In this document: positions 1 through 64,000 of the stretch, piece after piece
Numbering within the stretch: position 1 is the first letter of the stretch
How the letters are laid out: the number at the start of each line of letters is the position of its first letter
Assembly (NCBI RefSeq): GCF_024623785.1
Contig: NZ_JANKBZ010000002.1
Location: 434,001 to 498,000 of the forward strand
Direction of reading: 5' to 3'
Source: Archangium lipolyticum
GTDB taxonomy: Bacteria > Myxococcota > Myxococcia > Myxococcales > Myxococcaceae
DNA: 64,000 nucleotides
Notes under the pieces: generated by a model
Told to the model about the DNA's origin: nothing
Database searches by the model: none
What the model saw: only the letters and a program-made list of their open reading frames with translations
Made by a program: the position numbers and the translations under genes

Positions 1-2565
1 CACCACCGCGAGCCGGGCCGTGGAGCGCAGGAAGCCCAGGTTGCCGTCGTTGGGCAGCGGGGTGCGCGGATCATCCGCGCTGGTGGCCAGGGGCGAGGAG
101 AGCGCCTGGCGCATCGTCTCCAGGCCCTGCACCAGGTTGTGGCACAGCCCCACGTCGTCGATGTTGGCCTGCACGCCCGCCGCCGCCGTGGGCGAGTCGC
201 TGGAGATGGCGCGGGAGCGGCTGCCGTCCACCGGGACGAGCCGGCCGCCCTCACCGCCCGCCGTCACACCGCCGCACGCGGACGCCCGGGCCGCCAGACC
301 CGTGCTGGTGACGCCGATGCGCACGTCCACGCCGGCCTGCCGCGCGCGCTCCAGCCAGCCGGGGAGGGCCGCCTTCAGCCGCGCCTGGTAGGCGTCCATG
401 GTGGTGGTGTTGGACACCACGAAGAGGACGTCCAGCTGGCTGTTGGTGCCCTGGATGAAGCGGTCGAGCTGGAGGCCCTCGTGGTTCGTCTCCGCCAGCA
501 GCGGGACGAGCAGCGGGCTCGGCTCGTTGGTCGCGAAGACGAAGAAGGGGCTGAAGTGCTGGCCGAGCACGTTGCGCTCGTAGGAGAACTCCAGCTCGAA
601 GCCCTCGCCCGGGGCCAGCGTGCGCGGCAGCTGCATGGGCGTCATCAGCGCGTACTGGTTGCTGGTGCCCGCGCCGATCTGGAAGTCACGCACGTCGATG
701 GGCGCGGCGCACTGGTTGGAGATGAGCGTGCGCCGGCGGCCCACCGCGCAGTCGTAGCGGATGGGTCCGAAGTCCACGAAGGCCGGCGCGGCGACCAGGC
801 AGCTGTCCTGCGACACACCTCGGAGGGGCAGTGTCACCGTGGGGTTGGCGGGGTCGTTCACCGTCAGCCGCAGCTCGCCCTGGTACTGGCCCGGCGTCTG
901 GGGCCGGAAGGCGATCATCGCGCTGAAGGCCGTGTCGTACGGCACCACGCCACCGGCGAGCTTGCCGCCCGGCATGTAGAAGACGCCCCCGGCGTCGTTG
1001 GACAGGTGGATGTCCTTCACCGCGCACTCGGCCCGGCCGGGGTTGCGGAAGGAGAAGCCCAGCACGGCACCGCGGCCGGGTGTCACGTTGCCGAAGTCCA
1101 GCACCGGCCACGGCTTGAGCTCGTAGACACAGGGGCCGGTGGCCCGGGCGCGGCCGGTGAGGACGATGGTGCGCTCGGGCGTGAACCTGTCATCCGACAT
1201 GAGCACCAGCGTGGCCTGCCAGGTGCCCTCGGTCTTGGGCTCGAAGTACACCGTCAGGTCGATCGCGTCCGTGCCCGGGGCGATGAGGATGTCGTCGACC
1301 CCCAGCGCCGGCCAGGCGGTACCCGCCTTCCAGGGATGGGCCTGCTTGCCACGCATGGGCACGTCCACCGAGAAGTGTTCCGCGCTCCCGGCGCCTCGCA
1401 CGCCCCGGAAGACGAGGTTGCCGGTGGTGCCGCCGTTGGAGATGCGGATCGTCTTCCCCAGCTTGCCGCCCACCGGCAGCTCGCCGAAGTCCAGCGCGGC
1501 CGGAGCCACCGCCAGCGTGGGCCGGCCACCGCTCGCATCCAGGAGCACCTCCGACTGGCGCGCCTTGTCCGACTCGTAGCCCAGCGTCAGCGTGCCCTTG
1601 TTGGGCCCGGAGAAGCGCGCGGCGAACTCCAGCGGCACCTCCACCGCCTCGCCCGGCTTCACCTCCTGACGCTGCATCGCCTTGAGCGGCGTGAAGGACT
1701 TGTCGCTGGTGCTCAGCCCCATGATGGTGACCGGCCGCCAGGTGATGTTGCGCGCACGCGTATAGGACTGGGTGCGCTCGTGCACGGGGATGGCCTCGAA
1801 GGGCACCGGCTCCGGCTCGAAGACGAAGGCGCTCGGCACCGAGCGTCCGGCCAGCTCCGCCACTGTCGGCGTGCAGTTGCCGCAGGCCTTGACCTTCACC
1901 TGCGCGCGCATGTCTCCCAGCGCGCGTGGCAGGTACTTCGCCTGCACCTCACGCGTGCTGAGCGGCGGCACGGTGATCGTATCCGCGCTGAAGGCATCGG
2001 CCGCCTCGCCTTCGAGCGTCACCGTGAGCGGCAGGTCCACCGGGTTGGTGATGGTGAGGCGCAGCGTCCGCTCGCTGTCCACCTCCAGCGTCTCGAAGTC
2101 CAGCACCGGCGGGGAGATGTCGATGGGCAGCGGAACGCCCTGGCCCCGGACGCTCACGACGTGCTCCCGCCCCTCGTTGGCGTCCGTGCGCACGTGGATC
2201 GTCTCTTCCTGGGGGCCCTCCGAGAGCGGGTGGAAGCGCACGCGCACCAGCTTCTCCTCGCCGGGCATCACCCGCTCCTCGCCCTCGAAGGACACCTCGT
2301 AGGAGGGGTCCCCCTTGAGCCCCAGCGCCTCCAGCGCATGGAAGGGCACGTAGCCCACGTTGCGCAGGCGCACCTGTTTCTCGCGCCATTGGCCAACGGG
2401 CACGTCCCCGAAATCCAGCGTGTCCGCGTCCACGGCCGCCAGCGCCTGCACCGAGCGTGTGTTCCCCGGCTCGTGACACGCCAGAAGCGCCGTCAGCAGT
2501 GACAGCCCGATGATCCGCCCCACTCGCAGCCCCGTCCTCATCGCCCGTTCCCGCCTGGAATCCAT
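1..2565 (-). CDS. ASH/choice-of-anchor-D repeat lipoprotein with a degenerate VWA-like domain (3' end cut by window)
   Basis: The reading frame stays open to base 1, so the C-terminus lies outside the window. The N-terminus has a basic stretch, a hydrophobic core and the lipobox LLAC, so this is a predicted lipoprotein. At least five ASH/HYDIN-like Ig repeats follow, each opening with a motif like LDFGDVPVG, LDFGELPVG or LDFGNVTPG. After them comes QLDVLFVVSNTTTM, which aligns with the beta1/MIDAS segment of von Willebrand A domains, where FVVDNSGSM is usual; the metal-binding D/S residues are replaced. The start at 2565 has AGGGGA about 8 bases upstream; an in-frame ATG at 2541 (MRTGLRVG) gives a more ordinary signal peptide. 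Likely a cell-surface protein of unknown function. The family assignment is inference from repeat motifs. Confidence 0.8.
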   Translation of the reverse strand, partial: MDSRRERAMRTGLRVGRIIGLSLLTALLACHEPGNTRSVQALAAVDADTLDFGDVPVGQWREKQVRLRNVGYVPFHALEALGLKGDPSYEVSFEGEERVMPGEEKLVRVRFHPLSEGPQEETIHVRTDANEGREHVVSVRGQGVPLPIDISPPVLDFETLEVDSERTLRLTITNPVDLPLTVTLEGEAADAFSADTITVPPLSTREVQAKYLPRALGDMRAQVKVKACGNCTPTVAELAGRSVPSAFVFEPEPVPFEAIPVHERTQSYTRARNITWRPVTIMGLSTSDKSFTPLKAMQRQEVKPGEAVEVPLEFAARFSGPNKGTLTLGYESDKARQSEVLLDASGGRPTLAVAPAALDFGELPVGGKLGKTIRISNGGTTGNLVFRGVRGAGSAEHFSVDVPMRGKQAHPWKAGTAWPALGVDDILIAPGTDAIDLTVYFEPKTEGTWQATLVLMSDDRFTPERTIVLTGRARATGPCVYELKPWPVLDFGNVTPGRGAVLGFSFRNPGRAECAVKDIHLSNDAGGVFYMPGGKLAGGVVPYDTAFSAMIAFRPQTPGQYQGELRLTVNDPANPTVTLPLRGVSQDSCLVAAPAFVDFGPIRYDCAVGRRRTLISNQCAAPIDVRDFQIGAGTSNQYALMTPMQLPRTLAPGEGFELEFSYERNVLGQHFSPFFVFATNEPSPLLVPLLAETNHEGLQLDRFIQGTNSQLDVLFVVSNTTTMDAYQARLKAALPGWLERARQAGVDVRIGVTSTGLAARASACGGVTAGGEGGRLVPVDGSRSRAISSDSPTAAAGVQANIDDVGLCHNLVQGLETMRQALSSPLATSADDPRTPLPNDGNLGFLRSTARLAVV

Positions 2566-2729
2566 CCGGCATTCCCCTAATCAAAAGGCGTACCAACCGT
2601 TTGTCGCCTGGGGTGCCCAATGAAAACAGGGGGTTGCGAAAGGCGTGGATGTGGGATGCGAACGATTGGAAGCCGCTTGCCCTGTGGGGTGAAGGAGTTT
2701 TCCCGGCTTGCCGGGGGGCCTGGGGCGAA

Positions 2730-3617
2730 CTAGCGGGCGGGCTGGATGAGCTCCCGGAGCGCGCGGGCCACGGCCTCCGGCTGCTCCAGGTGCACGTGGT
2801 GGCCTCCGGGGAGGACGAGGGGCGGCTGAGCGTGGCGCAGGGCGGCGAGCCGCGCCCGGGCCCGCTCGTCATCGAAGCCGTAGCCCTCGCTGCCGAGGAT
2901 CAACCGCACCGGGCAGGTGACGGCGGAGGAGAGGGCGAGCCACTGGGCGTCGTCGTAGCCGAAGCCGAAGCGGCGGCGGTGGGAGGGATCGAAGGTGAAG
3001 GCGACGCCGCCGTCGACGGGCTCGGTGCCGTGGCGGGCCATGTGGAGCGCGAGGTGCTCGGGAAGGGCGGTGCCCTCCCGCAGGCGCGCGGCGGCGTCCT
3101 CCACGCTGGGATAGCGCTTGCGGTTGGGCGTGCGCTCCAGGTCCTCGAGGAAGCCGCGCAGGCGCGCGAGCGCGTTCTCGGGAGGGCCACCCGAGGGGCC
3201 GAGGCTCTCGATGAGGCTCAGACTGAGGACGCGCGAGGGGCGTGCGGCCGCGTACGCCGTGGCGACGATGCCGCCCAGCGAATGGCCGACGAGGTGCGCC
3301 GCTTCCAGGCCGGTACCGCGCAGCACCGCCTCCACGTCCACCAGGTAGTCGGCGAACTGGTAGTTGGCGCTTCGGGGCAGGTGTCCACTCCGACCCATGC
3401 CTCGGAAGTCGAACAGCACCAGGTGCCAGGAGTCCGGCAGGTGCTCGGTGACGAAGTCGAAGCTGTGGGAGTGGTCCAGCAAGCCGTGCAGGAGGACGAC
3501 GGCGGGTGAGCCGCCGGCACCGCGCTGGCGTACGTGGAGGCCGAGCCCGTGGGCATCGACCGTCGACGACTCGAAAGAGGAGGACAACGGCGGCTCCTTC
3601 CAGGCCGGAGAAGACAC
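2730..3617 (-). CDS. Alpha/beta-fold hydrolase
   Basis: 295 residues, the usual length for a single-domain alpha/beta hydrolase. Visible motifs are the oxyanion-hole strand VVLLHGLLDHS (about residues 40-50), the strand-4 motif FDFRGMGRSG, the nucleophile elbow GHSLGG (Ser113), and a C-terminal GGHHVHLEQP that supplies the catalytic His. No signal peptide, so cytoplasmic. The start is GTG, with no strong Shine-Dalgarno sequence. The substrate cannot be read from sequence; esterase, lipase-like or haloalkane-type activities are all possible. It ends 165 bases from the start of the neighbouring lipoprotein gene on the same strand. Confidence 0.9.
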   Translation of the reverse strand: MSSPAWKEPPLSSSFESSTVDAHGLGLHVRQRGAGGSPAVVLLHGLLDHSHSFDFVTEHLPDSWHLVLFDFRGMGRSGHLPRSANYQFADYLVDVEAVLRGTGLEAAHLVGHSLGGIVATAYAAARPSRVLSLSLIESLGPSGGPPENALARLRGFLEDLERTPNRKRYPSVEDAAARLREGTALPEHLALHMARHGTEPVDGGVAFTFDPSHRRRFGFGYDDAQWLALSSAVTCPVRLILGSEGYGFDDERARARLAALRHAQPPLVLPGGHHVHLEQPEAVARALRELIQPAR

Positions 3618-3675
3618 TCCGGCCGGACCCCCCGCTTAACGCGTTCCGCCGTCGCCGTGAACCGGCGGGTGCTGC

Positions 3676-3855
3676 TCAGGCCTGGGGTTGCTGGGCCGAG
3701 AGCTCCACCGGCGCCGAGGCGGAGAGCACCAGCGCGAGCTGCCGCGCCTGTCCCTCGGTGGTGCAACGGTACTCCTGCACCTTCCCGTTGGGCTTCTCCA
3801 GACGAAGGACCCAGACATCGGCTTCCTTGGACACGACCGAACGTACTTGCGACAT
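3676..3855 (-). CDS. Small conserved-looking hypothetical protein (59 aa)
   Basis: I chose ATG 3855 because AAGGAGG lies five bases before it, the strongest ribosome binding site in this part of the window. A longer in-frame reading (to 3984) has no such site. The protein (MSQVRSVVSKEADVW...) is hydrophilic, has no signal peptide, and has strands that look like a small beta sheet (VWVLRLEKPNGKVQEYRC). I do not recognise a family. A perfect palindrome with terminator features lies upstream at 4005-4034. Confidence 0.6.
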   Translation of the reverse strand: MSQVRSVVSKEADVWVLRLEKPNGKVQEYRCTTEGQARQLALVLSASAPVELSAQQPQA

Positions 3856-4004
3856 GGCTGCCTCCTTGAGGGCTGCCTTCCCCCACTGCCCTCCAAGGAA
3901 GCATTCGCCGTGCCGACACCCGGTTTTCGCCGATACCCAAGGAATCCGGTGCTTTGCCGCCTGCCAGTTCTTCGCGAGTGACAAATTTTGCGGGTCATTC
4001 GTGA

Positions 4005-4034
4005 CAAAACGTGCGGGCAGGTCCGCACGTTTTG
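4005..4034. terminator. Perfect 12-bp inverted repeat, probable terminator of the aldo/keto reductase gene
   Basis: CAAAACGTGCGG (4005-4016) and CCGCACGTTTTG (4023-4034) are exact reverse complements around a six-base loop. The GC stem flanked by AAAA and TTTT has the form of a bidirectional intrinsic terminator. It sits 56 bases beyond the aldo/keto reductase stop. It also lies upstream of the 59-aa gene, and two GTGACAAA direct repeats (3978-3985 and 4001-4008) overlap its left arm, so a regulatory role is possible. Confidence 0.6.
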
Positions 4035-4089
4035 CGTAGTGTCCCGACCCTACTGTTCAGGTTCTTACTTTCTCAGTGCGCGAGAGTCT

Positions 4090-5103
4090 TCAGCGGGCCT
4101 GGGGCGCCGGCCTGTCGGACTGCGTCAGGTGCTTCATGTTGGCCGGGTAGCGGTCTCCGGCGGCGACACCCGGAGGCGCGATGGCGTCGATCTCCGCCAG
4201 GTCGCCCTCGGTGAGCTTCACGTCCAGCGCCCCCAGGTTGTCGTCCAGGTACTTGCGCCGCTTGGTGCCGGGGATGGGCACGAGGTCCTCCCCCCGGGCG
4301 AGCACCCAGGCCAGGGCGAGCTGGGCCGGCGAGCACTGCTTCTTCCGGGCGAGCTGCTCGATGTGCTCCACCAGCTTCAGGTTGCGCTGGAAGTTCTCTC
4401 CCTGGAAGCGCGGGTTGTGGCGGCGGTAGTCGTCCTGGGCCAGGTCCTCGAAGCGCTTGAGCTGTCCGGTGAGGAAGCCACGGCCCAGGGGGCTGTAGGG
4501 CACGAAGCCCACGCCCAGCTCGCGGCAGGTCTGGAGCACGCCGTCCTCGGGGTCGCGGCTCCACAGCGAGTACTCACTCTGCAGCGCGGTGATGGGGTGC
4601 ACGGCGCACGCGCGGCGCAGTGTGTCCGAGTTCACCTCGGAGAGCCCGAGGTAGCGCACCTTGCCCTGCTTCACCAATTCGGCCATGGCGCCCACGGTCT
4701 CCTCGATGGGCGTATTCGCGTCCACGCGGTGCAGGTAGTACAGGTCGATGACGTCCATGCCCAGCCGCCGGAGGCTGGCCTCGCACGCCTGTTTCACGTA
4801 CTCGGGGCGGCCGTTGATGGAGCGCGCGTGCGGGTTGTTCGGGTCACGGACGATGCCGAACTTCGTGGCCAGCACCACCTTCGCGCGGTGCGGACGCAGC
4901 ACGCGGCCCACCAGCTCCTCGTTGAGGCCCGGGCCATAGGCATCCGCGGTGTCGAAGAAGGTGATGCCCCGCTCCAGTGCGTGCAGCAGCGTGGCCTCCG
5001 ACTCCGCGTCATCCCGCCCGGCGTAGAAGTCCGACATGCCCATGCAGCCCAGGCCGATGGCCGAGACGGCGAGCCCCTGCTTCCCCAGCTTTCGAGTCTC
5101 CAT
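4090..5103 (-). CDS. Aldo/keto reductase
   Basis: 337 residues, typical of the AKR family (an NAD(P)H-dependent oxidoreductase of carbonyl substrates, TIM barrel, cytoplasmic). The catalytic tetrad can be placed: Asp51 and Tyr56 in FFDTADAYG, Lys81 in ATKFG and His125 in YYLHRVD. The N-terminal motif LGLGCMGMS fits the AKR13-like/YakC group. The C-terminal [14 protein letters not shown] matches the cofactor-binding loop. A Shine-Dalgarno GGAGG precedes ATG 5103. The gene is divergent from the XRE-cupin regulator at 5227, which is likely to control it. Substrate unknown. Confidence 0.93.
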
Positions 5104-5217
5104 GCTCCAGACCTCCCTACGGCGTGTGCACTCGTCCCGAGGCGCGGGCAGTCTCCTGGCCCGGGCGGTAACGTCCCACCGGGCCCGGACTGAGCCGTTC
5201 GGGTGGGTCCTTTACTG

Positions 5218-5233
5218 TTCTCACATATGAGAA
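5218..5233. promoter_or_regulatory. Inverted repeat overlapping the regulator start codon, candidate operator
   Basis: TTCTCA-CATA-TGAGAA is a perfect dyad with 6-bp arms in the divergent intergenic region. It lies across the ATG at 5227-5229 of the XRE-cupin gene and 115 bases upstream of the aldo/keto reductase start. A repressor bound here would block its own gene directly and could affect the divergent one. Binding is inference. Confidence 0.4.
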
Positions 5234-5841
5234 ATGTCAAGTCGGGTTCGAGTGGAGAGGGAGCGACGGAGCTGGAGGCGGCGGAGGCGTCGCGGCTGGG
5301 GGCGCGCATCCGGGAGCTGAGGCAGGAGCGGGGGCTCACGCTGGAGGCGCTGGCGGAGCGCTCGGAGGTGAGCCGGGCGATGATCTCCAAGGTGGAGCGG
5401 GGGACGAACAACCCCACGCTGGTGGTGGCGGTGCGCATCGCGAAGGGGCTGGGGGTGGGGCTGTCGGAGCTGATGTCGCGTCCGAGGCCGAAGCAGGCGC
5501 GGGTGTTGCTGCCTCCGGCGCAGCAGCCCACGTTCCGGGATGGGGAGAGCGGCGTGCTGAGGCAGCTCCTGTCGCCCCCGTTCGAGACGAGGGGGGTGGA
5601 GTTCATCCGGTTCACGTTGCCGGCGAACACCTCGACGGGGGAGTTGCCGGGCAAGGAATTGCCGGTGGGCAAGTACCTGGCCGTGGAGAAGGGCACGCTG
5701 CGCATCGACTTCCCGGACGGGAGCGTGACGGTGGAGGCGCAGGACGCCTTCTATTTCGAGGCGGACGTGCCTCACGCGTTCGTCAACACCGGGCGTGGCG
5801 TGTGCGTGTGCTACATCGTCATGGCGCGCGAGCCGGGATGA
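5227..5841 (+). CDS. XRE-family regulator with C-terminal cupin sensor domain
   Basis: An N-terminal helix-turn-helix (RIRELRQERGLTLEALAERSEVSRAMIS region, about residues 25-60, followed by KVERGTNNPTL) is joined to a C-terminal cupin domain (from about residue 110 to 200, with the typical VGKYLAVEKGTLRIDF and ...DVPHAF strands). This is the common small-molecule-responsive XRE-cupin layout, with the ligand bound in the cupin. I favour ATG 5227; an in-frame GTG at 5203 would add eight residues, and neither has a clear Shine-Dalgarno, so the mRNA may be leaderless. It is divergent from the aldo/keto reductase, with a palindrome over the start codon, which suggests autorepression and local control. 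Confidence 0.88.
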   Translation: MRNVKSGSSGEGATELEAAEASRLGARIRELRQERGLTLEALAERSEVSRAMISKVERGTNNPTLVVAVRIAKGLGVGLSELMSRPRPKQARVLLPPAQQPTFRDGESGVLRQLLSPPFETRGVEFIRFTLPANTSTGELPGKELPVGKYLAVEKGTLRIDFPDGSVTVEAQDAFYFEADVPHAFVNTGRGVCVCYIVMAREPG

Positions 5842-5859
5842 GGGGAGCGCCCCGTCCGC

Positions 5860-7785
5860 TCAGGAGGCATCGGCGGGGTCGGGCCACTCCCAGGCGGAGC
5901 GGTAGCCACCGCCCTCCTGGGTGGACTCGATGAAGCGCGAGTAGAAGGGGTTGCCGCTGAGGGTGGCGGAGTCGCCCACCACGAAGAGGTGCCTGCGGGC
6001 GCGGGTGAGGGCGACGTTGATGCGGCGCAGGTCGGTGAGGAAGCCGAGCTGGCCCTCTGAGTTGGAGCGGGTGAGGGAGACGAGGATGGCGTCCTTCTCG
6101 CGGCCCTGGAAGGCGTCGACGGTGTCCACCTCGACGTCGGGGGAGAGCTGCTCCACGCGCTCACGCAGGGCGTGGGCCTGGGCGCGGTAGGGGGTGATGA
6201 CGGCGAGCTCGCGGGGCGCGAGCCCGGCGGCGAGCAGCTCCTTCACCCGGGCGATGACGAGGTCCGCCTCGCCGCGGTTGAAGAGGCTGCCGGTGTCCTG
6301 CTCCAGCTCCTCGTCGAAACCCTTGCCGGCGGTGTCGAGGAAGAGGACGGGCGGGGCGTCGACGCTGGTGGCTTCCGGGGGCAGCACGTCCGCGAGGGTG
6401 CGATCGGCGACGCTGGGGTGGGCGCGCAGCTCGCCGCCGTACATCTCCTTGGAGGGGAAGGACATGATGGCGGTGTTCATCCGGTACTGCTCGCGGAGCA
6501 TGCGCTTGACGCCCTCGCCGTGGTCGGCGAGCAGCCGCTCGAAGAGGCTGACGGCGAGGCCCTGTTTCGCGGCCTCGGGGGAGAGGACGGTGGGGGGGAG
6601 CTGCTGGGGATCTCCAGCGAGCACCACCTTGGGCGCGCGGAGGAATCCGAGCAGGGCGAGGGGCTCGGTGGCCTGGGTGGCCTCGTCGAGCAGGGCGAGG
6701 TCGAACTCCTCGTGGGAGAGGATGCCGGACTCGAGGCTGGCGAGGGTGACGCAGACGACCTGGGCGCGCTCGAGGACGCCGCGGAGGGCCTTGCGCTCGA
6801 GGGCGCGGGCCTCGTCGAGGAGGCTCTTGGCCTCGGTGGTGGAGGCGCGGGCGTTGGCGAAGCGCTCGCGGCTGCGGCCCTGGGTGCGCTGGCGGCGGGC
6901 GTAGCCGAGGAGGGAGAAGGCCTCGTCGAAGAGCTCGCGGGAGAGGACGCGGTCGGGGTGGTCCTCGACGACGATGTCCAGCGTGTGCTCCTGGAGACGG
7001 GGCGTGACGCGGGCGGGGTGTCCGACGCGGATGGCGCGCAGACCCTTGTCGAGACATAGGTCGGTGAGGTGGTCGACGGCGGCGTTGCTGGCGGCGGTGC
7101 ACAGCAGGCGCTGGCCTTTGGCGACGGCCTGGGCGGCGACCTCGGCGAGCACGGTGCTCTTGCCGGTGCCGGGAGGCCCGTGGACGAGGAAGAAGTCCTC
7201 GGCGGCGAGGGCGCGGGCGACGGCGTCGTGCTGCTCGGGGTTGAGGGGGCGGGTGGGGGAGAGCTCGCGGAGGGAGTCGAAGCGGGGGGGCTCGTTGCCG
7301 AGGAGGACCTCGCGCTTGTGCCGGGCGGCGCCCTTGTCGAGGGCCTTCACCCGGGCGAGGCCGGCGCGGACGCGCTCGAAGGTGACGTCGTTGGGGACGC
7401 GGTCGAGACGCAGCAGACCTTCGTGGATGAAGGGGGGAGGGGCGCGGTCGAAGGCGAGCTGGACGCGGGTGGCGGTGGCGCGGGAGACGAGGGCGCGAGC
7501 GGGCTCCTTGACCTCGGAGCGGCGGGGCATGACGGCGACCTGGTCGCCGTTGTCGAGGCGTGCGGGGAAGCGGGCCCTGTCTCTGCGGGCGAGCGTCACC
7601 AGGACGCGGCCGCCGAGGCCGACCTCCTCCTCGATGCTCTCGAGGTCGAGGAAGGAAAGCCCCTGCTCGGCGCGCTGCTGGAGGGACATGCCCTCGGCGA
7701 GGGCGTCCAGGCGGGCGCGCTCGGCCTCGCGTTCGAGGACGAGGAGGCGGCCGAGGGAGTCGAAGAAGGAGACGTCGCGAGGCAT
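5860..7785 (-). CDS. SF1B (UPF1/IGHMBP2-like) DNA/RNA helicase, full-length copy
   Basis: 641 residues. An N-terminal OB/stalk-like region (1-170) is followed by helicase core motifs in order: Q-motif region LNPEQHDAV, Walker A GPPGTGKS (203-210), motif Ia TAASNAAVDHL, Walker B LLDEAT (365-370), motif III GDPQQLPP, motif IV QYRMN, motif V VDAFQGREKD and motif VI NVALTRARRHL. This order is that of the UPF1-like SF1B family, which translocates 5' to 3' on single strands. The start MPRDVSFF is chosen because longer in-frame starts run into a tmRNA-like sequence; no Shine-Dalgarno is evident. The first 353 codons and 90 bases upstream are duplicated at 10356-11504. Confidence 0.92.
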   Translation of the reverse strand: MPRDVSFFDSLGRLLVLEREAERARLDALAEGMSLQQRAEQGLSFLDLESIEEEVGLGGRVLVTLARRDRARFPARLDNGDQVAVMPRRSEVKEPARALVSRATATRVQLAFDRAPPPFIHEGLLRLDRVPNDVTFERVRAGLARVKALDKGAARHKREVLLGNEPPRFDSLRELSPTRPLNPEQHDAVARALAAEDFFLVHGPPGTGKSTVLAEVAAQAVAKGQRLLCTAASNAAVDHLTDLCLDKGLRAIRVGHPARVTPRLQEHTLDIVVEDHPDRVLSRELFDEAFSLLGYARRQRTQGRSRERFANARASTTEAKSLLDEARALERKALRGVLERAQVVCVTLASLESGILSHEEFDLALLDEATQATEPLALLGFLRAPKVVLAGDPQQLPPTVLSPEAAKQGLAVSLFERLLADHGEGVKRMLREQYRMNTAIMSFPSKEMYGGELRAHPSVADRTLADVLPPEATSVDAPPVLFLDTAGKGFDEELEQDTGSLFNRGEADLVIARVKELLAAGLAPRELAVITPYRAQAHALRERVEQLSPDVEVDTVDAFQGREKDAILVSLTRSNSEGQLGFLTDLRRINVALTRARRHLFVVGDSATLSGNPFYSRFIESTQEGGGYRSAWEWPDPADAS

Positions 7786-7875
7786 GGGGTGAGGTTTATG
7801 CCACGTGCCGGTGCACTTCACGCCCGGCATGTGAGGCCGGGCGCTCGCCAGACAACGCTGGCGGGGACGAGTATT
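6727..7875. repeat. Direct repeat unit A (left copy, 1,149 bp)
   Basis: The + strand from GGACTCGAGGCTGGCG to ...GGGGACGAGTATT recurs at 10356-11504 with a constant offset of 3,629 bases and no indel. I could find only two substitutions (both in the Walker A area of the helicase gene). The unit covers helicase codons 1-353 and 90 bases upstream. Near-identity implies a recent duplication. The two units bracket 2,480 bases carrying the toxin/immunity pair. Confidence 0.93.
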
Positions 7876-7884
7876 ATGAGTACG

Positions 7885-7954
7885 GCGAGGTGTCCCTCTT
7901 CGAGTCGTCCTGGAGCGACACGGAACGGCGGGTTCGATTCCCGCCGCCTCCACT
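7885..7954 (+). ncRNA. ssrA: tmRNA-like 3' end (T-arm plus acceptor strand) without a 5' half; candidate attachment-site remnant
   Basis: GCGGG-TTCGATT-CCCGC forms a perfect T-arm with a canonical T-loop, directly followed by CGCCTCC-A, the 3' acceptor strand and discriminator. This wording is that of bacterial tmRNA 3' ends, whose 5' end is usually GGGGGCGG. No matching 5' acceptor strand lies within 100 bases upstream, and the sequence where a tmRNA body would be is the helicase gene. I therefore read it as a 3' fragment only, as left when an element integrates into ssrA. No CCA is encoded. It could also be a decayed long-variable-arm tRNA; no clean anticodon arm was found. The left boundary is approximate. 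Confidence 0.4.
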
Positions 7955-8044
7955 GTTTTACTCCGTAGACAGAGGCGGCACGCGCACCGTGCCCCTCAAT
8001 GGGGTGACGTTTCCTCCGCACAAAGTGTCCGCGAGGCCCCGTGA

Positions 8045-8074
8045 TTGACGGGCATGTCATGGTTCCCCTGTAAT
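8045..8074 (+). promoter_or_regulatory. Sigma70-type promoter for the toxin/immunity operon
   Basis: TTGACG (8045-8050) and TGTAAT (8069-8074) are each one base off the -35 and -10 consensus, with an 18-base spacer. Predicted transcription start is about 40 bases before the toxin ATG. It lies to the right of the duplicated segment, so it belongs to the inserted module. Confidence 0.5.
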
Positions 8075-8122
8075 CTCGGGTTGTGCTCTCATCGTGTGGG
8101 GGCCATTGCCAGGAGGCTCCCC

Positions 8123-9559
8123 ATGCGGCGCCAGGTCGTTCTTCTGCTGGTCGCATCCCTCGCGGCGTGCAGCACCCCAACGAAGGTCGTCCGCCTCGAC
8201 ACAGGCCAAGGCAAGCCGAGCATCCACGTCCCGCGCCGCCACGTGGAGCCGGTGGAAGTGGGCCAAGAGGAGCTCAAGCAAGCCGTAGCGAAGCACGCGC
8301 CCTCAGTGCCTGTCGTGGAGCGGCCCCTGGAGTACGCCGGGAGGCTGTTCGGAGTGCCCGAGCGAAGCGGCTGGTTCTGGTACGAGGGCCGGAGCCAGCG
8401 GCTCATGGCCTCGGAGCCGGGCCGCCACCGTAACCCGCGCCTGCTGCCCGAGGACGAGGAGCTGAAGCGCTGCTACCTGCTGTGGTGCGAGCGGACGTGG
8501 GGCGCCGGGGACTGTCTGCGTCTGCTGGTGGACAAGCCCTTCCTGGATGGAGATGCCAGGTACATGCTGGCCATGGCCATCGCTCAGAGCAAGGTGCTGG
8601 GGGCCATGAAGGAAGAGCTCGCGCAACTGGTGAGCCCCCAGACGGTAGTAGCCACGGTCGTCGGTGGCCTGACCATGTATGCGATCTTGCTTGCACTGCC
8701 CGAGCCCGTCAGCAAGGGCGTGGCGGCGCTGCTGACGCTGGGGGCCATGGCGTATCTGGGCTGGGACACCGTGTGGCGGTTGCTCGATGGGTGGCTGGGG
8801 CTGATGAATGAAGTGGATGAAGCCACCACTTTCGACGAGCTCCATGCGGCTGGAGAGAAGTTCGGGAATGTGATGGGGGAGAAGGCGGCCCGAGCGTTCA
8901 TCATGCTGGCGATGGTGGCGATGGGGAACACGGCATCGGGGATGGCGGCGACGCTGCCCAGGTTGCCGGGCGCCAGGCAGGCGGCGGTAGTGGCCGAAAC
9001 GCAGCTGAACATCCGCTTCACGGCCCCAGCGCTGGCTCAGGTGGAATCGGTCGCCATCAGTGCCGAGGGCGTCACCATCGCGCTGGTCCCCAACGCCGTG
9101 GCCATGGCGGCACGGGGTAGCGGAGGCGGCAATTCTGGCGCACAGGTTCAGCCGCCCCGCTCCGGTGGCCCGGGCCAATGGATCCAGACGGACGAGTCCA
9201 TGTCCGAGAGCGCCCGGGACTATCAAGCCCAGGTGACGGGAGCGCCCAAGGGCTACGCCTACCGCGTCAAATCGGGTGGCAACGAGGTGGACTTCGATGG
9301 CTTCGACCAGGGGGTTCTCCTCGAGGCCAAGGGCCCCGGCTACGCGCAGTGGATCAACAAGAAGCTGGAGTTTTTCGGGAACTACCAGGGCGGCCCCAAG
9401 CTGCTTGATCAGGCGACACGCCAGGTCGAAGTCGCCAATGGGACACCCATCCGGTGGATCGTCGCCGAAGAGAAACTCGCGGGTGCACTCAGGAAGATGT
9501 TCGAGGCAGCTGAACTCCCGATTGAGGTCGTCCATGTTGCTCCGGCTCCAGTTCCATGA
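8123..9559 (+). CDS. SitA-like lipoprotein polymorphic toxin with Tox-REase-5 nuclease domain
   Basis: 478 residues. ATG 8123 follows AGGAGG by six bases and begins a lipoprotein signal (MRRQVVLLLVASLAAC, Cys16). A central region (about 155-290) has hydrophobic helices. The C-terminal 95 residues carry VDFDGF (389-394) and LLEAKGPGYA (E401, K403), the D...ExK signature of the restriction-endonuclease-fold toxin family Tox-REase-5. A lipid-anchored, membrane-traversing N-terminus with a C-terminal nuclease is the layout of SitA toxins, which known myxobacteria pass to kin by TraA/B outer-membrane exchange. From memory the N-terminus (VVRLDTGQGKP) resembles the SitA5 group; this was not checked. 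The stop overlaps a possible start of the downstream immunity gene. Nuclease function and delivery route are inference from family. Confidence 0.82.
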   Translation: MRRQVVLLLVASLAACSTPTKVVRLDTGQGKPSIHVPRRHVEPVEVGQEELKQAVAKHAPSVPVVERPLEYAGRLFGVPERSGWFWYEGRSQRLMASEPGRHRNPRLLPEDEELKRCYLLWCERTWGAGDCLRLLVDKPFLDGDARYMLAMAIAQSKVLGAMKEELAQLVSPQTVVATVVGGLTMYAILLALPEPVSKGVAALLTLGAMAYLGWDTVWRLLDGWLGLMNEVDEATTFDELHAAGEKFGNVMGEKAARAFIMLAMVAMGNTASGMAATLPRLPGARQAAVVAETQLNIRFTAPALAQVESVAISAEGVTIALVPNAVAMAARGSGGGNSGAQVQPPRSGGPGQWIQTDESMSESARDYQAQVTGAPKGYAYRVKSGGNEVDFDGFDQGVLLEAKGPGYAQWINKKLEFFGNYQGGPKLLDQATRQVEVANGTPIRWIVAEEKLAGALRKMFEAAELPIEVVHVAPAPVP

Positions 9560-9573
9560 GGAGTAGCCGTTCA

Positions 9574-10305
9574 ATGATGGAAACCCATGAAACCTATTAC
9601 GCGGGTTCTTATTGGCTCGCCCGGTCCGAATCCGCTGAAGCTTGTGCACGTCGCGCGGAGCGTTTCTTCCACCTCCTGGGACGCTGCGACCCGGCGTGGA
9701 ACCGCTGGTACCAGCCGGCAAGCTCCTTCGAGGAGGCGCGCAAACGCCAGTTCACGCCGAACGCCGCGAGTTTCCAGAAGCTGTTCGTACAGGAGGAGAA
9801 TCATTTCGGTGACCGCTTCTCCTTCCACTTGTGGACGGGCGACAGTCAGGAAGAAACCTCCGTCGTTGACGGCAGCTGCGGTTCATCCTCCCGCCTGCTA
9901 GCGGCCAACTGCATACTCCGACCCTTCGATGAAGGTCCTGTCGGGGAACGGATGTTGACCGCTCCCATCATGACTGAAGTGCTGCACGCCATGGCCTTGG
10001 CCTGGGACCCGGAGTGGGGAGTGGCTACGACCGACGCACACCGGCAAATGGTGGTACAGGGATTCCCCTATGCAGGCACCTTCGTGGGATGGGTGATGTA
10101 CTTCTCGCGGCTGCGAGGCCCGGTGCCCCCATTGCCGGCCCCCGTGCGCATCGAGCCCGTGGAGGACAAGGGCACCCTCGTCATCCTCACATCAGAGAGG
10201 TTCACCGCCTCCAACCCGGAGCACGTCGCATTGGCCGCGCGCGTTCACGAGTTGCTGGACCGGGCCGGACTGCTGCGGAGGTTGCAGCCGTGGCCGACAG
10301 GTTGA
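9574..10305 (+). CDS. Imm52-type immunity protein for the adjacent REase toxin
   Basis: About 243 residues, cytoplasmic, no signal peptide. The opening ETHETYYAGSYWLARSESAE with the following FFHLLGRCDPAWNRWY matches my memory of the Imm52 family, the usual partner of Tox-REase-5 toxins. It should bind and neutralise the toxin in the producer and in immune kin. The start at 9574 (or the next codon, 9577) has GAGGAG ten bases upstream; an ATG at 9556 that overlaps the toxin stop (ATGA) is also in frame. Either way the two genes are translationally close and form one operon. It ends 50 bases before the right-hand helicase repeat. Confidence 0.78.
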   Translation: MMETHETYYAGSYWLARSESAEACARRAERFFHLLGRCDPAWNRWYQPASSFEEARKRQFTPNAASFQKLFVQEENHFGDRFSFHLWTGDSQEETSVVDGSCGSSSRLLAANCILRPFDEGPVGERMLTAPIMTEVLHAMALAWDPEWGVATTDAHRQMVVQGFPYAGTFVGWVMYFSRLRGPVPPLPAPVRIEPVEDKGTLVILTSERFTASNPEHVALAARVHELLDRAGLLRRLQPWPTG

Positions 10306-10355
10306 CTGCATGGTCGTAGGTTGCTCCCTCGCACGATACCGGAGAAGGTGTCAAA

Positions 10356-11414
10356 GGACTCGAGGCTGGCGAGGGTGACGCAGACGACCTGGGCGCGCTC
10401 GAGGACGCCGCGGAGGGCCTTGCGCTCGAGGGCGCGGGCCTCGTCGAGGAGGCTCTTGGCCTCGGTGGTGGAGGCGCGGGCGTTGGCGAAGCGCTCGCGG
10501 CTGCGGCCCTGGGTGCGCTGGCGGCGGGCGTAGCCGAGGAGGGAGAAGGCCTCGTCGAAGAGCTCGCGGGAGAGGACGCGGTCGGGGTGGTCCTCGACGA
10601 CGATGTCCAGCGTGTGCTCCTGGAGACGGGGCGTGACGCGGGCGGGGTGTCCGACGCGGATGGCGCGCAGACCCTTGTCGAGACATAGGTCGGTGAGGTG
10701 GTCGACGGCGGCGTTGCTGGCGGCGGTGCACAGCAGGCGCTGGCCTTTGGCGACGGCCTGGGCGGCGACCTCGGCGCGCACGGTGCTCTTGCCGGGGCCG
10801 GGAGGCCCGTGGACGAGGAAGAAGTCCTCGGCGGCGAGGGCGCGGGCGACGGCGTCGTGCTGCTCGGGGTTGAGGGGGCGGGTGGGGGAGAGCTCGCGGA
10901 GGGAGTCGAAGCGGGGGGGCTCGTTGCCGAGGAGGACCTCGCGCTTGTGCCGGGCGGCGCCCTTGTCGAGGGCCTTCACCCGGGCGAGGCCGGCGCGGAC
11001 GCGCTCGAAGGTGACGTCGTTGGGGACGCGGTCGAGACGCAGCAGACCTTCGTGGATGAAGGGGGGAGGGGCGCGGTCGAAGGCGAGCTGGACGCGGGTG
11101 GCGGTGGCGCGGGAGACGAGGGCGCGAGCGGGCTCCTTGACCTCGGAGCGGCGGGGCATGACGGCGACCTGGTCGCCGTTGTCGAGGCGTGCGGGGAAGC
11201 GGGCCCTGTCTCTGCGGGCGAGCGTCACCAGGACGCGGCCGCCGAGGCCGACCTCCTCCTCGATGCTCTCGAGGTCGAGGAAGGAAAGCCCCTGCTCGGC
11301 GCGCTGCTGGAGGGACATGCCCTCGGCGAGGGCGTCCAGGCGGGCGCGCTCGGCCTCGCGTTCGAGGACGAGGAGGCGGCCGAGGGAGTCGAAGAAGGAG
11401 ACGTCGCGAGGCAT
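10356..11414 (-). pseudogene. Truncated second copy of the SF1B helicase gene
   Basis: Codons 1-353 are the same as in the full helicase gene, then identity stops inside ...LASLES, before Walker B and all later motifs. The frame runs on for some 37 unrelated codons to 10245, overlapping the end of the immunity gene on the other strand. Within the copy the Walker A is GPPGPGKS (Thr207 to Pro) and the next helix has Leu213 to Arg, both expected to abolish ATP binding. I therefore call it a pseudogene produced by duplication. Confidence 0.9.
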
Positions 11415-11504
11415 GGGGTGAGGTTTATGCCACGTGCCGGTGCACTTCACGCCCGGCATGTGAGGCCGGGCGCTCGCCAGACAACGCTGGCGGGGACGAG
11501 TATT
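10356..11504. repeat. Direct repeat unit B (right copy, 1,149 bp)
   Basis: Same sequence and orientation as 6727-7875. The left junction (AAAGGACTCGAG) truncates the helicase reading frame; the right junction (GAGTATT|CCAAGG) lies 49 bases beyond the stop of the HNH gene. The shared sequence near the right end contains a small hairpin, CGCCAG-acaacg-CTGGCG. Confidence 0.93.
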
Positions 11505-11553
11505 CCAAGGCCGAGCTTGCCGCGGAGGTCTCGCGTCAGGCTGGGAGTCCTCC

Positions 11554-12210
11554 CTATCTGCTGTCCTCTTTGCGCAGGCGACCTTGACGCCGGAGTTCGG
11601 ACGCCACGAACGGAGCCCGCCGCTCGAGATAGGAGAGCTCGATGTCCCCCCGCTCGTAGCACGTGACGTACTCTTCACGCGCCTTGAGGCACTCGGGCAT
11701 GTTGAGCACGAGGAGGGTCTCCTCGAGCTCCTTCGCCTTGCCCGGGGGAGCCTTGGGGCCGCGAATGACCTGGAATGCCACGAGCTCCAAGGCGAACCAA
11801 CCCTCGGCCACTTCGAAGGGGTCCACCAGAGAGGTCAGGTCGTTCTTCCTCGCGTTGATGAGCGCGGCGCAGAGCCGGTAGTTCGACCACTCATAGACCT
11901 GGTCCCACACACGTGACTTCGGAAGAACGTGGTCGATGGTCGGGCTGCCCGTTGCATGCTCGAAATAGAGCGCCAGGTAGGCACAGCGGCGCTCATAGGC
12001 CTCCAGCATGTCCGGGAGGGCGTCACGCCAGAACGGGGGGAAGGCGTCGGCAGGAATGTCGGCCTCGCGGGCCGCGATCTTCTTGCGGCGACGGCCTCGG
12101 CGCTTGAGACGCGGCTTTCGGCCGACCAGCTCGTCAATGGCGGACAGCCCCCTCTGGCGAACCCCCTTGTCGAAGTGGGGCGGCTCCTTCGCAGGCGCGA
12201 CAGGTATCAC
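11554..12210 (-). CDS. ptuB: HNH endonuclease, PtuB-like (Septu-type defence)
   Basis: 218 residues from a GTG at 12210 that overlaps the upstream ATPase stop as GTGA, so the two are translationally coupled. A basic N-terminus (KPRLKRRGRRRKK) is followed by the HNH core: RCAYLALYFEHA, then TIDHVLPKS (Asp93, His94), then YEWSNYRLCAALINARKND (Asn110, Asn119). This spacing is that of the PtuB nucleases, which with the ATPase PtuA give Septu anti-phage defence. The Cys pairs often bordering such HNH folds are absent. No reverse transcriptase gene is nearby, which argues against a retron. Activity is inference from family and pairing. Confidence 0.78.
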   Translation of the reverse strand: MIPVAPAKEPPHFDKGVRQRGLSAIDELVGRKPRLKRRGRRRKKIAAREADIPADAFPPFWRDALPDMLEAYERRCAYLALYFEHATGSPTIDHVLPKSRVWDQVYEWSNYRLCAALINARKNDLTSLVDPFEVAEGWFALELVAFQVIRGPKAPPGKAKELEETLLVLNMPECLKAREEYVTCYERGDIELSYLERRAPFVASELRRQGRLRKEDSR

Positions 12211-13457
12211 CGCTTGCCTCGCTTCGCCGGCTTGCGCTCCTCGACAAACTGCCCCCACCGGACCCAGAACGGATCAATGTCCGGAAGCCCTGCGGCGTGC
12301 AGTCCCTGGTCTGCGGACTCCACGTCCTTCCATGGCGGGTCCTTCTGACGGAGCAGCGCCAGCGCGGTCTCGATAGCGGACTCGGCTTCAAGCGACCGGG
12401 CCTTCCTCAGATCGAACGCCTCGCTGGTGAGCCAGTTGGAGACATCTCCCCGGCGCACGAACTCGCGCTTCCGCAGGACGACCCGAGCCTCTTCAAGGTC
12501 CAGGTCGAACCATGCGTCCTTCTTGACGTCGAAGAGTGGCTCCACGGAGGCCAGCACCAGGGGGGAGTGCGTCGCCGTGATGAGCTGGACGCGGGAGCCG
12601 TGACTCCCGGTGAGCGCGTCCATCACGTTGAGCACGGCCGGTACGATGCGGCGCTGCCACTGAGGATGGAGGTGCGCTTCGATTTCATCGATGAGGAAGA
12701 TGATCTCGCGGGCCGGATCGTCGCCACGAACCTCGGCCGCTGCGATGTGTTCCTGCCAGGCCCAGATCAGGAGGTAGGTCAGGGCGATGATGCGCCGCAT
12801 GCCCGCCGACGCGTGGGTCACAGCGACATCCTGGCCGTAGGGCATTCGCAGTGTCGGGTAGCGCTTCGGATCTTCCACGGTGAGCTTCCGCAGTTCCCCT
12901 GGATGCAGCGGCTCTCCCCCGGGCGGTGACAGCACCTGGAGAACCTTGGTCAGCATGTTGAAGGCCTCACCCTTCTCGCGTTGCCACGACGCCCAGTCGC
13001 GAATCAGCCCTTCACAGTGCGCGTTTCCCGCCCACACTTCGTGAGGCGCGAAGAGATAGGAGCTGGGGCGGTCCGGCGCATCGGTCCTCCAGTAGTTGCG
13101 CGCCGGATCCCACACGGAGAAGCCACCGTCGACCTGGGCGTAGAGCACGAGCCCCGGAATCGCGGGCCGGCCATTGTTGACGGACCAACGCTCGGCCTTG
13201 CGGTCATACGTACTCTCGTACGAGTAGCTACGAGGCGTGGACTTCGTGTAGCTGTACGCGATCCTGGGCTTGCCCTGCGCGGGCGCGGGAAGGACCAGAT
13301 GGCGTGCCCAGGTCCTGGTCAGGGCCCACCAGGCGATGTCCAGCAGGAAGCTCTTGCCCAGCCCGTTGTCGCCGGTGATGAGGTTGAGCCGTTGCGCAAG
13401 CCTCAGCTCCATCTCGGGCGCGGGTCCAACATTCTTCAGGTGCAGCGACTCAAGCAT
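12207..13457 (-). CDS. ptuA: AAA/ABC-type ATPase, PtuA-like (Septu-type defence)
   Basis: 416 residues. MLESLHLKNVGP opens a RecF/SMC-like ATPase fold; Walker A is GDNGLGKS (29-36), a signature-like HASAGMRR lies near 215, and Walker B is IIFLIDEIEAHLHPQ (Asp257, Glu258), followed by the H-loop region ATHSPLVLAS. Between the Walker motifs sits an insertion rich in Tyr/Ser/Arg. I chose ATG 13457 over an in-frame TTG at 13478 because GGAGAGG lies eight bases upstream. It is first in a two-gene operon with the HNH nuclease. In Septu, PtuA is the sensing or regulatory ATPase. OLD-like nucleases are excluded because no TOPRIM domain follows. Confidence 0.82.
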   Translation of the reverse strand: MLESLHLKNVGPAPEMELRLAQRLNLITGDNGLGKSFLLDIAWWALTRTWARHLVLPAPAQGKPRIAYSYTKSTPRSYSYESTYDRKAERWSVNNGRPAIPGLVLYAQVDGGFSVWDPARNYWRTDAPDRPSSYLFAPHEVWAGNAHCEGLIRDWASWQREKGEAFNMLTKVLQVLSPPGGEPLHPGELRKLTVEDPKRYPTLRMPYGQDVAVTHASAGMRRIIALTYLLIWAWQEHIAAAEVRGDDPAREIIFLIDEIEAHLHPQWQRRIVPAVLNVMDALTGSHGSRVQLITATHSPLVLASVEPLFDVKKDAWFDLDLEEARVVLRKREFVRRGDVSNWLTSEAFDLRKARSLEAESAIETALALLRQKDPPWKDVESADQGLHAAGLPDIDPFWVRWGQFVEERKPAKRGKR

Positions 13458-13792
13458 CGGCTTTGCCTCTCCGGGCAAGGGCTCTGGAGGAAGCTATGCC
13501 AATTCGGTCCGGTCAGAGCCGAAAACAGCAGAAGGGCCGGCATTTACCTCTGGAGCATAAGAAGGATGGACGGCCTGTTGAAGTTACGGGCTTCGATACC
13601 CCTGGAACCGAGGATCAGCGTAGGAGTGAGCCTGCCCCGGTTTTGTGGATGCACCTGATAGGTCGGCTACACGGGAGGCGGAGAGCCCGGAGCGCTCGGC
13701 CCACCAGTACCCGCCCTCCAGTCATTCTCCAGTCACGCTTGCCGATTACCCTCCGCGATCTTCTTCATCACAGTCATCGGACTGGAGGAAAC
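13458..13792. other. Divergent gap between the PtuA-like gene and a broken lipoprotein gene
   Basis: 335 bases with no convincing gene. It must hold the promoter of the ATPase/HNH operon, reading left, but I could not pick a clear -35/-10 pair. A + strand frame reading EHKKDGRPVEVTGFD is open here but has no start or recognisable family. Confidence 0.5.
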
Positions 13793-14488
13793 ATGGGGAA
13801 GTCAGAGGGCAGGGGATGCGTGCGCGTGCTCACGGCACTGGCGGTACTTCTGGCCGGTTGTTCCGGCGCGAAGCTCGACTCCGCGTGGGTGCGAGCGAAC
13901 AGCACGGGGTGGCCCGACCCGGAGTCCACCCAGCTCGAGCCCAGGGTCGCGGAGCGAGTGGATGCGATGATCGGGGATGCGCGCATCGTCTATCTCGGCG
14001 AGCCCGATCACTACCCTCGATCGCTGGCTCGAGGCACACCCCGGCGAGAAGCTCATCCTCCTGGGTCACAACACGCACCTGTCTCGCGACTCCTCGACGC
14101 TGAGTGTCGGCGCTTCGGACGGCGAGCACGAGCCGATGTGGCGCTCCATCGGCACCCATGTCGCGGAGCCACGCCCCCAGGAGGTCTTCGTGTTCTGGCT
14201 CCTGGCCCCCGAGGGAGCGCACCTCATGCCCGACGGCCGGCAGCCTGTCACCCGCCGCGTGCCGCTACGCGAGGGCAGCGTCGTGCGCTCGCACCTCATG
14301 GCGATGCATTCCTGCTCGACCTGCGTCAGCGCCCACCGGGGACACTGCTCGACGAAGTCACGGACTACGGGAACCCGAGCTCATACGCGCACGGTCCCGT
14401 GGGGCGGAACACGGACGCGGTGGTGTTCTTCCGGAAGATCTCTCCTCCGCGCAAGGCAACCCCACCCGCCCGTCGCGGTACGCCGTGA
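13793..14488 (+). pseudogene. Decayed erythromycin-esterase-family lipoprotein gene
   Basis: ATG 13793 has GGAGG five bases upstream and begins a good lipoprotein signal (VLTALAVLLAGC). The first frame then reads RVAERVDAMIGDARIVYLGEPDHY, the N-terminal core of the erythromycin-esterase family. At about 14012 the frame changes and an inner part of the domain is missing; the next frame reads LDRWLEAHPGEKLILLGHNTHLSRD and MWRSIGTHV, conserved C-terminal blocks of the family. Near 14310 it returns to the first frame (LDEVTDYGNPSSYAHGPVGRNTD) until the stop. One deletion and at least one more frameshift make it non-functional. Confidence 0.75.
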
Positions 14489-14534
14489 GCGCGAAAGCAG
14501 CTCGCCGCAAGCAGTTTGCCCGAGGCGGAGTTGC

Positions 14535-14961
14535 TCAGGCTTTGCCGTCCAGCATCTTCTGCGTCGGGATGTGGACGTACTTGAAGTAGTCCGGGTTGGG
14601 CAGCGGGCGGAGCCTGGCGCTCTGGCTGCCCGAGTTGTCGTAGATGTAGTGCTTCCCGTCGATCTTCCCCGGCGTACAGGCCGCCGCCTGGGGCTCCGGC
14701 AATGCCCAACCCGGGCGGGCACTGTCAGGTGCGGTGCTCCGTCCGGTGATGAGGTGGCGGCTCGAACGTGTCCCGATGGCGGTCGGTGTTGGCGTTGGGT
14801 TTACTGGGACCCTTGGGCTTCTTTGTGTCATCTGTCTTGTTTGGCTTGTCGGGGCTCTTTGGACTCTTTGTCTTCGTTGCATTGCCGGGGGTCTTGGTCT
14901 TGCTTGGACCCTGTGTGTTCTTGGGAGGCATGGGGCGACGGGGACCGGTTGACTTCAACAT
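14535..14961 (-). pseudogene. Frameshifted Pro/Lys/Thr-rich protein gene
   Basis: ATG 14961 has AAGGAG seven bases upstream and encodes a low-complexity Lys/Pro/Thr-rich N-terminus (MLKSTGPRRPMPPKNTQ...), then RDTFEP, and stops at 14725. In a second frame, open from 14882 to 14535, a folded-looking C-terminus continues: GKIDGKHYIYDNSGSQS...FKYVHIPTQKMLDGKA. The simplest reading is one gene with a frameshift near 14740-14780. The alternative is two short unrelated ORFs. The TFEP motif recurs in the neighbour at 15883-17253. No known family. Confidence 0.45.
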
Positions 14962-15109
14962 TGTCGTCTCCTTATTGGCGCACATCGTGTGCGCATGGTG
15001 ATACGGTGAGAGGGAAAATCCGGTTACGGTCAAAGCATGGGAAGGATTGGGGCGATGAGAGTGAGAGGGGAAGCGAGAAACGTGCCCCCAAGAAACGACC
15101 GCCGTACGC

Positions 15110-15239
15110 CGAAGGAGCTGATGCGCTCCACCCGGCCGAGGTCGACGATGATGAGCCCATCGAGGTCCGGCGAGGAAGACGTCAGCGGGAACGTCTCATC
15201 GATGACGCCAGCGATGCGGATGTGGTTGATGGGACCCAC
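15110..15239 (-). pseudogene. Fragment of a STAS-like (anti-sigma-antagonist-type) domain gene
   Basis: The translation HIRIAGVIDETFPL...LDGLIIVDLGRVERISSFGVR matches the first half of small STAS-like proteins common in myxobacteria. After SSFGVR the frame runs into unrelated residues and stops at 15030, and the rest of the domain is missing. I therefore treat it as a truncated remnant. The possible start is GTG 15239. Confidence 0.5.
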
Positions 15240-15263
15240 TCTGCGTCCCCAGCGTCCCGCTCC

Positions 15264-15818
15264 TCATTCCGATCGAATCCGCTGGTCAGCGATGGCTTTC
15301 TTGCGCTCGCTCTCGATGGGGAAGGGCTCGGCCAGGCCCGCTTCCCTCGCGCTGGTGTTGGCGGTCTTTTGAGCCTGGAGCGCTTTTTCCACTGTGCCAA
15401 TGGCTTCCGCCTTGGACTTCGAAGCGGTGGCCTCCGCATTCGTTACGGCATCAGCGGTCCAGTTGACCACTTCGGTCGCTTTCCTCAACGCAGCTTCGTC
15501 GCGCTCGACCTTCGTCTTCGCGGCCTCGAGTGACTCGATGTAGCCTGAGCGGCTGCTCGCCGATGAATCCTGCGGGTCGACCAATGCCTGATGCTTCTTC
15601 CTGGAGCTTTCGAGTTCCCTCTCGGCGACGGCCTTCCTTTCCTTGGCGATACCATGAACGATCTGGATTCGCTGGAGCCTCGACCCATCCTCATGGGCCT
15701 TCCGCGACGCGGTTTGCGCCTCGGTGACAAGGGACGCCGCCTTCGCCTTGTCATCAGCGGCCTTCCTTGCTTTCGGTTCCTCGCTTGCTCCGGTGTCACA
15801 GACGGAAGGAGAGGACAT
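15264..15818 (-). CDS. Hypothetical coiled-coil protein, possibly a remnant
   Basis: About 184 residues, almost wholly charged helix (Lys/Glu/Ala-rich, long heptad-like stretches), with no signal peptide or membrane segment. ATG 15818 lacks a Shine-Dalgarno; an upstream in-frame TTG at 15833 is also possible. It lies among decayed genes and starts 64 bases from the end of the next gene on the same strand. No family recognised. It could be the 3' part of a longer gene whose 5' end is lost. Confidence 0.45.
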   Translation of the reverse strand: MSSPSVCDTGASEEPKARKAADDKAKAASLVTEAQTASRKAHEDGSRLQRIQIVHGIAKERKAVAERELESSRKKHQALVDPQDSSASSRSGYIESLEAAKTKVERDEAALRKATEVVNWTADAVTNAEATASKSKAEAIGTVEKALQAQKTANTSAREAGLAEPFPIESERKKAIADQRIRSE

Positions 15819-15882
15819 AAAAAGGTCCAACAAAGAGTGGATGAAGCTGGATGACTCGAGGCCGTGCTTGCGGACCTGGGAC

Positions 15883-17253
15883 TCAGGACGCGTCCTGGGC
15901 CCGGTGCAGCCAGCGCTCGAAGGCCTCGGCGACCTCCTTCGCCTTGTCCTCGTCGGAGAAGGGATTGAGGCCCTCCTTCAGGACATCGTCGGCGATGCCG
16001 CCCTTGCTCAGCAGGATGCCGGTGACGACGCCGGCGTTGGCGATGGCCTTCGTGTCCAGCTCGTAGTGGCCGTTCTTGTCCTTGATGGGCTGGCCGTTGC
16101 CGTCGCGCTTCACGAACCCGCCGTGGGTGGCGTACTCGTCCACGCGGTTCTTGTACTCGCCGCTGCCGTAGTACGACTTCATGGCATCGGTGATGGACTG
16201 GTTCGGGTTGTCCGCCAGCCGCTTCGCGAGGTTGAGGCCGTCGAGGTCCCCGTTCCAGTCGTAGTCGCTCTCGTTCTTGATGGCGTCGTCGGCCGAGGTG
16301 CCATTGTAGCGGGCGGCGACGGCGGAGCCGATGTCTCCCGTCAGGGTGACGAAGCCCTTGGTGAAGGGGTTGGGGATGTCCGGCTCGCCGCCGGGCAGAC
16401 TCTTGATGATGTCACCCAGCTTCTCCTTGCCCACGGCCTTGGCCAGGTCGTCCACGCTCAGCGTCTTGGGGACGCGGTCCTTGTTGAGCTGCCAGTCCAT
16501 GCCGCACAGCACGTGGCCCATGTCCACCGGCTGGCCGTCCGGGGTGCGCATCTGCCCCGCGTAGCCGCCCACGGCGACGTCGGAGTTCTTCTGCCCCGGC
16601 GTGTGGGGCAGGCCCAGAGCGAGCACCTGGTCATCGGAGGCCTTGGCGGAGCCGCCCGCCAGGTTCCACAGGTCACTGTTGTAGTAGGTCTGCCGGGCCA
16701 GCGTGGCGGCCTTATGCTTGCCGTACTGCTTCTCCAGCTCGCCCATCCGCTTCTCGAGGACGACGAACTGCGCCTTTTCCACGTCGTCCTTCAGGTCCGG
16801 GTTCTTGAACTGGACCTCCTCCTGCTTCTCCAGCTCCGCGACCTCGTTCTCCAACTGCTTGAGCGTGCTCTCGTCCTTCCCGCCCGACAGCTTGTACTCC
16901 CCCAGCTTCTGGCGCGCCGTGGACAGCTTCTCCTGCGTGTCCAGCACCTTCGGGTCGATGCCGTGGACCCCGGCGACGGCCGCCGTCGCCGCCGCCCCCT
17001 CCACGCCTGCCGCCGCTGCCGCCCCCGCCGCTGCCGCCCCCGCCGCCACATCGCCAGTGCCCGGGGATGGCTCCTGAGCGGAAGCAGGAGTCCCGCCGGC
17101 CAGCGCCACCGGCGCCTTCTTCTGGGCGGGCTCGAAGGTGTCCGTGTCCGTGCGGCGCGGGGCGGGCTTCTTTGACTCGGCGGTGGAGGGTCGTGTGGAG
17201 GTGTCCGCCTGGGGGATGAACACCTGGCGGGGCTGGATGCGGGGCGGGCTCAT
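15883..17253 (-). CDS. Hypothetical protein with TFEP-type N-terminal motif, Ala-rich linker and C-terminal helical domain
   Basis: 456 residues from ATG 17253 (GAGAGG upstream). The N-terminus is a disordered Pro/Thr/Lys stretch containing TDTDTFEPAQKKAPVALAGG, then an Ala/Gly run (about residues 80-105), a coiled coil (DTQEKLSTARQKLGEYK... to about 190), and a globular C-terminal half with GYAGQMRTPDGQPVDMGHVL, YDWNGDLDGLNLAKRL and GHYELDTKAIANAGVVTG. No classical signal peptide. From memory, several myxobacterial proteins thought to be exported begin with a similar [ST]FEP...KxPVxLxG motif, so it could be a secreted effector or enzyme. I recognise no catalytic family. Confidence 0.7.
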   Translation of the reverse strand: MSPPRIQPRQVFIPQADTSTRPSTAESKKPAPRRTDTDTFEPAQKKAPVALAGGTPASAQEPSPGTGDVAAGAAAAGAAAAAGVEGAAATAAVAGVHGIDPKVLDTQEKLSTARQKLGEYKLSGGKDESTLKQLENEVAELEKQEEVQFKNPDLKDDVEKAQFVVLEKRMGELEKQYGKHKAATLARQTYYNSDLWNLAGGSAKASDDQVLALGLPHTPGQKNSDVAVGGYAGQMRTPDGQPVDMGHVLCGMDWQLNKDRVPKTLSVDDLAKAVGKEKLGDIIKSLPGGEPDIPNPFTKGFVTLTGDIGSAVAARYNGTSADDAIKNESDYDWNGDLDGLNLAKRLADNPNQSITDAMKSYYGSGEYKNRVDEYATHGGFVKRDGNGQPIKDKNGHYELDTKAIANAGVVTGILLSKGGIADDVLKEGLNPFSDEDKAKEVAEAFERWLHRAQDAS

Positions 17254-17594
17254 GGGGGCCTCTCTCTCAGTGGCCCGGGCGGTGAGTACCGTCCGGGAGT
17301 GTGGGTTCGGCCAAGAAGAGGAGGGGGGCGCACCGACGTCCCAAAAATGATTTTCAGGCCATTTTTGGGGGCCCGGAGGCCGTACCGGAAGCGCCCACCG
17401 GCACGCGGTCCCTCGTCGACACGCACGGGAACGGGGAGGCCTGCTGAGAGTGAGGGCTGGAGAGGAGGGCCGCCCGGGTTGTGCGCCCGGGCTGTGCAGA
17501 GGGCGCGCAACCCCTTGGGTGTACACGCCTGCCCAGGTCGCGCTCCCAAGACCGCAACTGGCCGTCGCTCATTGGCTGAAGACGAGAACCCCGC
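17254..17594. other. Intergenic region with an AT-rich inverted repeat
   Basis: 341 bases without a gene. The notable element is a perfect dyad at 17340-17369: CCCAAAAATG, a ten-base spacer, CATTTTTGGG. Its AT-rich arms stand out in GC-rich DNA. It lies 87 bases upstream of the 15883-17253 gene start and could be an operator for it, or part of the transcript end of the hydrolase gene. Confidence 0.45.
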
Positions 17595-18521
17595 TCAGGC
17601 TCTCACGAGGCCCTTGGGCGAGTGTGCACCCAGGAAGCGCCCGACCCGCGCGCGGACCTCGTCGCGGTGAGAGAAGATGCAGAAGTGCTCGCCGCCTTCG
17701 AGCGTGAGCAGCTCGGCGCCGGGAACGCGTGCGGCGAGCTGCTGCGCCTGGGCGTACGGGGCCGAGCTGTCCTTCGTGCCGTGCATGACGAGCATCGGGG
17801 CTTTCATCCGCTCGAGAGGAAGCGAGAGCTCGCTGCTCGTGAGGGCGATGTCGTTCTCCGTCCCGGCCACCCGCAGCGGCATCCGGTTGTACGTGATCCG
17901 CTGCACCTCTCGGAGCAGGGGGCCCGCTTCGGGGTCATTCACCGTGCGCGCGCGCAGGAGGGGGTCGGTGATGGACCGGCGCGAGGCCCGCTCCGGATCC
18001 TGTCTGGCCTTCCTCTTCTGCATCGCGGTGACGAACGGGCTGAAGCGGACGGCCAGCTTCAAGATGTGCCAGGCCATCGGCAGCCGCCCCGCGAAGCGGG
18101 AGTGGAACGACGAGATGATGACGAGCCCCCAGCAGCGATCCGGGTAGCTGAGCGCGAACTGGAGCGCGGAAGGGCCGCCTCCGGAGATGGCCATCACCGC
18201 CGCGTGTTCGATGCCGAGCGCGTCGAGCAGGTCACGGTAGAGCTCCGCCTGTTCCGCCGGCGTCCGGCCGAGCGAGAGGGAAGTTCCGAGATAGCCGGGG
18301 CGGGAGATCGCAATATACCGGAAGCCCGGGACACCGGCCGTGCGCGCGAGCACCGAGGCCTGGTCATAGCCCCCCATGGCCCCGTGGAGCGCGAGCACCG
18401 CCGGGCCCTCGCCCAGGGAGACACACTCGACGGGCCCTCGCCGCGTCTGCACCATCATCGGTTGCGAATCGCCGGGGAGCGTCGCCGCCCCCCGCGGCTC
18501 GAGCTCATGTGAAGCGCGCAT
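17595..18521 (-). CDS. Alpha/beta-fold hydrolase
   Basis: 308 residues, cytoplasmic. The oxyanion-hole motif is LALHGAMGGYD, the strand-4 motif is ISRPGYLGTS, the nucleophile elbow is AISGGGPSA (Ser followed by GGG, a variant of GxSxG), the acid is likely the Asp of HGTKDSSAP and the base the His of GGEHFCIFSH. AGGAGG precedes ATG 18521 by eight bases. It stands 93 bases from the end of an AraC-family regulator on the same strand, with which it may be co-transcribed. Substrate not predictable. Confidence 0.9.
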   Translation of the reverse strand: MRASHELEPRGAATLPGDSQPMMVQTRRGPVECVSLGEGPAVLALHGAMGGYDQASVLARTAGVPGFRYIAISRPGYLGTSLSLGRTPAEQAELYRDLLDALGIEHAAVMAISGGGPSALQFALSYPDRCWGLVIISSFHSRFAGRLPMAWHILKLAVRFSPFVTAMQKRKARQDPERASRRSITDPLLRARTVNDPEAGPLLREVQRITYNRMPLRVAGTENDIALTSSELSLPLERMKAPMLVMHGTKDSSAPYAQAQQLAARVPGAELLTLEGGEHFCIFSHRDEVRARVGRFLGAHSPKGLVRA

Positions 18522-18614
18522 GCTGTCTTCCTCCTGAAGTCAGCACTCAAGCTAAGGCGCCCACGGAGCGCTGTATTGGAGAAATGCGACACGGCGCATC
18601 CCGCCCGCGAAGGC

Positions 18615-19496
18615 CTACCGGCGATAGCGGTGGATGATGCGCGTCTCCTCGCGAGAGAGCCGCCGGTTCAGGAAGGTGTCCTTGTCGCCAGGCAGCCGGT
18701 CGGTCAGCGCCTTGAAGTCGTGAATGAGATGCGCCTGGTCCGAGTAGCCACACGCCTGCGCGAGCTCGCCGAGGCTCGTGTACGCGCCCGAGTGGAGCGC
18801 CCCGAGGACGTTGCGGAGGCGGACGAGCCGGCTCATGCGCTTGGGCGTCATGCCGAAGTGCTCCAGGAAGCGGCGCTCCAGGCCACGCACGTTGAGGCCG
18901 AGCTCCTCGGCAAGCGCCTCGACCCGGAGCTGTCCGCCGTGCGCTTCGAGGAGCTGGGTGGCTCTGCGGCAGCGCACGTCCCCCACGAGCGGCGGGGCCA
19001 CGTCTTGCATCAGCTCCGCGAGCGCATGCTGCCGCGACGCGAGGTCCGGCAGGAGGCGCAATCGCTCGGCCACGGCTTGGATGGGCAGCCCTCCGAGGTG
19101 CGTCAGCTCGACGAAGCCGTTGGTGAGCTCCGAGGCGCGGATGTCCGCGAGGCGCGGTGCCTGGCCGGGCCGGAAGCGGATGACGAGGTACTCGGAACCT
19201 GCCTCGCGCTCGACGGCCGCTCGCTCGGTCGCGGGCCCGAGCATCACCGCCCGGCAACCGTGTTCGGAGTGGCGGAAGATGAGATGGGTGCCCGCATCCG
19301 GGAAGAGCTCGTGGAGCGAAGTGCCCACCCCGGCGCGGCCCGGTGTCGCCCAGCACAGGTCGATCTGACTGGAGAGCCCGGGAGGCGGGGTCGTGATGAG
19401 GCTCGAGCGCTCGTCTTCCTCGAGGGGCGCTCGTGGGCCACGCCCACCCGGATCGCGCGGGCGTTCGTGGCGAGTGTGGAGCGGTGGCGTGGACAT
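18615..19496 (-). CDS. AraC-family transcriptional regulator
   Basis: 293 residues. The C-terminal 100 residues form the double helix-turn-helix: VEALAEELGLNVRGLERRFLEHFGMTPKR followed by SLGELAQACGYSDQAHLIHDFK, the typical AraC signature with GYSDQAH. The N-terminal half is a ligand-binding/cupin-like domain. ATG 19496 has AGAGGTG upstream; a longer in-frame reading to 19727 is a response-regulator remnant fused only by an open frame. It probably controls the hydrolase downstream or a distant target. Confidence 0.87.
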   Translation of the reverse strand: MSTPPLHTRHERPRDPGGRGPRAPLEEDERSSLITTPPPGLSSQIDLCWATPGRAGVGTSLHELFPDAGTHLIFRHSEHGCRAVMLGPATERAAVEREAGSEYLVIRFRPGQAPRLADIRASELTNGFVELTHLGGLPIQAVAERLRLLPDLASRQHALAELMQDVAPPLVGDVRCRRATQLLEAHGGQLRVEALAEELGLNVRGLERRFLEHFGMTPKRMSRLVRLRNVLGALHSGAYTSLGELAQACGYSDQAHLIHDFKALTDRLPGDKDTFLNRRLSREETRIIHRYRR

Positions 19497-19629
19497 CCGG
19501 AGCACCTCTGGCCACGTGCATAACACACCGACGCGTGGCCTCGTATGCGGTCCACCTCTCGAGCCCGGCCCGCGTCTAGTCCCATACGATGGTGGACTGG
19601 CGAGAGCTGGGGAAGAAGCCGCGGTACTC

Positions 19630-19790
19630 ACGCCCCAGAAGGCGGTGCGTCCGGTGACGAACACCACCACCGGCCTCTGGTCGGGCAGTAGCGCCCGCAG
19701 CACCTCGAAGCCGTCGCCCGACGGCATTTCGATGTCGAGCAGCAGCTCTGGCGCGACTGCCTCGAGAGTTCCACCTCGAACGCTCTTGAG
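19630..19790 (-). pseudogene. Receiver-domain fragment of a LytTR-type response regulator
   Basis: The frame reading GGTLEAVAPELLLDIEMPSG then DGFEVLRALLPDQRPVVVFVTG has the phospho-Asp strand (LLLDIEMP) and the T-loop strand (VVVFVTG) of a receiver domain. The N-terminal acidic pocket, the rest of the receiver and the LytTR domain are missing. It is open into the AraC gene but has no start of its own. I read it as a relic of a lost two-component gene. Boundaries approximate. Confidence 0.5.
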
Positions 19791-19864
19791 CCCTCCTGTC
19801 TGCGTGCTGGTATGTTCAGCGGGCTGCCCCGGGCGCGCCCGCGCCTGGTGCTCGAGTCGAACCC

Positions 19865-20761
19865 ATGCCGCGCACGAATCTGAATGACATCACCGTGTTC
19901 ATGGCCGTCGTCGACGCCGGAAGCTTCGTGGCCGGTGGGCAGGCGTTGGGCATGACACGATCGGCGGCGGGCAAGGCCGTGATGCGTCTGGAAGAAAGGC
20001 TCGGCGTACGCCTTCTGAACCGTACCACCAGGACGCTGAGCCTCACCGACGAAGGCCGGGCGTTCTACGACCGGGGCCTGCAGATCTTCGCGGCGGTCGA
20101 AGAGGCCGAGGCCAGTGTGGCCAGTCGAGCCGGGACGCCGCGCGGCGTCCTGCGGCTGACCGTGCCTGATGCGTTCGGACGGCTGGTGATTCTTCCTCTG
20201 CTGAGGAAATATCTGCGGGCGTGGCCCGACGTTCAGGTCGAAGTGAGCTTCACCGATCGCGTGGTGGACATCATCGAGGAGGGATTCGACCTGGCGGTAC
20301 GGATTGGTGTCACGGATCCGGACTCGCGGCTGGTCTCCCGGGTAATCGCCAGATACAGAGCGCTGCTCTGCGCGTCTCCTTCCTACATCGCCGAGCGTGG
20401 CGCGCCTGAAGGGATCGATGACCTGGCAAACCATGATTGCCTGGTGTTCAGCAGTGCCACCAGAAGGCAAAGCTGGCGCTTTCGTGGCGACGATGGTGCC
20501 TGGGTGAAGGCGGCCGGACGAAGCCGTCTGCGGTTGGATAGTGGAGAGGCCATCCGGGATGCCGCCGTTTCCGGGGCGGGCATTGCGCTTCTTCCCGACT
20601 TTCTGGTTGCAGAGGATCTGGCCGCCGGCCGCCTCACGCAGGTGCTTGCGAACCTCGATGTCGGCGAGGTGAAGATCGTGACGCTTTATCCGACCAGGCG
20701 TCTGCTGGAACCGCGCGTCAGACAGTTCCTCGACCTCTTGCTCAGTGAACTTGGACCTTGA
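19865..20761 (+). CDS. LysR-family transcriptional regulator
   Basis: 298 residues, standard LTTR length. The N-terminal winged helix-turn-helix reads LNDITVFMAVVDAGSFVAGG, then ALGMTRSAAGKAVMRLEERL and GVRLLNRTTRTLSLTDEG. The C-terminal effector-binding domain (from about residue 90) contains LRLTVPDAFGRLVILPLL and DLAVRIGVTDPDSRLVSR, close to the group of LTTRs often named after AaeR/DmlR. ATG 19865 has no strong Shine-Dalgarno. The divergently transcribed target usually found next to an LTTR is absent; the neighbour there is a gene fragment, so the regulator may be an orphan. Confidence 0.92.
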   Translation: MPRTNLNDITVFMAVVDAGSFVAGGQALGMTRSAAGKAVMRLEERLGVRLLNRTTRTLSLTDEGRAFYDRGLQIFAAVEEAEASVASRAGTPRGVLRLTVPDAFGRLVILPLLRKYLRAWPDVQVEVSFTDRVVDIIEEGFDLAVRIGVTDPDSRLVSRVIARYRALLCASPSYIAERGAPEGIDDLANHDCLVFSSATRRQSWRFRGDDGAWVKAAGRSRLRLDSGEAIRDAAVSGAGIALLPDFLVAEDLAAGRLTQVLANLDVGEVKIVTLYPTRRLLEPRVRQFLDLLLSELGP

Positions 20762-20864
20762 CGCCTGACTGTGGGCGGCGGATGGACACGCTGCAACGGC
20801 TGTTCACGTGCCGAATTTCGAGGCAAGCTGATGCAAGAACCCGTCAGGAGGCACGATCGAAATC

Positions 20865-21251
20865 ATGGGCAGAATCGACCCCAACCGCATCCGCGACGTT
20901 GCAAGTCACACCCTGGAGAAGGCGCTCTCGAAGAGTTCGACGGAGCCGTTGTCGCTCGAGCCCCTCGCGAACGCGTCGCTCACCGAGGCGCCCGTCGAAG
21001 GTTCGAGCGGTGAGCTGCGCACCGAACTGTCGTTCACGATCCCGAACGGCCCAGAGCCTCGAGTGGTCGCCGCGACGACTGAGCCAATGCATCTCGCCTT
21101 CGAGCAGTTTGCAAGCAAGCTTGGCGTCAAGCACAGCCTGAGTAGCAACATTGAAGACCCCCGCACCCTGCGCCTGGTGCTCGTCGCTCAGGGCCCCGAA
21201 GCGAAGGTTCGTGCGTTCACCCGGGCCGCTGTCGAGTTTCTGAGGGAGTGA
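20865..21251 (+). CDS. Hypothetical protein (128 aa)
   Basis: ATG 20865 is preceded by AGGAGG at 12 bases. The protein has an amphipathic N-terminal helix (DPNRIRDVASHTLEKALSK), a mixed alpha/beta middle and a C-terminal ...LRLVLVAQGPEAKVRAFTRA. No signal peptide, membrane segment or recognised domain. Base use fits the neighbours, so I take it as a real gene; function unknown. Confidence 0.6.
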   Translation: MGRIDPNRIRDVASHTLEKALSKSSTEPLSLEPLANASLTEAPVEGSSGELRTELSFTIPNGPEPRVVAATTEPMHLAFEQFASKLGVKHSLSSNIEDPRTLRLVLVAQGPEAKVRAFTRAAVEFLRE

Positions 21252-21400
21252 CGTCGTCTGCCGTCTCGGTGCGCGGCAGGGGCCTGGGCCTCTTGGCTCT
21301 CATGGCTCTAATGTCTCAGGCCCTTTCGGCGAGTGGCCCCTCCACCTCGCGGAACTGGCGCGCCGAGGCATTTGAGCTGGGCAAAGTGGTAGCCTGGGGC

Positions 21401-23599
21401 ATGTTCCCTGTGTCTTCGTCCGGTCGAAGCGTTTCAAGCCCGCTGGGGATGATGCTCGTGCTCGTGGGTCTCGGCGCCTGCGCTCCCAAGCCCCCCGGCA
21501 ACACCGTGCCGGCCGTCAGCGTGCCTCCCTCCATCAGCGGGGAGGCGCGCGAGGAGGCCGCGCTCACGGGCTCCGCCGGTGCCTGGACGGGCTCGAACCC
21601 GGTGACCACCACCCTGCAATGGCAGCGCTGCGACGCGAGCGGCGAGAGCTGTACGGACCTCGAGGGCGCTACCGGAACGGGCTACGTCCTGGCGGAAGCG
21701 GACGTCGGCCACCGTGTGCGCCTGCGCGTCCAGGCCTCGAATCCGGCCGGAACAGCGACCGCCGATTCCGTGCCGACGGACGTCGTGGGCCCGGTGCTGG
21801 CTCCCTCCCCTGTGACCCTGCCCACCGTGGACGGAAGCGCGACCTTGTCGTCGGTCCTCACCGCTCGGCCCGGGACCTGGAACCCCACGCCCAGGTCCTA
21901 TGCGTACCAGTGGTCACGCTGTGACGCGTCTGGCTTCGCGTGCGTCCCGCTCTCGGGAGCCACCGCCTCGACGTACACCGTGACCTCGACGGACCTCGAT
22001 CACGCGCTCGTGGTGACGGTGACCGCGTCGAACAAGGCGGGGAGCTCCTCCGCCAGCTCCGCTCCGACGCCAGCGGTGGCCTTTCCCGCCTCCTGTGTGG
22101 AGAGGACAGCCACGGCGGGTCCGCTCCTCCCCTCCGTCGTGGAGACGCTGCCCGGCAGCAGGGCCTGGACCAACGCCGCCTGGGCCACGACGGCCGACGG
22201 GAAGTCCGCCACCGCGAGCCTGTCTCCGGGAGACAGCACCGACAGGCTGGTGCTCAAGGGCTTCGGTCTCGCCCTTCCGTCCAACGCCAAGGTGACGGGG
22301 CTCGAAGTGTGGGTGACGCGCTCTTCCGCCTCGGGGGCGGGCATCGAGGATGTCTCCATCACTCTGAAGGCCTCCAACTACTACGGGGCTCGCAGGGAGG
22401 TAGCCAGCGCTCCGTGGCCGGCGGGAACTCGCACCGTGGTGTTCGGCGGGCCGGCCGATCTCTGGTCCAGCCTCGGCAGCTGGCCGGCGACCGCTTTCAA
22501 CTCGCCGGATTTCTCGGTGGGTCTCGAGCTGCGGCACGCGGGCACGGAGGGAACGGACCTCGCGAGCATCGACGGCGTCCAGGTCAAGGTGTACTACACC
22601 ACGGCCTCCGAGCTGGGCCCGGCCAGTCCCACCACCGTGGTGGACGAGCCCTCGCAGGGCACGGTCGCCTGGTCCAACCCTCAGGCGGCGGCCACCCCGG
22701 GGGCCCCCTCCGCTACCGCCTCCCTGACTCAAAATACCAGCCACCTGCTGAAGGCCACGGGCTTCGGGCTCGTGCTGCCCGCGGGCAAGACACCTTCGGG
22801 GGTGAGGCTCCATCTCGTGCGTTCGTCGGCGGGTTCGCTCTCCTACGTCTACGACGAAGACGTCCGGCTCGTGGTGGGGGGGACGGTCGTCGGGGAGGAC
22901 CGCAGGAACATCGAGAATTACACCGCCACCCCCACGCAGGTTCACTACGGGAACGCGCTCGACACCTGGGGTGTCGCGCTGAGCGCGGCCACCGTCGCCA
23001 GCCCAGACTTTGGCGTGGCCATCTCCGCGCGGAACCTCGTCAACATCCCCGTGGTGGCGAGCATCGACGACCTCCGCCTGACGGTGCTGTACGATCCCGT
23101 CGACGCCAGTGTCACCGCCACGCCCTCCACGGTCTCCCAGGAGGTGCGCTCCAGCGAGTGGAATGAGCCCTCCAACGCCCTGAGCGTCGATGGTGTGTTC
23201 ACGAACGTGAACAACCTCGTCCAGGACGAGTCCTCGGATGAGCTGGTCCTCCGCTCCTTTGGCTTCAACCTTCCGTCAACGGCCCTGGTCACCGGCATCC
23301 AGATCGACGTCGCGCGCTCCGGCGGAGACGGGATCGAGGACAAGCGTGTCCAGCTCGTGTCGGGTGGGAGCAGGCGAGGGCGCGACCTCGCGGACCCATC
23401 GACTCCCTGGTCGGGGGAAGACAGCACCGTCCAGTATGGAGGCTCCTCCCAGCGGTGGGGGCTGTTCTGGACGGCCGCGGAGATCAACGATCCGGGCTTC
23501 GGCGTACTGCTGAGCGCCACGTACCGGCTCCCCGCGGGCAATGCGGACGCGCTCATCGACGGCGTCACCGCCACGGTGACCTACTGCGTTCCGCCGTGA
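21401..23599 (+). CDS. Surface lipoprotein with Ig-like repeats
   Basis: About 732 residues. I place the start at ATG 21401 because it yields a lipoprotein signal ending LVGLGAC; upstream in-frame starts to 21248 would put that signal internally. Two Ig-like repeats follow, each with WQRCDASG/WSRCDASG and YTVTSTDLDHALVVTVTASN-type strands, then three copies of a roughly 150-residue beta-sandwich marked by LVLKGFGLALPSNAKVTGLE, LKATGFGLVLPAG and LVLRSFGFNLPSTALVTGI, each ending in SPDF/DPGFGV...ID. No catalytic residues seen. Probably outer-membrane-anchored and structural or adhesive. Confidence 0.8.
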   Translation: MFPVSSSGRSVSSPLGMMLVLVGLGACAPKPPGNTVPAVSVPPSISGEAREEAALTGSAGAWTGSNPVTTTLQWQRCDASGESCTDLEGATGTGYVLAEADVGHRVRLRVQASNPAGTATADSVPTDVVGPVLAPSPVTLPTVDGSATLSSVLTARPGTWNPTPRSYAYQWSRCDASGFACVPLSGATASTYTVTSTDLDHALVVTVTASNKAGSSSASSAPTPAVAFPASCVERTATAGPLLPSVVETLPGSRAWTNAAWATTADGKSATASLSPGDSTDRLVLKGFGLALPSNAKVTGLEVWVTRSSASGAGIEDVSITLKASNYYGARREVASAPWPAGTRTVVFGGPADLWSSLGSWPATAFNSPDFSVGLELRHAGTEGTDLASIDGVQVKVYYTTASELGPASPTTVVDEPSQGTVAWSNPQAAATPGAPSATASLTQNTSHLLKATGFGLVLPAGKTPSGVRLHLVRSSAGSLSYVYDEDVRLVVGGTVVGEDRRNIENYTATPTQVHYGNALDTWGVALSAATVASPDFGVAISARNLVNIPVVASIDDLRLTVLYDPVDASVTATPSTVSQEVRSSEWNEPSNALSVDGVFTNVNNLVQDESSDELVLRSFGFNLPSTALVTGIQIDVARSGGDGIEDKRVQLVSGGSRRGRDLADPSTPWSGEDSTVQYGGSSQRWGLFWTAAEINDPGFGVLLSATYRLPAGNADALIDGVTATVTYCVPP

Positions 23600-23710
23600 A
23601 CCCGAGACGTGGTCCACGGTGCGCCGGTGGGCGCGGCCGTTTCCGTTCCCGTGGCGTGCAGGGCTAGAGTCCCCGGTTGTAGGATCCCCCCTTTTCCGCG
23701 AGTGCCTGAC

Positions 23711-23966
23711 ATGAGCATCCACGAAGTCCCGCCTCGTCCTCCGGGCATGCCCAAGCCAGAGCCGGAGCCCAAGCCCGTGGGCTCGGCCTACCGATGGCAC
23801 GCTGGAACTGCGGATGCACGCCGAGGCTCCGGGCGGGGTGGTGGGCTCAGCGCTGTTCATCCTCAAGCCCGACGATCCCCGCTATGACTCGGTGCTCGAG
23901 CACCTGGGCAATCCTCCCCCAGGGGGTTACGCCCCCGTGAAGCCCTTTCCCTGGGGAATGTTCTGA
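23711..23966 (+). pseudogene. Broken small gene (proline-rich N-terminus, frameshifted C-terminus)
   Basis: ATG 23711 opens MSIHEVPPRPPGMPKPEPEP...VGSAYR. Shortly after, at about 23800, a different frame continues as DGTLELRMHAEAPGGVVG, then SALFILKPDDPRYDSVLEHL and a Pro/Gly tail ending at 23966. Both halves look coding by composition, so one gene with a frameshift or small deletion is the simplest reading. No family recognised. Confidence 0.45.
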
Positions 23967-23971
23967 AGCCT

Positions 23972-23986
23972 CGGGGCTGTGCCCCG
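23972..23986. terminator. Short GC hairpin between convergent genes
   Basis: CGGGGC-TGT-GCCCCG lies between the + strand broken gene and the - strand sugar-dehydrogenase-like gene. There is no U-tract, so its terminator role is weakly supported. Confidence 0.35.
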
Positions 23987-24002
23987 GCGCTCGTGCCTTG
24001 AA

Positions 24003-26705
24003 TCACTCCTCGCGCGTCCGCCTCCGCCGGAGTGCCAGCGCGCCCAGCGCCAGCCACGCGAGCGGCGCCACTGGAGCCGCACCGCAGCCGCAGCCCCCTA
24101 CCTCAGCGGCGGGCGAAGGCTGGTCCGTCCCGCCGTCCGGCTGCGGCAGCTCGCAGCTTCCGTCGCCGACGCACACCTTCACCTCGGCCTGGGCCCGCCT
24201 CCCCGCGCTGTCCACCACGACGAAGCGCACCACGTGCCCACCCGGTGCCAGTCCCGTGGTGTCCCAGCGGTTGGGCTCGCCGCCGAAGTAGAAGTGGTTG
24301 TCCGTGCCCGTGTCCGTGAATTGCAACTCGCCGTCCACGTAGAATTCGGCGTGCGTGCAGCCCACGTCGTCCACGCAGTGGCCGTAGAACTCCGCCATGC
24401 TGCCGGACACGCGCTCTCCCTCCTTGGGCCGCGTGAGGATGGCGCTCGGCCCCTCATCCACCTTCACGGTGATGGTAAAGGATTGCTCCGCGTCCGGAGC
24501 CACGCCATTGCTCACCCGCACCGTCACCTCCACTGCGCCCGCCGCCGTGGGCGTCCAGGAGATGAGGCCGGTGGTCATGTCGATGGTCATCCCTTGCGGC
24601 ACCGTGCCCACCAGCGAGTACGTCGGCTCCGGCTGAGCCTCCGCCTGCACGTCGTAGCGGTAGGGTCTGCCCACCACGGCGGTGGTAACTGGCGTGGTGG
24701 AGATGACAGGAGCCAGCTCGTCATCCGACTCGACGGCCTCCACCGAGCGCGCATCCAGGCCCGGCGCGGCCACGGTGATGGTGGCGATACCGCCCAGGTT
24801 GTCCGGGTCCGAGTCGGCCCGCAACGTGACGGTCTTCGGGAGGTTCCAGTTGGTGGGAGTGAACGCGAGCGTCGCCCCGTCCCGCACGGTGATGTCGACG
24901 TCGCCCAGCGTGCGCGCCACGGTGATGGTGACATTTCCGGTGGGCCGCTTGGACAGCGACACGTCGAAGGTCGCGGTGCTGTCCTCCGGAATGACCACCC
25001 GCGTGGAAGACAGCACCAGCCGGGGCTCGTTGTTGTCGATGGTGGTGACCACGACCGCCTCGTCCGCCAGTCCTTCCGACGTCACCGTGAAGGTGGCGGT
25101 GTCCGCGTCCACGTCCCCGTCCGCCGCCGCCGCGAGCGTCACCACCTGGGGCACGCTCCAGTCCGTCGAGGAGAACGTGAGCGTGGCGTTGCTGGCGATG
25201 CTCAGGTCCTCGGAGCCGCCCATGGCCCGCGTCACCTGCACCGTGACGGGCGCGGTGGGCGCCTCGGCCAGACGCACGGTGAAGACCGTGTGTCCGCCCT
25301 CCACCACGCGCGGGTTGAGCCCGGACACCACCAGCTTCTGCCCGCGCCCTGACGGGGTGATGCGGCGCACGATGCCGTCGGTGTTCCCCAACGTGTACAG
25401 CGCGCCGTCAGGTCCCACGGCCATGTCGACGTGCGAGGAGAATCCGGTGCCCCACTCGGCCACCGTCTCCACCGAGTTGTTCGCGGCCAGCGTGGCACGC
25501 GTCACCTGGCCGGAGTTGAAGTCGCCGAAGAAGTAGTTGCCGCGGAACTCGGGCGGGAAGAGCGTGGCGTCGTAGAAGGTGCCGCCGGTGATGGAGCCTC
25601 CCAGGGCCTGTGTCGTCGCGGTGCCCCCGCCGCTGCTCGCATCGGGCAGCCCAGGCTGGGCCACGGTGAAGGTGGTGGCGTTGGGATCGTTGGGAGCGCT
25701 GGCGACGTAGAACGTGCCGTCGAAGCTCGCGTCACCCACTCCCTCGAGGGTGAGCCGCTCTCCCTTGCGGAAGCCATGCGCCCCGGTGGTGGTGAAGGTG
25801 GTGACGCCGCCGCTGCGCACCGCTCCGCCCGCCGTGAGCTTGCGTGTGTCGGTGCCGTTGGTTCGGTACTTGATGACGGGCGGGATGGAGTCGTTGGTGG
25901 TGGGCTGGTTGTTCTCGTAGCGGCTGTAGCCAGCATGGTTGCGCCTGCTCACGACGAAGACCTGCTCGTACTCGGTGCCCATGCCGTTGATCCACAGCTT
26001 CCCGGTGGTCGGCTGGAACGTGAGGGTGAACGGGTCGCGGAAGCCGCTCGCCCAGATGTAGTCGTTGTTGGGGCCCACGCCGTCGTTGGACGGGTTGTCG
26101 TTGGCGGGCGTGCCGTCCAGGTTGGCGCGGCCCACCTTGGCCGCGAGCGACGTCAGGTCCGCGTTCACGCCAGTGCCGTTGCCCAGGTCGCCAATGGCCC
26201 AGTAGAGCTTCCCGTCCGGCCCGAAGCCGATTCCTCCACCGTTATGGTTGTTGCCCGTGGTGGGAAGCCGGGTGACGACCTCCGTGCGCGCGATGCCCGT
26301 CCCGTTGGCGTCGGTGTAGCGGACGATGCGCTGCTCGGAGGCGGAGACGGTGACGAAGAGGTAGACGTAGCGGTTGACCACGTAGTTCGGGTCGAACGCG
26401 ATGCCGATGAGGCCACTCCCGCTGTTGGTGTGGACCTGGGGCTCCGTCGCGAACAAGCGCGTCACCAGCGTGCTGGTCCCCGGCTGCGTCTCCAGGGCGC
26501 CATCCTTCATCGTCACCACCCGCACCGAACCGTTCTTGAGGGTGATGAACAGGCGGCCCGAGCCATCCGGCGCCCAGGCCATGCCCGTGGCAGGAGTCAG
26601 CGTGTTGGAGGCGTAGCTCGTCTCCGAGAAGCCGGCGGGCACCGTGGCCCATGCCGGCGAGCACAACAGCAGCAATGTCAGGGATGTCAGGAGAGAGGGA
26701 CGCAT
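24003..26705 (-). CDS. PQQ-dependent sugar dehydrogenase-like beta-propeller with Calx-beta/Ig domains and MYXO-CTERM
   Basis: 900 residues. A Sec signal (MRPSLLTSLTLLLLCSPAWA) leads into a soluble-glucose/sorbosone-dehydrogenase propeller (about 25-480) with TGMAWAPDGSGRLFITLKNG, GNNHNGGGIGFGPDGKLYWA and NYFFGDFNSGQV. An unusual Ser/Thr/Gly-rich insert of some 75 residues sits within it (about 300-375). Next come two Calx-beta-like repeats, a He_PIG-type Ig domain, an Ig-like domain and the C-terminal anchor GGCGCG plus a hydrophobic span and RRRR, the MYXO-CTERM signal. It is thus exported and anchored on the surface; PQQ use is inference. The start at 26705 is chosen from the signal peptide. 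Confidence 0.88.
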   Translation of the reverse strand: MRPSLLTSLTLLLLCSPAWATVPAGFSETSYASNTLTPATGMAWAPDGSGRLFITLKNGSVRVVTMKDGALETQPGTSTLVTRLFATEPQVHTNSGSGLIGIAFDPNYVVNRYVYLFVTVSASEQRIVRYTDANGTGIARTEVVTRLPTTGNNHNGGGIGFGPDGKLYWAIGDLGNGTGVNADLTSLAAKVGRANLDGTPANDNPSNDGVGPNNDYIWASGFRDPFTLTFQPTTGKLWINGMGTEYEQVFVVSRRNHAGYSRYENNQPTTNDSIPPVIKYRTNGTDTRKLTAGGAVRSGGVTTFTTTGAHGFRKGERLTLEGVGDASFDGTFYVASAPNDPNATTFTVAQPGLPDASSGGGTATTQALGGSITGGTFYDATLFPPEFRGNYFFGDFNSGQVTRATLAANNSVETVAEWGTGFSSHVDMAVGPDGALYTLGNTDGIVRRITPSGRGQKLVVSGLNPRVVEGGHTVFTVRLAEAPTAPVTVQVTRAMGGSEDLSIASNATLTFSSTDWSVPQVVTLAAAADGDVDADTATFTVTSEGLADEAVVVTTIDNNEPRLVLSSTRVVIPEDSTATFDVSLSKRPTGNVTITVARTLGDVDITVRDGATLAFTPTNWNLPKTVTLRADSDPDNLGGIATITVAAPGLDARSVEAVESDDELAPVISTTPVTTAVVGRPYRYDVQAEAQPEPTYSLVGTVPQGMTIDMTTGLISWTPTAAGAVEVTVRVSNGVAPDAEQSFTITVKVDEGPSAILTRPKEGERVSGSMAEFYGHCVDDVGCTHAEFYVDGELQFTDTGTDNHFYFGGEPNRWDTTGLAPGGHVVRFVVVDSAGRRAQAEVKVCVGDGSCELPQPDGGTDQPSPAAEVGGCGCGAAPVAPLAWLALGALALRRRRTREE

Positions 26706-26802
26706 GACTCGAGACGCTAGCGCATCGGAGTGCGGCACAGGTGAGCCCCGCGTTCGACCCCGGCAAGCGAATCACCCCTCTTCTGCTCTCGAGAGGCCGG
26801 CT

Positions 26803-28284
26803 TCAGCGCCGCGCGCCGTCGATGGCGCGAAGCAGGGACTGATCGCTCGAAGTGCTCACGTCTCCGGCCAGCTCCCAGATCATGATTCCGCCGTACTGCT
26901 TCGCCAGGGTCGTCTTCGAGCGCAGCGTCGCGAGCCCGTTATACGAATACTGGGCACCGTCGGCGTTGATCCAATCCGAATTCGACGCGTTCGGGTAGCG
27001 CGCCAGGATGTCTTTGTAGAGCACGTACGTGCTGCTCTGTCCGTTCCCACAATTGCCCCAGCAATAACCGTAGAAGGGCACTCCGAGCACGATCTTGCTC
27101 CGCGGCACGCCTTTGTTCTCGTAGAAGGAGAGGGCGGTCACCGCCTGCGCATAGCTCGAGTGCTCACCCGGGCTCGTCCAGGTGCCCGCGTTGTCGTAGG
27201 ACATGATGGTGATGAAGTCGAAGGAACGCAGCGTCGTGTCCGACATGCCATACTGCATCCACTGCGAGACGGCGGCCGTCACGGGCAGTCCGCGCGGCCG
27301 GGCCTTCGCGATCAACTTCGCGATGAACGTGTCGTACACCGCGCCCATGCGATCCGGCGCCTCCACGTCCACGTCGATGCCGTCCATGTTGTTCGAGACC
27401 ACGAAGTTGATGATCTCATCCACGAAGGCGTCGACTTTATCGGGCTGGTAGAAGGGCGTGATCCGGCCGTCTCCTCCGCCGCCACAGAGCGAGGGGAACA
27501 CCTTCACGCCCTTGGCATGCGCGGCGTTCACGAACGTCGCGAGATCGCTGGCCGGCGCCAGCTGGAGGCGCCCGTTCGCATCACCCAGGGCGAAGGCGAG
27601 GTTCACATGCGTGAGCTTGTCGAAGTCCACCCGGCCGACCCAGCTCGCGTAGGAGCCGTACCAGTTCGGCAGGTAACCCACGACGCGGGTCCCCGAGGGC
27701 GGCGGGGGCGACGAGGACAGGCCAGAGATCGTCAGCTGCTCCCATGGGCCGAGCGCGGCGCCGTACGCGAACACCGTGCCGCCACCGCCGTTCTCCGCGG
27801 ACACCCAATGGCCGGTCGTCACCGTCTGCAGGCCGACGACGTCGCCGTTGGCGATCACTCCGCTCCCGTTCTGCTTGACGATGCGGAACGTCTCCCAGCC
27901 GAGCCGGTTCGCGCTGGCGGCGTTCAGCGTGGAGCCGCCCCCGTTCGCGGCCTGGAAATACTGGCCAGTGCCCGCGGTGATGAAGATCGAGTCCCCGCTC
28001 TCGAGGGCCCCGCCGTTGATGTCATCGATCGTGAACTTCTCCCACGCTTGCGCGGCCGTCGCCGTCGCGATGACCGCGCCGCCGCCGTTGTTCTGAGCGC
28101 CCACGTATCGGTTGCCGAGCACCGTCTTGAAGCTCACGCCGGGGATGAGCAACGCACTCGAGGAGACCTCGGTCGCGTCGTCCTGCCCGTCAGGCAAGCT
28201 GCTCGCTGGGGTGCACGCGCTCGTGAGGAACAGGATCGAGCACGCGGCGCGAAGGAACGACCTTGAACGTTTGAAATGGAGCAT
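26803..28284 (-). CDS. GH18 chitinase-like lipoprotein with fascin-like beta-trefoil domain
   Basis: 493 residues. ATG 28284 gives a lipoprotein signal (ILFLTSAC). Residues about 50-195 form a fascin/actin-crosslinking-like beta-trefoil with four repeats of the type GNRYVGAQNNGGG, GQYFQAANGGGS and GHWVSAENGGGG, which likely bind carbohydrate. The C-terminal GH18 barrel starts at RVVGYLPNWYGSYASW and carries the catalytic DGIDVDVE (the DxxDxDxE motif with its proton-donor Glu) and the later GVPFYGYCWGNCG strand. It should hydrolyse chitin or other beta-1,4-GlcNAc polymers outside the cell. The neighbours are also exported enzymes. Confidence 0.92.
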   Translation of the reverse strand: MLHFKRSRSFLRAACSILFLTSACTPASSLPDGQDDATEVSSSALLIPGVSFKTVLGNRYVGAQNNGGGAVIATATAAQAWEKFTIDDINGGALESGDSIFITAGTGQYFQAANGGGSTLNAASANRLGWETFRIVKQNGSGVIANGDVVGLQTVTTGHWVSAENGGGGTVFAYGAALGPWEQLTISGLSSSPPPPSGTRVVGYLPNWYGSYASWVGRVDFDKLTHVNLAFALGDANGRLQLAPASDLATFVNAAHAKGVKVFPSLCGGGGDGRITPFYQPDKVDAFVDEIINFVVSNNMDGIDVDVEAPDRMGAVYDTFIAKLIAKARPRGLPVTAAVSQWMQYGMSDTTLRSFDFITIMSYDNAGTWTSPGEHSSYAQAVTALSFYENKGVPRSKIVLGVPFYGYCWGNCGNGQSSTYVLYKDILARYPNASNSDWINADGAQYSYNGLATLRSKTTLAKQYGGIMIWELAGDVSTSSDQSLLRAIDGARR

Positions 28285-28388
28285 GGAGCCTGCTTTGACC
28301 GGGTGGAAGGTTGAGTCTGCCCAACTCCTGGAGGTGCTCGTGGCTGGATTCGGGTCATCGGAATCGACCCGCCTGTCTCTATGGGGGT

Positions 28389-30119
28389 CTATGGCATTCC
28401 GAAGACCTGGACCTCGGCGAGGCTGAGGATGCCGGTCCCGTTGAGCTGCACCTTCACGTACCGGGCGGAGCGGTTTACCTCGAAGCCCGTCACCTGGCTG
28501 GCCTGCCCGGGATGGGGGTACTCCTGCCAGGACACCCTGTCGTTGGACACCATCAGCTTGAAGTTGGAGAGCCGCGCCGAGCAGCAATCCGTGCGGTTGT
28601 GGATGAGCACGGTCCCGAGCTGCTGCACGCTTTGCAGGTCCACTTCCCACCACGGCTGGGAGTCCATGGGGGACTCACGGGTGTGGGTGATGGAATTCTG
28701 GAAGTAATGACCGTTGAGGTTGCCATCCACCGCCCGGGAGGAGCTGCCATTCCAGTCGGTGGAGGACTGCGCCGTGGGCTTGCCGCGCGCCATGTTGACC
28801 GGGAATTGAACCTGGGCGTACCGGCCCGAGGAGTTGCCGTCCTGGTCCTTCCGGGTGATGTGCATCTTGGCTGCGTCGATCTGCACGTCCAGGAACGCTC
28901 CCGTCGTGGCCGCGCCAGACACGAAGGTGGGGATGCTCGGAGGTCCAGAGGTCCGGCTCGCGGGCCGGACGAAGGGGATCCGGAACTCGTCGTAGGCCGA
29001 CCGGTGATCGTGTCCGGAGAAGATCGCGACGACGTTGTACTTCGAGATGACATCCCAATAGGCGAGGCGTTGCTCGGGTGTCCACCACACCTCGTGGTAG
29101 CCATTCTCGCCCTTGGAGAAGTCATCGAACCCGTAGTGCTGGATGATCACCACGGGCCGGCCCGAGAAGCCCACGTAGGTGGCGAGATCCTGCTGGAGGA
29201 AGGACAGGCTGCCCTTGGGCGAGTAGTCGGGGAATTGGGGCGCCGTCTCGTTGGCGGGGAAGAGGTTGAGCTGGACGACGTGGACGTCGTGCCAGTCCCA
29301 GGAGTAGTGGGGGTTTCCCCGGTTCGTCAGGACCGTGGCCCGCGTGCGGTCGTGGAGGTCATCCTGGATGGCACCGGGATCCACGCAGTGCTGGCCGCCG
29401 GGTCCCGCGATGTCGCACGCGGTCTTCTGATGGACGCTTGGCTTTATCAGGTCATGGTTGCCCAGACCGTCGAAGACGAACCGGGAGTATCCGGAGATGG
29501 CGTCCTTGTACCAGGAGAACTCATCCCGGGTCCGGGAGTTCTGGGTCAGATCGCCCGCGACCACGACTCCCCGGACCTGCGAGTTGTAGCGGAGGGTGTT
29601 GATCATCGACGCCAACGTCCGGTCGGCGCGCGAGTTGTCACCGCCGTTCTTGTACTGGGGATCGCCCGTGATCAGGAACCGGACGTTCCGCGTCTGGGCG
29701 CCAATGCCATGGTTCGACTGACTCACGAGCCCATGGTTGTAATCGTAGGACACGCAGTAGTAGTTGGGAGGAAGGCCCAGGTGGGAGCGGTCCTCCTGCT
29801 GGATGCGCGCATATCCTCCCGCCTGCAGGGCGACCACGCAGGTGAAGGAGCCCGTCCCGAGTTGCGCGCGAAGCATGGCCTCGCGTGAGCCCGAGGGGTT
29901 GCAGGATTTCTCGCTCCAATGGCAGCACCGGTTGTCCCCAGCCGGGATGTCCTTGCTGAAATCTCCTTCGAGGACCCTCGAATTGGCGCCTGTCTGGGTA
30001 TCGTTATAGACGCAGAACGCCGAGGCGAGCCCTGGTGACAACAAACACAGTCCCGTGGCGACGAGGCCCAGGGATTGTTTCCAGGCAAGGGTCGACCAGC
30101 GCGTGTCGGGCATGCGCAT
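28389..30119 (-). CDS. Secreted metallophosphoesterase with C-terminal F5/8-type (discoidin) domain
   Basis: 576 residues with a cleavable Sec signal ending LLSPGLASA. The calcineurin-like metal-binding motifs occur in order: LITGDPQ (a GDxQ variant of GDxH), VVAGDLTQ, DGLGNHD and FSGHDHRS. The last 140 residues (NMARGKPTAQSSTDWNGSSS to the end) form a galactose-binding/discoidin domain with WWEVDLQSVQQLGTVLIHNR, which usually targets carbohydrate. The start at 30119 has GGAG upstream; ATG 30134 is possible. Likely an extracellular phosphodiesterase or phosphatase; substrate unknown. Confidence 0.9.
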   Translation of the reverse strand: MRMPDTRWSTLAWKQSLGLVATGLCLLSPGLASAFCVYNDTQTGANSRVLEGDFSKDIPAGDNRCCHWSEKSCNPSGSREAMLRAQLGTGSFTCVVALQAGGYARIQQEDRSHLGLPPNYYCVSYDYNHGLVSQSNHGIGAQTRNVRFLITGDPQYKNGGDNSRADRTLASMINTLRYNSQVRGVVVAGDLTQNSRTRDEFSWYKDAISGYSRFVFDGLGNHDLIKPSVHQKTACDIAGPGGQHCVDPGAIQDDLHDRTRATVLTNRGNPHYSWDWHDVHVVQLNLFPANETAPQFPDYSPKGSLSFLQQDLATYVGFSGRPVVIIQHYGFDDFSKGENGYHEVWWTPEQRLAYWDVISKYNVVAIFSGHDHRSAYDEFRIPFVRPASRTSGPPSIPTFVSGAATTGAFLDVQIDAAKMHITRKDQDGNSSGRYAQVQFPVNMARGKPTAQSSTDWNGSSSRAVDGNLNGHYFQNSITHTRESPMDSQPWWEVDLQSVQQLGTVLIHNRTDCCSARLSNFKLMVSNDRVSWQEYPHPGQASQVTGFEVNRSARYVKVQLNGTGILSLAEVQVFGMP

Positions 30120-30367
30120 TTCCACTCCGCACATGATGGGTGAACGATGCCCGTCCGTGTCCGGGCCCTGACCCTACGTACATCAAGTTAATTGGGTTTG
30201 TCCAGGGCTTCCGGAATTACAGATTTTTGATTGAAGAGCCGCTGGTCCGACCGGCGAGAGCTGTACGGCGGGAAGGTTCCAGCGTCTCTCTGATGCCTGG
30301 AGCGCATCGTGGCCACCGTGCTCACGTGCCTGTGAGCGCGATGGCCACCTTCCGCGAAGTGGGGTGC

Positions 30368-31498
30368 TCAGGCGCCTTCGAAGTGGACCTTGGCCTTGTC
30401 CATCACGTGCTCGACGACCATCAGGTGCCAGGCCACGTTCTGCAGCTGGCTCGCCGCCGCCGGGTCCACCAGGGCCTCGCGCAGCTGCGCCGACGTCAGC
30501 CCGAAGGCGGCCGCCGAGTCCTCGAGCACCTCGAAGGCCTTCTCGGGCCTCAGCTCCAGCTTCTCCTTCGCCGCTACGGCCTTCAACGCCAGGGAGATGC
30601 GCAGGCGCCGCTCCACGTCCGCCCGCGTGGCTGGATCCTTCATCCACACGTCCAGCGCTTCCTGCCTCTCCTCGGGCGAGAACTCCTTCTCCTCCATCAC
30701 CGGTCCCTCCGCGGCCGTCCAGCGGCGGCGGATCTCCTCGTCGACGAGGGCAGGGGGGAGCTCCACCTGGGTCCGGGAGGCCAGCTCGTCCAGCACCATG
30801 TTCTGGGCATCCAGCCACAGCACGTCGGCCTGCTCGTCGAGCAGCTCGTTGGCGATGGACTCCATCACCTCCTCGTGCGTGTTCCCGCGGCCCAGCTGGC
30901 GCAGGAACTCGTCCGAGTCGGTGTCGGGCATCTTCACTTCACGGGCCCCCACCAGGTCCACCAGGAAGGTCGCCGGCATTCCGCGCAGCGACTCCACCGG
31001 GTAGTTGCCGGGCAGCACCAGATCGATCTTCAGGCTGTCGCCCACGGCCGAGCCCGCGATGGCGTCGGCGAAGCCGGGGAGCATCTCCTGGGGTGCCAGC
31101 TCCATCCAGTAGTCGACGCGGATGCTGAAGGGGATGAGCTGGCCGTTGGAATAGCCGAGGATGTCGAGCTGCACGTCATCGCCCAGCACCACCTCCTCGC
31201 CCGGCTGCCGCTCCCGGACCTCGGCGAGGGAGCGCGCCAGCTCATGGAAGCGGCGGATGAGCGCATCTTCGCTGAGCGGCGGCGGAGCGGGCACGGTGAC
31301 CTCGATGCCCTCCGTCGAAGGCGCCTTCACCTCGGGCAGCGGCACGGGGCCGCTGCTCACGGAGGGGGCGACGGGAAGCTGTTCCGCCATCAGGACCACC
31401 TTGGCGGGACCCGCGGACTTGCCACTGCTGGGGGGCTTCGAGCCAGCGGCCTTCTCGCCGCCGGCCTTCGTGTTACCACCCTTCTTGCTCTGTGCCAC
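30368..31498 (-). CDS. Trigger-factor-like peptidyl-prolyl isomerase/chaperone lacking the ribosome-binding domain
   Basis: 376 residues from GTG 31498, which has AGGAGG seven bases upstream (a GTG at 31567 is less likely). The first 90 residues are disordered Lys/Gly/Ser/Pro-rich sequence where trigger factor has its ribosome-docking domain; the ribosome-binding GFRxGKxP signature is absent. From about 110 an FKBP-like region follows (GDDVQLDILGYSNGQLIPFS, FADAIAGSAVGDSLKIDLVL), and then the trigger-factor C-terminal arms (DSDEFLRQLGRGNTHEEVME to the end). It may be a ribosome-independent chaperone. It is directly downstream of, and probably co-transcribed with, the Ala/Lys-rich gene at 31621-32607. 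Confidence 0.82.
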   Translation of the reverse strand: MAQSKKGGNTKAGGEKAAGSKPPSSGKSAGPAKVVLMAEQLPVAPSVSSGPVPLPEVKAPSTEGIEVTVPAPPPLSEDALIRRFHELARSLAEVRERQPGEEVVLGDDVQLDILGYSNGQLIPFSIRVDYWMELAPQEMLPGFADAIAGSAVGDSLKIDLVLPGNYPVESLRGMPATFLVDLVGAREVKMPDTDSDEFLRQLGRGNTHEEVMESIANELLDEQADVLWLDAQNMVLDELASRTQVELPPALVDEEIRRRWTAAEGPVMEEKEFSPEERQEALDVWMKDPATRADVERRLRISLALKAVAAKEKLELRPEKAFEVLEDSAAAFGLTSAQLREALVDPAAASQLQNVAWHLMVVEHVMDKAKVHFEGA

Positions 31499-31620
31499 CG
31501 GAACTCCTCCTGGCAGGTAGGCGCCGCGACCGTAGTCCCAGAAAGGATTGAACCGCGAGCGTTTCACTGTCCCTACCAGAAAAAAAGGAGTCCGGTGACG
31601 GCGCGCATGAGGGGGGATGC

Positions 31621-32607
31621 CTACCCGAAGAGGCCGCCGACGAAGCTGGAGACCGTGGACACGGCGGCGCCCACCTGGCTGACCACCGGGATGTTGGTGG
31701 CGGCGGCCACCGAGCCCACCGCGGTGATGACGCTGGTCACCTTCTTGGTGGTGCTGGCCTGGGGGTCGCGCACGGTGGAGTAGGCGCTCGCCACGTCCAG
31801 GGCGGCGATGGCGATGTTGGCGCCCGGGGCGAAGCGGCCGGCGGCCTTGGCCAGCGGGCCCGCGGCGGCCTTGGCACCGGCGCGGATGGCGGCCTTGCCA
31901 GCGGCCTCGCTGCCCTCGCGCACCGCGGTCCGGGCGGCGGCGCGGGTGGCGGAGCCGACCGTCTGGGCGATGGTGCTGCCCTTCGCCGCGCCCTTCACGG
32001 CGGTGCTGACGGCCCGACGCACGTCGCCCACGCTGGTGGCACCCTCGAAGGCGTGCTTGGCCGCGGTGGTGGCCGCCGCGCGGACGGCCTTGCCCGTCGC
32101 GTTGGGGGCCACGGTGCGGAAGGCGTCAGAGGCCGCGCGGTAGGCGCTGCCGAACTTGTTCACGTCGCGGGCGATGTCCAGGCCGCCCTTGACGGTCTGG
32201 ATGGCCGTCTTGCCGGCCGTGGCCACCGAGCCGATCGCCTTGTCGCGATCCTGGGCGGAACCGGAGCGGAAGGCGTCGCGCACGTCCTTGAACGCCGTGG
32301 CGACCTGGCCCGGCAGCTTGACCGCGTTGGTCACCGTGCCGAAGGCGCCGCCCACCTTCTTGGCGATGCCGCCCTTGGTGAGCTGGTCCTTGGGATCGGT
32401 CGCCTTCTCGATCGTCTTCTTCCAGTTGTTCTTCCAGGTCGTCTTGAAGCCGTCCGACTTCACGGAGCGGGCGTTCTCGAAGGCGTCCTTGATGCTCGAC
32501 TTGGTCTTCGTGACCGTGTCGTAGGCCTTCTTCGCCGTCTGGCCGGCCTTGACCGGATCCTTCGCCAGCTGCACCACCTTCTTCTTGATTCCGCCGATGA
32601 AGCTCAT
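31621..32607 (-). CDS. Ala/Lys-rich hypothetical protein
   Basis: 328 residues with AGGAG upstream of ATG 32607. The N-terminal third is very basic (KKKVVQLAKDPVKAG..., KTTWKNNWKKTIEKA), the middle is Ala-rich amphipathic helix with repeated VRxAV/AAKxA patterns, and the last 40 residues are hydrophobic (ITAVGSVAAATNIPVVSQVG...FVGGLFG). No signal peptide. It resembles helical pore-forming or pretoxin-like segments more than an enzyme, but I recognise no family. The following gene encodes a trigger-factor-like chaperone, so it could be that chaperone's client. Confidence 0.7.
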   Translation of the reverse strand: MSFIGGIKKKVVQLAKDPVKAGQTAKKAYDTVTKTKSSIKDAFENARSVKSDGFKTTWKNNWKKTIEKATDPKDQLTKGGIAKKVGGAFGTVTNAVKLPGQVATAFKDVRDAFRSGSAQDRDKAIGSVATAGKTAIQTVKGGLDIARDVNKFGSAYRAASDAFRTVAPNATGKAVRAAATTAAKHAFEGATSVGDVRRAVSTAVKGAAKGSTIAQTVGSATRAAARTAVREGSEAAGKAAIRAGAKAAAGPLAKAAGRFAPGANIAIAALDVASAYSTVRDPQASTTKKVTSVITAVGSVAAATNIPVVSQVGAAVSTVSSFVGGLFG

Positions 32608-32825
32608 GGGAGAACTCCTGCTCCGAAATTTTTGATTGGGGACCGCAGATACCGGGATTATCGGCCCCGCCCCCCCAAGGTTTCCTGGATCATGCCGATT
32701 TTTTCCTGCCTACACGAGCCTACATGAAGGGCGGGAAGAGCGAGAAAGCGCGACAGACCAGGAAACTTCCTGGCCGGTTGCTGGACAACCTCCTGGCTGT
32801 CCCTACCCCAGCTCAGGAGAAAGCC

Positions 32826-33242
32826 TTGTCGTCCAAGCTCTGTGCGTTCGTTCTTCCCCTGCTGATCGCCACCTCCGCCGTGGCGGAGACCCCGGTCATC
32901 TTCTTCCCGGTGAGCGGTCCCTATACGGTGACCGGCACCCTGCGTGCCGGCCAGCCGCTCACCATCCACTACGCGCTGGACCGGCTGAAGAAGTGCCGCG
33001 CGACGTACAGCGGCATGGACACTTGGCTCATCGCCGTCGAGTACCGCTTCGATTACGGCACCTTCCAGGAGGCCTACGTGACCAACACGAGCGGGTACAG
33101 GCGCGAGCCCGTTCCGGCCACCATCACCGCTCCGGCCGGTGCACGGACCCTGGAGCTGCGGTTCAGGAACTGGGACCGTGGGGGCTGCGTCGCCTATGAC
33201 CCGAGTTCCTGGCCCATCTACACGTTCACGCTCCAGCAGTAG
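32826..33242 (+). CDS. Small secreted protein
   Basis: 138 residues from a TTG at 32826 preceded by AGGAG; this start gives a proper Sec signal (KLCAFVLPLLIATSAVA followed by ETPV). An in-frame ATG at 32724 would bury the signal behind 34 residues. The mature part is a beta-rich domain of about 115 residues with two Cys (KKCRAT, GGCVAY) that could form a disulfide. Function unknown; periplasmic or secreted. Confidence 0.72.
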   Translation: MSSKLCAFVLPLLIATSAVAETPVIFFPVSGPYTVTGTLRAGQPLTIHYALDRLKKCRATYSGMDTWLIAVEYRFDYGTFQEAYVTNTSGYRREPVPATITAPAGARTLELRFRNWDRGGCVAYDPSSWPIYTFTLQQ

Positions 33243-33258
33243 CCGTGAGCCGGGACGC

Positions 33259-33285
33259 GGGCCCCGGGGTGCATCCCCGGGGCCC
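33259..33285. terminator. Perfect 11-bp GC palindrome between convergent genes
   Basis: GGGCCCCGGGG-TGCAT-CCCCGGGGCCC lies 17 bases after the small secreted protein gene and 13 bases from the stop of the EF-G paralogue on the other strand. The position and stem strength fit a shared bidirectional terminator, although no U-tract follows. Confidence 0.6.
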
Positions 33286-33297
33286 CGTCTCCTCGTC

Positions 33298-35403
33298 CTA
33301 CTGACGCGCCTCCGCGAGCAGCGAGTCCCGCAGGGTGTCGGGGACCGGCTCGTAGGTGGCCAGGCGCAGGGTGGCCGTGGCGCGTCCCTGGGTCCGGCCA
33401 CGCAGGCTCGTCACGTAGCCGAAGAGGTGCGCCATGGGCACCAGCGCGGAGACGCGCCGCACCGTGCCACCGCCCTCCATCCCCCGCACCCGCCCGCGCC
33501 TCGCCGACAGGTCCCCGAGCACGTCGCCCAGGAACTCCTCCGGCGTGGTGACCTCCACGTCCATCACGGGCTCCAGCAACACCATGCCCGCGCGGCGCGC
33601 TGCCTCCTGGAAGGCCAGTGAGCCGGCCATCGTGAACGCCTGGGGCGTGGAGTCACGCACGTGCGTGCTTCCGTCCACCAGGTGCACCTCCACGTCCACC
33701 ACCGGGTAGCCCGCTAGCACGCCCCGCTGCATGGCGCCGGCCACGCCCTTCTCGATGGCCGGGACGAGCTCCTTCGGGATGACGCCGCCGTGCGTGTCAT
33801 CCACGAAGACGAGCCCCGAGCCGCGCGGTGCCGGAGCCACCTCCAGCACCACATGGGCGTACTGTCCCGGCCCTCCGGTCTGCCGGACGTGGCGGTACTC
33901 CTGGCGCACCTTCTGGCGCAGCGTCTCGCGCCAGGCCACCTTCGGCTGGCCCACGCGTGCCTCCACTCCGTACTCGGTTCTCAGCCGGTCCACGATGATC
34001 TCCAGGTGCAGCTCTCCCATGCCGGACAGCAACCGCTGTCCGGTCTCCGGGTCCACCTCCACGCGCAGGGACGGATCCTCCGAGGAGAGCCTCGCCAGTC
34101 CATCCTCCATCTTCTGCTGGTCCGCCCGAGAGCGCGACTCGACGGCGAGCTGGATGACGGGCTCGGGGCAGTGGAGCGACTCCAACACCACGGGCGCCTC
34201 CGGCGCGCACAGCGTGTCGCCGGTGCGCACCCCCTTGAGGTTGAGCACCGCGCAGATGTCGCCGGCGTGCACCTCGTCCACCTCCTCGCGCTTGTTGGCA
34301 TGCATGAACATGAGCCGTCCCACGCGCTCGCGGCGCTGCTGGCGGGTGTTGAGCACGGCCATGCCCGTGCGCAGGGTGCCCGAGTAGACGCGCAGGAACA
34401 CGATGCTCCCCACGGCCTTGTCGTGCATGAGCTTGAAGACGAGCGCGCACAGCGGCTCCTCCGCGTTGGCCGGACGGGTGACGCGCACCCGGGTGTCCGG
34501 GGTCTCGCCCTCGACCGCCGGCAGGTCCGGCGGAGCGGGCAGGTAGTTGACGATTCCATCCAGCAGCATCTGCACACCCTTGTTCTTGAAAGCCGCCCCG
34601 CACAGCACCGGCACCAGCCGCCGCTGGAGGGTGCCCGCGCGCAGCGCGCGCTCCAGTTCCTCCCCGGTGAGGTCCGCCAGGCGTCCCTCCACGTATTTCT
34701 CCAGCACGGTGCCATCCACCTCCGCGCAGGCCTCGATGAGGCGCAGGCGCAGCGCCTCCGCCTCCGCGAGCAGCTCCGCGGGCACCTCTCCCTCGGTGGG
34801 TGCCCCCGTCTCCGCGTCGAAGAAGAGGGCCCGCATGCGCGGCAGGTCCACGAGCCCGCGGAAGTCAGGGCCCGCCCCGATGGGCAGCTGCACCGGCACG
34901 GGGTTGGCGTCCAGCCGCTGCTGGATGGACCGCACGCACATGGCGAAGTCCGCGCCCACCTTGTCCATCTTGTTGAGGAAGGCGATGCGCGGCACGCCAT
35001 GCCGGTCGGCCTGGTGCCACACCGTCTCGGACTGCGGCTCCACGCCCTGGCTGGCGTCGAACACCGCCACCGCTCCATCCAGGACGCGCAGGGAGCGCTC
35101 CACCTCGATGGTGAAGTCCACGTGTCCCGGCGTGTCCAGGATGTTGATGCGGTGCTCGGTGCCCGCGAAGGGCCCGCGCATCGGCTTCCAGGCGGCGGTG
35201 GTGGCCGCCGAGGTGATGGTGATGCCGCGCTGCTTCTCCTGCGGCATCCAGTCCATCTCCGTGGAGCCGGTGTGCACCTCGCCCATGGCGTGGATGCGTC
35301 CGGTGAAGAAGAGGATGCGCTCGGTCAGCGTGGTCTTGCCCGCGTCGATGTGGGCCATGATGCCGATGTTGCGGTAGCGCTCGATTCGAGTGGTGCGAGA
35401 CAT
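33298..35403 (-). CDS. Elongation factor G paralogue (EF-G2-type)
   Basis: 701 residues, normal EF-G length. G1 is AHIDAGKTT (17-25), switch I/II is ...[11 protein letters not shown] and DTPGHVDF, and G4 is FLNKMDK. Domain II, the [14 protein letters not shown] stretch, domain IV ([20 protein letters not shown]) and domain V ([20 protein letters not shown]) are all present, so it looks functional. It stands alone rather than in a str operon (no rpsL, rpsG or tuf nearby), which points to a second, specialised copy. ATG 35403 is taken because [18 protein letters not shown] is the EF-G N-terminus. A long leader with a small ORF and a start-proximal hairpin lies upstream. Confidence 0.92.
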
Positions 35404-35417
35404 AAAGGTTTCCCGTT

Positions 35418-35442
35418 CCCGCCGGGTGGAGGCACCCGCGGG
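35418..35442 (-). promoter_or_regulatory. Hairpin just upstream of the EF-G paralogue start
   Basis: CCCGCCGGGTG (35418-35428), GAGG loop, CACCCGCGGG (35433-35442): a strong stem with one bulged base that ends about 15 bases before ATG 35403, next to the GGGAA that would serve as ribosome binding site. It could modulate translation start; this is inference. Confidence 0.35.
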
Positions 35443-35645
35443 TCGAAAGACAGACACTGGTTGAGAGGGGAGGAAGGCTTCCGGGCCAGCGAGCGCACAC
35501 ACGCATGCCCGGAAGGGGCCGCTCAGGCCCGCTCAGGACGGCGCGAGGACACACGAAGGCTCAGGCCGGGCAGAAGGCGGAACCGAGCCCACGCGGCACA
35601 CGGGAACCAGCCAACCCGCGCACCGGGGGACACCGGTCCGCCTGC

Positions 35646-35750
35646 TCAAATGTCGAGCAGGACCTTGTTTCGGGAGCCGAGACGCACGTCCGCCATCGGC
35701 GCGAGAACGCGCGCGAACGGCACACCCTGGATGGTGGAGACGGGCCTCAT
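35646..35750 (-). CDS. Candidate 34-aa leader ORF in the EF-G paralogue leader
   Basis: ATG 35750 to TGA 35646 encodes MRPVSTIQGVPFARVLAP... with no known family. The ATG lies only some ten bases after the -10 element of the promoter at 35760-35788, so it would be read from an almost leaderless mRNA. It precedes the EF-G paralogue start by 240 bases. Whether it is translated is not known. Confidence 0.35.
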   Translation of the reverse strand: MRPVSTIQGVPFARVLAPMADVRLGSRNKVLLDI

Positions 35751-35759
35751 GACGGGAGC

Positions 35760-35788
35760 ATATTTAATAATGAAGGCGCTCTTGTCAA
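35760..35788 (-). promoter_or_regulatory. Promoter candidate for the EF-G paralogue leader
   Basis: On the - strand, TTGACA (exact -35) is followed by a 17-base spacer and AAATAT within an AT-rich run (TTATTAAATAT). The -35 is perfect; the -10 is weak. It is the most AT-rich point between 35404 and 36029, a 626-base region that otherwise holds only the leader ORF and hairpin above and the upstream region of the sigma factor gene. Confidence 0.5.
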
Positions 35789-36029
35789 TCTTGAGCAGGT
35801 ATTGACGCGAGCCGGAGCGTGGCGGGCGAACAAAACGGTTTGCCCGAAACGCCGCCTCACGGGTCCAAGTCAGGGGAAGCGACCGGAGGCAGTCCGCATG
35901 ACGACCATCCAGATCCAATGCAGCGCCTGTGAGCTGGCCTCGCCCGGCGGCCGGGTTCGGGGGGCGGGTACCGGCCCGATGGCGCATTTACTGGTACACT
36001 CCGGGCACGTCCCCACCTCGAATGCTCTC

Positions 36030-36611
36030 GTGAGCCGAACCGACTCACAGCAGATTGCCTCGCTCTTCGACCAACACGGCCCCCGTGTGTACCGCCGCGC
36101 CCTGCGCTTGCTGGGCAACCCCGCCGATGCCGAGGAGGCGACGCAGGAGATCTTCATCCGCGCCCTCCGCGCCGCCCAGGGCTTCCGGCAGCAGAGCCAG
36201 ATGACGACCTGGCTGTATCAGATCACCACCCACTACTGCCTGAACCTCATCCGGGACCGTTCGCGGCGCGCCGAGCTCCATGCGGAGCACGTGGCACCCC
36301 TGGTGGATGGCACCGACAGGCCCGACCCGGCGCACCCCGATGACCTGCTGCTCCTGCGGCGGCTGCTCTCGACCGCGGATGAACGCCAGGCCGCCGCCGC
36401 CGTGTACGTCTTCCTTGACGGCATGTCGCACGAGGAGGCCGCCGAGGTGCTCGGCGTGTCCAAGCGCACGGTGGGCAATCTGCTCGAACGGTTCCAGGCC
36501 TGGGCGGGGACCCAGGTGTCGCAGGGGTCCGCGTCACCCGCCATCACGGCCAGCCCGCCCCCGGAGCCCAAGCGGTCCGGTTTCCTGGGATTTGGAAGGA
36601 GGCGGCCATGA
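36030..36611 (+). CDS. ECF-type RNA polymerase sigma factor
   Basis: 193 residues. Region 2 reads LFDQHGPRVYRRALRLLGNP, then DAEEATQEIFIRALRAA and FRQQSQMTTWLYQITTHYCL; region 4 reads DGMSHEEAAEVLGVSKRTVG. The C-terminal 30 residues are a Pro-rich tail. I use GTG 36030, which places the usual short N-terminus before region 2; an in-frame ATG near 35980 would add about 17 residues. It directs RNA polymerase to its own regulon, probably including this operon. The gene overlaps the next one by four bases (ATGA), the classic sigma/anti-sigma coupling. Confidence 0.92.
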   Translation: MSRTDSQQIASLFDQHGPRVYRRALRLLGNPADAEEATQEIFIRALRAAQGFRQQSQMTTWLYQITTHYCLNLIRDRSRRAELHAEHVAPLVDGTDRPDPAHPDDLLLLRRLLSTADERQAAAAVYVFLDGMSHEEAAEVLGVSKRTVGNLLERFQAWAGTQVSQGSASPAITASPPPEPKRSGFLGFGRRRP

Positions 36612-37375
36612 ATCCGCCCGACTTTGATGCCCTGAGGACGGGGCGCCCGGACTGTCCGTCCGACTTTACGCTGGATCGGCTCCACGCCGGTGAGCTCCCC
36701 AAGGAGCACGCCCTGACGGCCGAGCGTCACGTGGCGGGTTGCGCGGAGTGTGGCGCCCGCATGGCGGAGCGCCGGGCCGGCTTCGGTTCCATCGAGGGGG
36801 TGGACCCGCGCGCGATGCTGGCGCGCATCCGGACCGGACTCGACAGACCCGCCCCACTCCCCGAGCGGCTCCTCGGTTGGCTGCGCCAGCGGAGTGCTCC
36901 GCTCGCGGCGGCCGCCGCCACGGCCGTCGTGCTCCTGGTGGTCAGCAGCCAGCAGCTGCGGCCTCCGGAGAATCGCGCGAAGGGCTCCCTCGCGCTGCAC
37001 GTGTTCCGGTTCGAGGGCGACCACTCGGAGGAGATGGTCAGCGGTGGCGCGTTCTCTCCAGGAGATCGGCTCCGCTTCCTCGTCGACCTGCCGGCGGAGG
37101 GTCATGTGACGGTGCTCGGCGTCGAGTCGTCCGGGGCCCTCTATACCGCGTGGCCCCTCGAGCCCGGGGCGCGGACGCGCTTCGCCGCGGGCACGGGCAT
37201 CGAGCTCTCCGGCGCGGTGTCGCTCGACGCGAAGCCGGGCCGCGAGACCCTCTACCTCGTGCACTGTCCGCTCGAGGTGGGCCCGCCGCACTGCACCTCC
37301 CAGGGCGCCATCGCCGCGCCCATGTGCCCCGCCGGTTGCGTGACCACGCCGTTCATCATGGTGAAGCGGCCATGA
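36608..37375 (+). CDS. Membrane anti-sigma factor with zinc-finger domain and periplasmic DUF4384-like domain
   Basis: 255 residues. The N-terminal anti-sigma domain carries RHVAGCAECG (the HxxxCxxC zinc-binding motif, about residues 38-47). One membrane span follows (LAAAAATAVVLLVV, about 97-110), then a C-terminal domain of some 130 residues with FSPGDRLRFLVDLPAEGHVTV, which resembles DUF4384-type sensor domains known beside caspase-fold genes. It should hold the sigma factor at the inner membrane and release it on an envelope signal. It overlaps the flanking genes by four bases on both sides. Confidence 0.88.
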   Translation: MNPPDFDALRTGRPDCPSDFTLDRLHAGELPKEHALTAERHVAGCAECGARMAERRAGFGSIEGVDPRAMLARIRTGLDRPAPLPERLLGWLRQRSAPLAAAAATAVVLLVVSSQQLRPPENRAKGSLALHVFRFEGDHSEEMVSGGAFSPGDRLRFLVDLPAEGHVTVLGVESSGALYTAWPLEPGARTRFAAGTGIELSGAVSLDAKPGRETLYLVHCPLEVGPPHCTSQGAIAAPMCPAGCVTTPFIMVKRP

Positions 37376-38961
37376 GCCTCGGGAGGGGGGGGCTCCTGTG
37401 TCTCGTCCTCGCGGTGCTCGCTTCCTTCCCGGCCCGGGCGCTCCCCGAGCACACCTGGGTGGTGGCCATCGGTCACAACGACGGCGCCCCCAACGAGGTG
37501 AGCCTGCTGTACGCGGAGCAGGACGCTCGGGCCCTCTCCAACGTCCTGCGTGAGCACGGAGGCGTCTCGTCACGGCGCATCCTGCTGCTGCTCGGAGAGG
37601 ACGCGGCCACGGTGCGGCGCGCGCTCCTGGATGTGAACGCCGCCATCCGCGGCCAGGCGGGGGGAGGGCATCCCACCGCGCTCGTGGTCTTCTACTCGGG
37701 CCATGCCGACGCGGTCTCGCTCCATCTCGGCGGCACCGAGCTGCCGCTCGAGGAGCTGAAGTCGCTGGTCCAGGGCTCGCCCGCGGGCGTGCGCCTGCTC
37801 GTGCTCGATGCGTGCCGCTCGGGGACGGTGACGCGCGTGAAGGGCGTCAACGCCGCGGAGAGCTTCGACATCTCCCTGCGCAACGAGGTGGCCACCGAGG
37901 GCCTGGCCATCATCACCTCGAGCGGTGCGAGCGAGGCGAGCCAGGAGTCCGATCGGCTCGGTGGCTCGTTCTTCACCCACCACCTGGTGAACGCGCTGCG
38001 CGGCGCGGCCGATGAGGATGACGACGGCAAGGTGACGCTCACCGAGGCCTATGGCTACACCTATGCGCAGACGCTCCGCTCGAGCGGGCAGACGGTGGCG
38101 CTGCAGCACCCGACCTACTCCTGGGAGGTGAAGGGGCGCGGCGAGCTCGTGCTGTCGGTACCGGCCGCGCCTCGGGGGCGCTCGGGCCGGCTGCGGCTCG
38201 GAGAGGCCGCGCTCTACCTCATCATGGAGGGGCGGCAAGGGGGACCGGTGGTGGCGGAGGCCTCACCGCAAGGCCAGCGGCGGGAGCTGTCCCTGCCCGC
38301 GGGCAACTACTTCGTTCAGCAGCGCAAGGCCGACGAATACCGCGAGTACCAGGTGTCCCTCGCCGCGGGCGCCGTGGTGGAGCTCGCCCGTCTGCCTTTC
38401 GAGACCGTCCGCTATGACCGGCTCGTGCGCCGCCGTGGCGGTTCGAAGCCCTATACGCAGCACCTCAGCCTCCTCGGTGGCGCCCGGGGGCAGATGCTCG
38501 TGGGCGAGGGCATCACTCCCCAGTTCCAGCTCGGCTATGGCCTCGACTTCGAGTGGGGCTCCATCGGCGCGCGGCTGCGCGGAATGACGGTCCAGGGCCC
38601 CGGCTCCGATGGGGTGCTGGTGCGCCGCCACGAGGAGCTCGGGCTGGGGCTGACCCTGCTGCGCTTCGTCGACCTCAAGCCCGTGAGCGTGGCGTTCGGG
38701 CTCTTCGTCGAGGGCGTGTTCCACCGGCAGGTCTTCGATTCGGACCGGCTCGTCACGAACCGGCGGGCCCTGGGCGCGGGCGTTGGCGGCATCCTGCTGG
38801 TGGAGCGATATGTCGGCGCGGGTGTGTCCCTGCGCCTCGAGGGCGGGCCGGTGAGCGGACTCTTCCCGCATGCCGTGGTCGATGGCGGGGAGGAAGTGGA
38901 CCGCGAGCTGCTGACTCCCCTCACCTGGTGGGGCACGGGAGGACTCGTATGGCGCTGGTGA
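37372..38961 (+). CDS. Exported caspase-fold (peptidase C14) protein with C-terminal beta-rich domain
   Basis: 529 residues. A Sec signal (LLCLVLAVLASFPARA) is followed by a caspase-fold domain (25-260): VVAIGHNDG, then FYSGHAD with catalytic His111, then LDACRSG with catalytic Cys148, and a C-terminal FTHHLVNALRG...KVTLTEAYGYT. This is the metacaspase/C14 layout. The second half (from about 330) has strands ending in WGTGGLVWRW, suggestive of an outer-membrane barrel or porin-like domain. The start overlaps the anti-sigma stop (ATGA). Under control of the ECF pair it may act in envelope stress or signalling. Substrate unknown. Confidence 0.88.
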   Translation: MSLGRGGLLCLVLAVLASFPARALPEHTWVVAIGHNDGAPNEVSLLYAEQDARALSNVLREHGGVSSRRILLLLGEDAATVRRALLDVNAAIRGQAGGGHPTALVVFYSGHADAVSLHLGGTELPLEELKSLVQGSPAGVRLLVLDACRSGTVTRVKGVNAAESFDISLRNEVATEGLAIITSSGASEASQESDRLGGSFFTHHLVNALRGAADEDDDGKVTLTEAYGYTYAQTLRSSGQTVALQHPTYSWEVKGRGELVLSVPAAPRGRSGRLRLGEAALYLIMEGRQGGPVVAEASPQGQRRELSLPAGNYFVQQRKADEYREYQVSLAAGAVVELARLPFETVRYDRLVRRRGGSKPYTQHLSLLGGARGQMLVGEGITPQFQLGYGLDFEWGSIGARLRGMTVQGPGSDGVLVRRHEELGLGLTLLRFVDLKPVSVAFGLFVEGVFHRQVFDSDRLVTNRRALGAGVGGILLVERYVGAGVSLRLEGGPVSGLFPHAVVDGGEEVDRELLTPLTWWGTGGLVWRW

Positions 38962-39884
38962 GGGGGCTCGCCGGGGTGCTCGCGGGGGTGATGCTCTCCT
39001 GCGGGGATTCGCTCGTCGATGGGGCGTACTCGGGGACGCCTCGTTTCACGGTGAATGGCAGGGTGGGGGGGACCTCGGAGTACGTCGACCCGGATCATCC
39101 CGAGGTGCGCATCGGAGTGTTCTGGAGTGTCAGGGCCAAGGTGCAGGGCGCCGATGACGTCCTGGTCGAGCAGCCCGCGGCGGCCCTCCTCGCGGAGTAC
39201 TACCGGCCCTTCGAGCTGAAGCTGTTCGACGAGCCCGGTGCCGAGCACCTCGTCACCACGCCCGCTGGCATGCGGTATGGCGTCGCGTGGCTCGCGGCCT
39301 ACCAGGATGCGAACGGCAACGGGCGGAGGGATGAGGCGGAGCCGCTCATCGGTGGCTCCATGGGGAGGGTGTTGATTCGCGCGCTCGATGCGCTGCCTGC
39401 CCGGGATTCACCCACCGGAGCCGCGCTCGCCTCGGGTTGGCATATCGTCTCGCTTCCGCTCGACTGTCCGAGACCCGCCGGTCCACCCCCGGGAGGTGGT
39501 TCCAGCCCCCAGCCCGTGGCGGATGGGGAGTGCGGCGTGCCTCTCGGAGCTCCCTGTAGGAACGACGCGGAATGCGGAGGCGGCGTGTGCGTCCACGACT
39601 TCGCCGGACCGTGGCCCACCGGTGCCTGCCTCATTCCGGAGCCTCCACCGAACGGATGCCGCCAGCGTGGCTCGGTCCTCCTGAGGGATCCGGATGATTC
39701 GACGAAGGGGTATTGGCTGAAGGCCTGTACGGTGTCAGCCGAGTGCGGGCGTGGCCCTCCCTACCAGTGCGACCAGCAGCTCCGGGCGTGCCGGCCCAGC
39801 TCCGATGTCCAGGTGGACATGAATGACCGCGGGCCACCGCGCTCCTACTGCAAGCCCCCGGAGGGCGCACCTCCGCCGCCCTAG
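38949..39884 (+). CDS. Cys-rich lipoprotein at the end of the caspase operon
   Basis: 311 residues at ATG 38949, or 308 at GTG 38958, which overlaps the caspase stop as GTGA like the other junctions of this operon. The signal ends VMLSC, a loose lipobox. The mid part is a beta domain with YQDANGNGRRDEAEPLIGGS (a calcium-loop-like Asp/Asn run). The C-terminal 130 residues hold about ten Cys in EGF/Dickkopf-like spacing (GECGVPLGAPCRNDAECGGG, CVHDFAGPWPTGAC). Probably an outer-membrane lipoprotein working with the caspase-fold protein. No enzyme motif. Confidence 0.82.
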   Translation: MALVRGLAGVLAGVMLSCGDSLVDGAYSGTPRFTVNGRVGGTSEYVDPDHPEVRIGVFWSVRAKVQGADDVLVEQPAAALLAEYYRPFELKLFDEPGAEHLVTTPAGMRYGVAWLAAYQDANGNGRRDEAEPLIGGSMGRVLIRALDALPARDSPTGAALASGWHIVSLPLDCPRPAGPPPGGGSSPQPVADGECGVPLGAPCRNDAECGGGVCVHDFAGPWPTGACLIPEPPPNGCRQRGSVLLRDPDDSTKGYWLKACTVSAECGRGPPYQCDQQLRACRPSSDVQVDMNDRGPPRSYCKPPEGAPPPP

Positions 39885-39894
39885 GAGGCCCGCC

Positions 39895-40968
39895 TCACTC
39901 CGCGAGCTCCGTGGCTCCTCCCTCCTTGGTCAGCGGGAGGACGGCCGCTCCCGCGTGCTCCTCCAGCGCGGTGGCGAGCTCGCGGGCATGCGTGGTGACG
40001 AACACCTGCCCCCGGCGGCTCGCGCTGGCGATGAGCCGCGCCAGCGGTTGCAGCAGTGACGGGTGCAGGCTGGTCTCCGGCTCGTTGAGGGCCAGGAAGG
40101 GCGGAGGGCGCGGAGAGAGCAGGGCGGCGAGCAGGCACAGGTAGCGCAGCGTCCCGTCGGACAGCTCCGCCGCCTCCAGCGGGCGTTGCAGTCCGGGCAT
40201 GCTCATGCGGAAGGAGAAGCGCCCGTCCTCGCTGTCGAGCTGCAATCTCGAGCCGGGGAAGGCGCTCTCCACGGCCGCGTGCAGTCCCCGGTCATCACCG
40301 ATGTCGTCGATGGTCATCAGCGCCGCCGCCAGATCCCTCCCATCGTGCGCGAGCGCGGGCGTCCGCACGCCCACCTGCGCGTGGCGGAGGGGCGATGCCG
40401 GGTCGGTCCGGAAGTGGTGGTAGAAGCGCCAGCGGAGCAGCTCCGCCCGCAGCGCGCTCAGCAGCGGGAAGCGGTGCGGCTCCGCTATCTGCGCCAGCAC
40501 GGACTCGTTGCCCCACAGCTCGGCGGCGAAGGTGGTGCGGTTCCCGTCCGCGTCGCGCGCGAAGACGCTCCGGGAGCGGCGCTCGGCCACCACGTGCCGA
40601 CGCTTGCCCTCGTGGAGCCACACCGTCTCCTCCTTCACGTCCGGATCCAACGCGAAGGGCCCTTCCGGGGGAGGCACCAGCCCGCAGGACAGCTCGTAGG
40701 CCAGGTCGTCCAGCCGCGCGCCCACGGTGAGGCGCGCCGCGTCCCCCTTCTTGCGCGGGCCCGCCCAGAGCACGGACGGCATCCCGCCCTCCTCGGCCAG
40801 CATGCGCGACAGCGTCCCCTCGGCGGCCACGTGCAGCAGTTGCAGCGCGCGGTAGACGTTCGTCTTCCCGCACCCGTTGGGGCCCACCACCACCGTCACC
40901 GGGGCGAGCGGGAAGCGCAGCGAATGGACCGAGCGGTACCCGGCGATCCACAGCTCTCGGACGGACAT
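39895..40968 (-). CDS. AAA family ATPase (RecF/ABC-like)
   Basis: 357 residues. Walker A is VVVGPNGCGKTNVY (about 27-40), the signature region is AAELSDGTLRYLCLLAAL, and Walker B is FLALNEPETSLHPSL, with Asn in place of the usual first Asp but the catalytic Glu kept, then VTTHARELA as H-loop. Such solitary ATPases are chromosomal proteins of unclear role, some linked to DNA repair or to toxin systems; no nuclease domain is fused. It starts nine bases after the stop of the polyphosphate kinase gene on the same strand, so the two are likely one transcript. Confidence 0.88.
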   Translation of the reverse strand: MSVRELWIAGYRSVHSLRFPLAPVTVVVGPNGCGKTNVYRALQLLHVAAEGTLSRMLAEEGGMPSVLWAGPRKKGDAARLTVGARLDDLAYELSCGLVPPPEGPFALDPDVKEETVWLHEGKRRHVVAERRSRSVFARDADGNRTTFAAELWGNESVLAQIAEPHRFPLLSALRAELLRWRFYHHFRTDPASPLRHAQVGVRTPALAHDGRDLAAALMTIDDIGDDRGLHAAVESAFPGSRLQLDSEDGRFSFRMSMPGLQRPLEAAELSDGTLRYLCLLAALLSPRPPPFLALNEPETSLHPSLLQPLARLIASASRRGQVFVTTHARELATALEEHAGAAVLPLTKEGGATELAE

Positions 40969-40977
40969 GCGCGCGTC

Positions 40978-41802
40978 CTACCTGCCCTTGCGCCAGGCCT
41001 CCAGCTCCGCCTTCTTGCTCACGCCTATCTCGTCCAGCTTCTTCTGCCAGGTGTCACGGTAGGGCCGCAGCGCCTCGACCACCGCGCGCGCCACCACGAG
41101 GTTGCGGTACCACTTCGTGTCCCCGGGGACGATCGTCCACGGCGCCTGCTTGCTGGCCGTGCGTGAGAGGGCCTCCTCGTACGCCTTCGTGTAGTCGTCC
41201 CAGTGCTCCCGGTCCTCCCAGTCCCCGGCGTTGATCTTCCACGCCTTGCGCGGCTCCTTCTCCCGCGACAGCAGGCGCTTCTCCTGCTCCTCCCGGCTGA
41301 TGTGGAGGAAGAACTTGAGGACGATGGTGCCGTGCTCGACGAGCAGCTCCTCGAAGTCGCGGATGTGGCCGTAGCGCTCCTTCCAGAGGGCCTCCGGAAC
41401 GAGCTTGTTCACGCGCACGACGAGTACGTCCTCATAATGTGAGCGATTGAAAATGGCGAGCTCACCCTTGCGCGGGGTGTGACGGTGGATGCGCCAGAGG
41501 AAGTCGTGCTCCCGCTCCTCCTCGCTGGGGACTCCGAAGGAGGTGACGGTGACACCTCGGGGGTTGAGAAAACCCGCCACCCCCTTGATGGTGCCGTCCT
41601 TCCCGGCCGTGTCGCGGCCCTGGAGCACGATGAGTACGGAGTTCATCTTCGCGCCCCACAGCAGATCCTGCAGGTCGAAGAGCTCCTCGCCGATCGTCTC
41701 CAGCTCCCGCTTCGCCTCGTCCCGATCCGTATTCTTCGGGGGCTCCGTGGGAATGGCGTCGAGCCTGACCTTCTCGCCCTGCTTGTCGATGGTGAAGTCC
41801 AT
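40978..41802 (-). CDS. ppk2: Polyphosphate kinase 2 (PPK2 family)
   Basis: 274 residues, a single-domain PPK2. Walker A is GRDTAGK (62-68), followed by GTIKGVAGFLNPRG; the lid/Walker B region reads IFNRSHYEDVLVVRVNK, and the C-terminal WTIVPGDTKWYRNLVVARAV is conserved in the family. PPK2 enzymes phosphorylate nucleoside mono- or diphosphates with polyphosphate, or the reverse. GGAGG precedes ATG 41802. First gene of a probable two-gene operon with the AAA ATPase. Confidence 0.92.
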   Translation of the reverse strand: MDFTIDKQGEKVRLDAIPTEPPKNTDRDEAKRELETIGEELFDLQDLLWGAKMNSVLIVLQGRDTAGKDGTIKGVAGFLNPRGVTVTSFGVPSEEEREHDFLWRIHRHTPRKGELAIFNRSHYEDVLVVRVNKLVPEALWKERYGHIRDFEELLVEHGTIVLKFFLHISREEQEKRLLSREKEPRKAWKINAGDWEDREHWDDYTKAYEEALSRTASKQAPWTIVPGDTKWYRNLVVARAVVEALRPYRDTWQKKLDEIGVSKKAELEAWRKGR

Positions 41803-41973
41803 GTGCTCCTCCCCGTGACAGGAGAGGTTCCCATGTGTCACCAAGGCATGACAATTCGTGAGGGTGCCCGGGCCTTCACGGCATGCTGGCCGCCTGGCCT
41901 TCGTTTCCTGTAGAAAACGTACGGCGCGCTCCGGCCGGGCTTCGCGCACCTCGACGAGGGGGAAGAACACACC

Positions 41974-44900
41974 ATGATGATGCAACCCGCGCTCACGCGC
42001 CTGGCGCTCCTGTGCCTCGTGCTGTCCGCCTGTGCTCCCAACGGTGGCGCGGACTCGCGAGAGCCCTCGCCGGCACGGCGGATGAGCCATGACGCGCTCT
42101 CGGTGGGGGACTCCCGCCCCATCCGCCCCATCCGGGACATCCACCCTGCGGAGGACAAGACCTCCGGCTCCAGCATCTCCAGCTTCATCCGCGTGGGCTC
42201 CTCCATCTATTTCTACGCGGTGGACGCTCAACTGGGCAGCGGCTTGTGGCGTACGGATGGCACCGAAGAGGGAACCGTCCGCCTGGTGGGCATCAATACG
42301 ACCACGCACGGCCCGGGTACCTTCACCGAGGTGGATGGGTTGCTCTACTTCGCGGGTGAAAGCAGTTCGTCGGACAGTGAGCCGTGGCGGAGCGACGGGA
42401 CTCCCGAGGGCACCTTCCGCCTGGCGGACATCCAGCCCGGCTCCCTGGGCTCCTACCCGAAGGGCTTCGTCGGGATGGCCGGAGCCGTCTACTTCTTCAC
42501 CGACTCCGGGACGCGCGCCCTCTGGCGGTATGACCCCGCCACCGGTGTCACCACGTCCCTGCGCACCGTGTGCGCGTCGTTCTGTCAGATGAGCAACCTG
42601 GTGGTGAAGGAGGGCCGCCTGTACTTCGCCATCAAAGACGACGCGGCCAACTCCGGGCTGTGGTCCAGTGATGGGACGGAGGCGGGGACCGTGCGCGTTT
42701 CGGATGCGCAACCGGCGTACTTCCGCCCGGATGAGCCCGGTCTGGTGCTGCTCGATGACACCCTCTATTTCCTCGCCCGGGAGCAGTTCTCCTCCACCGG
42801 CTATTCGCTCTGGCGGAGCGATGGGACCGTGGCTGGAACGCGGTCCGTGCTGCCGCTCGATTCCGGCAACTCCGGCCAGCGACTGACCCTGATCCGTGTG
42901 GGCGGTGCGCTCGCCATCTCCGTCCAGGAGCCCTCCAACCGTTGGAGCCTGTGGTGGAGCAACGGCACCGCACAGGGCACGGTGCGCCTCAAGGAGTTCT
43001 CCGTGAACTCCTCGGGCGCCGGGCTGGTGTCGTTGACGGCCGTGGGGGACCGGCTCTTCTTCGTCGCGGCGGACGTCGGGTCCTACCCCTACTCGGACGA
43101 GTTGTGGCACAGCGATGGCACGGTGCCCGGCACGGTGCGCGTCAAGCAGCTGAAGGCAACCACCTCTGCCTGGGGGTCCGCGTTCCGGGAGCTGACGGCC
43201 ATGAACGGGGTGCTCTACTTCGTCGCCGAGGATCCCTCCATGGGCCTGGAGCTGTGGCGCAGCGACGGCACGGAGCGGGGCACGGTGCTCGTCCGCGACA
43301 TCGACCCGAGAACTGGAGCGGGGAGGCCCTCCTCGTCGGAGCCGCGCAGCCTGTCCGCCGTGGGTGACACCCTGTACTTCACGGCTGATGACGGACACTC
43401 CGGCCACGAGCTGTGGAAGTCCCAGGGGCAGGAGTGGAACACCGTCCGGGTCAAGGACATCTTCCGTGAATGGTGGAATGCCGGGGCCGGGGGGAGCAAC
43501 CCGCGCATCCTCGGCACCGCGGGCGGGCTCTGGTTCTTCCATGCGTACGAGCGGATGGGGGACTCCTACTCCGTGTTCACCAACAGCCTCTGGCGCACGG
43601 ACGGGACGGAGGCGGGCACCTTCCTGGTGATGCCCCTGGAGTCCGAGACGTCGACCCGGCAGCGGCTCGAGGTGGCCACCCTGGGCTCGGAGTTCTTCGT
43701 CGCCTTGCCCACCTCCCAGGGCGGTGTGTGGAAGACAGCGGGGGCGGCCACGGAGCCCCCGGTGCAACTGTGGACGGGCTCCTACCCCGAAGAGCTCGAG
43801 GTGGCCGGTGGGCAGCTCTTCTTCTCCGGTGCGCAGAGCGGCCAGGGCGATGAGCTGTGGCGCACCGACGGTACCCCCGAGGGCACCCGGTTGGTGAAGG
43901 ACCTCGTGCCGGGGTCGGGTTCGTCTGCTCCCAGCTCGCTCACGCGCATGGGCGAGTGGCTGTACTTCGCCGCCCAGGACGAGGTGAGCGGGCGCGAGCT
44001 GTGGCGGACCGATGGGACTTCCGAGGGCACCTCCCTGGTGGCGGACCTCGTGCCAGGGAGCGACTCGTCCAGTCCGTCGAATCTCACGGCCGTGGGTGGC
44101 ACGCTCTTCTTCGTGGCCACCAAGGACGCGAGCCTGGGGCTCTGGCGCCTGGATGGAGCCGCGCAGGAGCCCGCGCTCGTGTCGGTGCTCGCTCCCTCGA
44201 ATCCGTGGCCGGTGCCTCCCAACCTCTTCACCGCGGCGGGAAGCCAGCTCTTCTTCGTGTTCACCGACGCCACGCACGGCGCCGAGCTCTGGGTGAGTGA
44301 TGGCACCCCCGGGGGCACGCGCAGGGTGCGGGACATCCGGCCCGGCACCGAGGGCTCGCAGCCGAAGGAGCTCGTGGTCATGGGCGGGCTGCTCTTCTTC
44401 ACCGCCGACGATGGAGTCAGTGGACGCGAGTTGTGGCGCAGTGACGGCACCGAGGAGGGGACCTTCCGCCTGGTGGACGCCAGTCCCGGCACCGGCTCGG
44501 GCCTCAAGGAGGACGACACCTCGCTCCTCCAGGGCACGCGCCTGCTCGCGCTCGAGCCCGAGGGGCTGCTGCTCTTCTCCGCGTCCACGCCGGGTGTCGG
44601 AAACGAGCCGTGGTTGTCGGATGGGACCCGCGAGGGCACGCGCCGGCTGGTGAACCTCTTCCCCGGGCCTCACAGCTCGCTGCCGCGTGACTTCGTCCGG
44701 ATGGGCAACCGCGTCGCCTTCGCCGCGGACGACGGGCGCACCGGGCGGGAGCCCTGGCTCCTGGAGGTGGAGGCCCTCGCCAACCGCGAGCCTCCCACCC
44801 TCACGTGCCCCGAGGAGCTCGTGATGGAGGCCCTCCAGCCCGCGGGCGCGCCCGTCTCCTTCCCGGTCATCCAGGCACACGACGACGTCACGGCCTCGCC

Positions 44901-46098
44901 CACCGTCACCTTCAGCCGGACGTCCGGAGGGTTCTTCCCCCTCGGCACCACCGAGGTGACGGCGACCGCCTCGGACGAGGCCGGCAACCAGGCCTCCTGC
45001 ACCTTCCAGGTCACCGTGCGCGACACCACGCCTCCGGCCGTGCTCTGCCCGGGAGATGTGACGGTGGAGGGCACCGAGGCCTCGGGCGCCCATGTGGACT
45101 TCCGGTCCCCGAGGGCCACCGACGGGCGCATGGCGGCGCCGCGCGTGACGCTCTCCGCCGAGCCGGGCAGTCTCTTCGGCTTCGGCTCGCACACCGTGAC
45201 GGCGACGGCCACCGACGGAGCGGGCAACACGGCCTCGTGCTCCTTCGTCGTCACCGTCAGCGACACCCAGGCCCCTTCGCTGGCCTGCCCGGATGACCTC
45301 GTCGTCGAGGCCACCAGCCCCGAGGGCGCGCGCGTGGACTTCCCCGCCGCGACGGCCTCGGATGGCCCCCGGCCCGCTCCCTCCCTCACGTCCCAGCCCG
45401 CCTCGGGCAGCACGTTGGAGCCCGGCATCCACCGCGTTACCGTCACCGCCACGGACGTGGCCGGGCTGCGGAGCACCTGCTCCTTCCGGGTGACGGTCCA
45501 GGACACCACCGCGCCGCGGCTGACGTGCCCCGAGGACACGCGGGTGGAGGCCACCAGCGCCCAGGGCACCCCGGTGAGCTTTCCCGAGCCCACCGCCGTG
45601 GACACCGTCTCCGAGGCCACGCTCGAGGTGAGCCACGTCTCCGGCGCGCTCTATCCGCGAGGCATCACCCGGGTGAGCGTCTCCGCGAGGGACGAGGCGG
45701 GCAACACCGCCGTCTGCCGCTTCACCGTCACCGTGCAGGACACCACCGCGCCCGAGGTGACGTGCCCCGAGCCGGTGGAGGTCCGGGCCACCGCCGCCTG
45801 GGGCGCACAGGTGTCGTTCCCGGATGCGCTGGCCCGCGATGGCATCACCGCCGCGCCCACCGTCATGGCGGACCGGACCAGCGGCGACGTCTTCGCGGTG
45901 GGCGAGCACTCCGTCACCTTCACCGCTCGCGACGAGGCGGGGAACACCGCGACGTGCTCGCTCCCGGTTCGCGTGCTGCCCGGCGTGAAGGTGACGGCGC
46001 CGGGAGGCTGCTCCACGGTCCCGGTGGGGTCGGGCCTGGCCTGGAGCATGCTCTCCCTGCTGGCGTGGCTGGCCGTGCGCCGGCGGCCAGTCCACTGA
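41974..46098 (+). CDS. Giant ELWxxDGT-repeat lipoprotein with HYR domains and C-terminal anchor
   Basis: 1,374 residues. A lipoprotein signal ends LCLVLSAC. Residues about 50-930 contain some 17 ELWxxDGTxxGT-type repeats (LWRTDGTEEGT, LWSSDGTEAGT, PWLSDGTREGT), a beta-propeller-like array typical of myxobacterial surface proteins. Five HYR (hyalin-type Ig) domains follow, each opening with a Pro...TCPEEL-like motif and closing ATASDEAGNQASCTF. The C-terminus has a Gly-Cys, a hydrophobic span and RRR, a MYXO-CTERM-like anchor with a single Cys. Probably a cell-surface adhesin. The start has GGGGGAAG upstream. Confidence 0.88.
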   Translation: MMMQPALTRLALLCLVLSACAPNGGADSREPSPARRMSHDALSVGDSRPIRPIRDIHPAEDKTSGSSISSFIRVGSSIYFYAVDAQLGSGLWRTDGTEEGTVRLVGINTTTHGPGTFTEVDGLLYFAGESSSSDSEPWRSDGTPEGTFRLADIQPGSLGSYPKGFVGMAGAVYFFTDSGTRALWRYDPATGVTTSLRTVCASFCQMSNLVVKEGRLYFAIKDDAANSGLWSSDGTEAGTVRVSDAQPAYFRPDEPGLVLLDDTLYFLAREQFSSTGYSLWRSDGTVAGTRSVLPLDSGNSGQRLTLIRVGGALAISVQEPSNRWSLWWSNGTAQGTVRLKEFSVNSSGAGLVSLTAVGDRLFFVAADVGSYPYSDELWHSDGTVPGTVRVKQLKATTSAWGSAFRELTAMNGVLYFVAEDPSMGLELWRSDGTERGTVLVRDIDPRTGAGRPSSSEPRSLSAVGDTLYFTADDGHSGHELWKSQGQEWNTVRVKDIFREWWNAGAGGSNPRILGTAGGLWFFHAYERMGDSYSVFTNSLWRTDGTEAGTFLVMPLESETSTRQRLEVATLGSEFFVALPTSQGGVWKTAGAATEPPVQLWTGSYPEELEVAGGQLFFSGAQSGQGDELWRTDGTPEGTRLVKDLVPGSGSSAPSSLTRMGEWLYFAAQDEVSGRELWRTDGTSEGTSLVADLVPGSDSSSPSNLTAVGGTLFFVATKDASLGLWRLDGAAQEPALVSVLAPSNPWPVPPNLFTAAGSQLFFVFTDATHGAELWVSDGTPGGTRRVRDIRPGTEGSQPKELVVMGGLLFFTADDGVSGRELWRSDGTEEGTFRLVDASPGTGSGLKEDDTSLLQGTRLLALEPEGLLLFSASTPGVGNEPWLSDGTREGTRRLVNLFPGPHSSLPRDFVRMGNRVAFAADDGRTGREPWLLEVEALANREPPTLTCPEELVMEALQPAGAPVSFPVIQAHDDVTASPTVTFSRTSGGFFPLGTTEVTATASDEAGNQASCTFQVTVRDTTPPAVLCPGDVTVEGTEASGAHVDFRSPRATDGRMAAPRVTLSAEPGSLFGFGSHTVTATATDGAGNTASCSFVVTVSDTQAPSLACPDDLVVEATSPEGARVDFPAATASDGPRPAPSLTSQPASGSTLEPGIHRVTVTATDVAGLRSTCSFRVTVQDTTAPRLTCPEDTRVEATSAQGTPVSFPEPTAVDTVSEATLEVSHVSGALYPRGITRVSVSARDEAGNTAVCRFTVTVQDTTAPEVTCPEPVEVRATAAWGAQVSFPDALARDGITAAPTVMADRTSGDVFAVGEHSVTFTARDEAGNTATCSLPVRVLPGVKVTAPGGCSTVPVGSGLAWSMLSLLAWLAVRRRPVH

Positions 46099-46115
46099 CC
46101 CGGGCCCCGGGGCGC

Positions 46116-49100
46116 TCAGCGCTGGAGGAGCAGCGCGTTCTTCCCGAGGTTGCTGCCCCCGAAGAGGATGTCCAGCAAGCCATCCCCATTCGCGTCCAGC
46201 ACCGAGAGCTCCAAGGCTGCGTAGTCGTAGACTCCGAAGACCTGCGCCGGGGTGAACATTCCCTGGCCCATGCCCCGGCGCAGAGACACCGAGTCCATGC
46301 CCAGGTTGGCGCACAGCACGTCCCGCCAGCCATCCGCGTCGAAGTCCACCAGGGCCAGACTGAAGCAGTTTCCTTCCGCGGGGTACGTGCTCACGCGGGC
46401 GAAGTCGCCGGTACCCGTACCCTTCATCAGGTAGATGTCGTTGTACATGCTGCTGCCGTAGACGCTGTACACGGCGTCCAGGATGCCGTCCCGGTCCATG
46501 TCCGCCAGCCGCAGGTCGCTCCCGTGGAGGTCGTACCCGGGCGTCAGATCGGGCCCGTCCGTGAAGGTGCCGTCCCCCCGGCTCATCAACACCTTCGCGC
46601 CAGCACCTCGCCCCTCCCGCGGCACCACCAGATCCATCGCCCCGTTGCTGTCCAGGTCTCCCATCATCACCCGGGCCGGATTGCTTCCAGCCTCCAGGAC
46701 GACGGGCGGCTCGAAGGTGCCATCTCCCCGGCCGAGCAGCAGCCGCACCTCGTCCACGTAGCTGCCGCTGTCCTTGCGCATGGCGCGGAAGGCGAGATCC
46801 AGCTTCCCGTCTCCGTTCACGTCGCCGGAGTCCGCGTACACCGCGATGCCCCCCAGTGGGATGTCGGCGGCGGGACGCAGGGTGCCGTCACCGTTGCCGA
46901 GCAGGAGCCCCGTGGTCTCTCCCTCGACGTCGTACAGCACCACCACGTCCGGTGTCGCATCCGCGTCCACGTGAGTGACCAGCAACCTGAGCACGGCGTT
47001 CCCCACCGTCACGGGCGCGAGGGTGGACAGGCCACCGGGACCGCCGAGGCTCACGCGCACCTCGGTCGGGTTCGTCGGCCTGGAGGAGACGACATCCATC
47101 CACCCATCGCCATTGAGGTCTCCCGTGGCGTGGGTCCCGTCGGGCCCGGTGAGCAGGGCCCGGGTTGTGCGGCCCGGGCCACCGCGCCACACGCGCACGT
47201 CGTTGCTGGCCCTCTGGAGCGTCGCCACGTCGGACACGCCGTCTCCATCGAAGTCTCCGGTGGTGACGAATCTGGGCAGGCGTCCTGCGGGCAGCCGCAG
47301 GTCGGGCGCGAAGGTTCCATCCCCCAGTCCCCGCAGCAGGGCGAGTGTGTTGTCCCGCTCGACCTTCACCGCGAGGTCCAGATGGCCATCACCGTCCAGG
47401 TCCGCCGCCGCCAGGGAGGCAGGGTCCCACAAGTAGGTGTCGTTCTCGAGCGTGGCCACGAGCTCCGCCGCGGAGAAGCCGCCCAGGCCGTCTCCCCGGA
47501 ACAGGTAGACCCGGGCGGCGTTGCCCTGCGACGCGGCGGTGACCAGGTCCACGTGGCCGTCCTTGTCGAAGTCCCCCAGCGCCAGGTCGTGCGTCGTGAA
47601 TATCTCCCCCACCTGCTGGAAGCGGAAGGAGCCGTCCTCGTTGGACAGCACGGCGAGGGTCGAGCCATCGCCAGCGGCCAACAGGTCCTGGCGGCCATCC
47701 TCGTTGAGGTCGGCCGTGGCGAGCCGGGCGCCCGAGTGCCAGACGCTCCCCAGGGACTTGAAGGTGCCGAGCGTTCCGTCCCCCTGGTTCAGGAGGAGAC
47801 CCAGATGGCCGTCACTCGACACCGCGGCCACGTCGGGACTGCCGTTGCGGTCGAAGTCGGCGACGGCGAGGCCCTGGTAGATGCCTTCGAACCACGTGCC
47901 GGAGCTCGTTCGGTAGATGCGGGTGGTGTCGAACGCGCCATTCCCGAGACCCTTCGCCACGACCAGGCCCTCGTACTTGTGCGACCAGAGCAGCTCCGGG
48001 GCGCCGTCTCCGTCCAGGTCCGCCGCGACGGGCTGGGTTTTCGTGCCCGGGATGTCTCCGAGCTCGAGCTGGCGGGCTGGCTGGAAGGCCCCGTTGCCCA
48101 GCCCCATCATCATCACCAGGGCGGTGCCGCTCTCCGGGACGACGGCGAGGTCCAGCTTGCCATCCCGGTCGAAGTCTCCCACCGTGCCCGAGAAGGGCTG
48201 GGCCTGCATCGTGCTGACGAGGCTGGTGTCCGTCCGCTGCTCGCAGCGGTGGCCCACGGCGGGCAGGGCCACCTCCAGGCTCTTCGAGGCCAGCGCGGTG
48301 CCGTGCACCCGGGCACTCACGCGCACGCGGGCCGAGGTGGCACCGGGCACGTCGACGGCGCGGTTCCACAGGAAGCGGTGGGAGACGCCCTCGGGTGAGG
48401 TGGAGCGCGCGAGCAGGCCCTCATGGTCGGTGGAGCCAGCCTGGGTGACGCGCTGGAAGGTGCCGTCTCCCTTCGTGTCCACCTCCACCATGACGTCGGC
48501 GCGCTCCCCGTCCCGCTGACGGAGGGCGTAGGAGACGGAGAGGCAGCCTTCATCGGAGGAGGGCACCTCGAGGGCCGTCACCTGCACGGGCGTCGGCAAC
48601 GGCCGCACCGCGGACGAGGCGGCCGACACGGCTCCCGTGCCCACGGCGTTCGTGGCGGACACGGTGAAGGTGTACGCGCGGGTGCTGGGCAGCTCCGGCA
48701 GTGTCACGTCGCGCTTCTCCGCGCCCACCTGCACGCGGGTGCCCGTGGGCTGGACCTCCACGGTGTAGCCGGTGATGGCGGAGCCACCATCTCCCGCCGG
48801 GGCCTCCCAGGAGACCGTGGCCGAGCGCACGTCCACGGTGGCCTTCACCGCGCCGGGCGCGAGGGGCACATCCAGCGTGCGCTGTCTGGCCGCGCCCGCT
48901 TCGGTGCTCTCGCCCACTTCGTTCCGCGCCACCACGCTGAGGGTGTACTCCGTGCCATTGCTCAGCCCGGTGACGGTGGCGCTCCGGGCGTCGGCGCCCT
49001 GGCTCAGGCGGATGACACCCGGCTCGGCCATCACCACGTACTCCTCCACGGGCAGCCCGCCGGTGCTCGCGGGCTCGCTCCAGGTGACGGTGAGCTCGCG

Positions 49101-49802
49101 GATGCCCGCGGTGGCCTTCACACCCGTGGGCGCCGAGGGCAGGGTCGCGGGCACCACGCGCGCCGAGGCGGGGGAGTCGGGACCCTCGCCCACGGCATTG
49201 AGCGCGCGCACCGTGAAGGTGGAGGCTTCTCCATTGGTCAGCCCACCCACCACGGCCGAGCGTGCCCCGGCATCCACCTTCACCCGCACGTCCTGGGGAT
49301 GCGCGGTGACGAGGTAGCCGGTGACGGGACGCCCGCCGTCCGATTCGGGCTCCTTCCACGCCACCTCTACCTTTGTATCTCCGCGCTTCACGGACAGCAG
49401 GGCGGGGGCTCCGGGAACGTCGGGAAGGGTCACGGCCGCCGACGTGGTGGCCGGCCCCGCTCCCGCGACATTCAGCGCCACCACGGAGAATCGGTAGGTG
49501 ATACCCGCGTGCAGGCCCGTGACTCGGGCCGTGGTTCCCTCGAGCTGGACGGCCAGCGTGGCCTCCCGGGGCTCGCTGTCCACCTGATAGCCGGTGATGG
49601 CGCTCCCTCCGTCCTGGGCCGGGATGCTCCACGTGAGCGTGGCGCCGCCCACCTCGGCGATGGCTTCCACCGAGCCCGGGGCCGAAGGGGGAACCGGGCG
49701 GGCGGGCGGGTTGGGCGGATTCGGCTGAGACCCCTTCCCGGGTTCGCAGGCGACCCCCATCACCATCAATGCGACAACGAACGAGTACAAGTGCCGTGAC
49801 AC
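46116..49802 (-). CDS. FN3 and FG-GAP/VCBS repeat lipoprotein
   Basis: 1,228 residues from GTG 49802 (AAAGGGG upstream). The lipoprotein signal ends MVMGVAC and is followed by a Pro-rich linker. Four fibronectin type III domains (each with TLTW, VEVAW, TVTW or TVSW and a GYxV strand) span about 40-410. After a beta domain of roughly 110 residues come about a dozen FG-GAP/VCBS repeats of the form GDFDRDGKLDLAVV and ADLDGDGAPELLW, which fold as an integrin-like propeller and bind calcium. Convergent with the ELWxxDGT gene, 17 bases apart. Probably a surface adhesin. Confidence 0.9.
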   Translation of the reverse strand: MSRHLYSFVVALMVMGVACEPGKGSQPNPPNPPARPVPPSAPGSVEAIAEVGGATLTWSIPAQDGGSAITGYQVDSEPREATLAVQLEGTTARVTGLHAGITYRFSVVALNVAGAGPATTSAAVTLPDVPGAPALLSVKRGDTKVEVAWKEPESDGGRPVTGYLVTAHPQDVRVKVDAGARSAVVGGLTNGEASTFTVRALNAVGEGPDSPASARVVPATLPSAPTGVKATAGIRELTVTWSEPASTGGLPVEEYVVMAEPGVIRLSQGADARSATVTGLSNGTEYTLSVVARNEVGESTEAGAARQRTLDVPLAPGAVKATVDVRSATVSWEAPAGDGGSAITGYTVEVQPTGTRVQVGAEKRDVTLPELPSTRAYTFTVSATNAVGTGAVSAASSAVRPLPTPVQVTALEVPSSDEGCLSVSYALRQRDGERADVMVEVDTKGDGTFQRVTQAGSTDHEGLLARSTSPEGVSHRFLWNRAVDVPGATSARVRVSARVHGTALASKSLEVALPAVGHRCEQRTDTSLVSTMQAQPFSGTVGDFDRDGKLDLAVVPESGTALVMMMGLGNGAFQPARQLELGDIPGTKTQPVAADLDGDGAPELLWSHKYEGLVVAKGLGNGAFDTTRIYRTSSGTWFEGIYQGLAVADFDRNGSPDVAAVSSDGHLGLLLNQGDGTLGTFKSLGSVWHSGARLATADLNEDGRQDLLAAGDGSTLAVLSNEDGSFRFQQVGEIFTTHDLALGDFDKDGHVDLVTAASQGNAARVYLFRGDGLGGFSAAELVATLENDTYLWDPASLAAADLDGDGHLDLAVKVERDNTLALLRGLGDGTFAPDLRLPAGRLPRFVTTGDFDGDGVSDVATLQRASNDVRVWRGGPGRTTRALLTGPDGTHATGDLNGDGWMDVVSSRPTNPTEVRVSLGGPGGLSTLAPVTVGNAVLRLLVTHVDADATPDVVVLYDVEGETTGLLLGNGDGTLRPAADIPLGGIAVYADSGDVNGDGKLDLAFRAMRKDSGSYVDEVRLLLGRGDGTFEPPVVLEAGSNPARVMMGDLDSNGAMDLVVPREGRGAGAKVLMSRGDGTFTDGPDLTPGYDLHGSDLRLADMDRDGILDAVYSVYGSSMYNDIYLMKGTGTGDFARVSTYPAEGNCFSLALVDFDADGWRDVLCANLGMDSVSLRRGMGQGMFTPAQVFGVYDYAALELSVLDANGDGLLDILFGGSNLGKNALLLQR

Positions 49803-50049
49803 GGCAATCCCCTTTTGGAGAGTGAAAGAAGCGGCATGCGCCGCGGAAGCTGGCGCCGCGGTATTTCCAATACGAATCCGGGCGCGTCAATGGGTCGTGA
49901 TCGCCTGTCGATTTCGAAAAAAACGTGTCGTGTGACGCCGTCCCGGTGCCGTCACGCCGTGGTCACACCCCACGCGCTAAACACTTGCTTCGGTTGTATC
50001 CAGGCGCATGGGGGGGGGGAGCTCCCGCGCTCATACTCAGGAGTGGCAC

Positions 50050-51219
50050 ATGGGGAATGCCGAAGCGAAGAAGGTGTTGGACGCGGTGAGGGGGCTGGTT
50101 CCTGTCATCGCATCCAGGGCTGCGGACATCGAGTCGGGGCGGCGTCTGCCGTTGGAGCTGCTGGGTCAGCTCAAACAGGCAGGTATCTTCCGGCTGTTCG
50201 TGCCCCGGAGCCACGGAGGCTGCGAGGGGGACCTGCACACGGGTATGGAGATACTGGAGACGATCGCCCGGGCGGATGGCGCCACGGCCTGGACGACAAT
50301 GATTGGTCTGGAGAGCCCGCATCTCTTCGCGCTGCTGCCGCGCGAGAGCTTCGATGCCATCTACTCGGGTGGACCGGACGTCATCATGGCCGGCGGCTTC
50401 AACGCGCAGGGGCAGGCGGTGATGGAGGAGGGCGGCTACCGCGTCAACGGGCGTTGGGGCTTCGCCTCGGGCTGCCAGCACGCGGACTGGCTGTTCGGCA
50501 ACTGCGTCGTCCTGAAGGACGGCCAGCCACTCCCGGGTCCCTCCGAGGGCGTGCCCCGGACGCGGGGCATGCTCCTGCGGTCCGACCAGGTGCGCATTCT
50601 CGACACCTGGAACGTGCTCGGCCTGAGGGGCACGGGCAGCCATGACATCTCCATGGAAGGTGTCTTCTGTCCCGAGGCGTACTCCTTCGACATCTTCTCC
50701 GGCACGTCCAACGTGCCCGGTCCGGGCTTCGTCGCGCCGCTGCTGCACTTCGTGCTGCACATGGCGGCGGTGTCGCTGGGCATCGCGCAGGGCGCTGTGG
50801 AGGAGCTGGTGACACTCGTCGGGACGGGGAAGCGGCGGCTGTACGCCCGCGTCCCGCTGGCCGAGTCCCCCGTCTTCCAGCTCGAGCTCGGCCGTGCCGA
50901 CACGAGCGTGCGGGCCGCCCGGGCGCTGTTGAGGGACATCTCCCAGGAGCTCTGGGCCGCGTGCGAGGGCAACCCCGCCGCCATCCCCGCCCTGTCCCCG
51001 CGCATCTCGGCCGCCCTGGCCTGGGTGACGGAGACGGCGGCCGAAGTGGTGGGGAAGTGCTACCAGGCGGGAGGGGCCAGCTCGCTCAAGGATGGCTCGT
51101 CCCTACAAAGGCGCTTCCGTGACATCCACTCCTTCAGGCAGCATGCGGCTGCCGCTGAGGGGTGGTTTGGTCAGGCCGGGGCCTCCCTCCTCGGGCAGCC
51201 GACGGGCTTCTGGACATGA
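50050..51219 (+). CDS. Acyl-CoA dehydrogenase-fold flavoprotein (group D monooxygenase-like)
   Basis: 389 residues; AGGAG precedes ATG 50050 by six bases (an earlier in-frame start at 50008 has none). The acyl-CoA-dehydrogenase fold is seen in RLFVPRSHGGCEG, ARADGATAWT, GRWGFASGCQHADWLFGN and TWNVLGLRGTGSHDIS, then a C-terminal helical bundle ending IHSFRQHAAAAEGWFGQAGA. The RGTGSHD and the missing catalytic Glu point to the DszC/HsaA-like oxygenase branch rather than true acyl-CoA oxidation. Such enzymes hydroxylate aromatic or polyketide substrates with reduced flavin; no partner reductase is nearby. It overlaps the next gene by four bases (ATGA). Confidence 0.85.
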   Translation: MGNAEAKKVLDAVRGLVPVIASRAADIESGRRLPLELLGQLKQAGIFRLFVPRSHGGCEGDLHTGMEILETIARADGATAWTTMIGLESPHLFALLPRESFDAIYSGGPDVIMAGGFNAQGQAVMEEGGYRVNGRWGFASGCQHADWLFGNCVVLKDGQPLPGPSEGVPRTRGMLLRSDQVRILDTWNVLGLRGTGSHDISMEGVFCPEAYSFDIFSGTSNVPGPGFVAPLLHFVLHMAAVSLGIAQGAVEELVTLVGTGKRRLYARVPLAESPVFQLELGRADTSVRAARALLRDISQELWAACEGNPAAIPALSPRISAALAWVTETAAEVVGKCYQAGGASSLKDGSSLQRRFRDIHSFRQHAAAAEGWFGQAGASLLGQPTGFWT

Positions 51220-53315
51220 ACGTTCAGGGCTGGCCTCAAGGGCATCTCGGCTGCACCTTCGAGCAGGAGGGGGAGTACGTGGCCGACTGGAGACTGGAGT
51301 TGCTTGGGGGCGCTCGGCTCCTGGGTCTGGTGGAGCCTCTGGAGCTGCAGCGGCGGGTGGCCGCGGTGCTCGCCTGGCTGTCCCTGGAGGGACCGACCCC
51401 CAAGTACCGGCTGGCGGGCATGCTGTGGCCCGACTCCGGCGAGGACACGGCGCGCAACAACATGCGCCAGCTGCTGCGCCGGCTGCGGGTGGCCACCGGC
51501 ACGGACCTGGTGCTCGGTGGGGACGTGGTCTCCCTGTCCGACAGGGTGAGCACCGACGCGGCGGAGCTGGAGGGCCACGTCTTCGCCGGACGCCACACGC
51601 GGGCGCTGGCGCTGACGGGCTCGCTGCTGGGCTCGCTGGAGTTCGACGACTGCCCGGACTTCGAGGCGTGGTTGCGCCGGGCCCGCGAGCAGCTGGAGGC
51701 CCTGCGGCGCCGCGCCGCCAGCGCCGAGTCGGAGCTCCGGGAGCAGCGGGGGGACCTGCCCGGAGCGCTGCACTTCGCCGAGCGGCTGCTGGTGTTGGAT
51801 CCGCTCTCCGAGGAGTCCTACCGCCGGCTGATGCGGCTGCACTACCTGTCGGGAGACCGGATGGCGGCGCTGGCCCTCTTCGAGCGTTGCCGGACGATGC
51901 TGCGTGAGGAGTATGACGCGTCGCCGCACCCGGACACGTTCGCGCTGGCCCGGGATGTGGAGCACGGTGCGGTGCGGCCGTGTAACGCCGGGAACCGGCC
52001 GGAGCGGAGCCTGCCGCTCACCGTCCTCCGCCCGCCGGTGCTGGTGGGCCGCGCGCGCGAATGGGAGCAGCTGGAGGAGGCGTGGAAGGCGCGGCAGCTC
52101 GTGCTGATAACGGCGGAGCCGGGCGTGGGCAAGACGCGCCTCGCGCTGGACTTCGCGGCCTCCAAGGGTCGCTTCATCGTCTTCTCGGGCAGGCCCGGGG
52201 ACACGGAGGTGCCCTACTCCCTGTTCGTGCGGCACATCCGGGAGCGCTTCATCGAGCAGCCCGAGTTGCCTCGGAACCTGGAGCCGTGGATCCGCCGGGA
52301 GCTGGCGCGCGTGATGCCCGAGATGGCGCCCGGCGAGGAGATTCCCCCCATGCGCAACGAGGGCGAGCGGGTGCGCTGCCTGGACGCCTACAGCGAGATG
52401 ATCCGCCGCTGCACGGAGGGCCTGGACTGCATCATCACCGACGATCTGCAGTTCGCCGACACCGCCAGCCTGGAGGTGGGGGCCTATGCCCATGCGCGCT
52501 TCCAGGGGGCGGGCGCCCTGCCGCGGATGATCGATTGCTGCCGCAGCGGCGGGCTCTCCTCCGAGGTGCTCACCATCACCCGGCGGATGGACGAGGGAGG
52601 GCTGCTGGCGCATGTGGAACTGGAGCCGCTCTCACCGGATGCGGTGGGGGAGATGCTGGGGAGCCTCTCCCTGCCGGGGGCCACGTCCCTCGCGGGGGAG
52701 ATGACGCGCTACACGGGAGGCAACCCGCTCTTCATCACCGAGACGCTCAAGCACCTGCTGGAGTCGGGGAGCCTGGAGCGGGGGTGGCCGGAGCGGCTGC
52801 CTCCTCCGGGGCGGGTGCGCCAGCTCATCCAGCAGCGTCTGGGGCGGCTGTCCCCGCTGGCGTTGCAGCTGGCCCAGGTGGCGGCGCTGGCCCTGACGGA
52901 CTTCAATCTGGAGCTGGCCGGCGAGGTGCTGGAGGTGAGCCCCCTGTCCTTCTCGGCGCCACTGGCGGAGCTGGAGGCGGCGCAGATCTTCCGGGGCGTG
53001 CACTTCTCCCATGACCTGGTGCTGGAGGCCGTCCGGGCCTCGCTTCCCGCCGCGCTGGGAGCGCTGCTGCACCGGCGCCTGGCCCAGCAGCTGGAGCGCA
53101 GGCGGGCGGCCCCGGCGACCATCGCGCAGCACTGGATCGCAGGGGGGGAGAACCGGCGCGCCGTGCCCTTCCTCCTGGCGGCGGCCCAGACGGACGAGGC
53201 CCACCTGCGCCGGGCGGAGGCGGCCACGAACTACGCGCGCGCCGCCTCCATCCTGGAGGCCGTGGGCGAAGTGGAGGAAGCGGCCCGGTTGAAGGGGCGG
53301 ATGTCCTGGACGTGA
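51216..53315 (+). CDS. BTAD-domain transcriptional activator with AAA ATPase domain
   Basis: 699 residues. The N-terminus has a winged-helix/OmpR-like part (LELLGGARLLGLVEPLELQR) and a bacterial transcriptional activation domain (about 100-250; NMRQLLRRLRVATG, LLVLDPLSEESYRRLMRLHY). An AAA/NB domain follows with Walker A TAEPGVGKTRLA and the sensor-like EMTRYTGGNPLFITETLKHL. The usual long C-terminal TPR array is cut short. The layout is that of SARP/LuxR-like activators of secondary metabolism. Its start overlaps the flavoprotein gene stop, so both are made together; it may act on a distant gene cluster. Confidence 0.86.
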   Translation: MNVQGWPQGHLGCTFEQEGEYVADWRLELLGGARLLGLVEPLELQRRVAAVLAWLSLEGPTPKYRLAGMLWPDSGEDTARNNMRQLLRRLRVATGTDLVLGGDVVSLSDRVSTDAAELEGHVFAGRHTRALALTGSLLGSLEFDDCPDFEAWLRRAREQLEALRRRAASAESELREQRGDLPGALHFAERLLVLDPLSEESYRRLMRLHYLSGDRMAALALFERCRTMLREEYDASPHPDTFALARDVEHGAVRPCNAGNRPERSLPLTVLRPPVLVGRAREWEQLEEAWKARQLVLITAEPGVGKTRLALDFAASKGRFIVFSGRPGDTEVPYSLFVRHIRERFIEQPELPRNLEPWIRRELARVMPEMAPGEEIPPMRNEGERVRCLDAYSEMIRRCTEGLDCIITDDLQFADTASLEVGAYAHARFQGAGALPRMIDCCRSGGLSSEVLTITRRMDEGGLLAHVELEPLSPDAVGEMLGSLSLPGATSLAGEMTRYTGGNPLFITETLKHLLESGSLERGWPERLPPPGRVRQLIQQRLGRLSPLALQLAQVAALALTDFNLELAGEVLEVSPLSFSAPLAELEAAQIFRGVHFSHDLVLEAVRASLPAALGALLHRRLAQQLERRRAAPATIAQHWIAGGENRRAVPFLLAAAQTDEAHLRRAEAATNYARAASILEAVGEVEEAARLKGRMSWT

Positions 53316-53380
53316 GGCGGTAGGGGGGCCGCCCTCGGCGTCAGGGCCCTGGCGTGCACACCGTCAGACGGAGACACGCC

Positions 53381-53872
53381 ATGGAACTCGTCCTGTTCAT
53401 CGGCCTGCAGGGCTCGGGCAAGAGCAGCTTCTTCCGGGAGCGCTTCGCGGCCACGCACGTGCACGTGAGCAAGGACCTGTGGCCCAACGCGCGCAGGCGC
53501 GAGGCCCGGCAGCGCAGGCTCATCGCGCAGGCGCTGGCGGAGGGGCGCCCGGTGGTGGTGGACAACACGAACCCGCTCGTCGAGGAGCGGGAGCCGCTCA
53601 TCGCGATCGCCCGGGAGCGCGGGGCGCGGGTGGTGGGCTACGTCTTCGAGTCGGACCTGAAGGCGTGCCTGGAGCGCAACGCGGGGCGCGTGGGGCGGTC
53701 GAGGGTGCCGGAGAAGGCGCTCCACATCACGTGGCGGAAGTTGAAGTGGCCTTCGTACACCGAGGGGTTCGATGCGTTGTTCCACGTGCGGCTGGCCCCC
53801 GAGGGTGGCTTCCACGTGAGGGAATGGAGGGAGGGAGATGAATCCAAACCAGTTCGAAGCCCGGATGCGTGA
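53381..53872 (+). CDS. P-loop kinase, polynucleotide-kinase-like
   Basis: 163 residues, the size of a minimal P-loop kinase. Walker A is FIGLQGSGKSSFF at the N-terminus; VSKDLWPNARRREARQRRLI and VVVDNTNPLVEEREPLI match the acceptor-side and Walker B region of polynucleotide 5'-kinase (PNKP-like) proteins; a lid with GRSRVPEKAL lies near 105-115. The 5'-phosphate acceptor is probably a nucleic acid end, but small-molecule kinases of the same fold cannot be excluded. The last 35 bases overlap the Thg1-like gene, implying coupled translation. Confidence 0.82.
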   Translation: MELVLFIGLQGSGKSSFFRERFAATHVHVSKDLWPNARRREARQRRLIAQALAEGRPVVVDNTNPLVEEREPLIAIARERGARVVGYVFESDLKACLERNAGRVGRSRVPEKALHITWRKLKWPSYTEGFDALFHVRLAPEGGFHVREWREGDESKPVRSPDA

Positions 53873-54617
53873 GGGCGAGTTCTTCCACTCGCTGCGGCTG
53901 CTGCGCGGGGCGTGGTGCGTGCTGCGGGTGGACGGGCGGGGCTTCTCGCGCTTCACGGAGGCGCGTTACGAGAAGCCCTTCGATGCCACGCTGCACCAGC
54001 AGATGGTGCGCACGGCCTCGGCGCTGCTGGAGGAGCTGCAGGGCATCTACGCGTACACGGAGAGCGATGAGATTTCGGTCCTCTTCCGGCCGGAGTGGTC
54101 GCTCTTCGATCGCGAGGTGGAGAAGCTGGTGTCCATCTCGGCGGGAGTGGCGAGCGCCACCTTCACGCACGCGGCGGGAGTGCCGGCCGTGTTCGACAGC
54201 CGGGTGTGGATGGGGGCCAGCGAGAACGCGGTGGTGGACTACTTCCGCTGGAGACAGGCGGACGCGGCCCGCTGCGCGCTGCACGGCTGGTGCTACTGGA
54301 CGCTGCGCAAGGAAGGCCAGAGCGTGGCGAGCGCCTCGCGGGAGCTGCACGGCAAGTCGGTGGGCTTCAAGAACGAGCTGCTCTTCCAGAGAGGAATCAA
54401 CTTCAACGAGCTGCCCCTCTGGCAGCGGCGGGGCACGGGCATCTCCTGGGAGGAGTACGAGAAGGAGGGAGAGGATCCGCGCACGGGCCGGAAGGTGAGC
54501 ACGCTGCGCCGCCGGCTGCGAGTGGACGAGTCCCTGCCGATGAAGGAGGAGTACGACGCCTACATCCGCGAGCGCATGAGCGCGACTCCCTCTCCCTCTG
54601 GGAGAGGGCCGGGGTGA
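53838..54617 (+). CDS. Thg1-like protein (tRNA 3'-5' polymerase/guanylyltransferase family)
   Basis: 259 residues. LRVDGRGFSRFT (Asp32) and YAYTESDEISVLF (Asp77, Glu78) are the two metal-binding motifs of the Thg1 palm, and KSVGFKNELLFQRGINFNEL is the downstream conserved block. Bacterial Thg1-like proteins add nucleotides to RNA 5' ends in the 3'-5' direction, repairing 5'-truncated tRNAs; Myxococcus has a studied member. The overlapping upstream kinase could supply or process 5' ends. The start has GGAGGGAG upstream. The last ten residues are encoded by a REP-like palindrome (54588-54608), so the original stop may have been lost. Confidence 0.92.
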   Translation: MNPNQFEARMREGEFFHSLRLLRGAWCVLRVDGRGFSRFTEARYEKPFDATLHQQMVRTASALLEELQGIYAYTESDEISVLFRPEWSLFDREVEKLVSISAGVASATFTHAAGVPAVFDSRVWMGASENAVVDYFRWRQADAARCALHGWCYWTLRKEGQSVASASRELHGKSVGFKNELLFQRGINFNELPLWQRRGTGISWEEYEKEGEDPRTGRKVSTLRRRLRVDESLPMKEEYDAYIRERMSATPSPSGRGPG

Positions 54618-54631
54618 GGGTCTTCACCCCG
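54588..54631. repeat. REP-like palindrome and terminator hairpin between convergent genes
   Basis: CCCTCTCCC-TCT-GGGAGAGGG (54588-54608) is a perfect 9-bp stem with the wording of a widespread proteobacterial intergenic repeat. It is followed by CGGGGTGA-GGGTCT-TCACCCCG (8-bp stem, 54610-54631), which contains both stop codons of the convergent genes. Together they would end transcription from both sides. Confidence 0.65.
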
Positions 54632-55520
54632 TCTCATCGGACAGCTCTGGAGGGGGCAGGACCTTCCAGAGGTGCGGCTTGTCGTGCTGGGGGGGAATCA
54701 TGCCGAGGGGCCAGCCCTCGGTGGTGAGCTCGGCATAGCGGTACACGCGGCTCCCCAGACGGAAGGGGGGGCCGCGCACGGGCAGGGCAATACCCACGGC
54801 GGCGTGCGAGAGCGGATCCGAATAAAGGATGGCCGCGTCGATGCCGGCCTGGCGCAGCAGCATCACGGCGAGCACGGCCTTGGAGTCGCAGTCGCCGCGG
54901 TCCTCCGAGGGGACGAGCGCGGGCGGGAGGATGCCGAAGGGCTGGTCGGCGGGCTCCTCGTAGTGGATGTGCTGCACGAAGGTGACGATGAGCTCGGCGG
55001 CCTCGATGGGGTCGAGGTTGCGCTCGCGGATGTGCTGGACGAAGCGGGTGCCCAGCACGCGCACGGGCTCGGCGTTGCTGCGCATCAGCTCGTTGTAGAT
55101 GCAGCGCATGTCCTCCTGGCACCCGGGGGGCGCGTGGTAGGTGAAGCGGTTGGGCCCGAGCGCGCGGAAGCGCATCTTGTGGCCGTACGCATGGTGCTCG
55201 TCTGAGAGGGAGTCCGCGAGGGACTCGCCCAGGCCATAGACGAGCCGGTGCTGGGAGGGGACGAGCGGAGCGGCCCGCCACTCATGGGTGCGTCCCTGGC
55301 TCAGGGGCGTGGAGGGGGGGATGAGGGCCACGCCGAGATGGACGCCATCGGCGCTGGAGAGGTCGAGCGGGGGCTCCGGTTCCTGGGGGGAAGCGAGTGC
55401 GTGCACGTCCCGCGAGACGAACCAGCGCAGCCCCAGGAGGGCGAAGCAGCTCGTGGTGACGAGGAGGACGAGGAAGAGCGCGAGGAGCCTCTTCCCCGGT
55501 CTGGATGGCGGAGTGTGCAA
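54624..55520 (-). CDS. Transglutaminase-like cysteine peptidase, membrane-anchored
   Basis: 298 residues. One N-terminal membrane span (LLALFLVLLVTTSCFALLGL) anchors a periplasmic domain. The transglutaminase-like triad can be read as the Cys of EDRGDCDSKAVL, the His of DPLSHAAVGI and the Asp/Glu of YRYAELTTEGWPLG. It starts at a TTG two bases after the stop of the DUF350 gene, so they are one operon. The family includes peptidases and amide-bond-forming enzymes of the envelope; substrate unknown. Confidence 0.8.
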   Translation of the reverse strand: MHTPPSRPGKRLLALFLVLLVTTSCFALLGLRWFVSRDVHALASPQEPEPPLDLSSADGVHLGVALIPPSTPLSQGRTHEWRAAPLVPSQHRLVYGLGESLADSLSDEHHAYGHKMRFRALGPNRFTYHAPPGCQEDMRCIYNELMRSNAEPVRVLGTRFVQHIRERNLDPIEAAELIVTFVQHIHYEEPADQPFGILPPALVPSEDRGDCDSKAVLAVMLLRQAGIDAAILYSDPLSHAAVGIALPVRGPPFRLGSRVYRYAELTTEGWPLGMIPPQHDKPHLWKVLPPPELSDETG

Positions 55521-55524
55521 GGCG

Positions 55525-56067
55525 TCAGGCGGGGGCGCGGAACGTGGCGGGAGGGAGCTCGGGGAAGGGGATGAGGCCGTTGAGGGTGGCCTGGAGGCCC
55601 GGGGCGGTGAGCAGGGCGAACACGATGAGGATGGCGGCCAGCACGAGCGCGAGGGCCACGTTGCCGCGGCGCACCTCGGCGAGCTCGTCCACGCCGGGGG
55701 TCATCTTGTCGAAGAGGATCATGCCGAGCGCGAGCACGCCGGTGCTCACGAGCAGGGACACGCCCACGTGCATGAGGGCGAAGAAGGAGAGCCGCGCCAG
55801 GGCCAGGGGTTGGAGGGGGAAGCCGCGGAAGGTGAGGTCCACGGCGTCGAAGGTGGCGTTCACGGCGTTCTGTACCAGCAGGCCGAGAGCGAGCAGGCTG
55901 GCGGCGTGGACGATACCGGCGGCGACGTTGCCCTTCTCCAGGTCGGCCGTGGGGTCCGTGCCAATCAGGCGGTTGAGGCCGCGGAACGCGAGCCAGATGC
56001 CGAGTGCGGCGACCAGCCCACCGAAGACCACCTTGGACAGCCCGACGGCGACGAGGAGCAGGTTCAT
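55525..56067 (-). CDS. DUF350 membrane protein
   Basis: 180 residues from ATG 56067 (MNLLLVAVGLSKVVFGG). Four membrane helices fall in two similar pairs, each ending in a short loop with EKGNVAAGIVHA or RRGNVALALVLA, the repeated GNxAxA motif of DUF350/YjfL proteins. Function unknown; the family often neighbours envelope-stress, ion-transport and ATP-grasp genes. It is divergent from the TIGR04222-type gene at 56146 with only 78 bases between, so the four genes around this point may be one envelope locus. Confidence 0.85.
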   Translation of the reverse strand: MNLLLVAVGLSKVVFGGLVAALGIWLAFRGLNRLIGTDPTADLEKGNVAAGIVHAASLLALGLLVQNAVNATFDAVDLTFRGFPLQPLALARLSFFALMHVGVSLLVSTGVLALGMILFDKMTPGVDELAEVRRGNVALALVLAAILIVFALLTAPGLQATLNGLIPFPELPPATFRAPA

Positions 56068-56145
56068 GGATGGACGGGCAGTGTAGGAGAAAGCCTGGGA
56101 GCCGAGTGGGTGTAACATACGCCCAGACGCAGCCGGAGGGATGCC

Positions 56146-57099
56146 TTGAATCCGTTGGACTGGAGTGGGACGCAGTTCCTGCTGGCCTACGTGCCCTACC
56201 TCGTGGGCATGTGGATCGCCGCGAAGCTGTGGCAGCGCTCGTTGAACCAGCCCTCGTCGGAGCCGGGCAGCACCGAGCTGAGGCTCGACCCCTATCTGGT
56301 GGCGGTGCTGGATCATCGCAGGGCGGCCGTCAACGCGGCGCTGGCCGCGCTCGTGCACGCGGGGGCGTTGCGCTTCGAGGAGGGCGAGCTGAAGGTGGAG
56401 GGCCCGCCACCGGCGAGCGCATCACCCTTCGAGCGCGCCGTCCACGCCGCGGTGTCGGGGAAGGTGGAGAGCGTGGGAGACATCGAGGAGGCCGTGGATG
56501 AACAGCTCGACTCGATGGAAGAATCCCTCTCCCGCCGTGGCTTCCTGATGGAGCACGAGCAGGCCGTCCAGTACAGGCGCTACCCCATGGCCCTCTTCTT
56601 CGGCGCGGGCCTGGGCCTGGGCCTGCTGAAGATGTTCGTCGGGATCGTCCGGGACCGGCCGGTGGCCTTCCTCGTGCTGCTGCTCGCGTTCGGAGCGGTG
56701 CTCGGATTCATGACCCTGTGGTCGGTCCCCCGCCGCACCCGGCGCGGAGACAGTGCGTTGAAGCTGCTCCGGTTGCAGAACTCGGCGCTGAGCATGACGT
56801 CGGCCACCGAGAGCGCGTGGCAGACGCTGAGTGCCTCGAACGTCGCCATGGGGGTGGCCCTCTTCGGCACGGGAATGCTGATGACGGCGGGGATGGGGGG
56901 CCTGCACAGCTACCTGATGCCTCCGGCCGGCGGTGGAGGGGGCGGCGACGACGGCACGGACATCACCGGCGGCAGCAGTGACTTCGCCGACAGTGGTGGC
57001 AGCGACTCTTCTGGAGACAGCGGCAGCAGTTGTGGTGGGGGTGGTGACAGCGGCGGCGGTGGGGGTTGTGGCGGTTGTGGTGGAGGTGGTGGGGATTGA
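56146..57099 (+). CDS. TIGR04222-type membrane protein with Gly/Ser/Cys-rich tail
   Basis: 317 residues from TTG 56146 (GGAGGG five to six bases upstream). A first membrane span (FLLAYVPYLVGMWIAAKLW) precedes a cytoplasmic helical domain (LRLDPYLVAVLDHRRAAVNA, ...AVDEQLDSMEESLSRRGF), then two more spans (ALFFGAGLGLGLLKMFVGIV; FLVLLLAFGAVLGFM). After a further span the last 55 residues are almost only Gly, Ser and Asp with three Cys (DSGSSCGGGGDSGGGGGCGG). This matches my memory of TIGR04222 membrane proteins, which neighbour DUF692 genes. The stop overlaps the next start (TTGA). The tail is a candidate substrate of the DUF692 enzyme. Confidence 0.8.
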   Translation: MNPLDWSGTQFLLAYVPYLVGMWIAAKLWQRSLNQPSSEPGSTELRLDPYLVAVLDHRRAAVNAALAALVHAGALRFEEGELKVEGPPPASASPFERAVHAAVSGKVESVGDIEEAVDEQLDSMEESLSRRGFLMEHEQAVQYRRYPMALFFGAGLGLGLLKMFVGIVRDRPVAFLVLLLAFGAVLGFMTLWSVPRRTRRGDSALKLLRLQNSALSMTSATESAWQTLSASNVAMGVALFGTGMLMTAGMGGLHSYLMPPAGGGGGGDDGTDITGGSSDFADSGGSDSSGDSGSSCGGGGDSGGGGGCGGCGGGGGD

Positions 57100-57932
57100 A
57101 GTGGCCGACGGGCGTGGGGCTGGGCTGGCGCAGACAGCTCGCGCACTACATCGACGAAGCGGAAGGGCTGGGCTTCGTGGAGGTGCTGGCCGAGCACCTG
57201 AGCCCCACGGGACCGCTCCCGGTGCCGCTGGTCCGCCTGCGGGAGCGGGGCGTGCCGGTGGTGCTGCATGCGGTGTCCCTGGGGCTGGGGAGCGCGGAGC
57301 CTCCGGAGCAGCGGAGGTTGGACTGGCTGGCGCGGATGGCCGAGCGGGTGGGCGCGGTGTGCGTGAGCGAGCACCTGTGCTTCGTACGCGCGGGAGGCCG
57401 GGAGTCGGGCCACCTGCTGCCGCTGCCGCGCAACGAGCGGATGCTGGAGGTGCTGGCGGAGAACGTGCGCCAGGCCGAGGCGGCGCTGCCGGTGCCCCTG
57501 GCGCTGGAGAACGTGGCGAGCCTCTTCGATTGGCCGGAGCCGGCCCTGTCCGAGGCGCAATGGCTGGTGGGCGTGCTGGAGCGCACGGGGGCGCGGCTGC
57601 TGCTGGACGTGGCCAACCTGCACGCCAATGCCCTCAACCTCGGGACGGATGCGGCGGCGGTGCTGGCGGCGGTGCCTCGCGGGCGGCTGGCGTACGTGCA
57701 CGTGGCCGGGGGTGTGAAGCGCGGTGGCCTGTACCACGACACCCACGCGCACGCGGTGCCCGAGGGGCCCCTGGCCTTGTTGGAAGCGCTCGTGGCGCGC
57801 GTGGGGCCCGTGCCGACGCTGCTCGAGCGGGATGACCGTTTCCCTCCGCCAGCGGAGCTGACCGCCGAGCTGGAGGGCATCCGGGCGGCACTGGCGCGCG
57901 GGAGGGCGAGCTGGGAGGCGCGGGCGGCCTGA
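57096..57932 (+). CDS. DUF692 (MbnB/TglH-like) metalloenzyme
   Basis: 278 residues from a TTG that overlaps the upstream stop (TTGA). The TIM-barrel metal ligands of the family can be placed: VVLHAVSLGLGS, VSEHLCFVRA, LALENVASLFDWP, LLLDVANLHANALNLG, YVHVAGG and YHDTHAHAVP. Studied members (MbnB, TglH) use two or three iron ions to oxidise Cys residues of peptides, usually with a partner protein (MbnC/TglI type). No such partner is seen here; the partner or substrate could be the Cys-rich membrane protein encoded upstream. Function beyond the family is inference. Confidence 0.9.
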   Translation: MKWPTGVGLGWRRQLAHYIDEAEGLGFVEVLAEHLSPTGPLPVPLVRLRERGVPVVLHAVSLGLGSAEPPEQRRLDWLARMAERVGAVCVSEHLCFVRAGGRESGHLLPLPRNERMLEVLAENVRQAEAALPVPLALENVASLFDWPEPALSEAQWLVGVLERTGARLLLDVANLHANALNLGTDAAAVLAAVPRGRLAYVHVAGGVKRGGLYHDTHAHAVPEGPLALLEALVARVGPVPTLLERDDRFPPPAELTAELEGIRAALARGRASWEARAA

Positions 57933-57937
57933 GCGTC

Positions 57938-59500
57938 TCACTCCACGGGTTCGCCCGTGCGTTGCTCGTACCAGCGCTGGGGTTCCAGTACCTGCAGATG
58001 AGAGCCCTCGGGTGTCACCTCCACACCCAGGGGCACCGTTCCCACCTTCACCAGCAACACGGCCCGGGTGGAGCCCTGGGCGCTGTCCGCCTGCCCATGC
58101 AGCTCGAGGCCTTCGCCCCGGGCCCGCAGCTTCGTCACCTTCGCGCCCTTCTCTCCCAGTGCCACGTTGCCGGAGACCTTCAAATCCCTGGCGGTGAGCA
58201 GGGGGGACAACACCTGGGGCAGGCTGCCCTGGTCGGTGAGCAGGGCGATGAAAGGGGCGGCGTTGGAGAAGCTGCCGCTGAAGCGTCCCTTGATGCGAGG
58301 AGACGCCAGGGAGAGGGTGGCCTCCGGGAAGGCGAGGGTGCCATTCCAATCGAGTTCTTGCTCCTTCCCGGTCCGGACGGAGACGTCACGCAGCACCAGG
58401 CGGGTGCCATCCAGCTCCATCCGCATGTCCGGTGGTTCCTGGCCCAGGCGCGTCGTCTTCGACATCAGCACGATCCGCGCCTCGGACATCTCCAGGAGCC
58501 GTCCCTTTCTTCCCTCCAACCGCACGGGTGCCAGGGTGAGGCGGAGCCCGAACCGGTCTGGCGCGTCTCCGGACTCGCGCACGCCTCCCTCCAGCCGCCA
58601 GGGAGCTCGCAGGCGCAGGGTGCCGGCGGGGAAGGTGATGCTCTCTCCAGAGCCCTTCAGCCGGGTGCCCGGTGCGAGCTGTCCATCCTTGATGCGGACA
58701 TCCACCTCCACCCGTCCCGCGCCACCTTCCAGCCCGGCTTCGGCGAGCCGGGGCATCAGCCGCCGCATCGCGCCGAACGAGGGAAGGGTGGCGGAGAGCT
58801 GGAGCCGCCCATCCGTCAGGCCGGAGAGGAGATCCAACTGCCCCCGGGCGCCCTGGCGATGCGCCTCGAGGGTGAATCCGCCCGTGCCTTCCTCCACGTG
58901 CGCCACCGCCTCTGCCTGGACGGTGAGCTCGCCCCGTCCGAGCTTCAGCCTCACGTCACGAATGGAGATGCGCTGTTCCGGCTCCAGCTCCATCCCGCCG
59001 GTGACTTCCGTGATGCCGGTGAGCCGGACCGCATCCACCTCCAGGGCATGAACGTCGTGGACGGTCACCCCGTGCAGCCTCAGCCCCCAGGGACGGCCCT
59101 TCAGCGCCATGTCCCCCGCGTGGGGTTCGCCGGGGTGGATTCGAACGCGCAGGCCCTGGACGTCGAGCGACTCGGTCTCGAATCGCTGCCTGAATAGAGC
59201 CAGGAGGGACAGGTTGACCTCCGCCCTGTCGATGTCGAGCCCCCAGTGACCGCCCCCCGGCTCCTGCCGCCGCAGCGTCAGCTCACGGACGTGGACGGTT
59301 CCGGGAACCACGCTCCAGCCGTGGCTCCAGCCCACCTGCATGCGATCGAGCAACGGGTTGAGCACCCGGGCCAGCAGTCCGGTGGCCAGCAGCACGTTGA
59401 CGACAGCATGCAGCAGGAGGAACGCCCCGAGCCCCCACGAGAGCGCGCGGCGCCAGCGTGTCCGGGCTCGGGATGAGGCGGGAGCAGTGGGGGTCCTCAT
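57938..59500 (-). CDS. AsmA/DUF748-like envelope protein
   Basis: 520 residues. One N-terminal span (ALSWGLGAFLLLHAVVNVLL) is followed by a long run of beta strands with the repeated pattern of AsmA-like and translocation-module-like bridges (VHVRELTLRRQ, IDRAEVNLSLLALFRQRFET, LDVQGLRVRIHPG; then LHGVTVHDVHAL). These proteins sit at the inner membrane and reach into the periplasm, some moving lipids. ATG 59500 (MRTPTAPASSR) is chosen because the anchor follows directly. It is 14 bases from the end of the CBS gene on the same strand. Confidence 0.72.
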   Translation of the reverse strand: MRTPTAPASSRARTRWRRALSWGLGAFLLLHAVVNVLLATGLLARVLNPLLDRMQVGWSHGWSVVPGTVHVRELTLRRQEPGGGHWGLDIDRAEVNLSLLALFRQRFETESLDVQGLRVRIHPGEPHAGDMALKGRPWGLRLHGVTVHDVHALEVDAVRLTGITEVTGGMELEPEQRISIRDVRLKLGRGELTVQAEAVAHVEEGTGGFTLEAHRQGARGQLDLLSGLTDGRLQLSATLPSFGAMRRLMPRLAEAGLEGGAGRVEVDVRIKDGQLAPGTRLKGSGESITFPAGTLRLRAPWRLEGGVRESGDAPDRFGLRLTLAPVRLEGRKGRLLEMSEARIVLMSKTTRLGQEPPDMRMELDGTRLVLRDVSVRTGKEQELDWNGTLAFPEATLSLASPRIKGRFSGSFSNAAPFIALLTDQGSLPQVLSPLLTARDLKVSGNVALGEKGAKVTKLRARGEGLELHGQADSAQGSTRAVLLVKVGTVPLGVEVTPEGSHLQVLEPQRWYEQRTGEPVE

Positions 59501-59514
59501 GCGATGCGCGAGCC

Positions 59515-59841
59515 TCAGTGCAGCCAGCGGTTGGGCGTGCCAGGGAAGGCCATGAGCGGCGCGAGCTCCACCACCTGGACACGACTGTCCGCTGGGGAAC
59601 CTTCCTGAAGGACTGAAAGGATTTCCGCCATGCTGGCCAGCGGAGCGACGGTCCACATCCGCCGCAGCTGCTCGTCGGTGATCTCGCCCAGCAGCTCGCC
59701 GCGCACCTCATCCACCACGGGCAGTTGACGCACCCCGTACTGCTGCATCACTCGGAGCGCGGCCACCACCGTGTCCTGTGCGAACAGCATGACCGCCCCC
59801 ACGACCCGCGCCTCCACCTCGTCCTGCCCTCGCCCGTCCAC
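59515..59841 (-). CDS. Small CBS-domain protein
   Basis: 108 residues from GTG 59841 (GGAGGTCGGGGC upstream). One and a half CBS motifs are readable: VVAALRVMQQYGVRQLPVVD and GELLGEITDEQLRRM. CBS pairs bind adenosine nucleotides; a single motif here would need to dimerise. It lies directly upstream of the AsmA-like gene, probably one transcript. Partner enzyme unknown. Confidence 0.75.
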   Translation of the reverse strand: MDGRGQDEVEARVVGAVMLFAQDTVVAALRVMQQYGVRQLPVVDEVRGELLGEITDEQLRRMWTVAPLASMAEILSVLQEGSPADSRVQVVELAPLMAFPGTPNRWLH

Positions 59842-59997
59842 GCCCCGACCTCCAACCGTGTGACTCCCGCTACCTGCTACCTAGCAATCCCCCTGCCATG
59901 GCTCGCACGGCTCGCGGGTCGACCCAGGAAAGCTGGAAAACGCAGTAAACGCGAATTACAAGGAGGCACATCCTCATCAACGAAAGGGAGCACGACC

Positions 59998-61833
59998 GTG
60001 GGCAATCGTCGATGTGAGGCAATGCCATGGGGGAGAGGCCGGCAGCTGACAGTCGCGGCAATGGCCGCCACGCTCATCGCATGCGGGGTGGAGGCGGGCG
60101 GGCCGGAGGAACCCCCGGGAGCGGCGCGGCAGTCGCTCACGACCCTGAATCCGTCGGAGGACTCCTACGCCCATGAGAGCAATGCCTCGTCCAACTACGG
60201 CTCGAGCACGTCGCTGTACGTCAAGAACGACGTGGGCGTGAGCCGTCATGCCTATCTGAAGTTCAATCTGAGCGGCGTCTCCGGCGTGACGAGCGCCAGA
60301 TTGAGGGTGTACGGCAGTGCGTCGTCGACCACGACGCTGACGGCCTCCCAGACGACGGACACCTGGACGGAGTCGACCCTCACCTGGGCCAACAAGCCGG
60401 CCGTGGGCAGCCTGGTGGGGAGTGTGCCGATCAACACCACCGCGATGTATTACGAGATCGACGTGACGTCCTACGTGAGCGCCCAGGCGGGCGGAGACGG
60501 CACCGTCTCGTTCGTGCTGCAGGAGACCGTGGGGAAGTACACCACGCTGAACAGCAGCGAGAATGCCTCGAACCCTCCGCGGTTGGAGATCACCGCCGAC
60601 GGTGGCGGAGGTGGTGACACCCAGGCTCCCTCGGTGCCCACGAATCTCAAGGCCTCCGTGGTGTCCAGCAGCCAGCTCGACTTGAGCTGGAGCGCCTCGA
60701 CGGACAACGTGGGGGTGACGGGCTATGACCTCTATCGCAACGGCGCGTTCCTCAAGAACGTCAGTGGCACCTCGACGAGCGATACGGGACTGGCGGCCTC
60801 GACGACCTACAGCTACTCCGTGAAGGCCCGGGACGCCGCGGGCAATGTCTCCGCTGGCAGCAACACGGTCAGCGCGACCACCTCGAGCGGTGGCTCGACC
60901 TCCTGCGCGAATGCGCTGACGACGACCACCGCCATCCAGAACGCGATGAAGAGCGCGGCTCCGGGCGCCATCATCCTCATCGCTCCGGGGACCTATACCG
61001 GGAACCGTGGCACCAGCGGCGATCCCGGCGGTCAGGGATTGTTCTACTCGGGCCAGAGCGGCACGTCCTCCAGCCCGATCGTCCTGAAGAGCTGCGATCC
61101 GGCGAATCCCGCCACCCTTCGCGGTACCGCGGTCAACGATGGCTCCTACGGCATCCATCTGACCGGAGACTTCTGGCAGATCCGCGACCTCATCATCACC
61201 AACGCGCAGAAGGGGGTGATGATCGACAACGGCAACCGCAACGTGCTGAGCAACCTCGAGGTCCACCTCATCGGCGATGAGGGCGTGCACTTCCGCGACG
61301 GCAGCTCCTACAACACCCTGGAGCATTCGAGGATCCACGACACCGGCAGGTATCAGGCGGGCTACGGCGAAGGCGCCTATGTCGGCTCCGATGCCAGCTC
61401 GGCGTATGAGCACGTCGTCATCGGCAACGTCATCCGATACACGAACTTCGATGGAGGCATCACGGCGGAGCACATCGACATCAAGGAAGGCGCGGACGGC
61501 ACCGTCGTGGAGCACTGCACCTTCAACGGTACGGGTATCTCCGGAGCCAACAGCGCCGACAGCTTCGTGGACGTGAAGGGGGTCAACACCGTCGTCCGGT
61601 ACAACCAGGGCTTCCGGAACGGGAATGCCTCGGTCGTGGATGCCTTCCAGGTCCGCACGCACGGCACGGGTTACGCGACGGGCGTGAACAACGGCTTCCA
61701 CGACAACACCGTGGACCTGGATGGTTCAGCGGGCTACGTGGTGTACGCCACGAGCGCGACCCAGGGCACGACCGCGCGCAATGACGTCCGGATCGGCGGC
61801 GGGAACCTCTACAACGTCAATGTGAACAGGTGA
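59998..61833 (+). CDS. DNRLRE/FN3/parallel-beta-helix lipoprotein, possible polysaccharide lyase
   Basis: 611 residues from GTG 59998. A lipoprotein signal ends ATLIAC. A DNRLRE-type beta-sandwich (SEDSYAHESNASSNYGSSTS to ...ASNPPRLEIT, about 45-205) is followed by an FN3 domain (APSVPTNLKASVVSSSQLDL to VSATTSSGG). A right-handed parallel beta-helix then fills the C-terminal 300 residues (ILIAPGTYTGNRG, GIHLTGDFWQIRDLIITNAQ, VMIDNGNRNVLSNLEVHLIG, EHIDIKEGADGTVVEHC). Beta-helix proteins of this type include polysaccharide lyases and glycosidases. The alternative start is ATG 60022. Confidence 0.85.
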   Translation: MGNRRCEAMPWGRGRQLTVAAMAATLIACGVEAGGPEEPPGAARQSLTTLNPSEDSYAHESNASSNYGSSTSLYVKNDVGVSRHAYLKFNLSGVSGVTSARLRVYGSASSTTTLTASQTTDTWTESTLTWANKPAVGSLVGSVPINTTAMYYEIDVTSYVSAQAGGDGTVSFVLQETVGKYTTLNSSENASNPPRLEITADGGGGGDTQAPSVPTNLKASVVSSSQLDLSWSASTDNVGVTGYDLYRNGAFLKNVSGTSTSDTGLAASTTYSYSVKARDAAGNVSAGSNTVSATTSSGGSTSCANALTTTTAIQNAMKSAAPGAIILIAPGTYTGNRGTSGDPGGQGLFYSGQSGTSSSPIVLKSCDPANPATLRGTAVNDGSYGIHLTGDFWQIRDLIITNAQKGVMIDNGNRNVLSNLEVHLIGDEGVHFRDGSSYNTLEHSRIHDTGRYQAGYGEGAYVGSDASSAYEHVVIGNVIRYTNFDGGITAEHIDIKEGADGTVVEHCTFNGTGISGANSADSFVDVKGVNTVVRYNQGFRNGNASVVDAFQVRTHGTGYATGVNNGFHDNTVDLDGSAGYVVYATSATQGTTARNDVRIGGGNLYNVNVNR

Positions 61834-61868
61834 GAGAGGGGGGCCGGCAACCCCGGCCCTCGCCTCTC
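61834..61868. terminator. GC hairpin between convergent genes
   Basis: GAGAGG-GGGGCCGG-caac-CCGGCCC-CCTCTC forms an extended stem with one internal bulge. It begins directly after the stop of the beta-helix gene and reaches the stop of the glycosyltransferase gene, so it would terminate both. Confidence 0.55.
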
Positions 61869-63237
61869 AGGGCTTCGCGTCGCGCAACCACCAGATGGAG
61901 TAGGTGTGCATGCGCCGCCCGCGGAAGTCGGCGGGCAGCTCCACCGGGCCCTCCACCGAGGAGAAGCGCGCGGTCAGCTCCTCGGGAGGTGTCTCTCCAT
62001 TGGAGACCCAGAGCGCATCACGTCCCGGGGCCACCTCGGGCTCCGGCCAGAGGTCGTACTGGCTGCGGCGGGCCTGGCCCGCGGTGTCCGTGGTGAGCCC
62101 GGAGTAGTAGGCCACCTCGGAGGCGAGCTGGTAGCTGGGCGCGTACGCCACCGCCACCTCGTCGCGCGTGAGCCCGGGGAAGAGCCGCGAGGGCTCGCCG
62201 AGCCCGGTCAGCTCCGCCCAGCCGTGGGTGCGCATCAGGATGACGTCCCGCTCGAAGCTCAGCACGGGGAAGAGGATGTGCGAGGTCACCGCGAGCACCA
62301 CGGCCACGTTGGCCAGCGCCGCGGCGCGGAACCACCCGGGGCGCATGCCGGCGATTCCCACGCACGCGGAGAGGTAGGCCGCCGCGGGCCAGTTGGCCTC
62401 GCCCCGGGTGCGGATCGCCGCGTAGCCGAACAGGAGGAGTGGCACGGCCGCCGCCGCCCGGAGGAGGAATTGCTCCCTGGGTCCACGCAGGACGTACACC
62501 GCCGTGAGCGGGAACAGCACCGCGCCCCCGAGCGCGAGCTGGCCCGCGAGGAACTCGCCGAAGGTGGGCCACCCGCCCGTGCCTTCGAGGCCGTGCTTGA
62601 GCTGGAAGGCGAAGCCCACCCAGTCGTGCCGGGCGTTCCACAGCACCACGGGCAGGAAGAGGAGCACGCCGAGGAGCGCGGTGAGCCACGCTCCGGCCGG
62701 CAGGCGGCGCGCGCGCACGCAGGCGACGACGAAGGCCGCGGCGAGCAGCACCCCCGGGTACTTGGACAGCAGCGCCAGTCCACAGGCCAGCCCCGCGAGC
62801 ACCCACCGCTCGCGGTACAGGGCCCAGAGCGCCAGCACCCAGCAGAGCAGCAGGGGCGTGTCCGGGGTGGCCCACACGCCGGCGAGGATGCCCGCGGGCA
62901 CGACGCTCCACAGGGCCGCCGCGCGCCAGGCCGCCGCGCGCTGGCCGTACACGTCCCGGGCGAAGCCCCACACGGCCGCCACGGTGCCCGCCCCGCACAG
63001 CAGCGCCGTGAGCCGCACCCCGAGCACCGCGATGAGCCAGGCCACCAGGGGCGGGTGGTCGTAGTAGCCCCCGGCGAGGTTCCGGGCCCATTGCCAGTAG
63101 TAGGCCTCGTCGAAGTAGGTGTCCGTGCCGAGCGCGAGCACGAGCCGCACCCCGAGGCTCACCGCCAGCAGCACGAAGCTGAGCGTCAGGGGGGAGGGGG
63201 CTCGGGTGGGGAGGGGCTCGGCCACGACCCTGGACAA
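61867..63237 (-). CDS. GT-C membrane glycosyltransferase (PMT/ArnT-like, GT39/GT83 type)
   Basis: 456 residues with about ten membrane helices. The first periplasmic loop carries [21 protein letters not shown], in which DEAYY is the catalytic DxD/DE motif of polyprenyl-phosphate-dependent GT-C enzymes, followed by [10 protein letters not shown]. The helical core has [13 protein letters not shown] and [12 protein letters not shown]. It would transfer a sugar from a lipid carrier to a protein or lipid in the periplasm. The start is TTG 63237 or GTG 63225; neither has a strong site. Confidence 0.88.
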
Positions 63238-63350
63238 AGCGCAACCGGGAGCGTTTGCCCAGTCCCTTTTGGAACACGGACCTCCAGAGGAGCTTGCCCG
63301 CGCGGCGGGTGCCTCTTATCTCGTTGGGCCCCCTGCCTCAGGAGCGTCCC

Positions 63351-64000
63351 ATGGCCCAGATTCCGCCGTCCGGTGCGAACAACCGCCTCGCGCGAGAGCC
63401 CTCGCCGTACCTGCGCCAGCACGCCTCGAATCCGGTGGACTGGTACCCCTGGGGGGAGGAGGCCTTCGCGCGGGCCCGGGCGGAGAACAAGCCGCTGCTC
63501 CTCTCCGTGGGCTACTCCGCCTGCCACTGGTGCCATGTGATGGCGCACGAGTCCTTCGAGAATCCGGACATCGCCCGGTTGATGAACGAGTGGTTCATCA
63601 ACGTGAAGGTGGACCGCGAGGAGCGGCCGGACGTGGATCAGATCTACCAGGGCGTGGTGCAGCTGATGGGGCAGGGGGGCGGGTGGCCGCTGACGGTGTT
63701 CCTCACGCCGGACCTGCTGCCCTTCTACGGGGGCACGTACTTCCCGCCGGATGACAGGTACGGGCGGCCGGGCTTCCCCAAGGTATTGCAGGCGCTGCAC
63801 GAGGCCTGGGTGACGAAGCGGGAGGAGGTGCTGCGTCAGTCGGAGGAGTTCCGCGAGGGGCTGGGTGAGCTGGCGGGCTACGGCCTGGACGCGGTGCCGG
63901 CGGCGCTGGCGCCCGAGGACCTCGTGGCGATGGGCGGGTCCCTGCTGAAGCGGGTGGACGGGGTGAACGGGGGCTTTGGCGGAGCGCCCAAGTTCCCCAA
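63351..64000 (+). CDS. DUF255 thioredoxin-domain protein (YyaL/SPATA20-like), cut by window end
   Basis: ATG 63351 follows GGAG by six bases. The first 215 residues are in the window: [20 protein letters not shown], then [20 protein letters not shown] with the redox-like CHWCH motif, [19 protein letters not shown] and [16 protein letters not shown]. This is the N-terminal thioredoxin-like domain of the DUF255 family (about 650-700 residues, with a C-terminal alpha/alpha barrel outside the window). Role in the cell is not established. Confidence 0.93.

Follow-up and report, generated by a model that had tools for sequence, protein, structure and literature searches.

A cysteine-tailed TIGR04222 membrane protein and its MNIO enzyme in Archangium lipolyticum: a probable modification system split over two loci

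Archangium lipolyticum is a soil bacterium. The stretch of its genome analysed here, called the window, comprises 64,000 nucleotides (contig NZ_JANKBZ010000002.1, positions 434,001 to 498,000). Near its end, two overlapping genes on the forward strand encode a membrane protein of the TIGR04222 family, here TIG-A, and an enzyme of the DUF692/MNIO family. The features of the pair, in window coordinates, are as follows.

56146..57099, + strand: TIGR04222 membrane protein (TIG-A), 317 aa, TTG start, stop included; assigned by NCBIfam TIGR04222 and modelled with three long helices and a small soluble domain.
56167..56244, + strand: membrane helix 1 of TIG-A (residues 8-33), predicted N-outside from the model and from the family charges (N-terminus negative, C-terminal flank positive).
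56290..56538, + strand: small soluble helix/strand domain of TIG-A (residues 49-131), predicted cytoplasmic from the secondary structure of the model and the positive flanking charges.
56554..56721, + strand: membrane hairpin of TIG-A, helices 2 and 3 (residues 137-168 and 174-192), from the model and hydropathy.
56929..57096, + strand: disordered Gly/Ser/Asp tail of TIG-A (residues 262-317) with C296, C308 and C311, from pLDDT; a terminal CxxC is present in all 28 paired Myxococcota copies, the window's included.
57067..57078, + strand: terminal CGGC motif (C308, C311), conserved and the proposed target; kept in the congener G065, where C296 is lost.
57096..57932, + strand: DUF692/MNIO enzyme, 278 aa, TTG start overlapping the upstream stop; assigned by PF05114, with nine TglH-type iron ligands.

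TIG-A scores 145.1 bits against NCBIfam TIGR04222 (cut-off 43) and the enzyme 257 bits against PF05114 (cut-off 25). The stop of TIG-A (GAT TGA) overlaps the TTG start of the MNIO gene in the sequence TTGA, which bears out the coupling, coordinates included, described in an earlier note on this DNA. A possible start codon overlaps the stop in 26 of the 28 paired TIGR04222 copies from Myxococcota. At 57079-57099, the glycine codons of the tail's final residues may also act as a ribosome-binding site for the MNIO gene. Conservation of the GGGGD that follows CGGC may thus reflect a constraint on the DNA, comprising this site and the TTG of the MNIO, rather than on the protein, and we have rested no conclusion on it.

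The structural model of TIG-A (mean pLDDT 72.8) shows three long helices and no continuous fourth. From secondary structure alone we read the soluble domain as winged-helix-like; a Foldseek search of the PDB with the whole model gave no match at E 0.001. The tail has pLDDT values below 50 at residues 262-310 and 312-317. The unstructured, three-cysteine tail described in the earlier note therefore holds as regards disorder and cysteine number, but C296 is absent from the nearest relative and only the terminal CGGC is conserved.

The window MNIO carries the iron ligands H58, H93, E138, D171, N174, H202, D215, H217 and E244, corresponding to H71, H107, E151, D184, N187, H216, D229, H231 and E258 of TglH (PMC10880893). 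Those from E138 onwards align directly with TglH, and H58 and H93 align with histidines of 3bww. Across 92 aligned TIGR04222-associated MNIOs, the window's among them, eight of the ligands are identical throughout, and E244 is present in 91, with a gap in the remaining sequence. The best NCBIfam profile is MNIO_BufB, at a sub-threshold 197.4 bits against an equivalog cut-off of 310, which sets the enzyme apart from bufferin maturases. The A. lipolyticum genome (G000) contains seven MNIO matches, six of which were placed in a tree (a short match on contig C52 was left out). The window enzyme alone falls within the TIGR04222-associated group, which separates from 11 other MNIOs with support 98 in a quick tree that carries a long-branch warning. 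MNIOs that score like the window's from five genomes without a TIGR04222 match (L079-L083), and another MNIO of G117 (L084), lie outside this group. On contig C43 of A. lipolyticum, two divergent MNIO-like genes stand in tandem (L088 3974-6830) and form long branches in the tree.

Conservation of the tail cysteines in homologues with DUF692 neighbours was the check proposed in the earlier note. We examined 195 Myxococcota genomes, of which 32 contain TIGR04222 above cut-off and 126 an MNIO, and from them 40 regions, 39 around TIGR04222 matches and one around another A. lipolyticum MNIO. A CxxC motif lies within a few residues of the terminus in every one of the 28 TIGR04222 copies directly before an MNIO, the window's included, and in 12 of the 16 remaining copies or fragments (tandem, lone, contig-end or broken). 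A sample spread evenly over the Micromonospora phylum yielded few matches, and 200 genomes from the order of Micromonospora chalcea were used in its place; 70 are above the TIGR04222 cut-off and 64 have an MNIO, and 92 regions gave 120 TIGR04222 copies. Two or more tail cysteines occur in all 59 copies directly adjacent to an MNIO, in 16 of 25 tandem copies within MNIO loci, in 7 of 27 copies whose genome has an MNIO only elsewhere, and in 1 of 9 copies from genomes without an MNIO match. Adjacent copies (59 with and 0 without a Cys tail) thus differ from non-adjacent ones (8 with and 27 without, that is 8 of 35) with a Fisher p of 9e-17, the contig-edge row L119 having been dropped and the 25 tandem copies left out. 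Corrected for ancestry, with contig-end and short rows left out, the association comes down to about three concordant independent pairs with nearly no opposite ones and is not significant (median p 0.25), and we therefore do not call it proven. For directly adjacent copies, the idea of a conserved Cys tail survived the check.

The context of the cysteines is also uniform. In Myxococcota MNIO loci 103 of 133 tail cysteines are followed by Gly and 132 by Gly or Ser; in 61 adjacent copies elsewhere the counts are 246 and 288 of 292.

Tail cysteines and enzyme can nevertheless occur apart, as seen in genomes that have Cys tails without the enzyme and in one TIGR04222 copy without tail Cys near an MNIO. 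Four genomes (G056, G197, G199 and G525) encode Cys-tailed copies and gave neither an MNIO nor a partner match; G197 and G199 are MAGs, and G056, 98% complete, has a TIGR04222 with six tail Cys (L072 5156-6148). The TIGR04222 frame of a further genome (G163) contains a stop, the genome's MNIO match is on another contig only, and no partner matched. Ten TIGR04222 copies of MNIO loci, tandem copies within 6 kb, have fewer than two tail Cys. In L193 (652-4111, G327) and L192 (1236-3784, G306), a single reading frame upstream of TIGR04222 matches both MNIO and partner; L193's TIGR04222, about 1 kb from that frame, is the copy without tail Cys, and L192's has many. The link between TIGR04222 Cys tails and MNIO is, as judged from these sequences, strong yet not absolute.

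These exceptions lend some weight to a different reading, in which the tail cysteines stay unmodified and either bind metal or pair in disulfides, some other molecule is the substrate of the MNIO and its partner, and TIGR04222 anchors the enzyme complex in the membrane or acts as its scaffold. Both the Cys tails in genomes without MNIO and partner matches and the Cys-less tandem copies in MNIO loci would fit it. It does not explain why every directly adjacent copy has cysteines, in Myxococcota and in the order of M. chalcea alike, and the two overlapping window genes leave no room between them for another Cys peptide; we consider it unlikely. The tail as an MNIO substrate, proposed in the earlier note, is plausible on the strength of the adjacent copies and weakened by the same exceptions.

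Two groups of unusual tails were seen in passing. In L061 (4148-8305, G093) four tandem TIGR04222 genes precede one MNIO, and one of the four lacks a Cys tail altogether. Lone TIGR04222 paralogues without tail Cys, most of them ending in ...ARR, are found in L126, L130, L138, L139, L142-L144, L150, L151, L153 and L155, eleven in all, whose actinomycete genomes also encode a Cys-tailed copy with an MNIO; in a twelfth case, L137, the MNIO is on another contig. The twelve are probably one lineage.

In 26 of the 28 paired Myxococcota cases the locus contains a third gene, whose product is mostly about 150-170 aa long; L074 is counted among them by a short partial match. The same gene is present in 58 of 59 paired cases and in none of 36 non-adjacent cases in the order of M. 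chalcea. No Pfam or NCBIfam family matched five of these proteins above cut-off. A search of PDB sequences with a profile from their alignment gave nothing up to E 10, and only fold comparison was informative. The fold was modelled on the A. lansinium homologue (mean pLDDT 79), which is 47% identical to the A. lipolyticum protein. Foldseek ranked TglI, NGO1945 and MbnC first to third (E 0.011 to 0.2; probability 1.00, 0.85 and 0.85), and the first six VIA-align rows were all MNIO partners at Z 8.3-6.3, with the next row at 4.4; a Z below 8, or below about 13 for helical proteins, may mean just a common arrangement. NGO1945 is a typical MNIO partner according to Antoine et al. (PMC12452194). 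The scores are modest, and in identifying the third protein as an MNIO partner we give weight to the fact that all the top structures are such partners.

At the window locus no partner homologue was found, in agreement with the earlier note, which had seen no MbnC/TglI-type partner nearby. When the partner alignment was run against the whole genome, with 150 of 475 first-look candidates scored, a single copy was found, on a different contig (C56); it shares 35-49% identity with eight partners found at other loci. Among six Archangium genomes (150 of 430-480 first-look candidates scored in each), a single partner match was obtained in each of the five with TIGR04222, and none in the sixth, which has no TIGR04222 match.

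The partner on contig C56 directly follows a second TIGR04222 gene. A. lipolyticum thus has two such genes, TIG-A in the window and TIG-B on C56 (L039 7064-8497). TIG-B is also Cys-tailed, ending in ...GGGCGGGGCGGCS, and has no MNIO beside it; the congener G065 has the same arrangement (L052 5409-6797), its only partner copy found likewise following the second TIGR04222 gene. The window and G065 are the only paired Myxococcota loci that lack a partner. The window copy clusters with three loci from its genus that have all three genes, so that the window pair most simply lost its partner or left it behind. Between A. lipolyticum and G065, dN/dS is 0.25 for the MNIO, 0.20 for the partner, 0.41 for TIG-A and 0.42 for TIG-B (the last over 253 codons), values indicating purifying selection on each of the four between the two species. 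One MNIO and one partner thus apparently act in trans on two membrane proteins; that the partner encoded on C56 fits the window MNIO is what we infer from these data.

The missing neighbour could also mean that TIGR04222 is substrate and partner in one, as the earlier note had it. The absence of a partner gene from the window and G065 loci would agree with this, and another DUF692 enzyme has been mentioned with a transmembrane partner protein (PMC10880893). A separate partner is present in nearly all other paired loci, though (26 of 28 and 58 of 59), and both exceptional Myxococcota genomes have one copy in trans, in A. lipolyticum beside the second TIGR04222 gene; we have set this part of the note aside as very improbable. 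For a partner function within TIG-A, with its soluble domain binding the peptide, the structural comparison (no PDB match at E 0.001) speaks neither way. Hardly more probable is a decaying window locus, with its partner lost and an MNIO that no longer acts. The gap beside the MNIO would be expected in that case, and among the 40 Myxococcota regions the genes flanking the pair are found beside it only in the window and G065. Decay is at odds with the dN/dS of 0.25 and the complete iron ligands of the MNIO, and with a state common to two species.

Among the flanking genes, a Thg1-like gene (tRNA-His guanylyltransferase, PF04446/PF14413) adjoins an AAA_33 kinase-like gene in the window (53354-54617), and the Thg1 gene is likewise close to the pair in G065.

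Where the tail lies bears on how it could be modified. In 157-160 homologues the net charge per 10 residues is -0.77 at the N-terminus, +0.82 after helix 1, +0.99 before helix 2 and +1.78 after helix 3; in the short loop between helices 2 and 3 it is +0.31 (152 rows). The flank charges place the soluble domain in the cytoplasm, and with three membrane helices the tail is on the same side. We thus favour a probably cytoplasmic tail, contrary to Antoine et al., who locate TIGR04222 tails in the periplasm (PMC12452194); charges and model favour this side and are not decisive.

The published topology would require the segment before the tail, here called LFG, to form a fourth membrane helix, so that the tail would be modified first and then moved to the periplasm. 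A hydropathy of 1.6 is reached in the LFG segment by 52 of 157 members, far fewer than for the other helices (137 of 146, 142 of 152 and 148 of 152), and the TIG-A model has short broken helices there. In the related DUF2207 proteins, moreover, the Gly/Ser-rich C-terminus is intracellular by their authors' prediction (PMC10457818). In TIG-A itself, however, this segment equals helix 1 in hydropathy (1.49 vs 1.47), and we have for this reason given more weight to an exported tail, which we regard as a genuine possibility, if not the one we prefer.

Taken together, we think it rather likely that the window pair belongs to a TIGR04222-MNIO modification system split over two loci. The sequences supply complete MNIO ligands, membership of the TIGR04222-associated group, the CGGC tail, a partner gene with most pairs, and a partner beside the second TIGR04222. 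The window MNIO would bind the partner encoded in trans on C56, and the complex would oxidise Cys-Gly units in both TIGR04222 tails. MNIO relatives convert Cys, in Cys-Gly settings among others, to 5-thiooxazoles linked to copper detoxification, and one of them, FonBC, prefers Cys-Gly (PMC12668002); by guess from these relatives the product may be a 5-thiooxazole, as with other MNIOs in Cys-Gly motifs, and the outcome a membrane-tethered metal ligand, perhaps for copper. The tail, if cytoplasmic as seems probable, could undergo modification in place after membrane insertion. A more tentative extension, which we offer as possible but doubtful, is a RiPP-like system that neither releases nor exports its product: MNIO and partner, at the inner membrane face, would convert the CGGC tail to a tethered metal ligand, with a single enzyme and a single partner, encoded at two loci, serving two TIGR04222 substrates in trans in this Archangium lineage.

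The MNIO substrates with assigned chemistry in the literature cited here are peptides, so a modified integral-membrane tail would extend this chemistry to in-place modification of proteins. The split locus is a natural experiment. It leads one to expect a single MNIO and a single partner serving two substrates in trans, and it identifies the four genes that a reconstitution would need. With the window pair alone, lacking the C56 partner, reconstitution might fail and be misread as a negative result.

The earlier note had seen in the pair a new use of DUF692 chemistry. Novelty of this kind is not supported, as Antoine et al. (2025) have already proposed subsets of TIGR04222 proteins as MNIO substrates, TIGR04222 making up 40% of more than 1,000 signal-less Cys proteins whose genes precede those of MNIOs (PMC12452194). 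Among open-licence PMC papers from 2025 on, this was the only one found to treat MNIO and TIGR04222 together, and our literature search found no experiment on the modification of any TIGR04222 protein. The tail-as-substrate prediction is hence already in print; added here are a partner encoded in trans, the finding that most paired loci contain one, and an argument on topology.

The TIGR04222-MNIO-PME-type 2 clusters of that paper are the closest known systems. Like them, the window has a TIGR04222 with C-proximal Cys directly before an MNIO, and the genome encodes a partner with the predicted TglI/MbnC/NGO1945 fold; the C56 partner and four homologues gave no match to DUF2063, the signature of PME-type 1. 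Unlike in such a cluster, the window's partner is at another locus, beside the second TIGR04222, although the published clusters, too, do not in every case have a partner in the same locus. The paper reports PME-type 2 partners for at least 10% of the full set of TIGR04222 clusters, whereas our frequencies (26 of 28 and 58 of 59) refer to paired cases. The two accounts also differ in the side of the tail, inside being favoured here and outside there (PMC12452194).

TglHI and MbnBC share with the window system the enzyme family, the iron ligands and the predicted partner fold, but their substrates are small peptides and not the tail of a membrane protein. Bufferins and captophorins, which are 5-thiooxazole copper peptides, resemble it in having an MNIO with a partner and Cys-Gly motifs, and MNIO_BufB is the best, if sub-threshold, profile of the window enzyme. 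They are set apart by small precursors, by Sec signal peptides and by partners of the DUF2063 (PME-type 1) kind (PMC12452194, PMC12668002), TIG-A being a 317-aa membrane protein and not a small Cys-rich precursor. DUF2207 (PF20990) matches the membrane core of TIG-A weakly (E 6e-5, 23.2 bits, below the cut-off of 33) and also has a Gly/Ser-rich C-terminus, but differs in its large extracellular N-terminal region (PMC10457818).

Additional N-terminal regions occur within TIGR04222 as well. In genomes without an MNIO match, one a Fimbriimonas MAG (L096 4431-5888) and one a Planctomycetota MAG (L098 3873-5630), the TIGR04222 protein has an extra N-terminal soluble domain and an additional hydrophobic stretch; this domain, for which no Pfam family was named, contains a DEVWHTHL-like motif.
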